A stretch of 35,092 nt of DNA, taken from the NCBI GenBank assembly GCA_947169235.1, contig CAMVOY010000026.1, positions 1-35,092 of the forward strand, read 5' to 3'. A program made the position numbers and the translations under genes. The DNA is from an uncultured Lachnospiraceae bacterium. Its GTDB lineage: Bacteria; Bacillota; Clostridia; Lachnospirales; Lachnospiraceae. This document shows positions 1 to 35,092 of this stretch, piece after piece. Numbering within the stretch: position 1 is the first letter of the stretch; each line of letters begins with the position of its first letter. The notes under the pieces are model-generated. The model searched no databases. It had not been told where the DNA came from and worked only from the letters and a program-made list of their open reading frames with translations.

Positions 1-859
1 CTCAGGAGCCGGTTGCTAAGGCTTTGGCAGCTTCTCCCGGTGCAGCTTGCGGTACAGGTTGTGGTGCCGCCTCCGGAGCTGCTGCAGGAGCCGGTGCCGG
101 TTCAGGTGCTGCTGCAGGTGCCGGTTCTGAGGCAGGTTCATCGGATATTCCGGCGAACTGTTTGTAAACCCTCTTGGCAAAGTCAGTAGGATACAACTGC
201 ATGATCTGTGAATCAACCAGATCACCGATCTCCATCCTAAATGACACCTGTACAAATGAGCTTTCAACCAAACCCTCAAGCTCTCCCTTGATGTTCTCAG
301 CGAGATCAACTCGGGTCGCTGTCGGTGGCGAGATATCCACCGTGTCATTGATCATAGAAGACATCGACGTTGCCGCCGATCCCATCATCTGGTTCATCGC
401 CTCACAGATCGCACTCAAGTGCAATTCCGAAAGCTCCTGATCCGTGTTCGTTCCGTCACCACCCATCATAAGATCGGTTATGACCTTAACATCATCCTCT
501 TTCAGGATCAGGATATTCTTTCCTTCCAGACCTTTGACATATGATATGTGAATAAACACACAAGGTGTTGGTTGTTCTCTTGAAAGATCGTCTATGGATA
601 TCGTTGTGACCTGTGGTGTTGTGATATCCACGCGATTGTTAACAAGGATTGACAGTGTTGTCGCTGCCGTGCCCATGCTTATATTGGCGATCTCGCCAAG
701 TGCATCTGCCTCATCGGCGGAAAGGGCTTCACCGGCGGCTGAAGTTGCTCCCCCTCCATCAGGAGCAGCAGTAGCGACTTCCGCATCATCGCTGCCTGAA
801 TCTTCTTCCATGCTGCCAAGAAGGGCGTTAATCTCTTCTTGCGAAAGCATTCCGTCCAT
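1..859 (-). CDS. fliY: Flagellar switch protein FliY, N-terminal part (cut by window edge)
   Basis: C-ring protein of Firmicutes that combines a CheC-like CheY-P phosphatase with a C-terminal FliN (SpoA) domain. Seen here: an N-terminal peptide MLSQEEINALLGSM like the CheY-P-binding tail of FliM; a CheC-type body with two phosphatase signatures, D52-E56-N59 with P82 and S149-E153-N156 with P178/P179, both intact; then an Ala/Pro-rich linker from about residue 238. The frame is still open at the left edge after 285 residues, so the expected FliN domain lies outside the window. The ATG is placed by GAGGAG seven bases upstream, inside the fliM stop region; the gap to fliM is 4 nt, suggesting translational coupling. 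Confidence 0.93.
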
Positions 860-863
860 CGCG

Positions 864-1841
864 CTACTCCTCTCTGTAGATTGATTTTATCTTCACTGCG
901 TACGAGTCATTATAAGCACCCGGAATAGCAGAGAATTTCTTTATATTTCCCACATATACATCGAGCTCATCCTCGAGGTGGGTATCGATCTTGATTATAT
1001 CACCCGGCAACAGATGCATAAAATCGTTGACGGATATTGCCGATCGTCCCATGATCGCCCGTACAGGTATGGAAGCCTTTTGCAGTGACTCCTCGATAAC
1101 CTCCTTGTACGTACCGATCTCAGTGGTCTCATTAGATGAATACCAGTTTTTCGTATTCAACTTATCGATGACCGGCTCGATAACATCGTATGGGATACAG
1201 ATGTTCATAAGACCTTCCGCGTTACCGATCCTGATGTTCATCGTGATGATCGATGTCATTTCGTTCGGCGTTACAAACTGAGCAAACTGTGAGTTCGTCT
1301 CGATACGGTCAAGTATCGGTTCCAGCTGAGCCACCGTCTGCCACGGCTCGACTAAAAGGTTTACACAGACGACCATGATCCTCTCTATGATCGTAAGCTC
1401 TATCTCGGTAAACTCTCGCGTTTTTTCGAGTGGTTGCCCGTCGCCTCCCAGCATTCGGTCGACGATAGCGTACCCGAGTCCCGTCGCCATCTCCATGATG
1501 ATGTTGCCATCCAGCGGTGCGAAGTTTACAACTCCCAACAGTACCGGGTTTGACAGCGAGTTCGAGAACTCCTGATATGTTGCGGCCTCGGAATGCATCA
1601 CCTCGACCTGGACATTTTTACGTAGATATACAGGAAGCGTCGTGGACAGCAGTCTCGCGTAGTGCTCATATATAAAGACCAGCGTCCTTAAGTGCTCCTT
1701 TGAAAACTTACTCGGTCTCGCAAAGTTGTAGTCTTTAACAGGCCTTTCGTCTTCTACTTCGGCGGCGTTCGGGTCAAATTCTCCGCTGTTAAGAGCAGAT
1801 AACAGGTTATCTATCTCGCTCTGCGACAGCACATCACTCAT
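864..1841 (-). CDS. fliM: Flagellar motor switch protein FliM
   Basis: Middle C-ring protein that binds CheY-P and contacts FliG to set rotation direction. The 325-residue product has the usual family length. It starts with the CheY-P-binding peptide VLSQSEIDNLLSAL, has the GGDG motif (in RMLGGDGQPLEK) of the central FliG-binding domain, and ends with a SpoA-like C-terminal domain. The ATG follows GAGGTGAG by 5 nt. FliM and FliY carry near-identical N-terminal tails, so the motor has two CheY-P docking peptides. A 156-nt gap to fliL with promoter- and terminator-like signals suggests fliM-fliY can be transcribed separately. Confidence 0.96.
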   Translation of the reverse strand: MSDVLSQSEIDNLLSALNSGEFDPNAAEVEDERPVKDYNFARPSKFSKEHLRTLVFIYEHYARLLSTTLPVYLRKNVQVEVMHSEAATYQEFSNSLSNPVLLGVVNFAPLDGNIIMEMATGLGYAIVDRMLGGDGQPLEKTREFTEIELTIIERIMVVCVNLLVEPWQTVAQLEPILDRIETNSQFAQFVTPNEMTSIITMNIRIGNAEGLMNICIPYDVIEPVIDKLNTKNWYSSNETTEIGTYKEVIEESLQKASIPVRAIMGRSAISVNDFMHLLPGDIIKIDTHLEDELDVYVGNIKKFSAIPGAYNDSYAVKIKSIYREE

Positions 1842-1895
1842 AACGCCTCACCTCACAACTACCAAGTTTAGTCTCTGAAATATCAGTCAACCTAT

Positions 1896-1924
1896 ATCAT
1901 ATCACATTTTTTCTGATATATAAA
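1896..1924 (-). promoter_or_regulatory. Possible extended -10 promoter for fliM-fliY
   Basis: On the minus strand TTTATA (1919-1924) is 17 nt from TATGAT (1896-1901), which is preceded by TGA, giving an extended -10 TGnTATGAT. The -35 matches four of six consensus positions. It lies in the only sizeable gap of the 3' half of the operon. Motif reading only. Confidence 0.4.
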
Positions 1925-1934
1925 GGATTTTTTG

Positions 1935-1969
1935 AAAAATACTGCGACACACCTACATCATGTGTTTCG
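1935..1969 (-). terminator. Weak terminator-like hairpin after fliL
   Basis: On the minus strand CGA-A-ACAC pairs with GTGT-G-TCG (8 pairs, one mismatch, 9-nt loop), and a TATTTTT tract follows four bases later (1935-1941). Imperfect, so probably leaky. Confidence 0.3.
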
Positions 1970-1997
1970 ATGCTCCCGGACCACTTCATAATGACTT

Positions 1998-2510
1998 TTA
2001 GTTAAGAAGTGTTCCCACGAGGATAACTTCGACGATAGCCTTCGTGTCATACATCTCCGAAAGCTTCTTAGCACATTCCTTACATGCCTTGACCTGATCG
2101 AAATCATCGATCGTGTATGATGTTATGGTCTTTTTAACGAGATCCTTCGCATATACATCGTTGGTCGAAAGCTGTGTCTTTATGTCCTCAAAATCCTCAG
2201 CCTTTGTGTTCAGTGAGATGGTGATTCCATCCAACTGGATGTAATGCTTCTCATCACTTCCTTCCGCCATAGCGAGGTTCCATGTCTGCTTAGTCTCGTA
2301 TGTCATCGACAACGGTTCAAGGTCGGCCATCGTGTATTCCTCATCTTTATTCTTGTCCTCGATCTCAAGATCGATCACTGATGCGACCTTATCGATAAGG
2401 TTTGAGGTCTTGTTCATCGCAGGCATCACGGAGAATACCAAAACGATCGTCAGCACCAGGTTTATAACCGTCGCTGCCATGATGACCACTGTTAATATGT
2501 TCTTCTTCAT
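1998..2510 (-). CDS. fliL: Flagellar basal body-associated protein FliL
   Basis: Single-pass inner-membrane protein that rings the stator and supports torque. The 170-residue product has one N-terminal transmembrane segment (about residues 5-28) and a periplasm-facing domain of the FliL type. An upstream GTG at 2528 would add six residues (VIGEIT), but it overlaps the AGGAG motif that lies properly spaced from the ATG at 2510, so the ATG is preferred. It lies 14 nt after motB. Confidence 0.85.
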   Translation of the reverse strand: MKKNILTVVIMAATVINLVLTIVLVFSVMPAMNKTSNLIDKVASVIDLEIEDKNKDEEYTMADLEPLSMTYETKQTWNLAMAEGSDEKHYIQLDGITISLNTKAEDFEDIKTQLSTNDVYAKDLVKKTITSYTIDDFDQVKACKECAKKLSEMYDTKAIVEVILVGTLLN

Positions 2511-2524
2511 CGTTATTTCTCCTA

Positions 2525-3661
2525 TCACTTGTTGGTATAGATGCGGAACTCAACCCTTCGGTTCTTCGCGCGTCCCTTTTCGGTCGCATTCGGTGCGACA
2601 GGATCATACTCTCCTCTGCCTGTCGTCTCTAAGTTATGCGGCTCAAGCTTTTTCACCTTGACCATGTAATCAAATACTGATGTTGCTCTGGCCATAGATA
2701 ACCACATATTATCCGGGAACTCGTATGAATGCATCGGCACATTATCCGTGTGTCCGAGTATCTGTATTCTGTTTCCCTTATAAACTCTGAGGATATTTCC
2801 AACCTTTGAAAGGATCGGCCTTACCGATCGTTTGATCGTTGCCTTTCCTGAGTCAAACAGGAGTCCTCCGCTCATGGTTATCTGGACGTATTGATTGTTT
2901 TTGTCCATCTGCACGGTAATGTCGTCCTCGACATTTTTATCCTCGGCAGCCTTCATGATCTCTTCGTAGACCTCTGTATTTGCCTTTTTCTGCTCCTCAG
3001 CCTGCTGTGCTTCGACAGCAGCTACAGTTGCCTTGTCTATGTTGTCGCCGGGTTTGTTGTCATCATTCTGACTGTGCGGATTCTGGTCGGTATTCTGACC
3101 TTGGTTGCCGGTTTGGTCGTCCTGCTGTTTGCCACCCTGCTGGTCATCCTGATCCTGGTTTTGATTCTGATTCTGTCCGGGCTCCGGAGTGGTGCCGGGC
3201 TTGTTCTGTTCAGTCTGACCCTGGTTCTGATCCTGGTTTTCGGAATTATCCTTGTTTGCAGTATCGTCGGACTTGTTTTGTCCGTCGTCACTTTTCATAC
3301 CACCCTGGTCGTCGTGCTCACCCTTTTGTGAAGCACTCTCGCCGGGGTTATACTGACTCTGGTCTTCGGTCGCATCCGCGTCCTCACCCGAGCTTTCAAA
3401 CTCATTGAAATACTGTGATATCGCCACAACCTGGTCGGTACCACTGTCTATGAAAGGTCCCTGTCCGATCGACTCTCCGCCGCCGTCAAAAATGTTTATA
3501 CTCTCACTCATTGACTTAACGACTGCCTCATACTTCTGCGCATCGACTGTTGACATCGAGAACAAAAGCACGAAGAAACAGAGCAACAGGTTCATCAGAT
3601 CGGCGAAGGTGTTTATCCAACCACCGGTGTCGGCGGGTTCATCTTCTTCGATCTTCGCCAT
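2525..3661 (-). CDS. motB: Stator protein MotB with a long Q/N/D-rich linker
   Basis: Peptidoglycan-anchored stator subunit. Residues 1-45 hold the short cytoplasmic tail and the transmembrane helix with the proton-carrying Asp (D21 in FADLMN). Residues 260-375 form the OmpA-like peptidoglycan-binding domain (LFDSGKATIK, LGHTDNVP, RAKNRRVEF). In between, residues about 90-208 are low complexity, dominated by Q, N, D, G and K, which brings the protein to 378 residues against a usual 250-300. The start ATG overlaps the motA stop by one base (TAATG), and GGTGGTGAGG lies upstream. Confidence 0.94.
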   Translation of the reverse strand: MAKIEEDEPADTGGWINTFADLMNLLLCFFVLLFSMSTVDAQKYEAVVKSMSESINIFDGGGESIGQGPFIDSGTDQVVAISQYFNEFESSGEDADATEDQSQYNPGESASQKGEHDDQGGMKSDDGQNKSDDTANKDNSENQDQNQGQTEQNKPGTTPEPGQNQNQNQDQDDQQGGKQQDDQTGNQGQNTDQNPHSQNDDNKPGDNIDKATVAAVEAQQAEEQKKANTEVYEEIMKAAEDKNVEDDITVQMDKNNQYVQITMSGGLLFDSGKATIKRSVRPILSKVGNILRVYKGNRIQILGHTDNVPMHSYEFPDNMWLSMARATSVFDYMVKVKKLEPHNLETTGRGEYDPVAPNATEKGRAKNRRVEFRIYTNK

Positions 3662-4467
3662 TAAGCCTCACCACCTGACCCGCCTTCCTCTTCACCCATA
3701 CCGGAACGGTTCTCAGGTGACAGGAAGGATTTTAACTTCTCTTCGATGACACGCGGGTTCTCACCTGCCTGGATCGAGAGGATTCCTTCGCTGATAACGC
3801 TCATCATCTGAATCTCTGATGAGTTGATCGCTCTGAGTTTGACTGAGACCGGAATACACAGCCAGTTGGCGATCAGTGAACCATAAAGTGTCGTGATAAG
3901 GGCGACCGCCATGTTCGGTCCGATGGAGCTCGGATCGTCGAGGAGCTTCAGCATGTTGATCAGTCCGATCAGGGTACCGATCATTCCCCAAGCAGGTCCC
4001 ATGCCGGCGAACGCCTCCCAGAAAGCAGCCTTAGCGGAATGTCGTCCGTTTATGGCTCCGATCTCGGTTTCCAGGATCGAGCTGACCAGCTCCTGATCCG
4101 TACCGTCGACGATCAGCATGATGCCCTTTTTCATGAACTCATTATCAATATCGCCTGCTGCCTCCTCGAGCTGCAAAAGTCCCTCTTTACGGGCAACGTT
4201 GGCGAGTTCGATGACTTTATTGATTATCTCTGTAATATCGTAATGTGGTGACTTGATGGCTATCAGGAACGTTTTCAGCGAGCCGATCCATCCTGCGATT
4301 CCGTCTGACTGGATCAACATACACATGAGCGCCCCGACGACCACGATAAGGAACGACGGCATATCCCAGAAGTTCCCGAGCGCCGCGAATCCCTGATCAC
4401 CGGATACGATACCGTATATAACGGCGGCCGCACATCCACCAAGACCACCGACTGTAGCTATATCCAC
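3661..4467 (-). CDS. motA: Stator protein MotA
   Basis: Four-TM stator subunit that forms the ion channel with MotB and contacts FliG. The 268-residue product has the family core GMIGTLIGLINMLKLL and the final GSLIANWLCIPV helix, with the conserved proline region (GMGPAWGM) before TM3. The start codon is GTG, following AGGTAGGTG; no ATG lies nearby in frame. The C-terminus is Gly/Glu-rich. It is 18 nt after flbD and overlaps motB by one base. Confidence 0.95.
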   Translation of the reverse strand: MDIATVGGLGGCAAAVIYGIVSGDQGFAALGNFWDMPSFLIVVVGALMCMLIQSDGIAGWIGSLKTFLIAIKSPHYDITEIINKVIELANVARKEGLLQLEEAAGDIDNEFMKKGIMLIVDGTDQELVSSILETEIGAINGRHSAKAAFWEAFAGMGPAWGMIGTLIGLINMLKLLDDPSSIGPNMAVALITTLYGSLIANWLCIPVSVKLRAINSSEIQMMSVISEGILSIQAGENPRVIEEKLKSFLSPENRSGMGEEEGGSGGEA

Positions 4468-4485
4468 TACACTGCACCTACCTTT

Positions 4486-4671
4486 TTATGGAATATAGAT
4501 CTCTCTCCTCGCATTCTTCACGAGTTCTTTGATCTGTTGTCTGCTTTCTTTTACCACGACTTTTTTACCTGTGGTGAGCGATATCACCGTGTCAGGAGTC
4601 TCCTCGACGCTCTCGATAAGATCGTCATTTATGCTCACGATAGTCCCGTTCATGCGGGTTACGTCAATCAT
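4486..4671 (-). CDS. flbD: Flagellar protein FlbD (SwrD family)
   Basis: Small 61-residue protein of the FlbD/SwrD family, typically located next to motA in Firmicutes and linked in Bacillus subtilis to stator power and swarming. The sequence starts MIDVTRMNGTIVSINDDLIE and has the conserved TPDTVISLTTGKK segment. The ATG follows GGGGAGGTG by 4 nt. It is the first gene after a 659-nt gap and has its own sigmaA-like promoter. Confidence 0.9.
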   Translation of the reverse strand: MIDVTRMNGTIVSINDDLIESVEETPDTVISLTTGKKVVVKESRQQIKELVKNARREIYIP

Positions 4672-4711
4672 GGCGCACCTCCCCTGATGGCATAAGTCTG
4701 ATAACTATCCT

Positions 4712-4740
4712 ATTCTATCACAGAAATCAATACTTTTCAA
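4712..4740 (-). promoter_or_regulatory. SigmaA-like promoter for flbD-motAB-fliLMY
   Basis: Minus strand TTGAAA (4735-4740), exactly 17 nt, then TAGAAT (4712-4717). A start near 4705 would leave a leader of roughly 35 nt before the flbD ATG. With the flgE terminator upstream, this makes flbD the head of a separate transcript. Confidence 0.65.
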
Positions 4741-4875
4741 GCAAAAATCTTCATATTTTTATGTTTTGTCACATGTTTTGAGTGGAGTGGGTAAGGCCGT
4801 CGTCCACAGATTCGTTGCATCCACGCAGATCAAAGGCGCACTCTGCGCTCTCATACCTGCCGGAAACAACCCTCG

Positions 4876-5165
4876 TTCCGACTTTTCTTCTTTTTTTTTA
4901 ATTTAAGTCGGAATTGATCGCATTTTTTTCGTAATGGAAACAGCACCCGTTCCGACCAAATTCATTTTTTTAGGTTTTAGTCGGAAGTTTTTATATATTT
5001 AATTACACACATAGAAAAATGATATATACATGCCACACCAAATTCACTCAAATATTCCGACTTTTTTCCCATTTTTCACATATAGTCGGAACTCATCCTG
5101 TTTCCATCGTTCGACGAATCTTTCGATTTCCGACCAAATCACACTTTTTCTTCATTTAGTCGGAA
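4876..5165. repeat. Four copies of TTCCGAC-N23/24-GTCGGAA
   Basis: Perfect 7-bp inverted arms occur at 4876-4882/4907-4913, 4950-4956/4980-4986, 5055-5061/5085-5091 and 5128-5134/5159-5165. Spacers are 24, 23, 23 and 24 nt, and all are T-rich on the plus strand. Spacers 2 and 4 both begin CAAAT and end TTTA, while 1 and 3 begin with a T run, so the copies alternate with a period near 178 bp. Copies 1 and 2 are preceded by GGAAACARCMCYCG; copies 3 and 4 are followed by a related sequence on the other strand (CCTGYTTCC). Confidence 0.8.
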
Positions 5166-5270
5166 CCAAGCCTGCTTCCGCCCATTTCACACTTACACAT
5201 GTCTGGTTTTCCTTTCGCGAAGCGGAATCTATTCAAGGGCGAAGGCGTAAGCTTCCGCCCTCCTTGTAAA

Positions 5271-5306
5271 ACGAAAACGAGAGCGTGCACCTTTGCAGGC
5301 GCACAC
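5271..5306 (-). terminator. Rho-independent terminator after flgE
   Basis: On the minus strand GTGTGCGCC (5298-5306) pairs with GGTGCACGC (5283-5291) through nine pairs including two G-U, with a 6-nt loop, followed by TCTCGTTTTCGTTTT. It begins 24 nt after the flgE stop. Confidence 0.7.
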
Positions 5307-5330
5307 CCTCCTTAGCTATCTATGATCAAC

Positions 5331-6878
5331 TTATCGTTTCAGGTTTACGAGCTCCTCAAGCATCGAGTCTGATGTTGTGATAACTCGTGAGTTTGCCTGG
5401 AAGCCACGCTGTGTGGTGATCATGTTGGTAAACTCGTTTGCGAGGTCTACATCGGACATCTCGAGTGCTCCGATACTGAACTTACCAACCTCTGAGATAT
5501 CAATTCCGATACCGTCGAAGTCTCCTGAGTTCTTAGTCGCTGAAAACAGTGAGTTACCCGCTGCCTCAAGACCTGACGGGTTAGCGAATGTCGCTACCGC
5601 GATCTGTCCGAGAAGGTTCTTGTCACCGTTTGTATATACACCGAAGATCTTTCCGTCATTCTGTACGGTAAATCCGGTAAGAGATCCGGCTGCGTTACCG
5701 GTTCCTTTTCCGTCATCGGTACCACGGTTCGGCTTAACCGAACTTACACCGTCCTGAGCGTACATGGTAAGGTTACCGAAATGCTGCTCAACACCGCCTT
5801 CGATGTTCGGTGCAGTTCCGGTTGTCTGCAGATACGGGCTTTCAGCACCGATAGTCAAACCAAGTTTAAGTGATTGCTGTCCGGTCTGACCTGCTGTTGC
5901 AGGTGCAGTTCCGACATACTGAAACTCACCCGTGGATCCATTGAACTTAAGAGACGGCCATGTTCCGCTGAAAGTCAGATCTCCTGTTTTGCTTACCTTA
6001 TATGTGATGGCCTGTCCATTCAGATTGATCGTAACAGGATGGGTTGTTCCGGGTGCTTCTGCACCACCTGCGGTTCCCGGTGTCACCGTACCTGCTGCAT
6101 ACCAATCACCATTCATATCCTGCTCCTTCAGGAGAGACTTTCCGTCAGATCCAAGGATATCAGTCATCTTGATGGTATAAGTAGAATCTGCTGTAGCACT
6201 AGCCTTATGTACCACATATTTAACAGTATTCAATGAGCCAAGTTTATCATAAAAGCTCACTGAAAGCGGATATCCTGTCTGCTGAGTATCGGAAGAATAG
6301 TTGAGCTGCACATCATTACTGTCGATATTTCCTTTCAGTGTGATATCCGTTGTCGGGTTCGGTGAGGAGTATGAGTTCTCACCACCCATCAGCTGAAGTG
6401 TAGTTGCTGTATCCTTACGGATCTCACGGTTACCGCCGCCTGTGTCTACCGCTCTCCAACCAAGGATAGCCGCACCGTTTGTCGTGCAGTAAAGAGTTCC
6501 GTTTGCATCCACATCAAGTGCTCCTGACTTGGTGAAGAATGTCTGTCCGTTCTGCTTAGCGATAAGGAATGCATCACCATTGATCATGACGTCCATTCCA
6601 CGGTCAGTTCTCTGTGTAGCACCTGTACCTGAAAGGTCAACTGCGATAGCTGCCACGTTGGCACCCAGACCGATCTGGGTAGCGTTGGTACCGGGAGCCT
6701 GTGTCTCAGCGTTCGGTCCTGATGCACCCTGTGTTGTCTGATAGAACACATCCGTGAAGTTTACGCTTGATGCACGGAAACCTACGGTATTTACGTTTGA
6801 AATATTGTTACCGATAACATCCATCTTTGTCTGGTGTACCTTAAGTCCGGAAATACCGGAGAAAAGTGATCTCATCAT
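5331..6878 (-). CDS. flgE: Flagellar hook protein FlgE
   Basis: Structural subunit of the flexible hook, exported through the flagellar type III system. The 515-residue product has the N-terminal rod/hook signature MMRSLFSGISGLKVHQ followed by NNISNVNTVGFRASSV, a variable surface-exposed middle domain rich in Gly, Thr and Ala, and the C-terminal DLANEFTNMITTQRGFQANS helix. The first of two tandem ATGs is used, 8-9 nt after GGAGGG. A terminator follows, so flgE ends the fliK-flgE block. Confidence 0.96.
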   Translation of the reverse strand: MMRSLFSGISGLKVHQTKMDVIGNNISNVNTVGFRASSVNFTDVFYQTTQGASGPNAETQAPGTNATQIGLGANVAAIAVDLSGTGATQRTDRGMDVMINGDAFLIAKQNGQTFFTKSGALDVDANGTLYCTTNGAAILGWRAVDTGGGNREIRKDTATTLQLMGGENSYSSPNPTTDITLKGNIDSNDVQLNYSSDTQQTGYPLSVSFYDKLGSLNTVKYVVHKASATADSTYTIKMTDILGSDGKSLLKEQDMNGDWYAAGTVTPGTAGGAEAPGTTHPVTINLNGQAITYKVSKTGDLTFSGTWPSLKFNGSTGEFQYVGTAPATAGQTGQQSLKLGLTIGAESPYLQTTGTAPNIEGGVEQHFGNLTMYAQDGVSSVKPNRGTDDGKGTGNAAGSLTGFTVQNDGKIFGVYTNGDKNLLGQIAVATFANPSGLEAAGNSLFSATKNSGDFDGIGIDISEVGKFSIGALEMSDVDLANEFTNMITTQRGFQANSRVITTSDSMLEELVNLKR

Positions 6879-6896
6879 AATTTGGTCCCTCCATTG

Positions 6897-7274
6897 TTAT
6901 CCGATAATCGCGCCGTCGATGTTGGTAAATACTGATCTCTCCGTATCGTTCAGCGCTGTGATTACTGTATTGCTTTTTACATTTACGATAAATGCCAGGT
7001 TATCGACCATCACGAGTGATTCCTTAAGTCCTTTGTCTCTCGCCTTGCCGGTAGCCTCATTAAGTCTTGTCCACTGTTCGTCCGACATTGAGATCTCTCT
7101 GGAATCGAGCCTTCTGCTCGCATGCTTTGAGAATCTCACATTGTCTGCCGCCTTCACATCAGCGAAGATATCGCCGAACGTCCTTCCGGCTTTATCCTGT
7201 GCGCTTTCTTGGCTTTTGCCTGAGTTCTTCAACGCAGTGCCAAGATATTGATCGCGTATTTGCTCGATATTCAT
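6897..7274 (-). CDS. Flagellar operon protein of the TIGR02530 type
   Basis: A 125-residue protein in the slot between flgD and flgE where Firmicutes carry a short conserved flagellar operon protein (TIGR02530; flgO-like in some annotations). Recognisable family pieces are VRFSKHASRRLDSREI, the AFIVNVKSNTVITAL segment and TNIDGAIIG at the C-terminus. The role is uncertain; the position suggests hook assembly. GGAGGTG lies 5 nt before the ATG at 7274. An in-frame ATG at 7286 overlaps this Shine-Dalgarno and is rejected. Confidence 0.75.
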   Translation of the reverse strand: MNIEQIRDQYLGTALKNSGKSQESAQDKAGRTFGDIFADVKAADNVRFSKHASRRLDSREISMSDEQWTRLNEATGKARDKGLKESLVMVDNLAFIVNVKSNTVITALNDTERSVFTNIDGAIIG

Positions 7275-7291
7275 AGGCACCTCCATGTTCC

Positions 7292-7843
7292 TTACTCTTT
7301 TGAAGCTTCCTCCCCGGCCGCCTGAGTCGCAGCTGCTTGCTGTCCGTTTTTCATGGCTTCCTCAGCTGCCTTTGCGTCCGCCTGAGCTTTGAGCTTTGCC
7401 GCCCACTGCTCATCAGTCGGAGCTGAAACCTTATATACATCTTCGATATCGAAGCTCTGTCCGTCGATGATGACCTGCGCGCCATTTTTATTTATCTTGA
7501 CGCTGTCTACGATACCCTCTGCCGACTTGTGCTCACCGTTCGCCTCGCTGTGCTCGATCTCAACAAACTTGTCGATCAGCTGATATGCCGATGTGTTGTT
7601 GAAAGTTGAGTTCAAGTTCTGCATCTGCTCAAGTGATGAGAACTGTGCGAGCTGAGCGATGAAATCCTGGTCCGACTGAGGATTCAAAGGATCCTGATAC
7701 TGCATCTGTGTGGTGAGGAGCTTCATAAACTCGTCTTTTCCGAGGTCCGAACTTCCTCTCACCTTGTTTATATTCTCAGAATCAAGATTCTTATATGTCA
7801 GTTCATCGAGCGCCGTTGAAAGGTCTGAACTTGTTATACCCAT
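7292..7843 (-). CDS. flgD: Hook-capping protein FlgD
   Basis: Scaffold protein that caps the growing hook so that FlgE can polymerise. The 183 residues contain the diagnostic N-terminal block [20 protein letters not shown] followed by [18 protein letters not shown]. The C-terminal part is short and Ala/Glu-rich (ending AAGEEASKE), and I see no clear Ig-like/Tudor modules of the longer proteobacterial form. AGGAGG is 5 nt before the ATG. Confidence 0.93.
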
Positions 7844-7871
7844 ATGCGCCTCCTTTAATTCTTGAAAAATG

Positions 7872-9371
7872 TCAAGCAGTATAATCTACCGTACTGTTAA
7901 CGTCTCTTCGTGATGCCGCTGTCTGATTTCCTTCGGCAGCATCTGCTTCTGCCGATCCTGATTCGGATGAACCTCCCTGTGAGCTTCTTCCGTTTGAATC
8001 GCCGTCGCCGTCCGCCTCTCCTGCGTTACTCTGCTCGAGTCCCATCTCAAAGCTTCCGACTGTTACCTCGACAGCCTGTACCTTGATGCCTCTCTCTTCA
8101 AATGCCTCCTGCAGTCTTATCATCCCGGCCTCGAGTGCTTCCTTCGCTGCCTGATTTTCAACGATCAGTCTTGCCGTGGTCTCCTGACCTGTTGCGTTTA
8201 TCTGAACGTTTACCCGTCCGAGTGAAGCCGGATGAAGCTGTATTTCCATGTTGGTCGACTCAGGCATCATTCTTACCCTCACCTGTCTGACGACCTGCTC
8301 TACCATCTCTGTCATCTGTCTCTGTACATCCTGAACCTGAGTCGCCTCAGGTTCGAGGGCCTGCGTCAAAGACTCTGCAAATGCCTGTGCGTTTGTGGTC
8401 TGAGCATTTTTGCTGAGTGCATCGAGATCAGCTGCTGCATCTCTCACATCGTCTGCACCTAAGCCTGTTCCCTGTCCTGCATTCTGTCCGGTGCCGCTTC
8501 CCGCCTGATCTGATGTGTGATTCTCGATGATCACGCTCATATCGGGTGTGCTGTCTTCTGCGTCTGCTTTAGCATCCGGTGTTACGTCCTGACCTGCGAT
8601 CTGCTCTGTCGGCACCTGTGTATCAGCTACTGCTTTTACAAGGTTTCCTGCGAATGTGTTAAAGATCTCATCGTCGATATCATCAATGTTTGTGATATCC
8701 ATTCGCATCAGCTCCGAGAGGAGATTTTTCAGTCTGTCGAAGATGTCGTTCATCTCGGTTGTGAGAAGGTCGTTTGTAAGGAATGCGCTCGGATCTTCGA
8801 TTCCGTGTACCTCCATCACGAAGGTCTGAACTGTCACGATCGAGAAGCTTTCGATCTCTCCGCTCTTAAGTCCGGTGAATATCTCTGCCGGCTGCATCCC
8901 GAGTCCATCGAAGATGTCCTGCAGATCCTGTGGGAGAAGTCCTAGGATATCCTGAAGGATAGCCATCACTTCTTCGTTGACCTTTTCGATGTCTACCGAG
9001 CCGTCATCTTTTAAAAATGATCCCTCGCTCTTTACAACATCTGTTGTCTCTTTCGTGACATCGGTCTTGTCGGTCTGAACAGATTTGTCAGGCTGTGTGT
9101 TATTTACTTGTCCTTTAGCATCCTTGCTCTGGGAAATGTTTGAAGAGGATCCGTCCTCAGATTTTTTAGAAGGTGTTACTTTCGACGATCGGGATTCCAT
9201 GCTCTGCTTCGTATCCGCGATGTTTGCATTCTGTCCGGTGTTCTGCCGGCTCACTCCCGCTGCGTTATTCGCGATGAAGTTTTCGAAGGTGGAATCACTG
9301 GCATTCGTCTTTTTCTTAACCTTGACTTCCGTTGTCTGGGAAGTCATCAGGGTGATTCCCTGCGTCTTCAT
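7872..9371 (-). CDS. fliK: Hook-length control protein FliK
   Basis: Secreted molecular ruler that ends hook growth and switches export specificity. The 499-residue protein has a long Ser/Thr/Asp/Lys-rich N-terminal region and a conserved C-terminal hook domain (about residues 355-450) with [17 protein letters not shown] and the [16 protein letters not shown] segment. The C-terminus is a disordered Gly/Ser/Asp tail. The ATG at 9371 lies 7 nt after AGGAGG; an in-frame TTG at 9377 would be too close. It heads a block preceded by a sigma28-like promoter. Confidence 0.92.
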
Positions 9372-9400
9372 AGACAAGCCTCCTTTCTATGCGATTTTTT

Positions 9401-9429
9401 GCTAAGTGCATACACGTGCTACACTTAGC
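9401..9429 (-). other. Hairpin in the fliK leader
   Basis: Perfect 8-bp stem GCTAAGTG (9401-9408) with CACTTAGC (9422-9429) and a 13-nt loop, lying between the sigma28-like -10 and the fliK Shine-Dalgarno. On the minus strand an A-run follows, so it is not a terminator for the operon. Confidence 0.45.
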
Positions 9430-9437
9430 TGACATAT

Positions 9438-9465
9438 ATATCGGCATACGGGAGGATATACTTTA
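9438..9465 (-). promoter_or_regulatory. Sigma28 (FliA/SigD)-like promoter before fliK
   Basis: Minus strand TAAA (9462-9465), 16 nt, then GCCGATAT (9438-9445). The usual pattern is TAAA-N15-GCCGATAA/T, so the -10 is an excellent match and the spacing is one base long. It lies 67 nt upstream of the fliK ATG, in the longest gap of this block. Confidence 0.6.
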
Positions 9466-9504
9466 GTATAAAGTTTCCCGCGCAAAACGCGATCGGAGCT
9501 TGCT

Positions 9505-10284
9505 TTAGTTCTTCTTGTAGTTGACCATCTTTGTAGTGATCTGAGCGATGACACCGTCTTCCATCTGATTCATGATGAGCGCCTGCTTATTGGTCGGCAT
9601 TGCGTCGAGAATCTTTGCAACCAAAGTTAAGTCGGCACTCAACTCTGTAAGAGCAGTCGCCGCTTTGGCCGGCTGCATCTTCGCATACATATCTGCCTGA
9701 TCCTGTATTTCCTGATCGTATTGATAATCCCTCGCAACTGCCTTGTAGATTTTCTCGGCGTTGTCGGGATTTATTGCTTCGTAATACTTTTTGTACTCCT
9801 CTATGTTCGGAGCATTTTTGTTGTACACGACATTTTTATCGAAGTCGAGCTGGCGTTTCGCGAAGGCCTCCTGAGCCTCCTCGAACTTTTTCAGTCTCTG
9901 GTTTTCTTTCTTCAGCTTCTCGATCTCATCGGAGTTTACGGTATCCGAACTCGTAGTCGACGCGAGCTGAGCCTCGAGCTCTTTTATCCTTGCATTTGCA
10001 TCGGCAAGGTTGTCGTAGTAGGTCGTATCCGTAGTCGACTTGTCAGGCTCGGGAAGGATCTTGTTCAGGACCGGCACGTCTTTCAGTACCGGATAGAGCA
10101 CACCGCTACCAAAGCCTCCGACATCAAGCTTGACCAAAAGGCCGAATATAGCAAGCCAAATAGCCACGATCACCAAAACGATGATCATGGTCACTATCTT
10201 CGAACCTGTACCTTCTCCGGCATCGGCGGTAGCTTCGAGATCCTCTTCGTTTTCCGCTTCGTTGTTTTTATCTTTCTTAGCCAT
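9505..10284 (-). CDS. MotE-like membrane protein with coiled coil
   Basis: A 259-residue protein with a charged cytoplasmic N-terminus, one transmembrane helix (about 30-52), a long coiled coil (about 95-145), and a C-terminal segment AKILDAMPTNKQALIMNQMEDG resembling the MgtE/FliG N-like fold of MotE proteins. MotE-type genes sit next to fliJ and fliK in many Gram-positive flagellar operons and are thought to help stator or hook function. Here it lies between fliJ (11 nt) and fliK. AAGGAGA precedes the ATG. The family assignment comes from position and architecture. Confidence 0.7.
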   Translation of the reverse strand: MAKKDKNNEAENEEDLEATADAGEGTGSKIVTMIIVLVIVAIWLAIFGLLVKLDVGGFGSGVLYPVLKDVPVLNKILPEPDKSTTDTTYYDNLADANARIKELEAQLASTTSSDTVNSDEIEKLKKENQRLKKFEEAQEAFAKRQLDFDKNVVYNKNAPNIEEYKKYYEAINPDNAEKIYKAVARDYQYDQEIQDQADMYAKMQPAKAATALTELSADLTLVAKILDAMPTNKQALIMNQMEDGVIAQITTKMVNYKKN

Positions 10285-10295
10285 GTCTATTCTCC

Positions 10296-10736
10296 TTATA
10301 CTCGTCCGTGTCGATAACTAACTAACTCATCAATTTCTTTCTGCTCGATCTGATTTTGTTCCTTGACAAAATCTTCGAATGCGTGCTCTCTTAATTTCTC
10401 AAAGGTTTTGCGTTCTTTCATCGCCTCATTAAGCTTCTCTCTTGCGATCTCAACATCTCTCGCGCACTTAATGACTACGAGGTGCTGCTCTTTTACGTAG
10501 ACCTTGAGTATCTCCACAGCGTCCTCTTTTTTCTTTATCTCCATCACGTCGAGAGACTCGGCGAGTATGTTCTTCAGATCCTCTTCCGCATCTGATTCTC
10601 TCTGACGCAGTCTTTCTTCTTCGTCCTCTGCTTCATGAAGTCTCGCATTGGCCTGTGAGTATTCGTTTTTTGCCTGCTCTTCGAGCTTTTCCTTCATGTT
10701 GAGGATGTTCTGAAGAGGGAATATGAATCTAGCCAT
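10296..10736 (-). CDS. fliJ: Flagellar export chaperone FliJ
   Basis: A 146-residue, almost entirely helical, highly charged protein (FIFPLQNILNMKEKLEEQAK at the N-terminus) with a two-stranded coiled-coil pattern, as expected for FliJ, the stalk-like subunit inside the FliI ATPase ring. The length matches the family. The Shine-Dalgarno is weak (GGTGATG), unlike that of most neighbours, and the start lies just downstream of a large hairpin element, so its translation may be unusually controlled. Confidence 0.85.
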   Translation of the reverse strand: MARFIFPLQNILNMKEKLEEQAKNEYSQANARLHEAEDEEERLRQRESDAEEDLKNILAESLDVMEIKKKEDAVEILKVYVKEQHLVVIKCARDVEIAREKLNEAMKERKTFEKLREHAFEDFVKEQNQIEQKEIDELVSYRHGRV

Positions 10737-11159
10737 ATGTCATCACCATTTTTTCCGAAAAAACGTCTGGTCGGACAGCTTTATATGTCTGTGACGGCAC
10801 GCTTGCGCTTTTTTCTTGGACGTAGCGGTGCATGGCAGCAAAATACGCTGCCTACGCACCGACGTCCAAGACACATCCGTCACAGTTACATATTTAAGCT
10901 GTCCTCCGACGGTTTTTTCTGCTTATATCGCTGTTGATGTCACGTATAGTGAGCGTACTTATTGCACTCTATCCGAACGGTTATGATTGATATAGTTAAT
11001 TGCAACTCCTCTCAGAGCGCCGTCGGATTGTCTGAGATTGTCACCGCGGGGGATGTATCTTTAACGTCGTTGCGCAGCGCGGGTAGTTTCCGCGCGCACA
11101 ACGTGACGTTAAAGAAAAAAGCGAAAGCGTGCCCCCGCGGACAACTCAGATCAATCCGA
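10737..11159. other. Gene-free 423-nt gap between fliI and fliJ
   Basis: No coding signal. It is filled by two large structured elements in opposite orientation (10757-10919 and 11022-11160) separated by about 100 nt in which I see nothing recognisable. This gap interrupts an otherwise tightly spaced export-gene block. Confidence 0.75.
10757..10919 (+). repeat. Structured palindromic element, copy 1 (plus orientation)
   Basis: Nested stems from outside in: GAAAAAAC/GTTTTTTC; GTCGG/CCGAC with ACAGCT/AGCTGT; P1 CTGTGACGG (10789-10797) with CCGTCACAG (10877-10885); internal loop with box A CACGCTTGCGCTTTTTT (10798-10814) opposite ACACAT (10871-10876); P2 CTTGGACGT (10815-10823) with ACGTCCAAG (10862-10870); a 2-nt AG bulge; then CGGTGC/GCACCG and GGCAGC/GCTGCC closing a 7-nt loop. 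Both ends carry T6 runs on their respective strands, so it could also terminate transcription, including ahead of fliJ. Confidence 0.8.
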
Positions 11160-11160
11160 C
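11022..11160 (-). repeat. Structured palindromic element, copy 2 (minus orientation)
   Basis: Read on the minus strand: outer GTCGGATTG/CAATCCGAC, P1 CCGCGGGGG with CCCCCGCGG (11132-11140/11044-11052), box A CACGCTTTCGCTTTTTT (11115-11131) opposite ATACAT (11053-11058), P2 CTTTAACGT with ACGTTAAAG (11106-11114/11059-11067), a CA bulge, CGTTG/CAACG and GCGCGG/CCGCGC. The core from P2 through ACATCC is 64 nt, the same as copies 1 and 3. It starts at the last base of the fliI stop codon. Confidence 0.8.
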
Positions 11161-12512
11161 TAGGCCTCGACAGTAGTCTCATCCGTATCATCAGAACCGT
11201 CATCAAAAATCGCTTTCATCTGAGCAACGATATCGTCAAAGTCGAACTTCTCATCCGTCCCCTGCTTAAGGAACGAGTTACATGCATCGATCTTAGAGAT
11301 AGCGTAGTCGATGCTTTTATTGGAACCGGCGCGATATGCACCGATATTTATCAGATCCTCCGCGTCGCGATAGGTCGCAAGAACTTCTTTCATCTGACCT
11401 GCGACTGCCTTGTGTTCTTTTGTCGCAACCGCGGACATGACACGCGAGATACTCGCAAGTACATCGATCGCGGGGTAGTGATTCTTCTGCGCCATATTAC
11501 GTGATAAAACGATATGACCGTCGAGGATACCTCTGGCGGTATCGGCGATAGGCTCGTTGAAATCATCACCATCGACAAGAACGGCATAAAGACCGGTGAT
11601 GGAGCCCTTGTCGGAGTTTCCGGCGCGCTCCAAAAGCTTCGGCATCTCCGAGTAAACACTTGGCGGATAGCCTCGTGATACGGGCGGCTCTCCCGATGCC
11701 AGTCCGATCTCACGCTGCGCCATGGAAAAACGTGTCAGGTTGTCCATCATCAGAAGGACATCCTTTCCCTGATCACGGAAATACTCGGCAATAGCCGTGG
11801 CGGTCTTCGCCGCCTTATTACGAATAAGAGCAGGACGGTCAGAGGTCGCGATCACGACAACCGATCGCTTCATACCCTCCGGGCCAAGATCCCTCTCGAT
11901 AAACTCCCTAACCTCACGTCCACGCTCTCCGATCAGAGCGATAACGTTTATATCCGCTTTAGTGTTTCGGGCAAACATACCCATCAGCGTAGACTTTCCG
12001 ACACCGGAACCTGCAAAAATACCTATACGCTGACCTTTTCCGACTGTGATCAGGCCGTCAACAGCCTTCACTCCCAAAGGAAGTGCATCAGTGATGATCT
12101 CACGCGCCAGAGGATCCGGCGGATCAGCTTCAACCGAATACTTCGGTGACTCATCGGGAAGCCCCTCGAAGCTCATCGGATTTCCGACTCCGTCCAAAGA
12201 CTGTCCCAAAAGATCATCAGTAACCTTCACCATCAGAGGTGCACCCGTGTTCTCGACAAAGCTCCCGAGTCCCACGCCCTCTACGTCATCGTAGGGCATT
12301 AAAAGTACTCTGTCATCACGGAATCCTACAACCTCAGCCTTGACAGGATCAGGTCTTGCAGCAGAATAAATCAAACAAAGGTCATTAAGCTTCGCCTCCG
12401 GTCCAATGCTCTCAACCGTCAGCCCCACGACCTTTGCTACTTTTCCCAGCGCTCTCACATAGCTTTTTTCAACAAGCGCCTGATATTTATTCATGGAAAA
12501 CGGTACTTTCAT
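11160..12512 (-). CDS. fliI: Flagellar export ATPase FliI
   Basis: Hexameric F1-beta-like ATPase that energises flagellar protein export with FliH and FliJ. The 450 residues include Walker A GSGVGKST (168-175), the type III signature GERGREVREFIERDLG, Walker B VLLMMDNLTRFSMAQREIG, and the EPPVSRGYPPSVY segment. The C-terminus is acidic. GGAG lies 5 nt before the ATG at 12512. The stop TAG abuts a structured repeat element. Confidence 0.97.
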   Translation of the reverse strand: MKVPFSMNKYQALVEKSYVRALGKVAKVVGLTVESIGPEAKLNDLCLIYSAARPDPVKAEVVGFRDDRVLLMPYDDVEGVGLGSFVENTGAPLMVKVTDDLLGQSLDGVGNPMSFEGLPDESPKYSVEADPPDPLAREIITDALPLGVKAVDGLITVGKGQRIGIFAGSGVGKSTLMGMFARNTKADINVIALIGERGREVREFIERDLGPEGMKRSVVVIATSDRPALIRNKAAKTATAIAEYFRDQGKDVLLMMDNLTRFSMAQREIGLASGEPPVSRGYPPSVYSEMPKLLERAGNSDKGSITGLYAVLVDGDDFNEPIADTARGILDGHIVLSRNMAQKNHYPAIDVLASISRVMSAVATKEHKAVAGQMKEVLATYRDAEDLINIGAYRAGSNKSIDYAISKIDACNSFLKQGTDEKFDFDDIVAQMKAIFDDGSDDTDETTVEA

Positions 12513-12535
12513 AAATACTCCATCCGATTCCGTAA

Positions 12536-13429
12536 CTATGTAAGCATTCTTATCGCCATAAGCATATCTTCAAGTTGCGTATGTATCCCTGCATCGAGCA
12601 TCTGATTATCCGTCTCTATGATGCAGTCATTTTTCTCCATCCCATCCTGAGGCATGATATCTATCGTCACGCTCTCGGGTACCAATTCAAGCAGTTCTTT
12701 TTTTCGCTGCTCTACTGTCGGAGCATCCTCAGGTGATATCCTAACGATGATACGCTCAGCGGTCTTTCTTACATCCTCCATGCCTGCTTTTATCAGATGC
12801 ATGATCAGATCCTGCTGTTCCTCAATGACAACTCCCGTGAGCTTCTCCATAAGGTCACACATCACTCGAACGAACTTCGGTTCCAGCTCAGCTACCAGGT
12901 CCTCGTACTCCTGCTCGAGCTGCGTTCTCTGGCTCTCGATCTCCTCTCGGATCCTTGACACCTCTTCGTTCCCGGCCTGTATCCCTTCTTCCCTGCCGGC
13001 CTCAAAACCTTCCTCATGAGCCTGAGCTCTCACATCATCAGCCTGACTTCTGGCGTCGATCACTATCTGATCTGCCTGCTCTCTTGCTGACTCGATTATC
13101 TCATCGGCCTCAGCCTGAGCTGCTTCCATTTTTTCTTTAAGATCGGCGGTGATGTCTACTGCGGGTATACCTTTCTCGAATCCGTCATCCTCTTCCTCGA
13201 ACTCCGGTTCCTCTTCATCACCGCCAATCTTAACGACAGATTTATTAACCTGAAAAATCTCCTCGATGGAAAGGCCTTTGGCAAGCTCTGCCTCAACCTC
13301 GGCAGCGTCACGAACAACGACCTTCTGTTTATGCTCCATAGGCGTAAAGGCGCCCGGCTTCTCATAAGAGACCTTCCGGGCATCCTTTCCCTGCAAATTT
13401 ACAAACGGGTATTTAACAATATTAGACAA
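12536..13429 (-). CDS. fliH: Flagellar assembly protein FliH
   Basis: Negative regulator and stator-like partner of FliI. The 297-residue protein has an acidic N-terminal half, a long Glu/Gln/Ala coiled coil with the glycine-spaced helix AHEEGFEAGREEGIQAGNEE, and a C-terminal FliI-binding domain. The start appears to be TTG at 13429, with GGAGGTGA inside the fliG end; the next in-frame Met is about 30 residues in. It overlaps the fliG stop by 8 nt. Confidence 0.88.
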   Translation of the reverse strand: MSNIVKYPFVNLQGKDARKVSYEKPGAFTPMEHKQKVVVRDAAEVEAELAKGLSIEEIFQVNKSVVKIGGDEEEPEFEEEDDGFEKGIPAVDITADLKEKMEAAQAEADEIIESAREQADQIVIDARSQADDVRAQAHEEGFEAGREEGIQAGNEEVSRIREEIESQRTQLEQEYEDLVAELEPKFVRVMCDLMEKLTGVVIEEQQDLIMHLIKAGMEDVRKTAERIIVRISPEDAPTVEQRKKELLELVPESVTIDIMPQDGMEKNDCIIETDNQMLDAGIHTQLEDMLMAIRMLT

Positions 13430-14447
13430 TTATCTCGTCACCTCCACCACGGGAAATAACAATCTCAGCGCTATCCTCAAGTTTTCTGATAACGTTAACG
13501 ATCTTCTGCTGAGCCTCCTCAACATCCTTCAGACGTACAGGGCCCATGTATTCCATATCCTCTCGGATCATATCAGCAAGACGTGAGGACATGTTGTTGA
13601 AGATGACGTTCTGAACTTCCTCATTGGCATTTTTAAGCGCAACGGCAAGCTCTGAGTTTTCGACCTCCCTGAGCACACGCTGGATGGAACGGTCGTCGAG
13701 CATGAGGATATCCTCGAACACGAACATCTTTTTTCTGATCTCGTCGGCAAGCTCCGGCTCCTCGATCTCCAAGTTCTCCATGATGTGTTTCTCTGTACCA
13801 CGGTCGACTGTATTGAGGACTTCGACAACGGAATCGACACCACCGACGATGGTGTAATCCTGGCTGACCAAAGACGACAACTTCTGCTCCAATATATTCT
13901 CGACCTCCTTGATGACATCCGGGCTTGTACGGTCCATCATGGCGATACGCTTCGCTACGTCTGTCTGCTTGTCCGGAGTCAGCGCCGAGATGATCGCCGC
14001 CGCCTGCTGGCTCGACAGATACGAAAGGATCAGGGCGATAGTCTGCGGATGCTCGTCCTGAATAAAGTTGAGGATCTGTGATGCCTCTGTCTTTCTGATA
14101 AACTCGAACGGACGAACCTGCAACGATGCAGTCAGCTTTCCGAGCACCTGAGCAGCCTTGTCGTCTCCGAGTGCCTTCTGCAAAAGGTCCTTCGCATATC
14201 CGATACCACCCTCTGCGATATACTGCTGAGCGAGGCAGACCTCATAGAATTCCTCAAGTACCGCTTCTTTTTGCGCGGGTGATACACTTCTTGTATTCGC
14301 GATCTCGAGCGTGAGCTGCTCGATCTCATCCTCCTTCAGGTGTTTGAACACCGTCGCAGCCTTCTCAGGGCCGATGGTGATCAGAAGGATCGCCGCTTTT
14401 TGTATACCATCAAGATCGGTCACCGACGATGATGACTGTGCTGCCAT
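13422..14447 (-). CDS. fliG: Flagellar motor switch protein FliG
   Basis: C-ring protein that couples stator movement to the rotor. The 341 residues contain the N-terminal GIQKAAILLITIGPEKAA block, the middle EHPQTIALILSYL (EHPQ) motif that binds FliM, and the C-terminal charged torque helix region (FEDILMLDDRSIQRVLREV). The ATG at 14447 is 9 nt from GGAGG; a GTG at 14453 is only 3 nt from it and less likely. It starts 2 nt after the fliF stop. Confidence 0.97.
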   Translation of the reverse strand: MAAQSSSSVTDLDGIQKAAILLITIGPEKAATVFKHLKEDEIEQLTLEIANTRSVSPAQKEAVLEEFYEVCLAQQYIAEGGIGYAKDLLQKALGDDKAAQVLGKLTASLQVRPFEFIRKTEASQILNFIQDEHPQTIALILSYLSSQQAAAIISALTPDKQTDVAKRIAMMDRTSPDVIKEVENILEQKLSSLVSQDYTIVGGVDSVVEVLNTVDRGTEKHIMENLEIEEPELADEIRKKMFVFEDILMLDDRSIQRVLREVENSELAVALKNANEEVQNVIFNNMSSRLADMIREDMEYMGPVRLKDVEEAQQKIVNVIRKLEDSAEIVISRGGGDEIIV

Positions 14448-14449
14448 GA

Positions 14450-16087
14450 TCACACACCTCCCCAGTCTTCATTTATCCAGTTACGCAGCAAAAGCGCAAC
14501 CGCCTCGGGATTCTCATCCACGAATTTCTCTATCATGATTCGAGTCTCGGATTTGTCCTCAAGCTCGATCTCCTCAAGAGCAGTTGTATCGTCTCTTGTA
14601 GTCTCCAAAAGATCCTCCACCGAAAGCTCCGGCTCTGTCTCGGTAACCTCAACAGGTGACGTACCTCTGATGATCACGAATATCAACAGCGCCGCGATAA
14701 GGATCGTGAGGAGCACCATGAGATAATTCGTGATATTGTCGAAAAATGATCCGGTCTCAGCCGCCTCATATACAGGCTTGTCATATGCGATCACCTGGAT
14801 GTTTCCTGTGGCGATTCCCGTTGCGGCCGCGATCAGCTCGACAAGTTCATCCTGGTTCTCGAGATCTATACGCGTAGGCTGAGAGTTCTGCTCAACATAG
14901 TTCTCAAAACTTATTTCATCGAGAAGCCCCTGCTCCTGCAGGCTTTCCTCGTGGATCACATTGTAGTGTGTGAGGATGAGACCCATGGATGACTCATCCG
15001 GTACGACGGCACCAACCTCGTACGCGATATTTTTCACGGTCTCATTCGGCAGGTAATCGTACTTGTTAAGGGTTGTTTCCGTATTTGTCTGACCCGATCC
15101 CACCAAAGGATAATCAGTCAGATCACCATTCGAGTCGGTTCCCGGGATTCCGCCCGAACCCGACTGTCCGGTTGACTTGTACTCGTAGGAATGTGAATAA
15201 AGTCCCTGCTCCATTCCTTCGTTCGCGGTATATGTCTTCACCAACTCATCGACCTTGTTCATATCGAACTTGATCGCATTTCGGCTGACCTCGACATCAT
15301 CCCATCCGGCTTTACGGAGCATCTCCTCGACATTTTTCGCGAACTGATTCTGCAGTTTCTGTCGATAATCCGCATTTCCGGTGACAGCGCCACCGAGCGT
15401 GTTATCCTCTTTACTTCCGTAGAGAAGGTTACCCTTTGTATCGGTTATGACGATGTTATCCGTCGTTTTGTTTCCGACCGCATTGGCGATGTAATAAGCG
15501 ATACCCATCGCTACGTTTTCATCCATCTCGTAGCCCTGTTTGAGCTTCAGACTGGCGCTGACAGATGCCTCCAGTCCCTCAGAGAAAATGGTGGTATCAT
15601 CCTCGGGTTTATCGAGAAATACGGTAGCATCCTCCACCCCGTCGAAGGTGAGAAGTCCGGTACGGATCGATGCCTGCAATGCCAGATTTATCTTGGTGGT
15701 ACGTACCTGGGAAGTAGTGGTCATATCCTCTTGGAGGGCATCTTTCCATGACATTCCCGTTTCGTCCGTTACCTGGTTTGCACCCATAACGACTACCGCA
15801 TCTGAGTACTCGTTCTGCTCAACCTTGAATCGAACTCTGTCGGTGGATATAGCCTCTGCCTCATAGGTGACTCCCGCTGCATCGAGCTGCTCACGGAAGC
15901 CGGATGCCGCCTCTGAGTTCAAAGTTACGAGATCAACATAAACAGGTCTTGTAAGCAGATACGCCAAAAGGACGATCGCGAAAAATATCGCGAGCGTCAC
16001 ACAAATGATTATCGTCTTTTGTTTGGTCGTATAGCGATTCCAGAACGCGATTATCTTGTCCCGGATCGCGATAAGTCGATCCATCAT
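14450..16087 (-). CDS. fliF: MS-ring protein FliF
   Basis: Membrane ring and first platform of the basal body. The 545 residues have TM1 at about 25-46, ring-building motifs in the periplasmic region, TM2 at about 454-474, and a C-terminal cytoplasmic tail ending FVDENPEAVALLLRNWI, the segment that docks on FliG. GGAGG lies 10 nt before the first of two ATGs. It is separated from fliE by a 302-nt gap full of hairpins, unusual for these co-assembling partners. Confidence 0.97.
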   Translation of the reverse strand: MMDRLIAIRDKIIAFWNRYTTKQKTIIICVTLAIFFAIVLLAYLLTRPVYVDLVTLNSEAASGFREQLDAAGVTYEAEAISTDRVRFKVEQNEYSDAVVVMGANQVTDETGMSWKDALQEDMTTTSQVRTTKINLALQASIRTGLLTFDGVEDATVFLDKPEDDTTIFSEGLEASVSASLKLKQGYEMDENVAMGIAYYIANAVGNKTTDNIVITDTKGNLLYGSKEDNTLGGAVTGNADYRQKLQNQFAKNVEEMLRKAGWDDVEVSRNAIKFDMNKVDELVKTYTANEGMEQGLYSHSYEYKSTGQSGSGGIPGTDSNGDLTDYPLVGSGQTNTETTLNKYDYLPNETVKNIAYEVGAVVPDESSMGLILTHYNVIHEESLQEQGLLDEISFENYVEQNSQPTRIDLENQDELVELIAAATGIATGNIQVIAYDKPVYEAAETGSFFDNITNYLMVLLTILIAALLIFVIIRGTSPVEVTETEPELSVEDLLETTRDDTTALEEIELEDKSETRIMIEKFVDENPEAVALLLRNWINEDWGGV

Positions 16088-16175
16088 TTAGGCGCAACCT
16101 CCAACTACCATTTGTTTCAAAACTCCCGGGCCTGTATTTGTTCCGGCGGGTACCACCGGATCAACGGGCTTCTCC

Positions 16176-16300
16176 TCACCGCTCTTTCATTCGGCATCTA
16201 CGTCTTCGTGCCCACATCTGTGCTCGAGCGAGCTCGGCACATCTGTGCACACGAGACTCTACTGTTGCCACGCAACAGATGCCTCATGTATGAGCGGTGA
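16176..16300. repeat. Branched hairpin element in the fliE/fliF gap
   Basis: Outer stem TCACCGCTC (16176-16184) with GAGCGGTGA (16292-16300), then GGCATCT (16193-16199) with AGATGCC (16277-16283). Inside, CACATCTGTGC and GCACATCTGTG pair with two mismatches, and CTGTTG/CAACAG (16262-16267/16273-16278) makes a small side hairpin overlapping the inner stem by two bases. The fold is a multi-branch junction. Confidence 0.6.
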
Positions 16301-16381
16301 CGACTTCGTCGTGCGGTACGTCACACACATCCGATTACAAGCAAGCTTGTATCGTCTGTGTTGTGCGTACCTTCGTCGAAG
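16301..16381. repeat. Long hairpin flanked by two mini-hairpins
   Basis: GGTACG (16315-16320) pairs with CGTACC (16366-16371), continuing through CACA/TGTG and CGAT-T-ACAAGC with GCTTGT-ATCG to a 2-nt loop. It is flanked by CGAC-TTC-GTCG (16301-16311) and CTTC-GTC-GAAG (16371-16381). It lies 8 nt downstream of the fliE stop. Confidence 0.6.
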
Positions 16382-16389
16382 CACTAACC

Positions 16390-16716
16390 TTAAAACTGCA
16401 TATTCATAATAGTCTTATACGCTTCGACCACGGTATTTTTTACCGCTGCCGTATACTGCAGTGATACCGTAGCCTTCTGCTGTGCGATCATCAGGTCATG
16501 AAGATTATCAGACTCTCCCGTGGCGCACTTTATCTTCTCTTCCTCAGCCTTGTTGGAGTAGTCGTTTGTCTCTGTGATAAGTCCCATGGCATCATCTAAT
16601 AGTGCCTGAAAGCCCTGGGATTTCTCGGCACGTGTCTGAGGTGCCAGAGGATTGGCCGTCTCGTAACGGCTCACACTCTCAAGTCCCTTGATCGCAGAAA
16701 TATTAGTAATATTCAT
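16390..16716 (-). CDS. fliE: Hook-basal body protein FliE
   Basis: Adaptor between the MS ring and the rod. The 108-residue product shows the family C-terminus TVSLQYTAAVKNTVVEAYKT and the DLHDLM-like segment (NLHDLMIAQQKA). AAGGATGAG precedes the ATG at 16716 with proper spacing; an in-frame GTG at 16722 overlaps this region and is rejected. It lies 72 nt after flgC. Confidence 0.93.
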   Translation of the reverse strand: MNITNISAIKGLESVSRYETANPLAPQTRAEKSQGFQALLDDAMGLITETNDYSNKAEEEKIKCATGESDNLHDLMIAQQKATVSLQYTAAVKNTVVEAYKTIMNMQF

Positions 16717-16788
16717 ATTCACTCATCCTTTACATGTATTCGAGTAAATTAACACCTGTGGTCTCAAATATCATTAAGTTAAAAACTA

Positions 16789-17223
16789 TTACTGGCCGAT
16801 CGAAAGCGCTCTCGTCGCCATGCTCTTTGACGCATTGAGCATAGTCACATTTGCTTCATAAGCACGTGTCGCATCGATCATGTTGGTCATCTCAGTCACG
16901 GTGTTGACATTCGGATACATAACATAACCATCCTCATTCGCATCCGGATGTGACGGATCATAAACCAACGCCCCCTCACTCGGATCCTCAACTATCCTTG
17001 TAACCTTGACACCCTTGCCGATATACTGACCTGCAAGTCCCAGTGTCTCTTTAAAGGTCGGGTATGCTTTTTCCTCGAACACGACCATTTTTCTTTTGTA
17101 TACATTTCCCTTGCCATCTCTCGTAGTATTGATGTTTGCAAGGTTCTCGGATATCGTATCCATACGCAGCTGCTGCGCGGTAAGTCCGGTAGCGCTGACA
17201 TCAAATGCTCCAAATACTGACAT
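16789..17223 (-). CDS. flgC: Proximal rod protein FlgC
   Basis: Rod subunit of the flagellar basal body. The N-terminal rod motif is SATGLTAQQLRMDTISENLA followed by NINTT, and the C-terminal motif is NMIDATRAYEANVTMLNASK. With the ATG at 17223 (MSVFGAF) the protein is 144 residues, the normal size. AAAGGAAG is six bases upstream; longer in-frame starts add an MTRTVVLQNERKMP-like leader with no family support. Confidence 0.94.
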   Translation of the reverse strand: MSVFGAFDVSATGLTAQQLRMDTISENLANINTTRDGKGNVYKRKMVVFEEKAYPTFKETLGLAGQYIGKGVKVTRIVEDPSEGALVYDPSHPDANEDGYVMYPNVNTVTEMTNMIDATRAYEANVTMLNASKSMATRALSIGQ

Positions 17224-17287
17224 AGGCATCTTCCTTTCGTTTTGCAAAACTACTGTTCGTGTCATGTCAAAAACAAACTGTTAAAAA

Positions 17288-17683
17288 TCACTTTCCGCCG
17301 CCGCTTATGGCAGCCTTCAGATCCTGGAACTCATGATTTATTGAAGTCATCAGAGTGTTGTAGCGGATCTGGTTTTTTGCGAGCTCGACATTCTCCGTGG
17401 TGATATCCACGTTGTTGCCGTCCATACGGTAGCTGAGCCCTGCCTGCTCCGTGTAGGTAGTCGCATTCAGATCGGATAAGTCCATCTCCGAAACAGTCTT
17501 GTTCAGATCATCCGTACCCCCGATCGCCCCTATGAGATAAGTCTCGAACTGCACATCCTTGCGCTTATATCCCGGCGTGTCCGCATTTGCGATGTTATTC
17601 GCGAGCACGTCGTTCCTTTTCCAACTGGCATCCGCTGCCTTGTCCAGGACATTCACATAGTTATAAGCTCCTGAAAGAATCAT
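17288..17683 (-). CDS. flgB: Proximal rod protein FlgB
   Basis: First rod subunit and, as in many Firmicutes, the first structural gene of the main flagellar operon. The 131 residues have the rod signature RNDVLANNIANADTPGYKRK and the C-terminal QIRYNTLMTSINHEF helix. AGGAGGG lies 5 nt before the ATG. It follows codY by 69 nt with a terminator-like hairpin between them, and I see no separate promoter in that gap. Confidence 0.95.
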   Translation of the reverse strand: MILSGAYNYVNVLDKAADASWKRNDVLANNIANADTPGYKRKDVQFETYLIGAIGGTDDLNKTVSEMDLSDLNATTYTEQAGLSYRMDGNNVDITTENVELAKNQIRYNTLMTSINHEFQDLKAAISGGGK

Positions 17684-17707
17684 ACCGTCCCTCCTTTCTC
17701 ATTTCTC

Positions 17708-17754
17708 ACAAAAACGCAAAGGCCTTCATGATCTCTCACAAATCCCTTTGCGTT
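17708..17754 (-). terminator. Terminator or attenuator between codY and flgB
   Basis: On the minus strand AACGCAAAGG (17745-17754, containing part of the codY stop) pairs perfectly over 10 bp with CCTTTGCGTT (17713-17722) and is followed by a T5 run. The 22-nt loop is large for an efficient terminator. Confidence 0.55.
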
Positions 17755-18538
17755 ACGAATTCCATTTCTCTTTATAGATACGCTCAAATTCATCATAAGC
17801 GATATCATTCAGTACCTCAATACGAGTACCCTTGACTCCCGCTGACTGTGTACGGATAAGTCTGGCACTCTCAAGCTTGCGAAGAGCATTTACCATCACG
17901 GATCTGGTCACATGATACTCACTTGCCAGCTGTGATGTGATAACCCTGCCGCTCATACCGTCAAGCGAATGAATAACAGCAGCAACAGACCTCTGCTCAA
18001 GATCGGACAGGGTCTTTATCGCTGATGATATAGCTTCTCTCTTGTTCATCTCCTCGCCTGTCTCAGCCAGAAGTGAGGTCGTCATCACGAGACCGATGAC
18101 CATGTTGCAGTACTCACACAGGATGATGTCATCGATGCGGAAGGTCTTGTCCTCACGATACACGAAAAATGTTCCGAGTCTCTCGCCATTCACAAGAGTC
18201 GGAGCTATGAGCGCCGTAAGTCCTTCTGCCTCGTACTCGTCGAGTCCCAAGGTCTCAAGATTTACATTTTCTTTGGTCGAGAGTACGCTTAAAAAGCGGT
18301 CGTTAAGCCGCTCATCCGCGCACGCGCCAAGATCAACATCCTTAAAGCCATCTATACCTCTGACTTCAGGATTCTTATACATACCGAGGATCTTACCCCT
18401 GCGGCTGATAACATATACACTGCTATTCAAAAACCCTCCGACCATCTCACAGATGTCGGAAAAAGCCACCTTCTGACCTCCGGTCTCGGTAAGCAGATGA
18501 TTAACTTTTCGGGTTCTATCCAAAAGCTCAATACTCAT
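17753..18538 (-). CDS. codY: GTP- and branched-chain amino acid-sensing repressor CodY
   Basis: Global nutritional regulator of low-GC Gram-positives. The 261-residue protein has the N-terminal GAF ligand domain (FLNSSVYVISRRGKILGMY) and a C-terminal winged helix with the near-invariant recognition segment SEYHVTRSVMVNALRKLESA (about 206-225) followed by VKGTRIEVLND. Its position directly before flgB resembles Bacillus subtilis and suggests co-transcription with flagellar genes. The Shine-Dalgarno is modest (GAAGGGG, 10 nt before the ATG). Confidence 0.97.
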   Translation of the reverse strand: MSIELLDRTRKVNHLLTETGGQKVAFSDICEMVGGFLNSSVYVISRRGKILGMYKNPEVRGIDGFKDVDLGACADERLNDRFLSVLSTKENVNLETLGLDEYEAEGLTALIAPTLVNGERLGTFFVYREDKTFRIDDIILCEYCNMVIGLVMTTSLLAETGEEMNKREAISSAIKTLSDLEQRSVAAVIHSLDGMSGRVITSQLASEYHVTRSVMVNALRKLESARLIRTQSAGVKGTRIEVLNDIAYDEFERIYKEKWNS

Positions 18539-18567
18539 TCAGCGTATACCCCTTCTGTATCTCTGAT

Positions 18568-18596
18568 ATTTTATCACAAATCTCCAAAAATGACAA
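18568..18596 (-). promoter_or_regulatory. SigmaA-like promoter for codY (and possibly flgB onward)
   Basis: Minus strand TTGTCA (18591-18596), 17 nt, TAAAAT (18568-18573); the -10 lies about 30 nt upstream of the codY ATG. Confidence 0.65.
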
Positions 18597-18612
18597 GACA
18601 TAATCTCATGAA

Positions 18613-20691
18613 TTAAGACTCGTCAGCCTCATCCTTCACCTGCTCAACGTAACCGCATTTTTCATCGGAGCAGGATAATTTACTACCTTTGTAGACCAAT
18701 AGATTTTGGCACTTTGGACACGTTTTGCCGGATGGTCGCTGCCACGTCATAACCTCACACTCAGGGTTGTTCTCACAGCCGTAGTACGGACGTCCCTTAC
18801 GTGTTCTCTTGATAACGATCTCACCACCGCATTTCGGACACTTGACTCCGATCTTTTCATAGTACGGTTTTGTGTTGCGACACTCCGGAAAACCGGGGCA
18901 TGCGAGGAACTTTCCATGCGGTCCGTATTTGATGACCATATTACGTCCGCAGTTCTCACATACTATATCGGTCACTTCGTCGTGAATCTCAACCTTTTCA
19001 AGCGCTTCTTCTGCTCTGTCCACGCTTTCTTTCAGATCCGGATAGAAATTCCTGATGACCGTCTTCCACTCCACGTTTCCTTCCGCGATTCCATCAAGCA
19101 ACGCCTCCATGGTAGCGGTAAAGTTCACATCCACGATACTCGGGAACTCTTCAACCATGATCTTGTTTACCACCTCACCGAGCTCGGTAAGGAATATGTT
19201 CTTTTTCTCCTTGGTGACATATCTTCTCGAGATAAGTGTTGTTATCGTAGGTGCATATGTACTCGGTCTGCCTATGCCCAATTCCTCCAATGCCTTCACA
19301 AGTGAAGCCTCGGTATAGTGCGCAGGCGGCTGAGTAAAGTGCTGTTCATCACGAAGCTCCTTTAACGTCAGCTTCGCATCCTCTTTAAGCTTTGAGAGAG
19401 CAGGATTGTTTTCAACCTTGTCCTCATCGCTCTGATATACCGACAAAAACCCCGGGAAAACGAGCTTTGAGCCGGCCGATGTAAACACATGACCCTTTCC
19501 CGCGATCTTTACTGAGATCGTCTCATACTTTGCAGAACTCATACGGCTCGCCACAAACCTTTTCCAGATAAGCTGATAGAGTCTGTACTGGTCCCTGGTC
19601 AACGAATCCTTGACCTCAGCCGGAGTCAGATCTACATATGTCGGACGGATAGCCTCATGTGCATCCTGGACATTTTTGCCCTGCTTGGCTGTCTGCTCCT
19701 TCTCAATGACATACTCGTCACCGTGGATTTGTCTGACATATTCCTTGCACGCTTTATCAGCTTCGTCTGATATACGCGTCGAATCCGTACGCAGATATGT
19801 GATAAGACCTATGATTCCGTGGCCTTTGACATTTACACCCTCGTATAACTGCTGAGCGACCTGCATCGTTTTTCTGGTCGGATAGTTCAAAACTTTTGCA
19901 CACTCCTGCTGAAGTGTGGACGTGGTAAACGGCAGAGGCGGCTTTTTCATCCTCTCTCCGTTCTTTATCTCCTCTACCTTGTAGGTAGCATTTTTCAGTT
20001 CCTTGAGTACTTTGTCAACTTCTTCCTTTGAAGCGAGCTCATCTTTACCGTTTTTCCCATAATACTTGGCTGTCAGAGGCTTCTTCACACCCGGTACCAT
20101 AAAGTCAGCCTCGAGACTCCAAAACTCCCTCGGAATGAACTCATCTATCTCTTTTTCCCTGTCCGCGATAATCCTAAGCGCCACAGACTGAACTCGTCCT
20201 GCTGAAAGTCCTCTCTTAACCTTTGCCCAGAGAAGCGGCGAGATCGAATATCCCACCATACGGTCCAGAACTCGTCTGGCCTGCTGAGCATCCACGAGTC
20301 CCATGTCGATATCACGAGATTCCTTGAGAGACTGCTTCACTGCGTTCTTTGTTATCTCGTTAAAGGTGATCCTGCTGGTTTTCTTCGGATCCAGATCGAG
20401 TGCCGCGGTCAGGTGCCATGATATAGCTTCACCCTCGCGGTCAGGGTCCGTTGCCAGGAATATCTTGTCAGCCTTTTTGACTTCCTTCCTAAGCGCCGCC
20501 AGTAGCTCTCCCTTACCTCTGATAGTGATATATTTGGGTTCGAAATCATGTTCCGGATCAAAACCCATCTGACTTTTCGGCAAATCTCTTACATGGCCAT
20601 TTGACGCCATTACTTCGTAGTTTTTGCCCAAAAAACGCTGAATCGTCTTTGATTTGGCAGGCGACTCCACGATGATCAGATTTTTTGACAT
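18613..20691 (-). CDS. topA: DNA topoisomerase I (type IA)
   Basis: Relaxes negative supercoils by single-strand passage. The 692 residues begin with a TOPRIM domain (IVESPAKSKTI; acidic DPDREGEAI), have the active-site tyrosine Y299 in GLITYLRTDSTR, and end with three four-cysteine zinc ribbons (C578/581/598/604, C618/621/639/645, C658/661/674/679). Full length. The ATG follows GAGGG. It is framed by a sigmaA-like promoter upstream and the codY promoter downstream. Confidence 0.97.
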   Translation of the reverse strand: MSKNLIIVESPAKSKTIQRFLGKNYEVMASNGHVRDLPKSQMGFDPEHDFEPKYITIRGKGELLAALRKEVKKADKIFLATDPDREGEAISWHLTAALDLDPKKTSRITFNEITKNAVKQSLKESRDIDMGLVDAQQARRVLDRMVGYSISPLLWAKVKRGLSAGRVQSVALRIIADREKEIDEFIPREFWSLEADFMVPGVKKPLTAKYYGKNGKDELASKEEVDKVLKELKNATYKVEEIKNGERMKKPPLPFTTSTLQQECAKVLNYPTRKTMQVAQQLYEGVNVKGHGIIGLITYLRTDSTRISDEADKACKEYVRQIHGDEYVIEKEQTAKQGKNVQDAHEAIRPTYVDLTPAEVKDSLTRDQYRLYQLIWKRFVASRMSSAKYETISVKIAGKGHVFTSAGSKLVFPGFLSVYQSDEDKVENNPALSKLKEDAKLTLKELRDEQHFTQPPAHYTEASLVKALEELGIGRPSTYAPTITTLISRRYVTKEKKNIFLTELGEVVNKIMVEEFPSIVDVNFTATMEALLDGIAEGNVEWKTVIRNFYPDLKESVDRAEEALEKVEIHDEVTDIVCENCGRNMVIKYGPHGKFLACPGFPECRNTKPYYEKIGVKCPKCGGEIVIKRTRKGRPYYGCENNPECEVMTWQRPSGKTCPKCQNLLVYKGSKLSCSDEKCGYVEQVKDEADES

Positions 20692-20729
20692 GTTGGTTCC
20701 CTCGCTTCATTTTTAGAGTTTCGAATACT

Positions 20730-20758
20730 ACCATACAACAAAATTTTTTTTGATGCAA
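20730..20758 (-). promoter_or_regulatory. SigmaA-like promoter for topA
   Basis: Minus strand TTGCAT (20753-20758), 17 nt, TATGGT (20730-20735), about 40 nt upstream of the topA ATG. The hairpin elements lie outside the promoter, on its dprA side. Confidence 0.55.
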
Positions 20759-20856
20759 GAGGAAATTTTCACACGCCTTGTCAAAATGTCTGACAAGCGT
20801 CTGATTTTTCGGAACTTGCCCGACAGAAAAATTTTTTTGACGCTTTCTACTGGTGT

Positions 20857-21014
20857 CTACAAGGGGTCAGACTGTTTGAGCGTATATCTGATCGGGCACG
20901 CTTTCGCTTTTTTCTTGAACGTAGCGGTGCATGGTGGCAAAATACGCCACCTACGCACCGACGTTCAAGACACATCCCGATCAGTGATATACTTCTCAAA
21001 CAGTCTTCCCGTAG
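20857..21014 (+). repeat. Structured palindromic element, copy 3 (plus orientation)
   Basis: Outer AGACTGTTTGAG (20869-20880) with its perfect complement at 20995-21006, extended loosely by GGG/CCC and CTAC/GTAG. P1 CTGATCGGG/CCCGATCAG (20888-20896/20976-20984); box A CACGCTTTCGCTTTTTT (20897-20913) opposite ACACAT (20970-20975); P2 CTTGAACGT/ACGTTCAAG (20914-20922/20961-20969); AG bulge; CGGTGC/GCACCG and GGTGGC/GCCACC. Relative to copy 1, both sides of each changed pair have changed. Confidence 0.8.
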
Positions 21015-21082
21015 TCTTACAGATGCGAGAGACTGAAAGCGTACCGGGATTTCTTAACTATAGCCTGCTGCAAGTCTGGGGA

Positions 21083-21240
21083 GAGGTGGTTCGAGAAGCA
21101 TGTAACTGTCCGGGATGTGTATCATACGTCGTTGCGCAGGCGAGGTTAGGAAACTCGAAGAGTTTCCTTCGAGCCGCACAACGTGACGTATGATAAAAAA
21201 GAGAAAGCGTGCCCGGACAGACATGCACTCGAACCACCTC
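21083..21240 (-). repeat. Structured palindromic element, copy 4 (minus orientation)
   Basis: Minus-strand reading: outer GAGGTGGTTCGAG with its perfect complement (21228-21240/21083-21095), P1 CTGTCCGGG/CCCGGACAG (21212-21220/21106-21114), box A CACGCTTTCTCTTTTTT (21195-21211) opposite ACACAT (21115-21120), P2 ATCATACGT/ACGTATGAT (21186-21194/21121-21129), CA bulge, CGTTG/CAACG. The terminal hairpin is 18 nt longer than in the other copies. It begins 8 nt after the dprA stop. Confidence 0.8.
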
Positions 21241-21248
21241 GACAATAG

Positions 21249-22430
21249 TTACATACGTATAAAATGGTCTCTTGAACTCTCCCTTATATACCGATTCTTC
21301 TTAAGCCTCGTAACTATACGAAGAGTGTTCGCATATGTTCCTTGCGCACTTGCTGCTAATGTAGCTAGGGAAATCGGCGTCTCGTGGATCATTTCAAGTA
21401 TCGATGACTCTTCCGGTGAGAGTCCCGGCAAATTGTCTGACTCATTACGAGGTCTGATATTATAATACTCAAGTATATCATCAGGTGAGATGACAGGAAT
21501 GGCACCCTGACGTATGAGCCGATTACAACCAACTGATAACTCGTCACCGATGCGCCCCGGTATAACAAAAACATCTTTTCCTTGCTCCAGAGCTGCATCA
21601 ACAGTGATGAGTGAACCGGAGCGCTGTCGAGCCTCGACGAGAAGCAGACCGTCAGATAATCCGCTTATGATCCGATTGCGCATGGGGAAGTTCGCAGACA
21701 TCGCTCCGTAATCGGATGGATACTCGCTTATAAGTCCGCCTCTTTGTTTCAGGTCATTATAGATCTTCTCATTGCAACGTGGATAGATGACCTCCACACC
21801 ACACCCGAGTATTGCAAAGGTATCACCGCCTGCCTCAAGCGCGCCGCGATGACTCCAACCATCTACTCCCTTTGCCATGCCGCTGATAACGGCCATGCCC
21901 GCCTGCGCAAGCCTATAACCGAAAAGTCTCGCCATGTCTCTTCCATAAGGGGTACACTCTCTCGCACCGACTATTCCTATCGCCTTCTGATCGGGATCAG
22001 GGAGCCTGCCGAGTACGAAAAGCTGCTCGGGTGCATTTTTCAGGTTTAAGAGTTTTTGGGGATACTCTTTGTCTTTTTTTGTGATAAATCTAACGTCTTT
22101 TTTATTCACCCTTTCATACTCACCATGAATCTTTGTTCTGCCCGACGGCTCCGCCAGTTTCTCCATGACAGAATGAGGGATATTATACCTTCTTCTTTTG
22201 GATTTTTCTTCTATATTATAACCCATATAATCACGAATACTAATCTGCTTATCTCCTGACTTCATAATAAATCCAAATCTGTATTTCCTGATACGGGTTT
22301 CAACCTCTTTTTGGGAGGAAAGAAAAAGAGAAACAATATCACCAAATATCTCCAGCAGGATCTGCTTACCCACGGGGCCTATACCGACAATCTGGGCTAT
22401 CCAAAAATCTGCTATTTTTTCAATATCCAT
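21249..22430 (-). CDS. dprA: DNA processing protein DprA/Smf
   Basis: Loads RecA on incoming single-stranded DNA during transformation. The 393-residue protein has an N-terminal SAM/HhH-like region, the Rossmann-like core (IGIVGARECTPYGRDMARLF, ISGMAKGVDGWSHRGAL, FPMRNRIISGLSDGLLLVEA, GSLITVDAALEQGKDVF), and a C-terminal winged helix. GGAGGTGAG precedes the ATG, and the start overlaps the comM stop by one base. With comM it forms a competence pair; whether this organism transforms cannot be told from here. Confidence 0.95.
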   Translation of the reverse strand: MDIEKIADFWIAQIVGIGPVGKQILLEIFGDIVSLFLSSQKEVETRIRKYRFGFIMKSGDKQISIRDYMGYNIEEKSKRRRYNIPHSVMEKLAEPSGRTKIHGEYERVNKKDVRFITKKDKEYPQKLLNLKNAPEQLFVLGRLPDPDQKAIGIVGARECTPYGRDMARLFGYRLAQAGMAVISGMAKGVDGWSHRGALEAGGDTFAILGCGVEVIYPRCNEKIYNDLKQRGGLISEYPSDYGAMSANFPMRNRIISGLSDGLLLVEARQRSGSLITVDAALEQGKDVFVIPGRIGDELSVGCNRLIRQGAIPVISPDDILEYYNIRPRNESDNLPGLSPEESSILEMIHETPISLATLAASAQGTYANTLRIVTRLKKNRYIRESSRDHFIRM

Positions 22431-23959
22431 TAACGCTCACCTCCCCAATATTTTTTGTTGATCGACCGTAAGGTTATCGCGCGGGCAAGATGGTCTGTCG
22501 TAATGTCCTGCGTCTGCTCACGGTCCGCTATCGTGCGGGCGACACGTATGATACGGGTGAGTCGTCTCATACTGCACTCCTCTTCCTCGAAAAACTCTTT
22601 CAGGTATTCCATCTCCGCTGACCCCAAAGGACAATACTTTTCCATATCGTGACCCGATAACTCGCTGTTGTACGAAAAAGTTTCCGTACGGTACCTCTTC
22701 TGCTGGATCGCTATCGTACGTTCAACACGGCTTCTGATCTGCTCAGATGTCTCTCCGTGAGAACCGTAAAGACCAAACTCAGGCATCGAAAGCTCCACGC
22801 TCAAATCCATGCGATCTAGTAAAGGCTCACTTATTTTGTCCAGATATCTGTGTATCTCACCCATGGTGCACCTGCATTTCTCCCTGTCAGGGAAAAATCC
22901 GCAGCGACACGGATTCATCGCCGCCATAAAGATACAGTCACACGGATATCTCTGTGAACCCTCGAGTCTGGATACGGTGATATAACCTTCCTCCATAGGC
23001 TGCCGCAAAACCTCTATCGTGGATTTGGAATATTCGGGGAGTTCATCAAGAAAGAGAATACCCTTTGATGCGAGTGTGATCTCTCCGGGGGTCGGTGTTC
23101 TACCGCCACCGGTAAGCGCGGTCTGGGTACAGGTGTGATGCGGAGCACGAAACGGTCTGTCGATCATTATCGGATGTTCCTTTGAGAGCAGTCCGCAGAT
23201 AGAGTATATCTTTGTGATCTCCAGGCATTCCTCCATGGAAAGAGCCGGCATGATAGTAGGTATCCTCTTTGCGAGCATCGTCTTTCCTGATCCCGGGGGT
23301 CCGATCATCAGGAGATTGTGCATGCCGCTCACTGCGATCTCGGCTGCGAACTTTCCCTCTTGTTGTCCGATGATATCAGAAAAATCATCCGGACTGCTTA
23401 GTCTTTTTCTAAAGGATTCAAAAGACTCCCTCACGGGAGAGATGGGATCACTGCCATCCAGATGGGCAACTGCATCCCTCAGATGTGATACACCTATCAC
23501 CTCGACATCGCTTAAGACACTTCCTTCGAAGGCATTATCGTAAGGTACGATAAATCTTTTAATCCCTTCCTCGCGTCCTTTTAGTATCATGGCCAGAACG
23601 CCGTTGACACTGTGGATCTCTCCGTCAAGGCCAAGCTCACCGATAAACATCGTATCTTTGGCTGTATCCTCGGAAAGGTGACCGAAGACAATCAAAAGAG
23701 AGACCGCGATCGCCAGATCGAAGCTGTTGCCTTCTTTTTTCAGATTTGCAGGGGATAGATTGATAGTGATCCTTTTGGCCGGAAACCTGTAGCCCAGATT
23801 ACCTACAGCAATGCGAACGCGTTCTCTGGCCTCCTTCACTGCCGAAGCCAGATATCCGACCATTTCAAAGACCGGCAGACCATCCCTGACATCGACCTCG
23901 ATCCGTATGGATCTGGCCGTGAATCCGGATACATCTGCCGCCTGAACGTATGTATACAT
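22430..23959 (-). CDS. comM: YifB/ComM family AAA ATPase
   Basis: Helicase-like ATPase of the Mg-chelatase family; ComM promotes branch migration during natural transformation. The 509 residues have an N-terminal Lon protease-like S5 fold domain, Walker A GPPGSGKT (220-227), Walker B ILFLDELPEY, and the cysteine cluster NPCRCGFFPDREKCRC typical of this family. The ATG is 4 nt after GGAGGG, which lies inside a perfect hairpin. It sits 38 nt after nrdR, so nrdR-comM-dprA is likely one operon. Confidence 0.94.
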   Translation of the reverse strand: MYTYVQAADVSGFTARSIRIEVDVRDGLPVFEMVGYLASAVKEARERVRIAVGNLGYRFPAKRITINLSPANLKKEGNSFDLAIAVSLLIVFGHLSEDTAKDTMFIGELGLDGEIHSVNGVLAMILKGREEGIKRFIVPYDNAFEGSVLSDVEVIGVSHLRDAVAHLDGSDPISPVRESFESFRKRLSSPDDFSDIIGQQEGKFAAEIAVSGMHNLLMIGPPGSGKTMLAKRIPTIMPALSMEECLEITKIYSICGLLSKEHPIMIDRPFRAPHHTCTQTALTGGGRTPTPGEITLASKGILFLDELPEYSKSTIEVLRQPMEEGYITVSRLEGSQRYPCDCIFMAAMNPCRCGFFPDREKCRCTMGEIHRYLDKISEPLLDRMDLSVELSMPEFGLYGSHGETSEQIRSRVERTIAIQQKRYRTETFSYNSELSGHDMEKYCPLGSAEMEYLKEFFEEEECSMRRLTRIIRVARTIADREQTQDITTDHLARAITLRSINKKYWGGER

Positions 23960-23963
23960 ATTT

Positions 23964-23980
23964 CCCTCCTGACCGGAGGG
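23964..23980 (-). promoter_or_regulatory. Hairpin covering the comM ribosome binding site
   Basis: CCCTCC (minus strand, 23975-23980) pairs perfectly with GGAGGG (23964-23969) over a 5-nt loop. The 3' arm is the comM Shine-Dalgarno, so ribosome access would need this small stem to open. Confidence 0.5.
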
Positions 23981-23997
23981 TCTTTGTTGCTATATCA

Positions 23998-24468
23998 TCA
24001 TAACGCAGATAACTTCTGCTTGTCAAGGATTTTCTTGATCTCATCCATGAAAGTATTCACATCCTTGAACTCACGATACACTGACGCAAAACGAACATAA
24101 GCGACAGGATCGAGCTCCTGAAGCTTGTCCATGAGGATCTCTCCGATCATGGAGCTGGGCACCTCTTTTTTTCCGAGATTGAAGATCGTACTCTCCACGG
24201 AATCAACCAAAGCATTTATCTGATCAACAGAGATTGGTCTTTTGATGCATGAACGGAACACACCCTTCTCCACCTTCACACGATCATACGGCTCTCTCTC
24301 CTCATTCTTTTTGATGATGAGAAGCGGCATAGCCTCAAGCTTTTCATAGGTGGTAAAACGCTTTCCACATGCTAAACACTCTCTACGTCTGCGGATAGAA
24401 CTGTTGTCATCCGCCGGACGTGAATCGATAACCTTGGTATCCAAGGCTCCACAAACCGGACACTTCAT
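23998..24468 (-). CDS. nrdR: Transcriptional repressor NrdR
   Basis: ATP/dATP-sensing repressor of ribonucleotide reductase genes. The 156 residues contain the N-terminal zinc ribbon (C3, C6, C31, C34) with the DSRPADDNSSIRRRRECLAC signature and an ATP-cone (residues about 49-139). Typical family length. GGAGGAG lies 8 nt before the ATG. No nrd genes are in the window, and I could not identify a clear NrdR box upstream. Confidence 0.96.
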   Translation of the reverse strand: MKCPVCGALDTKVIDSRPADDNSSIRRRRECLACGKRFTTYEKLEAMPLLIIKKNEEREPYDRVKVEKGVFRSCIKRPISVDQINALVDSVESTIFNLGKKEVPSSMIGEILMDKLQELDPVAYVRFASVYREFKDVNTFMDEIKKILDKQKLSAL

Positions 24469-24493
24469 CTTTTGATCTCCTCCACTATTATTG

Positions 24494-24549
24494 TATGAGC
24501 ATGTCGCAACAATGAACGCTCATGGTTCAAAATACACAAGATGCTCATA
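24494..24549 (-). promoter_or_regulatory. Hairpin in the nrdR leader
   Basis: A perfect 9-bp stem TATGAGCAT (24494-24502) with ATGCTCATA (24541-24549) encloses a nested TGAAC/GTTCA stem (24513-24517/24525-24529). It occupies much of the roughly 105-nt leader. Confidence 0.45.
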
Positions 24550-24580
24550 TTTTTTGTTTTAAATCTACAAGATATATTAC

Positions 24581-24610
24581 ATTATAGTCCGAAAAGTATC
24601 AATTTGTCAA
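24581..24610 (-). promoter_or_regulatory. Near-consensus sigmaA promoter for nrdR-comM-dprA
   Basis: Minus strand TTGACA (24605-24610), 18 nt, TATAAT (24581-24586): both hexamers are perfect. The -35 begins 6 nt after the miaB stop. Confidence 0.75.
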
Positions 24611-24616
24611 GTATTT

Positions 24617-26113
24617 TTACACTTTTTCTCCTATATAATAGAAACCGCGACTCTCTTTTAGTATCACATCGATATATTTACCGATGAGCGACTTATCTCC
24701 GGGCAAGTGAACAAGGGCATTATTCGATAATCTGGCAGTGACCATGGACGGATCGTGATCATTTATCTCCTCAATCAGGGCCTCGTATGTTTTTCCTACA
24801 CGTGAGGCAAATATCATCTCTGACTTATCGTGTATCAGCGACAATAATCTGTCAAAACGATCCTTTACCACATCATCGGGAACCTCATCCGGATACCTTG
24901 CAGCCGGTGTCCCCGTTCGCTTTGAGTATATAAATGTATACGCACTGTCGTATCCCACACGATCAACGACATCGAGCGTCTCCAAAAAATCCTCCTCCGT
25001 CTCTCCCGGGAACCCGACAATGATATCCGTCGTCAGAGCTATATTTGGAACTTTAGCCCGGATTTTTTCCACGAGCGAAAGATATGATTCTTTATCATAC
25101 TTGCGATTCATTTTTCTGAGGATGTCGCTACTACCCGACTGAAGCGGGAGATGCAGGTGATCACATACTTTATCACATGTCGCCATCGCATCGATCAGTT
25201 CATCCGAAAGATCCTTTGGGTGAGAAGTCATAAATCGTATGCGTTTAAGCCCCTCTATCTCATTCACTCTGTATAGGAGGTCTGCAAAAGCCCCTGAATC
25301 CGCATCGGGGTTTGGCACGGCGTCGGCTCCGAATGTCTTTCCGTATGAGTTCACGTTCTGCCCCAAAAGCATCACCTCACTCACCCCATCAGAGACCAGA
25401 TCTTTGATCTCGGCTATGATGTCCTCAGGACGACGGCTCCTCTCCCGGCCTCTTACATATGGCACAATGCAGTACGAGCAGAAGTTGTTGCAGCCGTACA
25501 TGATATTTACTCCGGTCTTAAACGAGTAAACTCTTTTCCCGGGCAGATCCTCAACGATATCGCGCGCCTTGTCCCACACGTCGATCACCCGTTTATTTGA
25601 GCGTATCTCTTCATATAATAATTCAGCCAGCTTGTATATATTGAATGTTCCGAATACGAGGTTAACAAATGGATAGCTCTTTTTGATCTTTTCGATCTCA
25701 TCCTCCTCCTGCATCATACAGCCGCATAGAGCGATCTTCATCGAAGGATGTTTTTCCTTTTGATTCTTCAAAAATCCCAAATGACCGTATATCTTTTGAT
25801 TGGCATTCTCCCTGACTGTGCAGGTGTTATATAAAACAAAATCGGCATCAATGCTCTTGCCGTCCTTTTTTTCGTGCTCACCTCCGGGCACATAACCTAT
25901 GTACTCGAGGATCGCGGTCATCTTCTCCGAATCCTTGGCATTCATCTGGCATCCCAGAGTCTCAGCGAGATATGTGAGCGGTCTTCCGATCCTATCCTTC
26001 TCGGCATCAGCCCATTCGCGGCATTTTTTCATATAATAGAACTGTCTGGCCGGCTCTGACTCGGGTGCAGGGCCTGTTATGTCGATCTCATTCAAAAGTG
26101 TCTCATTCCACAT
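24617..26113 (-). CDS. miaB: tRNA-2-methylthio-N6-isopentenyladenosine synthase MiaB
   Basis: Radical SAM enzyme that methylthiolates i6A37 of tRNAs. With the ATG at 26113 (MWNETLLNE) the protein has 498 residues. The N-terminal methylthiotransferase domain carries cluster cysteines C55 (TLGCQMN), C98 (NTCTVREN) and C132 (CGCMMQ); the radical SAM triad is C208-x3-C212-x2-C215 (CNNFCSYC); a C-terminal TRAM domain follows. GGAG precedes this ATG; the longer frame to 26185 would run through the promoter. The roughly 30-residue leader before the MTTase domain looks lineage-specific. Confidence 0.96.
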   Translation of the reverse strand: MWNETLLNEIDITGPAPESEPARQFYYMKKCREWADAEKDRIGRPLTYLAETLGCQMNAKDSEKMTAILEYIGYVPGGEHEKKDGKSIDADFVLYNTCTVRENANQKIYGHLGFLKNQKEKHPSMKIALCGCMMQEEDEIEKIKKSYPFVNLVFGTFNIYKLAELLYEEIRSNKRVIDVWDKARDIVEDLPGKRVYSFKTGVNIMYGCNNFCSYCIVPYVRGRERSRRPEDIIAEIKDLVSDGVSEVMLLGQNVNSYGKTFGADAVPNPDADSGAFADLLYRVNEIEGLKRIRFMTSHPKDLSDELIDAMATCDKVCDHLHLPLQSGSSDILRKMNRKYDKESYLSLVEKIRAKVPNIALTTDIIVGFPGETEEDFLETLDVVDRVGYDSAYTFIYSKRTGTPAARYPDEVPDDVVKDRFDRLLSLIHDKSEMIFASRVGKTYEALIEEINDHDPSMVTARLSNNALVHLPGDKSLIGKYIDVILKESRGFYYIGEKV

Positions 26114-26171
26114 ATATTTTTCTCCGATTATTTGATTTATATTCAATTCATACGTAACTCCGACTTTAGCT

Positions 26172-26200
26172 ATTCTATCATACACTTACGCATATTACAA
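26172..26200 (-). promoter_or_regulatory. SigmaA-like promoter for miaB
   Basis: Minus strand TTGTAA (26195-26200), 17 nt, TAGAAT (26172-26177). The -35 lies in the left arm of an 11-bp inverted repeat shared with the divergent promoter. Confidence 0.6.
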
Positions 26201-26240
26201 CAAAAAATATGCTGTTAGCACATGTTTGTTGTTGTAATAT
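26192..26240. repeat. 11-bp inverted repeat between divergent promoters
   Basis: ATATTACAACA (26192-26202) and TGTTGTAATAT (26230-26240) are exact reverse complements separated by 27 nt; each contains a -35 hexamer. This could be an operator for one regulator controlling both genes, or a symmetric promoter. Confidence 0.6.
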
Positions 26241-26260
26241 CAGACCAAATATGTTAAAAT
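26232..26260 (+). promoter_or_regulatory. SigmaA-like promoter for the EAL gene
   Basis: TTGTAA (26232-26237), 17 nt, TAAAAT (26255-26260). The transcript leader would hold a GATATC-6-nt-GATATC hairpin (26295-26312) and a G8 tract (26314-26321) that overlaps the ribosome binding site. Confidence 0.6.
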
Positions 26261-26329
26261 AGAACTGCTGTCCAAAAGAGGACGCAAAAAAGCGGATATC
26301 GTGGGAGATATCAGGGGGGGGATAAGAAC

Positions 26330-28156
26330 ATGAGGTCTACAGGATCATTGGCATGCAGCTGGATAACAGTTGAAGCCGCCAAAAAGATTACCCAGGAGCA
26401 CACGCTTCCTTCAGAGATAATACACAAGCTTATGCTGTTTATGATCGATGAGCTTGGCTTATCAGCCATCCGAATCCATCAGCCGGCGGATCGTTCCGTC
26501 AATTCAACTCAGATCACTCACGAGCGACTGATGACCAAGGATATTCCACGTCGTCTGAATCAGGTTATCATTTTTTCGCCCGAATTCGTCCGCTCTATGA
26601 AACAGAGCGAGAACTCCTGCCGTATATTTGACAGTGAGAGTGAACCCAATCCCATAAACGGTGAGGTAAACCATGGCACACTCTCCCTCTTTATGCGCCA
26701 GGCATCCGGTGATGAGTTCCAGGGTCTGTTAGAGCTTGTTTTCCCAAGCGAAAACCGCTACCCCAGTGAAAAAGATATGGACGTGCTTCAGGCACTCAAG
26801 GAGCTCCTTTTTGAACAGGTAATGCTCTACGAGGATAAAAGACGGGCTGATTCAAGCCAGGCTTCCGGTGAGGTTCTTGACTATCTTTCAGGTCTTCATC
26901 GTTACGAGACTTTCCTTGAAAACCTCGATCGCTCCATACCCAAATACGTTGATGATTCACATCAGATCGTCATCATCTGTTCCGATATTAACCATTTCAA
27001 GCTTGTAAATGAGAACTTCGGTTACAGAAAGGGTGATGAGCTTTTGCGAGCTGCCGGTCAGCTTATTTCAGAGACCGATCATCTTATAGATGCCTGCAGG
27101 TTTTATTCGGATAACTTCATATTCGCGACCGTTGTTGAACACTCAAAGGACGATGCTATCCGCGCAAAACTTGAAAGCAAGAACAAAAAGAATGCATCCA
27201 TATTGAATAAAATAATAAGCGACATCCAGCTTAGGATCAACTCAGGCGTATACGTTATTCGTGACGTAAAGATGGACGCAGCCTCAGCCATCAGCTATGC
27301 CAACTCCGCCCGCAAAAAGGCAAAGGTATTTAATGGCATGCACTGTGTTATCTTTACCGAGGAAATGATCGATGAGATGCGCCGTGCAGACGAGCTTAAC
27401 GATGAGCTCCCCAACGCTATAAAGAACAAAAATCTCATGGTTTATTACCAGCCGAAGATCTCCTGTGAGAGCGAAAAAATCACAGGCGCAGAGGCTCTGA
27501 TCCGTTGGAAGCGCGAAAACGGAACCTTTGTTTATCCTGACCAGTTCATATCCGAATTTGAAAATAACGGAAATATAATCCGACTTGATTATTATGTATA
27601 CGATGAAGTCTTCCAGTTCATTCGCAAACGCCTTGATGAGGGACTGCCGGTCGTACCGATCTCGATGAATGTCTCACGCAGACACCTTGAGAACGAGGAC
27701 ATCATGTTCTACATCGAGCATCTGATCGACAAATATGATATGCCGACCGAATACATCGAGTTCGAGCTGACTGAAAGCATCTACATCGACAATGTAGAGA
27801 CTGCCCTCCACTTCATCTCCCGATGCAACCAGATGGGCATCAAGATCTCAATGGACGATTTCGGAAGCGGCTACTCATCGCTTAACATGATCTCTTCGAT
27901 CCCGATCGATGTCCTGAAGATCGACGGAGTGTTCATGCATCGCGGTAAAGACTTAAATAAAAATGACAAGATAGTCCTTAATAATGTGATTAAAATGGCC
28001 AAAGAGCTTAACATGGCCGTACTGTGTGAAGGCGTGGAAACCAGAGAACAGGTCGACTTTTTGAAGGATGCCGGATGCGATGTGATCCAGGGATTCTACT
28101 TCGGAAAGCCGATGCCTGAGCCTGCATTTGAAGATTTTATAAGACAATACTCCTGA
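26330..28156 (+). CDS. Degenerate GGDEF / intact EAL c-di-GMP phosphodiesterase
   Basis: A 608-residue soluble protein. Residues 1-170 are an unassigned, possibly GAF-like sensory region. Residues about 180-345 form a GGDEF-like fold whose active site is YSDNF (259-263) instead of GGDEF, so cyclase activity is unlikely. Residues 360-606 form an EAL domain with the key elements present: E388-A389-L390, N447, E479, D509-D510 (MDDFGSGYSS), K530 and E567, then QGFYFGKPMP. I infer c-di-GMP hydrolysis, perhaps tuned by the degenerate domain, and a link to motility control. It is the only plus-strand gene, convergent with the chorismate mutase. Confidence 0.9.
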   Translation: MRSTGSLACSWITVEAAKKITQEHTLPSEIIHKLMLFMIDELGLSAIRIHQPADRSVNSTQITHERLMTKDIPRRLNQVIIFSPEFVRSMKQSENSCRIFDSESEPNPINGEVNHGTLSLFMRQASGDEFQGLLELVFPSENRYPSEKDMDVLQALKELLFEQVMLYEDKRRADSSQASGEVLDYLSGLHRYETFLENLDRSIPKYVDDSHQIVIICSDINHFKLVNENFGYRKGDELLRAAGQLISETDHLIDACRFYSDNFIFATVVEHSKDDAIRAKLESKNKKNASILNKIISDIQLRINSGVYVIRDVKMDAASAISYANSARKKAKVFNGMHCVIFTEEMIDEMRRADELNDELPNAIKNKNLMVYYQPKISCESEKITGAEALIRWKRENGTFVYPDQFISEFENNGNIIRLDYYVYDEVFQFIRKRLDEGLPVVPISMNVSRRHLENEDIMFYIEHLIDKYDMPTEYIEFELTESIYIDNVETALHFISRCNQMGIKISMDDFGSGYSSLNMISSIPIDVLKIDGVFMHRGKDLNKNDKIVLNNVIKMAKELNMAVLCEGVETREQVDFLKDAGCDVIQGFYFGKPMPEPAFEDFIRQYS

Positions 28157-28438
28157 TCATTTTTTCAGATCATCCATAAAGCCGTACTGATATTCACGGG
28201 ATTCATTCAGAATCTGCTTAAAAATATCACGTATGGCTTTTTTATTATACTCCTTCTGTGTCAGGGATTCTACCGACGCAAGCTTCTCCATCTCGCGCCC
28301 CGGATCATGCACCTCGATGCCCGCATCAGCCTTAAAAACAGCTATATCCTTTGACACTGACATGCGATCCTCGATAAGCTTAACAAGCTTCTCATCGATC
28401 TCATCTATTTTCTTTCTGTACTCATTTAATTCCGGCAT
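28157..28438 (-). CDS. Chorismate mutase, AroQ type
   Basis: A 93-residue all-helical enzyme converting chorismate to prephenate. The positions corresponding to Escherichia coli catalytic residues are all present: R8, R25, K36, D45, R48, E49, S80 and Q84. It is stand-alone, without prephenate dehydratase or dehydrogenase. The ATG at 28438 (MPELNEYRKK) is chosen because GGAGG lies 6 nt upstream; an earlier in-frame ATG at 28504 would translate part of the leader hairpins. The stop abuts the stop of the convergent EAL gene. Confidence 0.92.
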   Translation of the reverse strand: MPELNEYRKKIDEIDEKLVKLIEDRMSVSKDIAVFKADAGIEVHDPGREMEKLASVESLTQKEYNKKAIRDIFKQILNESREYQYGFMDDLKK

Positions 28439-28444
28439 ATTAAT

Positions 28445-28576
28445 CCTCCATTCCGGAGCGTAGCGACGGAGTGGCGACGAGAACATCCAGTTCTCGTCTG
28501 CCATCAGTGGCTATTTGTGACGCTCCGGCACAAATAGCCGTGTGAAAAATCAGCATATCAGTGTGATTTTTCACAC
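28445..28576 (-). promoter_or_regulatory. Structured leader of the chorismate mutase gene
   Basis: In the minus-strand RNA three hairpins follow one another: a 13-bp stem (28540-28552/28564-28576), an 11-bp stem GGCTATTTGTG/CACAAATAGCC (28529-28539/28509-28519) with the 9-nt loop CCGGAGCGT, and a 13-bp stem with one bulge around 28472-28503. The loop CCGGAGCGT is complementary over all 9 nt to ACGCTCCGG (28453-28461), which ends a few bases before the GGAGG (28445-28449). A pseudoknot or switch is possible; a dispersed repeat is the alternative. Confidence 0.55.
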
Positions 28577-28593
28577 TAATCCTCCACTTTATT

Positions 28594-30006
28594 TCAGAAA
28601 TCTGCAAGTTCCTTTTCAACATCGCTCCACTGCTCATCAACCACCGCATGCCTGATACGCTCATATCTGGTCACGTGTATTCCGGAGATCCTGTACTCGC
28701 TCATTTCGGACATGATCTCTAAGCATGTGTCATAATCCTTACCTGTCACAGCCTGTTTCATCCTGTGATAATACTCATTGAGATCCTTTTCAAGAATGAG
28801 CGGACGATAGTGGATCGTCTCAGCCACGGACTCTTCTGAGTTCTGTATGATCTGAATCGCGCTCTCCTGCTTGCTGTCATTCTCAGCCGTAAGGACGGTA
28901 GCTGCGATGATCTGATCTATCGGTGAAGGCTCTACTGCCTGCATGCCTGTAGCCATACCCTGCTGTTGCATCCGAGGAAGTGGCTGCGTGTAGCCCGTAT
29001 GTAACGCCTCTCTGCGCATCGGCTCAGGCGTTAACGGACCCTGCTCTGTGCTAAACGCGGCACTGACATTCGGTCGGAACATATCTGCCCTGTCCACAGG
29101 CTCACTCTCTCCCGCAGCCACATCGGCACCACATCCGGCAGTCTCTACAGCATCATCAGTACGCTCAGCTACCTCATCACCGATCGACAGTTTTTCCTTC
29201 TTTGACGAGCTCTCGCTCATCATCTTCTCGAGTTCAGTCGGCTCAGCCTCAGTTTTCGGCCTGTCGGTATAGATGACTGTCGTAGCCCTCTCGCCGTCAG
29301 CCGTGTCATAAACATCATCGGTCTCGATCCCGACATATCCTTTTTCCTGCAGTCTTTCGAGCTCCTCCTCAGTAACATCAGTTATGATAAGCTCTCCCCT
29401 GCCTGCCCATGAAAAGGCTATCACGACCAGGATCACGAGCATGAGCATCGGTATCATAGCGATCTTGAATACTGAATTGGTTAAGAACACCAGGATGCAT
29501 CCCACCATCGATGAGATGATACCGACGCGTACTCCCTTATCAAGCTTTTCAAAATACCATACGAGACAGAAAAATAATATCAGTGCATATAAAAGCGGCA
29601 TGTATTTAAAAAGCGTCTGCAAAAATGTCCCCTTGAGCATCACCGCCGCAGCGATCAGCCCTACCGAAGGAAGCTGCAATACAACAGCTACGCTACCTTT
29701 AACCTTGGCTCTGGTCTGCACCCAAACGATATCAAAGGCAACCTGTAATACAAGTATCATTCCGCCAAGATATGTCATATAACAGAAGACTCCAGCCGTA
29801 TTTAACGAGTTAAGCGTAAGCTTCATTGGATCATCTGCGAGCGCACGCAAAAATCCATCGCCGACCAGATGAACGATGGCAAAGAAAACCAAAAGAGCGT
29901 ACAAAGCTCTTCCCTTAGGCTTTCTCGCAGGTACGGTATAATACCCCCACGCCATCACCAGCACTAATATAACTCCTATGATCGATATTGTTGCCTGCGT
30001 TATCAT
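28594..30006 (-). CDS. Unrecognised 7-TM protein with long acidic cytoplasmic tail
   Basis: Not recognised. The 470 residues begin with seven predicted membrane segments (about 5-25, 33-53, 70-94, 103-124, 132-152, 160-179, 181-201). After these come an acidic region (TDVTEEELERLQEKGYVG), a low-complexity stretch rich in Glu, Ser, Ala and Pro, and a helical C-terminal 100 residues (ILEKDLNEYYHRMKQAVTGK). The layout suggests a sensor or scaffold without a known output domain. Its ATG overlaps the folBK stop (ATGA), and GGAGG lies inside the folBK end, so translation is coupled. Confidence 0.75.
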   Translation of the reverse strand: MITQATISIIGVILVLVMAWGYYTVPARKPKGRALYALLVFFAIVHLVGDGFLRALADDPMKLTLNSLNTAGVFCYMTYLGGMILVLQVAFDIVWVQTRAKVKGSVAVVLQLPSVGLIAAAVMLKGTFLQTLFKYMPLLYALILFFCLVWYFEKLDKGVRVGIISSMVGCILVFLTNSVFKIAMIPMLMLVILVVIAFSWAGRGELIITDVTEEELERLQEKGYVGIETDDVYDTADGERATTVIYTDRPKTEAEPTELEKMMSESSSKKEKLSIGDEVAERTDDAVETAGCGADVAAGESEPVDRADMFRPNVSAAFSTEQGPLTPEPMRREALHTGYTQPLPRMQQQGMATGMQAVEPSPIDQIIAATVLTAENDSKQESAIQIIQNSEESVAETIHYRPLILEKDLNEYYHRMKQAVTGKDYDTCLEIMSEMSEYRISGIHVTRYERIRHAVVDEQWSDVEKELADF

Positions 30007-30818
30007 GAGTCAATATCCTCCAACATCTCTATCGTAGTCCTGCCTGTTACCGGATGCTTTTTCCAAGGAGCTATCTCGCATAACGGCTTCAACACAAACT
30101 CTCTTTTTTCTATCTCGACATGCGGCACGGTGAGCTTTTCGCTCTCGATGATATCATCGTCAAAATAAAGAATATCCAGATCTATCGTTCTCGGTCCCCA
30201 ATGTTTCTCCCTTTTGCGTCCGAGCGTATTCTCTATCTCGTTAATCTTTTGAAGTAACTCAAAAGCATCATATAACGTCCTAATAAAAACAGCACCATTC
30301 AGAAAATCAGGTTGATCGGTCACACCATACGGTTTGGTCTCAATAAGCTCCGAAACCCTTTCCACTGTGATCTTTTCATCCTTTATCAGAAGCTCAATCG
30401 CATCCTCTATATTTTTCTTTTTATCGCCGAGGTTAGCCCCCACCGACAGATATGCTTCGTGGCGGGATCTCTCCAGCTTGACACTCACGGTCTCTAGTGG
30501 AAGAAGTATTGGTGCCCATGGCTTCTTCAGCTCCATAGTGATGGATCCGACCTGCGGGAACGCCTTTAGGATCGCATAACAAAGGTGTTCGGCCAGCGCC
30601 TCAATAAGCTGAAATGTGGTCTTTTCCATCTCCTCCTTGACAAGGTGTGACACCTTCGCATAGTCGATGGAATCAGCGATATCATCACTGTATCCGGCTT
30701 TTCGCAGAGGCAGTGAAAGGCTCATCGATACCAGGAATTTCTGTCCAAGGACGTTCTCCTCCTTTAGGACACCATGGTGACCGTAAACCTCCAAATCCTT
30801 TATTATGATCTGATCCAT
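30003..30818 (-). CDS. folBK: Bifunctional dihydroneopterin aldolase / HPPK (FolB-FolK)
   Basis: Fusion of two consecutive folate enzymes. Residues 1-118 are FolB, converting dihydroneopterin to 6-hydroxymethyl-dihydropterin (YGHHGVLKEENVLGQ; lysine in KKPWAPI). Residues 121-271 are FolK, pyrophosphorylating that product (SVGANLGDKKKNI, QPDFLNGAVF, GPRTIDLDILYFD with D213 and D215 for magnesium). AGGGGGT lies 5 nt before the ATG. It follows folE by 64 nt, and the gap contains a partial duplication of the folE end. No folP is nearby. Confidence 0.95.
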   Translation of the reverse strand: MDQIIIKDLEVYGHHGVLKEENVLGQKFLVSMSLSLPLRKAGYSDDIADSIDYAKVSHLVKEEMEKTTFQLIEALAEHLCYAILKAFPQVGSITMELKKPWAPILLPLETVSVKLERSRHEAYLSVGANLGDKKKNIEDAIELLIKDEKITVERVSELIETKPYGVTDQPDFLNGAVFIRTLYDAFELLQKINEIENTLGRKREKHWGPRTIDLDILYFDDDIIESEKLTVPHVEIEKREFVLKPLCEIAPWKKHPVTGRTTIEMLEDIDS

Positions 30819-30831
30819 GTTTTACCCCCTA

Positions 30832-30900
30832 CTGACCGGATTTTGCAATCCCATTGGAAGATGCTAACTCTACCTGACCGGATTATGCAATTCCATTGGA
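30832..30900. repeat. 42-bp-spaced duplication of the folE 3' end
   Basis: A 27-nt segment (30832-30858 and 30874-30900) is repeated with two mismatches. One mismatch turns the folE stop TAA (30883-30885) into AAA in the downstream copy. The stop-proximal copy also forms an 11-bp perfect hairpin: GACCGGATTAT (30876-30886) with ATAATCCGGTC (30900-30910). Confidence 0.75.
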
Positions 30901-31458
30901 TAATCCGGTCCGCAACATAGAGAAAAACAGCTTCCTCAATTCCTCATCCTCGGAAAAACAACCTGTCGTCTTGTATGTCATCGTCTCCGTCTCAGGCTTT
31001 TTTACTCCACGCATGGACATACACATATGCTCTGCCCTTGCGACTACTATAACACCCTTTGGCTTTAAGTTTTCCTGTATGGCCTCGGCGATCTGAGTAG
31101 TCATCTTTTCCTGTATCTGCGCACGTCTGGCAAACACCTCTACGGTACGTGCCAGTTTACTGAGTCCCACTACCTTTCCATCAGGAACATAACCGATGGA
31201 AACAGTGCCGAAGAAGGGTAAAAGATGATGCTCACAGACCGAATAGAAACGGATATTTTTTTCTATAACTATGTCTCCCGTCTCCGATGTAAATGTACGG
31301 CTGAGCGGCTCTGCTGCATCCTGAGTGTATCCGCCAAAAATCTCCTCACACATATTGCTGACTCTGGCCGGCGTATCCTTTAAGCCTTCTCTGTTTCCGT
31401 CCTCACCTATACCCTCGAGGATGAGTCTGACGCCCTCTTCTATCTTTTGCTTGTCCAT
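30883..31458 (-). CDS. folE: GTP cyclohydrolase I
   Basis: First enzyme of folate biosynthesis, GTP to dihydroneopterin triphosphate. The 191 residues have the zinc site C75/H78/C146 (VCEHHLLPF; HMCMSMRGV), the substrate-binding VVGLSKLARTVEVFARR motif, and the GDIVIEKNIRFYSVCEHH region. GGAGG lies 6 nt before the ATG. The C-terminus ends GLSNGIA, and the stop codon lies within a hairpin and a direct repeat. Confidence 0.96.
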   Translation of the reverse strand: MDKQKIEEGVRLILEGIGEDGNREGLKDTPARVSNMCEEIFGGYTQDAAEPLSRTFTSETGDIVIEKNIRFYSVCEHHLLPFFGTVSIGYVPDGKVVGLSKLARTVEVFARRAQIQEKMTTQIAEAIQENLKPKGVIVVARAEHMCMSMRGVKKPETETMTYKTTGCFSEDEELRKLFFSMLRTGLSNGIA

Positions 31459-31498
31459 CCTGTTCCTCCACGAAAAGCGTTTTATTTACGGTTATCCG

Positions 31499-34186
31499 CT
31501 ATTTTACTGTCACCTGACAGAACAGATACTTGCCTGCAGTATTTACGACTATCATGCTCTTTCCTTTTTTCAGAGCATGAATAACTCCGTTTTTGTCTAT
31601 CTCAACAACCTTTTCATTTTGAGATATAAAATAACAATCCAAAAATCCATAGGTATAATTATTCTTCGGATAATAGTTGATATTAAGCACCTTATAGGTA
31701 CCCTTTTTCATGGTGATCTTTTTCTTTTGAAGTGTAGCGTATTGAATCGAATCAAGCTTACTCCACGGTACTATATGGACCTTACATTTGATCTTACACT
31801 TTTTGTATTTTGCCGTGATCGTAGTCGTTGCATTCAGTCCGTTCTCATAAGTGAGCATGCCCTCTGTTACACTTACTTTTTTATTACTTGAAGACCATTT
31901 TATCTTGTCCGCGGTAACAGTCCCCGGATAACTTCCGAACATCACACTGTTTCCGTCACAACCACCCTCCGACGGAACATACATCTCTTTTTTGAGGAAG
32001 AATATCTTTGCTCCTCCCTTTACTTTATCAATCTTTGCAAACCGCGCATAAGCAGTTACTTTCTTAGTTATATAGTAGTTTGCCAGAGGGATCTCTACCC
32101 CGTTTTTCTCCTTCACAAACCAGCCGTTAAACGTATAACCCTTTTTCTTTGGCTCCTTCGGAAGTTCCTCATCGGTAATGAAATCCTGCATCAGCTTAAC
32201 CTTTTTATAAACCTTCTTTCCGACTTTGAAGGTTACTATGTTTGATGATGATTCCATGGACTTATTGATGTTTGCGTCAACCCAGCTGACACGCTCGCTT
32301 ATCCATCTCTTTAATCTGGCAATCTCAGAATCATATGAGACAGGCCCATCACCCGTATCACATGAACTTCCTACGGAACTCTCGTCTATACCTACGGTTG
32401 AGGTCACGGCATAGTTTGCCTTCTGTGACAGATAACACTGTTTTGCAAGTTTGTCGAGTTCGCCACCATCAGCCACCGAATCAAGCAGTATGGTCTTTAA
32501 TTCCTTCCAGCGTGCGACAAGCTTGTTTTTGAAGGACTTATCCTTTAACATACGGTTATACCAAACCTGACCGCTCTGCATGAATCCCTCGACCTGATTC
32601 TGTCCAAACTCGGTCGCTCCCCAGGCTACATAGTCGAAATCCCACAAAGGCCCCCAGAAAAGTTTGTCATCACGTTTTTTGTACAGGTATGTCGAGTTGG
32701 ACAAAAATCCATCACCGTTCAGAGAAAACTCCTGGATCAGATAATAGTCGATCGCAGAATTTACGTCCATATAGTCAGCATATGATTTTCCGGTTTTATC
32801 TTTGAACCCGGAGCCAAACAACGCATCCTCAAAGGACTGAACATATCCGCTGATATATTCTGACTGCGCCTGATTGTATTCTACCTCGGAGAAATCCGGG
32901 CTCTCGATAAGGAGAGTCTGTCCTTTTTCAGTTGTAAAGAATCCCTTGCCTTCCGTATCGCTACCCATGGAAAGCAGATATCCACCCGTTACCGCACTTC
33001 CGGATGTAGCGTCAGGTTCCTCTTCGAGATCATCCACATCGACTCTGGATTTCCCGACTCTCACATGCTCACACAGATAGTAGCTTCCGAGATACTCGCC
33101 GTTCATTACAAAGTTTACAAAAATACACTGCGGTGTAAACTCCATCCCGAGCTTATCTCCAAGCCAATAGGTATACTTGTTTCTGAGCATGGTGTAGTCA
33201 AAATAATTTGCCAACATAACCCAGTGCTTATTTGCACCCATTCCAAACAGATTGGCCTTTTTATCAAGCTTTATCTTGTATGGTTTTTTGCTTGGTCCCC
33301 AGGTAGAGTTGCCCCTTCCTCTGATATACTCCATCTCATATGTTCCCGATGTATCGCCTGAGCCATACTCAGATACATAGCCTGACGGAGACTGTATGGT
33401 CACTTTTCCATAGCACTCCGTCTGATGAGCTTCGTCGTTGTTCATCTCGGCGATAGTACCCTCTGACTCGTCGATATTTACATTAACGGTAGGTATATCA
33501 AACGCAGTAAAAAGCACATGTCGTATGAGCACTTCCGTCTTTTTCTTTTTCTCGTCAGCACTGAGTCCCTGATAGCTGAACTTAAGTCTCACTTTGTGCT
33601 TTCCACTTATGTTTTTAGAAGAAATATCCGCGCTGAAATTCTTTGAATAATTCCACTTATCCTTTCCACGCTGCTTTGGTATGGATATACTTCCTATCGG
33701 TGATGAATCATTATCAAGATATACGTTAACCCTTGCAGGTTTTTTTCTCTCGGATAATCCGTTCACAACGACAAAGCCGGGACGAGCCGCGGAGAAATCA
33801 AACTCCTGATCAAATCTTATCTCACCCTTTTCGATCTCATCAGCATTAGCCTTAATCCTGATGCCTTCGTTATCGCAATCATCCGTAACCTTTGCATCAG
33901 CTATATCTACTTTCATTTTTCCGTAGGTGTAGATCACTTCACAATCACGCTTATCATACGCGTCATATGATGCCGCTTCCGGATCGTAATTCGGGTCTGT
34001 AGCACACGAAGGATCATCCGGCGGGCATGTCACTCCCGGTGCTATATCCTTTAGCTGATTATCGATAACGCTTTTTTTATTATCGATCTTTGCACTTGAT
34101 ACATCAGGACCCACACCGGCAAAGCATGAAACTATCATAGCCATAACGAGTGTAAGTGTGATCGCTTTTTTGTTGTTATTCTTCAT
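31499..34186 (-). CDS. Secreted CotH-family kinase-like protein with InlB and Ig-like repeats
   Basis: An 895-residue exported protein. A signal peptide (about 1-32, KKAITLTLVMAMIVSCFAG) is followed by a Cys/Asp-rich segment. The CotH kinase domain covers about residues 230-645, with GRGNSTWG, KKPYKIKL, the long LANYFDYTMLRNK segment, and the metal-binding DFD in WGPLWDFDYVAWG (about 516-518). Then come an InlB-type repeat (YTFNGWFVKEKNG, about 683-717) and two Ig-like/BIG-2-like modules (IKWSSSNKKVSV; NEKVVEIDKNGVIHALKKGK). CotH proteins can phosphorylate secreted or coat proteins; the substrate here is unknown. AAGGTGAG supports the ATG at 34186 over a GTG at 34195. Confidence 0.88.
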   Translation of the reverse strand: MKNNNKKAITLTLVMAMIVSCFAGVGPDVSSAKIDNKKSVIDNQLKDIAPGVTCPPDDPSCATDPNYDPEAASYDAYDKRDCEVIYTYGKMKVDIADAKVTDDCDNEGIRIKANADEIEKGEIRFDQEFDFSAARPGFVVVNGLSERKKPARVNVYLDNDSSPIGSISIPKQRGKDKWNYSKNFSADISSKNISGKHKVRLKFSYQGLSADEKKKKTEVLIRHVLFTAFDIPTVNVNIDESEGTIAEMNNDEAHQTECYGKVTIQSPSGYVSEYGSGDTSGTYEMEYIRGRGNSTWGPSKKPYKIKLDKKANLFGMGANKHWVMLANYFDYTMLRNKYTYWLGDKLGMEFTPQCIFVNFVMNGEYLGSYYLCEHVRVGKSRVDVDDLEEEPDATSGSAVTGGYLLSMGSDTEGKGFFTTEKGQTLLIESPDFSEVEYNQAQSEYISGYVQSFEDALFGSGFKDKTGKSYADYMDVNSAIDYYLIQEFSLNGDGFLSNSTYLYKKRDDKLFWGPLWDFDYVAWGATEFGQNQVEGFMQSGQVWYNRMLKDKSFKNKLVARWKELKTILLDSVADGGELDKLAKQCYLSQKANYAVTSTVGIDESSVGSSCDTGDGPVSYDSEIARLKRWISERVSWVDANINKSMESSSNIVTFKVGKKVYKKVKLMQDFITDEELPKEPKKKGYTFNGWFVKEKNGVEIPLANYYITKKVTAYARFAKIDKVKGGAKIFFLKKEMYVPSEGGCDGNSVMFGSYPGTVTADKIKWSSSNKKVSVTEGMLTYENGLNATTTITAKYKKCKIKCKVHIVPWSKLDSIQYATLQKKKITMKKGTYKVLNINYYPKNNYTYGFLDCYFISQNEKVVEIDKNGVIHALKKGKSMIVVNTAGKYLFCQVTVK

Positions 34187-34231
34187 TCTTCTCACCTTTT
34201 GAAAAATAGAACAGATAACTGCGGTTTCAGG

Positions 34232-35092
34232 TCAGACCAGATCATACAACTCATGTATAAGCTTTTCTGTCTTGTCCCATCCAAGGCATGGATCGGTGAT
34301 CGACTTTCCATAGACACCCTCGCCGATCTTCTGCGCTCCGTCTTCAATATAGCTCTCGATCATCAGACCCTTGACGATCTTTTTGATCTCATCCGAGTGA
34401 TTTCGGGAGTATATAACATCCTTTGCGATACGTATCTGCTGCATAGGATCCTTGTCGGAGTTTGAGTGATTCGTATCTATGATGACAGCCGGGTTCTCGA
34501 TCTGTCTCTCGGCATAACTGTCATACAGATGGATCAGATCCTCAAAGTGATAGTTAGGAATATTGCGTCCGAACTTATCTACATATCCCCTCAAGATGGA
34601 GTGCACTAACGGATTACCTGTGGTCTGCACTTCCCATCCGCGGTATACGAAACGCTGCGGGTTCTGAGCCGCAACGATCGAGTTCATCATTACCGAGATA
34701 TCTCCTCCGGTCGGGTTTTTCATTCCGGCAGGTATCCCCAATCCGGATGCAACAAGCCTGTGTCCCTGATCCTCGACAGATCTGGCACCTATAGCGACAT
34801 ACGCCAAAAGGTCCGAAAGATATCTGTGATTCTCGGGATACAGCATCTCCTCAGCGCAGGTAAATCCGGTCTCCTCGACAACTCTCGTATGCATCTGCCT
34901 GATGGCTATAAGTCCTGCGAGCAGATCCTCATCCGCCTCAGGATCCGGCTGATGGAGCATACCCTTGTAGCCGAGTCCCACAGTTCTGGGTTTATTGGTA
35001 TACACTCTGGGAATTATATAAAGCTTGTCGGCAACTTTTTCATTCACCTTTGCGAGGCGATGCATATAGTCAAGGAAAGCATCTTCATTATC
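34232..35092 (-). CDS. DAHP synthase (class I), N-terminus outside the window
   Basis: 3-deoxy-D-arabino-heptulosonate 7-phosphate synthase, first step of aromatic biosynthesis. About 286 C-terminal residues are present, with IIPRVYTNKPRTVGLGYKGM, the IGARSVEDQGHR segment, SGLGIPAGMKNPTGGDIS, and the C-terminal DTNHSNSDKDP metal/substrate motif: the AroF/G/H type. The frame is open to the window edge beyond the internal Met at 35065 (upstream residues DNEDAFLDY), so roughly 60 residues are missing. It ends 45 nt before the cotH-like gene, probably the same transcript. Confidence 0.93.
   Translation of the reverse strand, partial: DNEDAFLDYMHRLAKVNEKVADKLYIIPRVYTNKPRTVGLGYKGMLHQPDPEADEDLLAGLIAIRQMHTRVVEETGFTCAEEMLYPENHRYLSDLLAYVAIGARSVEDQGHRLVASGLGIPAGMKNPTGGDISVMMNSIVAAQNPQRFVYRGWEVQTTGNPLVHSILRGYVDKFGRNIPNYHFEDLIHLYDSYAERQIENPAVIIDTNHSNSDKDPMQQIRIAKDVIYSRNHSDEIKKIVKGLMIESYIEDGAQKIGEGVYGKSITDPCLGWDKTEKLIHELYDLV

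Follow-up and report, generated by a model that had tools for sequence, protein, structure and literature searches.

The four long hairpins in the window, the whole 35,092-nucleotide stretch of DNA analysed here, belong to a dispersed family of elements in which the shape of a single strand is conserved and the sequence of the arms is free. The arms are almost purely Watson-Crick, copies are present in some species and absent from others, cores have been replaced, and at two sites the same core lies in opposite orientation. With moderate confidence, we regard the family as a non-autonomous, structure-recognised dispersed foldback element of Lachnospiraceae that is reshuffled by template switching or conversion.

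Four hairpins in the window and their relatives

Each of the four copies formed one long hairpin (Table 1), and for each of them 0 of 200 shuffled sequences folded as well. The first-pass annotation had delimited the copies and proposed their common fold, and the sequences agreed with it. P1 (CTGTGACGG, CCGCGGGGG, CTGATCGGG and CTGTCCGGG) and P2 (CTTGGACGT, CTTTAACGT, CTTGAACGT and ATCATACGT) were indeed perfect 9-bp helices of four different sequences each, and, as described, three copies have a core (P2 to ACATCC) of 64 nt and the fourth has one of 82 nt. Copies 1 and 3 lie on the forward strand and copies 2 and 4 on the reverse strand, thus forming two inverted pairs. A covariance model searched against the window at E values up to 1 matched exactly these four copies. 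A 19-mer, with up to two mismatches allowed, had 38 matches genome-wide versus one for the reversed control, so the family is not a product of chance.

Table 1. Hairpin elements of the window, their parts and neighbouring genes
Feature	Position	Strand	Remarks
Element 1, whole hairpin	10757..10919	+	antisense to fliJ, adjoins fliJ start; −83.6 kcal/mol; fold z −10.4
Element 1, model match	10783-10893	+	126.2 bits
Element 1, P1 5' arm CTGTGACGG	10789..10797	+	3' arm 10877-10885
Element 1, 17-nt box	10798..10814	+	
Element 1, mini-hairpin GCTTGCGC	10801-10808	+	reads GC-GCAA-GC on − strand
Element 1, P2 5' arm CTTGGACGT	10815..10823	+	3' arm 10862-10870
Element 1, distal hairpin	10824..10861	+	2-nt AG bulge, AAAATAC loop
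Element 1, ACACAT strand facing box	10871..10876	+	
Element 2, whole hairpin	11022..11160	−	at fliI stop codon; −82.5 kcal/mol; z −9.9; 119.9 bits
Element 2, parts	box 11115-11131; P1 11132-11140 with 11044-11052; P2 11106-11114 with 11059-11067	−	
Element 3, whole hairpin	20857..21014	+	topA-dprA gap; −79.3 kcal/mol; z −10.8; 126.1 bits
Element 3, parts	box 20897-20913; P1 20888-20896 with 20976-20984; P2 20914-20922 with 20961-20969	+	
Element 4, whole hairpin	21083..21240	−	dprA side of topA-dprA gap; −88.5 kcal/mol; z −14.1; 98.3 bits
Element 4, parts	box 21195-21211	−	long distal hairpin (82-nt core)
fliJ (context gene)	10296..10736	−	TIGR02473
fliI (context gene)	11160..12512	−	TIGR03497
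topA (context gene)	18613..20691	−	TIGR01051
dprA (context gene)	21249..22430	−	TIGR00732

The family extended well beyond the window. The covariance model derived from 63 copies (64 copies with a 38-nt distal part, minus one duplicate) found 57 copies in this genome (G000), 60 in G011 and 53 in G002, and at least one copy was present in 19 of the 39 genomes of the genus, its own included, with 0 to 60 copies per genome. Copies sharing one core were merged, which gave 99 sites; 85 of these were parsed, and one (L045) was a false match. In a sample of the order, elements occurred in at least 19 of 295 genomes and at least 10 of 129 genera, all within Lachnospiraceae; these counts are lower bounds, because at most 12 candidates per genome were scored and stricter filters were applied. 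The sole control for the specificity of the model was provided by the 276 of 295 order genomes that had no match. The asymmetric boxes (17 versus 6 nt, the TG bulge, the 2-nt bulge and GNRA) recurred in other genera. The elements measured 139-163 nt as first delimited and about 250 nt when windows of approximately 290 nt were folded, the longer folds possibly taking in chance pairs. Plasmids and phages searched with one core gave no match; among viral contigs, the first and third patterns gave none and the second gave one copy.

The first-pass annotation had matched the family to no RNA or repeat family, and Rfam 15 returned no match in the window at the gathering threshold. At a loose threshold, a search over one pair of elements and eight loci of relatives yielded sub-threshold matches only. 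The real Rfam match at those loci was an S10 leader located outside the elements.

A GNRA mini-hairpin and arms probably matched at the DNA level

The 17-nt box, initially taken to be unpaired, in fact holds a mini-hairpin of 2 bp whose TYNC loop reads GNRA on the opposite strand. Of 120 aligned copies, 119 had GNRA on the complement (63/63, 42/43 and 14/14 in three alignments, compared with 3.5, 2.5 and 0.8 expected from shuffling), as did 18 of 20 additional parsed copies. Six GNRA variants were represented, with compensating closing pairs, and no GNYA loop occurred among the aligned copies; in copy 4 of the window, one pair of the mini-hairpin is broken (GCTTTCTC). In the modelled fold, P1, P2 and the mini-hairpin make a three-way junction. 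With the GNRA loop on the opposite strand, it is probably the complement of the strand first described that folds. The restriction to GNRA looks more like RNA than DNA, which counts against the foldback reading favoured here.

Covariation was strong over the 63 copies, upholding the earlier description of covarying folded elements: 96.5% of the cells were paired versus 71.5% after shuffling, 32 of the 36 pairs had changed on both sides, and 549 cells were doubly changed versus 139.6, with slid structures collapsing. Slid structures scored lower on each of the five covariation measures. Four measures also lay above every one of 500 shuffles, and 14 of the 500 reached the fifth; kinship among the sequences inflates such counts. 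As a comparison for the nature of the pairs, RNase P RNA from this genus replaced the SAM riboswitch, which had no match there. G-T accounted for 37 and A-C for 9 of 2268 cells, and for 8 and 7 without two columns that contributed most of the raw G-T excess. Any G-T was present in 10 of 36 columns and any A-C in 7 of 36, versus 29/91 and 4/91 in RNase P RNA, where 8.9% of the cells were G-T and 0.2% A-C. Since G-T is rare and hardly above A-C, unlike in RNase P RNA, the arms appear to be matched at the DNA level. The raw counts by themselves, 37 versus 9, speak against a purely DNA-level reading. Among 99 elements, the strand first described had the better fold of the two in 32, compared with 28 of 29 for RNase P; the complement was slightly better folded (mean 2.7 kcal), with no G.U excess.

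These data bear on the possibility that the elements are dispersed structured-RNA genes or cis-elements read from the complementary strand, with the GNRA three-way junction as a functional core acting in trans or on mRNA. An RNA-type loop motif, nearly invariant on one strand and closed by compensating pairs, is what this explanation predicts, and both the matching boxes in other genera and the better folding of the complement favour it. Neither strand, however, shows the G.U excess of RNase P, and the elements lack the other signature of a structured RNA, a functional strand that folds clearly better. Both orientations relative to co-directional genes were common (43 sense and 30 antisense, of 101 sites), and inverted pairs, opposite orientations at one site and core replacement would be unusual for RNA genes. 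Given also the lack of an Rfam match, we regard the RNA explanation as unlikely. Of the first-pass annotation's proposal, the family of folded, covarying elements is upheld: the outcomes named there as refuting it did not occur, since far more than four copies exist, covariation is strong and Rfam has no match. The pairing in the stems appears unlike the product of plain compensatory selection of the RNA type.

Presence, orientation and core replacement at orthologous sites

The elements were extragenic, single or paired between chromosomal genes, in both orientations, and their neighbours were housekeeping genes. Some outer stems have a T-run and resemble terminators; many elements are antisense or intercistronic. 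Cores were compared at 92 of 101 box sites, nine having been dropped at parsing. In 31 orthologous pairs of the same orientation, core identity was at least 97% in 13, 90-97% in none and below 90% in 18; these pairs came from 18 loci and are thus not independent. At the eight loci with replaced cores, the outer arms were unchanged at four and also different at the other four. Cores that had not been swapped were more conserved than their own flanks, and the same core alleles recurred at unrelated loci. In two cases the same core was found in opposite orientation (L016/L080, 100% identical; L001/L086, 97.4%).

Between fliI and fliJ, G000 carries a pair and G016 an element of a different subfamily with unrelated arms, while the other 25 of the 26 relatives with both flanks aligned have a short junction. 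In G011 the empty junction may have arisen by deletion, given the resemblance between the fliI tails of G000 and G016. The fliP-fliQ site is filled in G002, a remnant in G011 and tight in G000. Several apparently empty sites were remnants, so loss can be seen at least as readily as gain. Most of the compared genomes are drafts in many contigs, in which palindromes can be misassembled. L269 is a core-less hairpin at an orthologous site. An 8-bp direct repeat borders the stretch that distinguishes it from the filled L039; the repeat may be either a duplication or the scar of a deletion. No consistent target-site duplication was seen in 12 comparisons of filled and orthologous sites.

The elements could also be passive long quasi-palindromes, that is, terminator-like hairpins grown and homogenised by replication template switching, with neither mobility nor a trans-acting factor. 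The closely matching arms with few wobbles, the terminator-like outer stems, the core-less hairpin and the lack of detectable SbcD (see below) are all compatible with this explanation, and template switching is reported to make the arms of inverted repeats alike and to flip the spacer between them (PMC8604942). Homogenisation would, however, erase the asymmetric boxes that recur across genera, and neither the sharing of core alleles by unrelated loci nor the presence of elements where relatives have tight junctions fits a passive origin, which we consider improbable. Host-selected DNA motifs, such as protein-binding or replication/chromosome-organising sites, are very improbable: nearly invariant boxes, conserved unswapped cores and housekeeping neighbours would suit them, but the distribution among congeners is patchy, and copies are remnant or absent at orthologous sites.

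Search for a mobilising factor

A driver gene beside the elements was rejected, as no Pfam family occurred more than twice among the 80 flanking ORFs scanned, all of them from G000, out of 119 gathered. The 1-kb inverted pairs of G063 and G100, rejected as candidates for an autonomous copy between two hairpins, enclose a gene resembling a deacetylase of a polysaccharide cluster. The Y1 transposase (PF01797) was absent from all 13 genomes with at least five copies, this one among them, and present in 3 of 6 genomes with one to four copies and 7 of 20 with none; a Y1/RAYT mobiliser was consequently rejected. Reverse transcriptase (PF00078), which might have indicated a retron, a group II intron or another retroelement RNA, was rejected likewise: none was found in G000, and there was no positive association (4 of 13 genomes with at least five copies, namely G011, G002, G027 and G024, versus 12 of 20 without elements). 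SbcD, a subunit of the palindrome nuclease, was undetected in the three element-richest genomes, a correlation that makes palindrome tolerance testable. Arms were no shorter in SbcD hosts (medians 64.5 and 65 bp, for 18 and 123 copies, respectively).

Proposed mechanism and comparison with known systems

For a foldback element recognised by structure, a putative trans-acting factor would recognise and handle the folded single strand, which could be an RNA intermediate or ssDNA that replication exposes. Template switching or conversion of DNA, acting inside one hairpin or between several, would keep the arms complementary and also invert or exchange the cores. The host would tolerate elements where hairpins do little harm, such as downstream of stop codons and in the gaps at terminators or between cistrons. 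More tentatively, the family might represent a new class of mobile DNA defined by shape only, in which a single strand folds around the GNRA three-way junction, is recognised by an as yet undescribed factor, and excises and replaces the cores of resident hairpins; sites would keep their arms and cores would circulate like cassettes, a form of hairpin-into-hairpin homing.

If the foldback interpretation is correct, this is a bacterial repeat family inherited by shape rather than sequence that swaps its core at fixed sites, a case for which we found no precedent in the literature searched; our searches likewise returned no description of such elements. The family would offer a natural system for telling whether covariation is caused by selection of the RNA type or by homogenisation at the DNA level, which matters because pipelines based on covariation only could mistake such DNA elements for RNAs.

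In integrons, the folded single strand of attC is the substrate, and its structure is kept while the sequence varies, as in the elements described here; attC sites belong with an IntI integrase and a cassette array. The present elements do not lie in cassette arrays, and their interior carries GNRA and long distal hairpins. MITEs, ERIC and Correia-type repeats are short, non-coding foldbacks dispersed between genes that keep their sequence or terminal repeats, whereas our elements have freely varying arms and swapped cores, at some loci within unchanged arms. The differing arms and the lack of a consistent duplication in the 12 comparisons also argue against a MITE of a DDE insertion sequence. 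Template switching at quasi-palindromes would explain both arm homogenisation and spacer inversion; in the part of the source consulted it is described for short repeats with small spacers, and whole-core exchange among dispersed loci does not feature there (PMC8604942). REP/BIME/REPIN sequences with their RAYT (TnpA_REP, Y1 HUH) resemble our elements in being non-autonomous palindromes that are scattered outside genes, frequently form inverted pairs and are tolerated beside genes, and the REP structure is thought to be recognised as ssDNA, according to the portions of these reports consulted (PMC3116915, PMC2817692, PMC6006769). The REPs described in the latter portion are 21-65 nt long, carry a GT[AG]G foot and lie near Y1 genes (PMC6006769); the elements measure at least 139 nt, have free arm sequences with no constant foot among the flanks listed, contain the GNRA three-way junction, exchange cores and occur at five or more copies only in genomes lacking Y1. 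The STAXI motif, a tandem pseudoknot near DNA-handling genes that is suspected of acting as ssDNA in the section of the report consulted (PMC2864571), is likewise a structure motif from comparative genomics that possibly functions as DNA, whereas the present elements are single hairpins beside unrelated genes.

Distribution of the hairpin family

The sequences and coordinates that the first-pass annotation gave for four structured elements were confirmed in the window. Each copy forms a single long hairpin (139-163 nt by the limits of that annotation) and folds far better than shuffled sequence. The copies make up two inverted pairs: the first occupies the fliI-fliJ gap, the second the topA-dprA gap (flanking genes named from NCBIfam). 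A covariance model with rough E-values, derived from 63 copies in five genomes, matched only these four copies in the window. The proposal of a recurrent family was borne out in the source genome and its relatives, where the search went far beyond four copies: 57 in the source genome (G000), 60 in Lachnospiraceae bacterium P6B14 (G011), 53 in RUG381 (G002), and 23, 19, 18, 14 and 13 in the relatives G016, G008, G023, G010 and G027, respectively. At least one copy was present in 19 of the 39 genomes of the genus, source genome counted. In a sample of the order, scored for at most 12 candidates per genome, the element occurred in at least 19 of 295 genomes and at least 10 of 129 genera, all of the same family. 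Across the source genome, a 19-nt pattern gave 38 matches versus 1 for the reversed control. Rfam showed nothing over the elements (window copies and loci in relatives), one query core had no match in plasmid and phage records, and no description of the family was found in the literature covered, which lay mostly outside subscription journals. IMG/VR contained one copy on one contig, in a region with few ORFs; roughly 1 kb away lies an ORF that may encode a PemK/MazF-type protein. In another genus, the elements at L253, L254 and L256 (genomes G063, G100 and G247) have surroundings that we take to be one shared polysaccharide gene cluster, and in G063 and G100 two elements flank what is presumably a deacetylase-like gene.

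Positions and loci of the elements and related features
Feature	Position or loci	Remark
Window copy 1	10757-10919	
Window copy 2	11022-11160	
Window copy 3	20857-21014	
Window copy 4	21083-21240	
Tip loop with extra small hairpin (example)	21130-21185	window coordinates
IMG/VR copy	L320:1196-1306	38.5 bits
Replaced pairs with 15/15 outer arm	L020/L084; L024 with L041 and L042; L036 with L115 and L089; L103/L095	P1, P2 or tip differ

Architecture of the element

Read inwards, the element begins with variable outer arms, which bear small 3' bulges. Then come P1 (9 bp), the junction and P2 (9 bp, with an ACGT end), followed after a 2-nt bulge by a distal stem of the CGGTGC/GCACCG or CGTTGC/GCGCAACG type; a variable stem closed by an AAAATAC-like loop forms the tip. 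Folding of approximately 290-nt segments around G000 elements gave a median span of approximately 250 nt with 65 bp in the arms (n = 50), values that may include chance pairs.

The 17-nt box between P1 and P2 had been described as unpaired; in fact, it holds an 8-nt mini-hairpin of 2 bp with a TYNC loop, which reads GNRA on the opposite strand. The mini-hairpin with GNRA on that strand was found in 63/63, 42/43 and 14/14 rows of three alignments (119/120), with 3.5, 2.5 and 0.8 rows expected by shuffling. Its loops were GCAA, GAAA, GCGA, GAGA, GGAA and GGGA, and its closing stems GC/GC (109), GT/AC (9) and AC/GT (1). Further parsed copies kept it in 18 of 20 cases, and one of its pairs was broken in window copy 4 and in L102 of G002. 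A longer hairpin takes its place at L268 of G002, as expected if the mini-hairpin is a real helix. The element is thus predicted to be a three-way junction; the strand that folds is probably not the one originally described but its complement.

An additional small hairpin, of the GGAAACTC-TTC-GAGTTTCC type, is present in several tip loops and, in one case (L268), in the box mini-hairpin; the variation in these hairpins is itself matched. The flanks of L026, L019 and L086 show incomplete tandem copies of one of the outer arms, accumulated on a single side of the element.

Complementarity of the arms

The covariation reported for four copies was upheld in 63: 96.5% of cells paired, 32 of 36 pairs had changed on both sides, and 549 cells were doubly changed versus 139.6 after shuffling. 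When the partners were shifted by 1-3 columns, pairing fell to 27-47%. G.U pairs are common in ordinary RNA evolution, and the RNase P RNA of 29 genomes of the genus, whose structure was predicted from the alignment of these RNAs, contained 8.9% G-T and 0.2% A-C (6.7% and 0.2% at variable pairs). The 63 elements contained 37 G-T and 9 A-C among 2268 cells; two columns held 29 of the 37 G-T, leaving 8 G-T and 7 A-C elsewhere. Divergent element sets gave 20 G-T and 16 A-C of 1539 cells, and 8 and 2 of 489. Any G-T occurred in 10/36 column pairs of the elements and any A-C in 7/36, the RNase P values being 29/91 and 4/91. Raw element counts lean to G-T on the strand first described. Since G-T on one strand is A-C on the other, an RNA-type excess is present on neither strand. 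Of 99 elements, only 32 gave the better fold on the strand first described (mean difference to the complement +2.7 kcal), compared with 28 of 29 for RNase P's own strand (-13.9 kcal). With little G-T excess and no strand preference like that of RNase P, the complementarity of the arms seems to be maintained at the DNA level: either the DNA hairpin is the selected form, or one arm serves as the template for its partner. The restriction of the loop to GNRA points the other way, to RNA. Mini-hairpins of the d(GC-GNNA-GC) kind are very stable in DNA too, but the three element alignments contained no GNYA loops.

RNase P RNA itself measured 399-401 nt in the element-rich G000, G011 and G002 (L289, L293 and L285) and 435 nt in G012. 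The remaining 25 full-length matches in the genus spanned 344-375 nt, a difference explained by a longer hairpin in one helix of the longer RNAs.

Occupancy of sites and exchange of cores

Both flanks of the fliI-fliJ junction aligned in 26 relatives; the junction was short in 25 of them, and G016 carried one element there, of another subfamily and with unrelated arms. The tight junction of G011 may itself be a deletion, as G000 and G016 have similar fliI tails. At a site between genes that we take to be fliP and fliQ, G002 was filled, G011 held a remnant and G000 was tight. Other sites showed a half-element, single arms or a core-less terminator-like hairpin (12 comparisons, 8 loci). The stretch distinguishing the core-less L269 from its filled counterpart has the direct repeat TGATATAT at its two ends, which marks a duplication or else the scar of a deletion. 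The 12 comparisons showed no constant target duplication. Together with the core comparisons below, they fit gain, loss and replacement alike.

Orthologous sites were paired by flanking DNA. Among 31 same-orientation pairs, which represent 18 loci and are not independent, the core was at least 97% identical in 13, 90-97% in none and below 90% in 18; in the 13, the flanks were just 85-94% identical. Ten loci showed no change in any comparison, and eight showed replacement in one or more. In four of these eight, a replaced pair kept the outer arm identical at 15/15 positions; at the other four, the outer arms had changed too. The same core lay in opposite orientation at L016/L080 and L001/L086 (100% and 97.4% identical). 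The 92 parsed copies contained 44 P1, 26 P2 and 63 tip alleles; P2 ATCATACGT had 24 P1 and 27 tip partners. Four-gamete combinations numbered three for P2 by tip and one for P1 by P2. Arms were nested inside similar arms at L020/L084 and L046. The genomes are drafts, many in at least 100 contigs, and palindromes can be misassembled, but swaps keeping both outer arms are hard to get in this way.

Genomic setting and candidate helpers

At 101 sites in six genomes (orthologues included, crude ORF calls, 11 unclassifiable), elements between co-directional genes were sense in 43 cases and antisense in 30, with 14 sites convergent and 3 divergent. The neighbours were unrelated: no Pfam family appeared more than twice in a set of 80 ORFs flanking elements of G000. 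Mixed orientation and unrelated neighbours argue against a cis-acting mRNA element with a fixed orientation, and also against a helper gene next to the elements. Among the 39 genomes of the genus, 10 had a Y1 transposase: none of the 13 carrying at least five copies, three of six with 1-4 (G035, G031 and G013) and seven of 20 without elements. Reverse transcriptase, found in 17/39 (4/13, 1/6 and 12/20, respectively), was absent from G000 by family search. SbcD, a nuclease subunit attacking palindromes, exceeded the cut-off in 20/39 genomes and had no match at all in the three element-richest, G000, G011 and G002. Elements occurred in 6/20 genomes with SbcD over the cut-off versus 13/19 others (Fisher p 0.026, Mann-Whitney p 0.030, uncorrected for kinship or incomplete genomes); the SbcD-positive carriers include G016 and G008. 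The association is a lead, not a result.

Proposed mechanism

The most economical account that we infer has two layers, template switching and a trans factor recognising the structure. Template switching would leave unexplained the conserved asymmetric GNRA-bearing boxes across genera and the new sites, and because it fails on both, a structure-recognising trans factor is proposed; an RNA function in its place is less likely on present data. The near-strict complementarity, the inversions and the swaps would be explained by template switching, which, acting between copies as well, could exchange cores. In line with this, PMC8604942 describes DNA polymerase template switching that homogenises inverted-repeat arms and inverts spacers.
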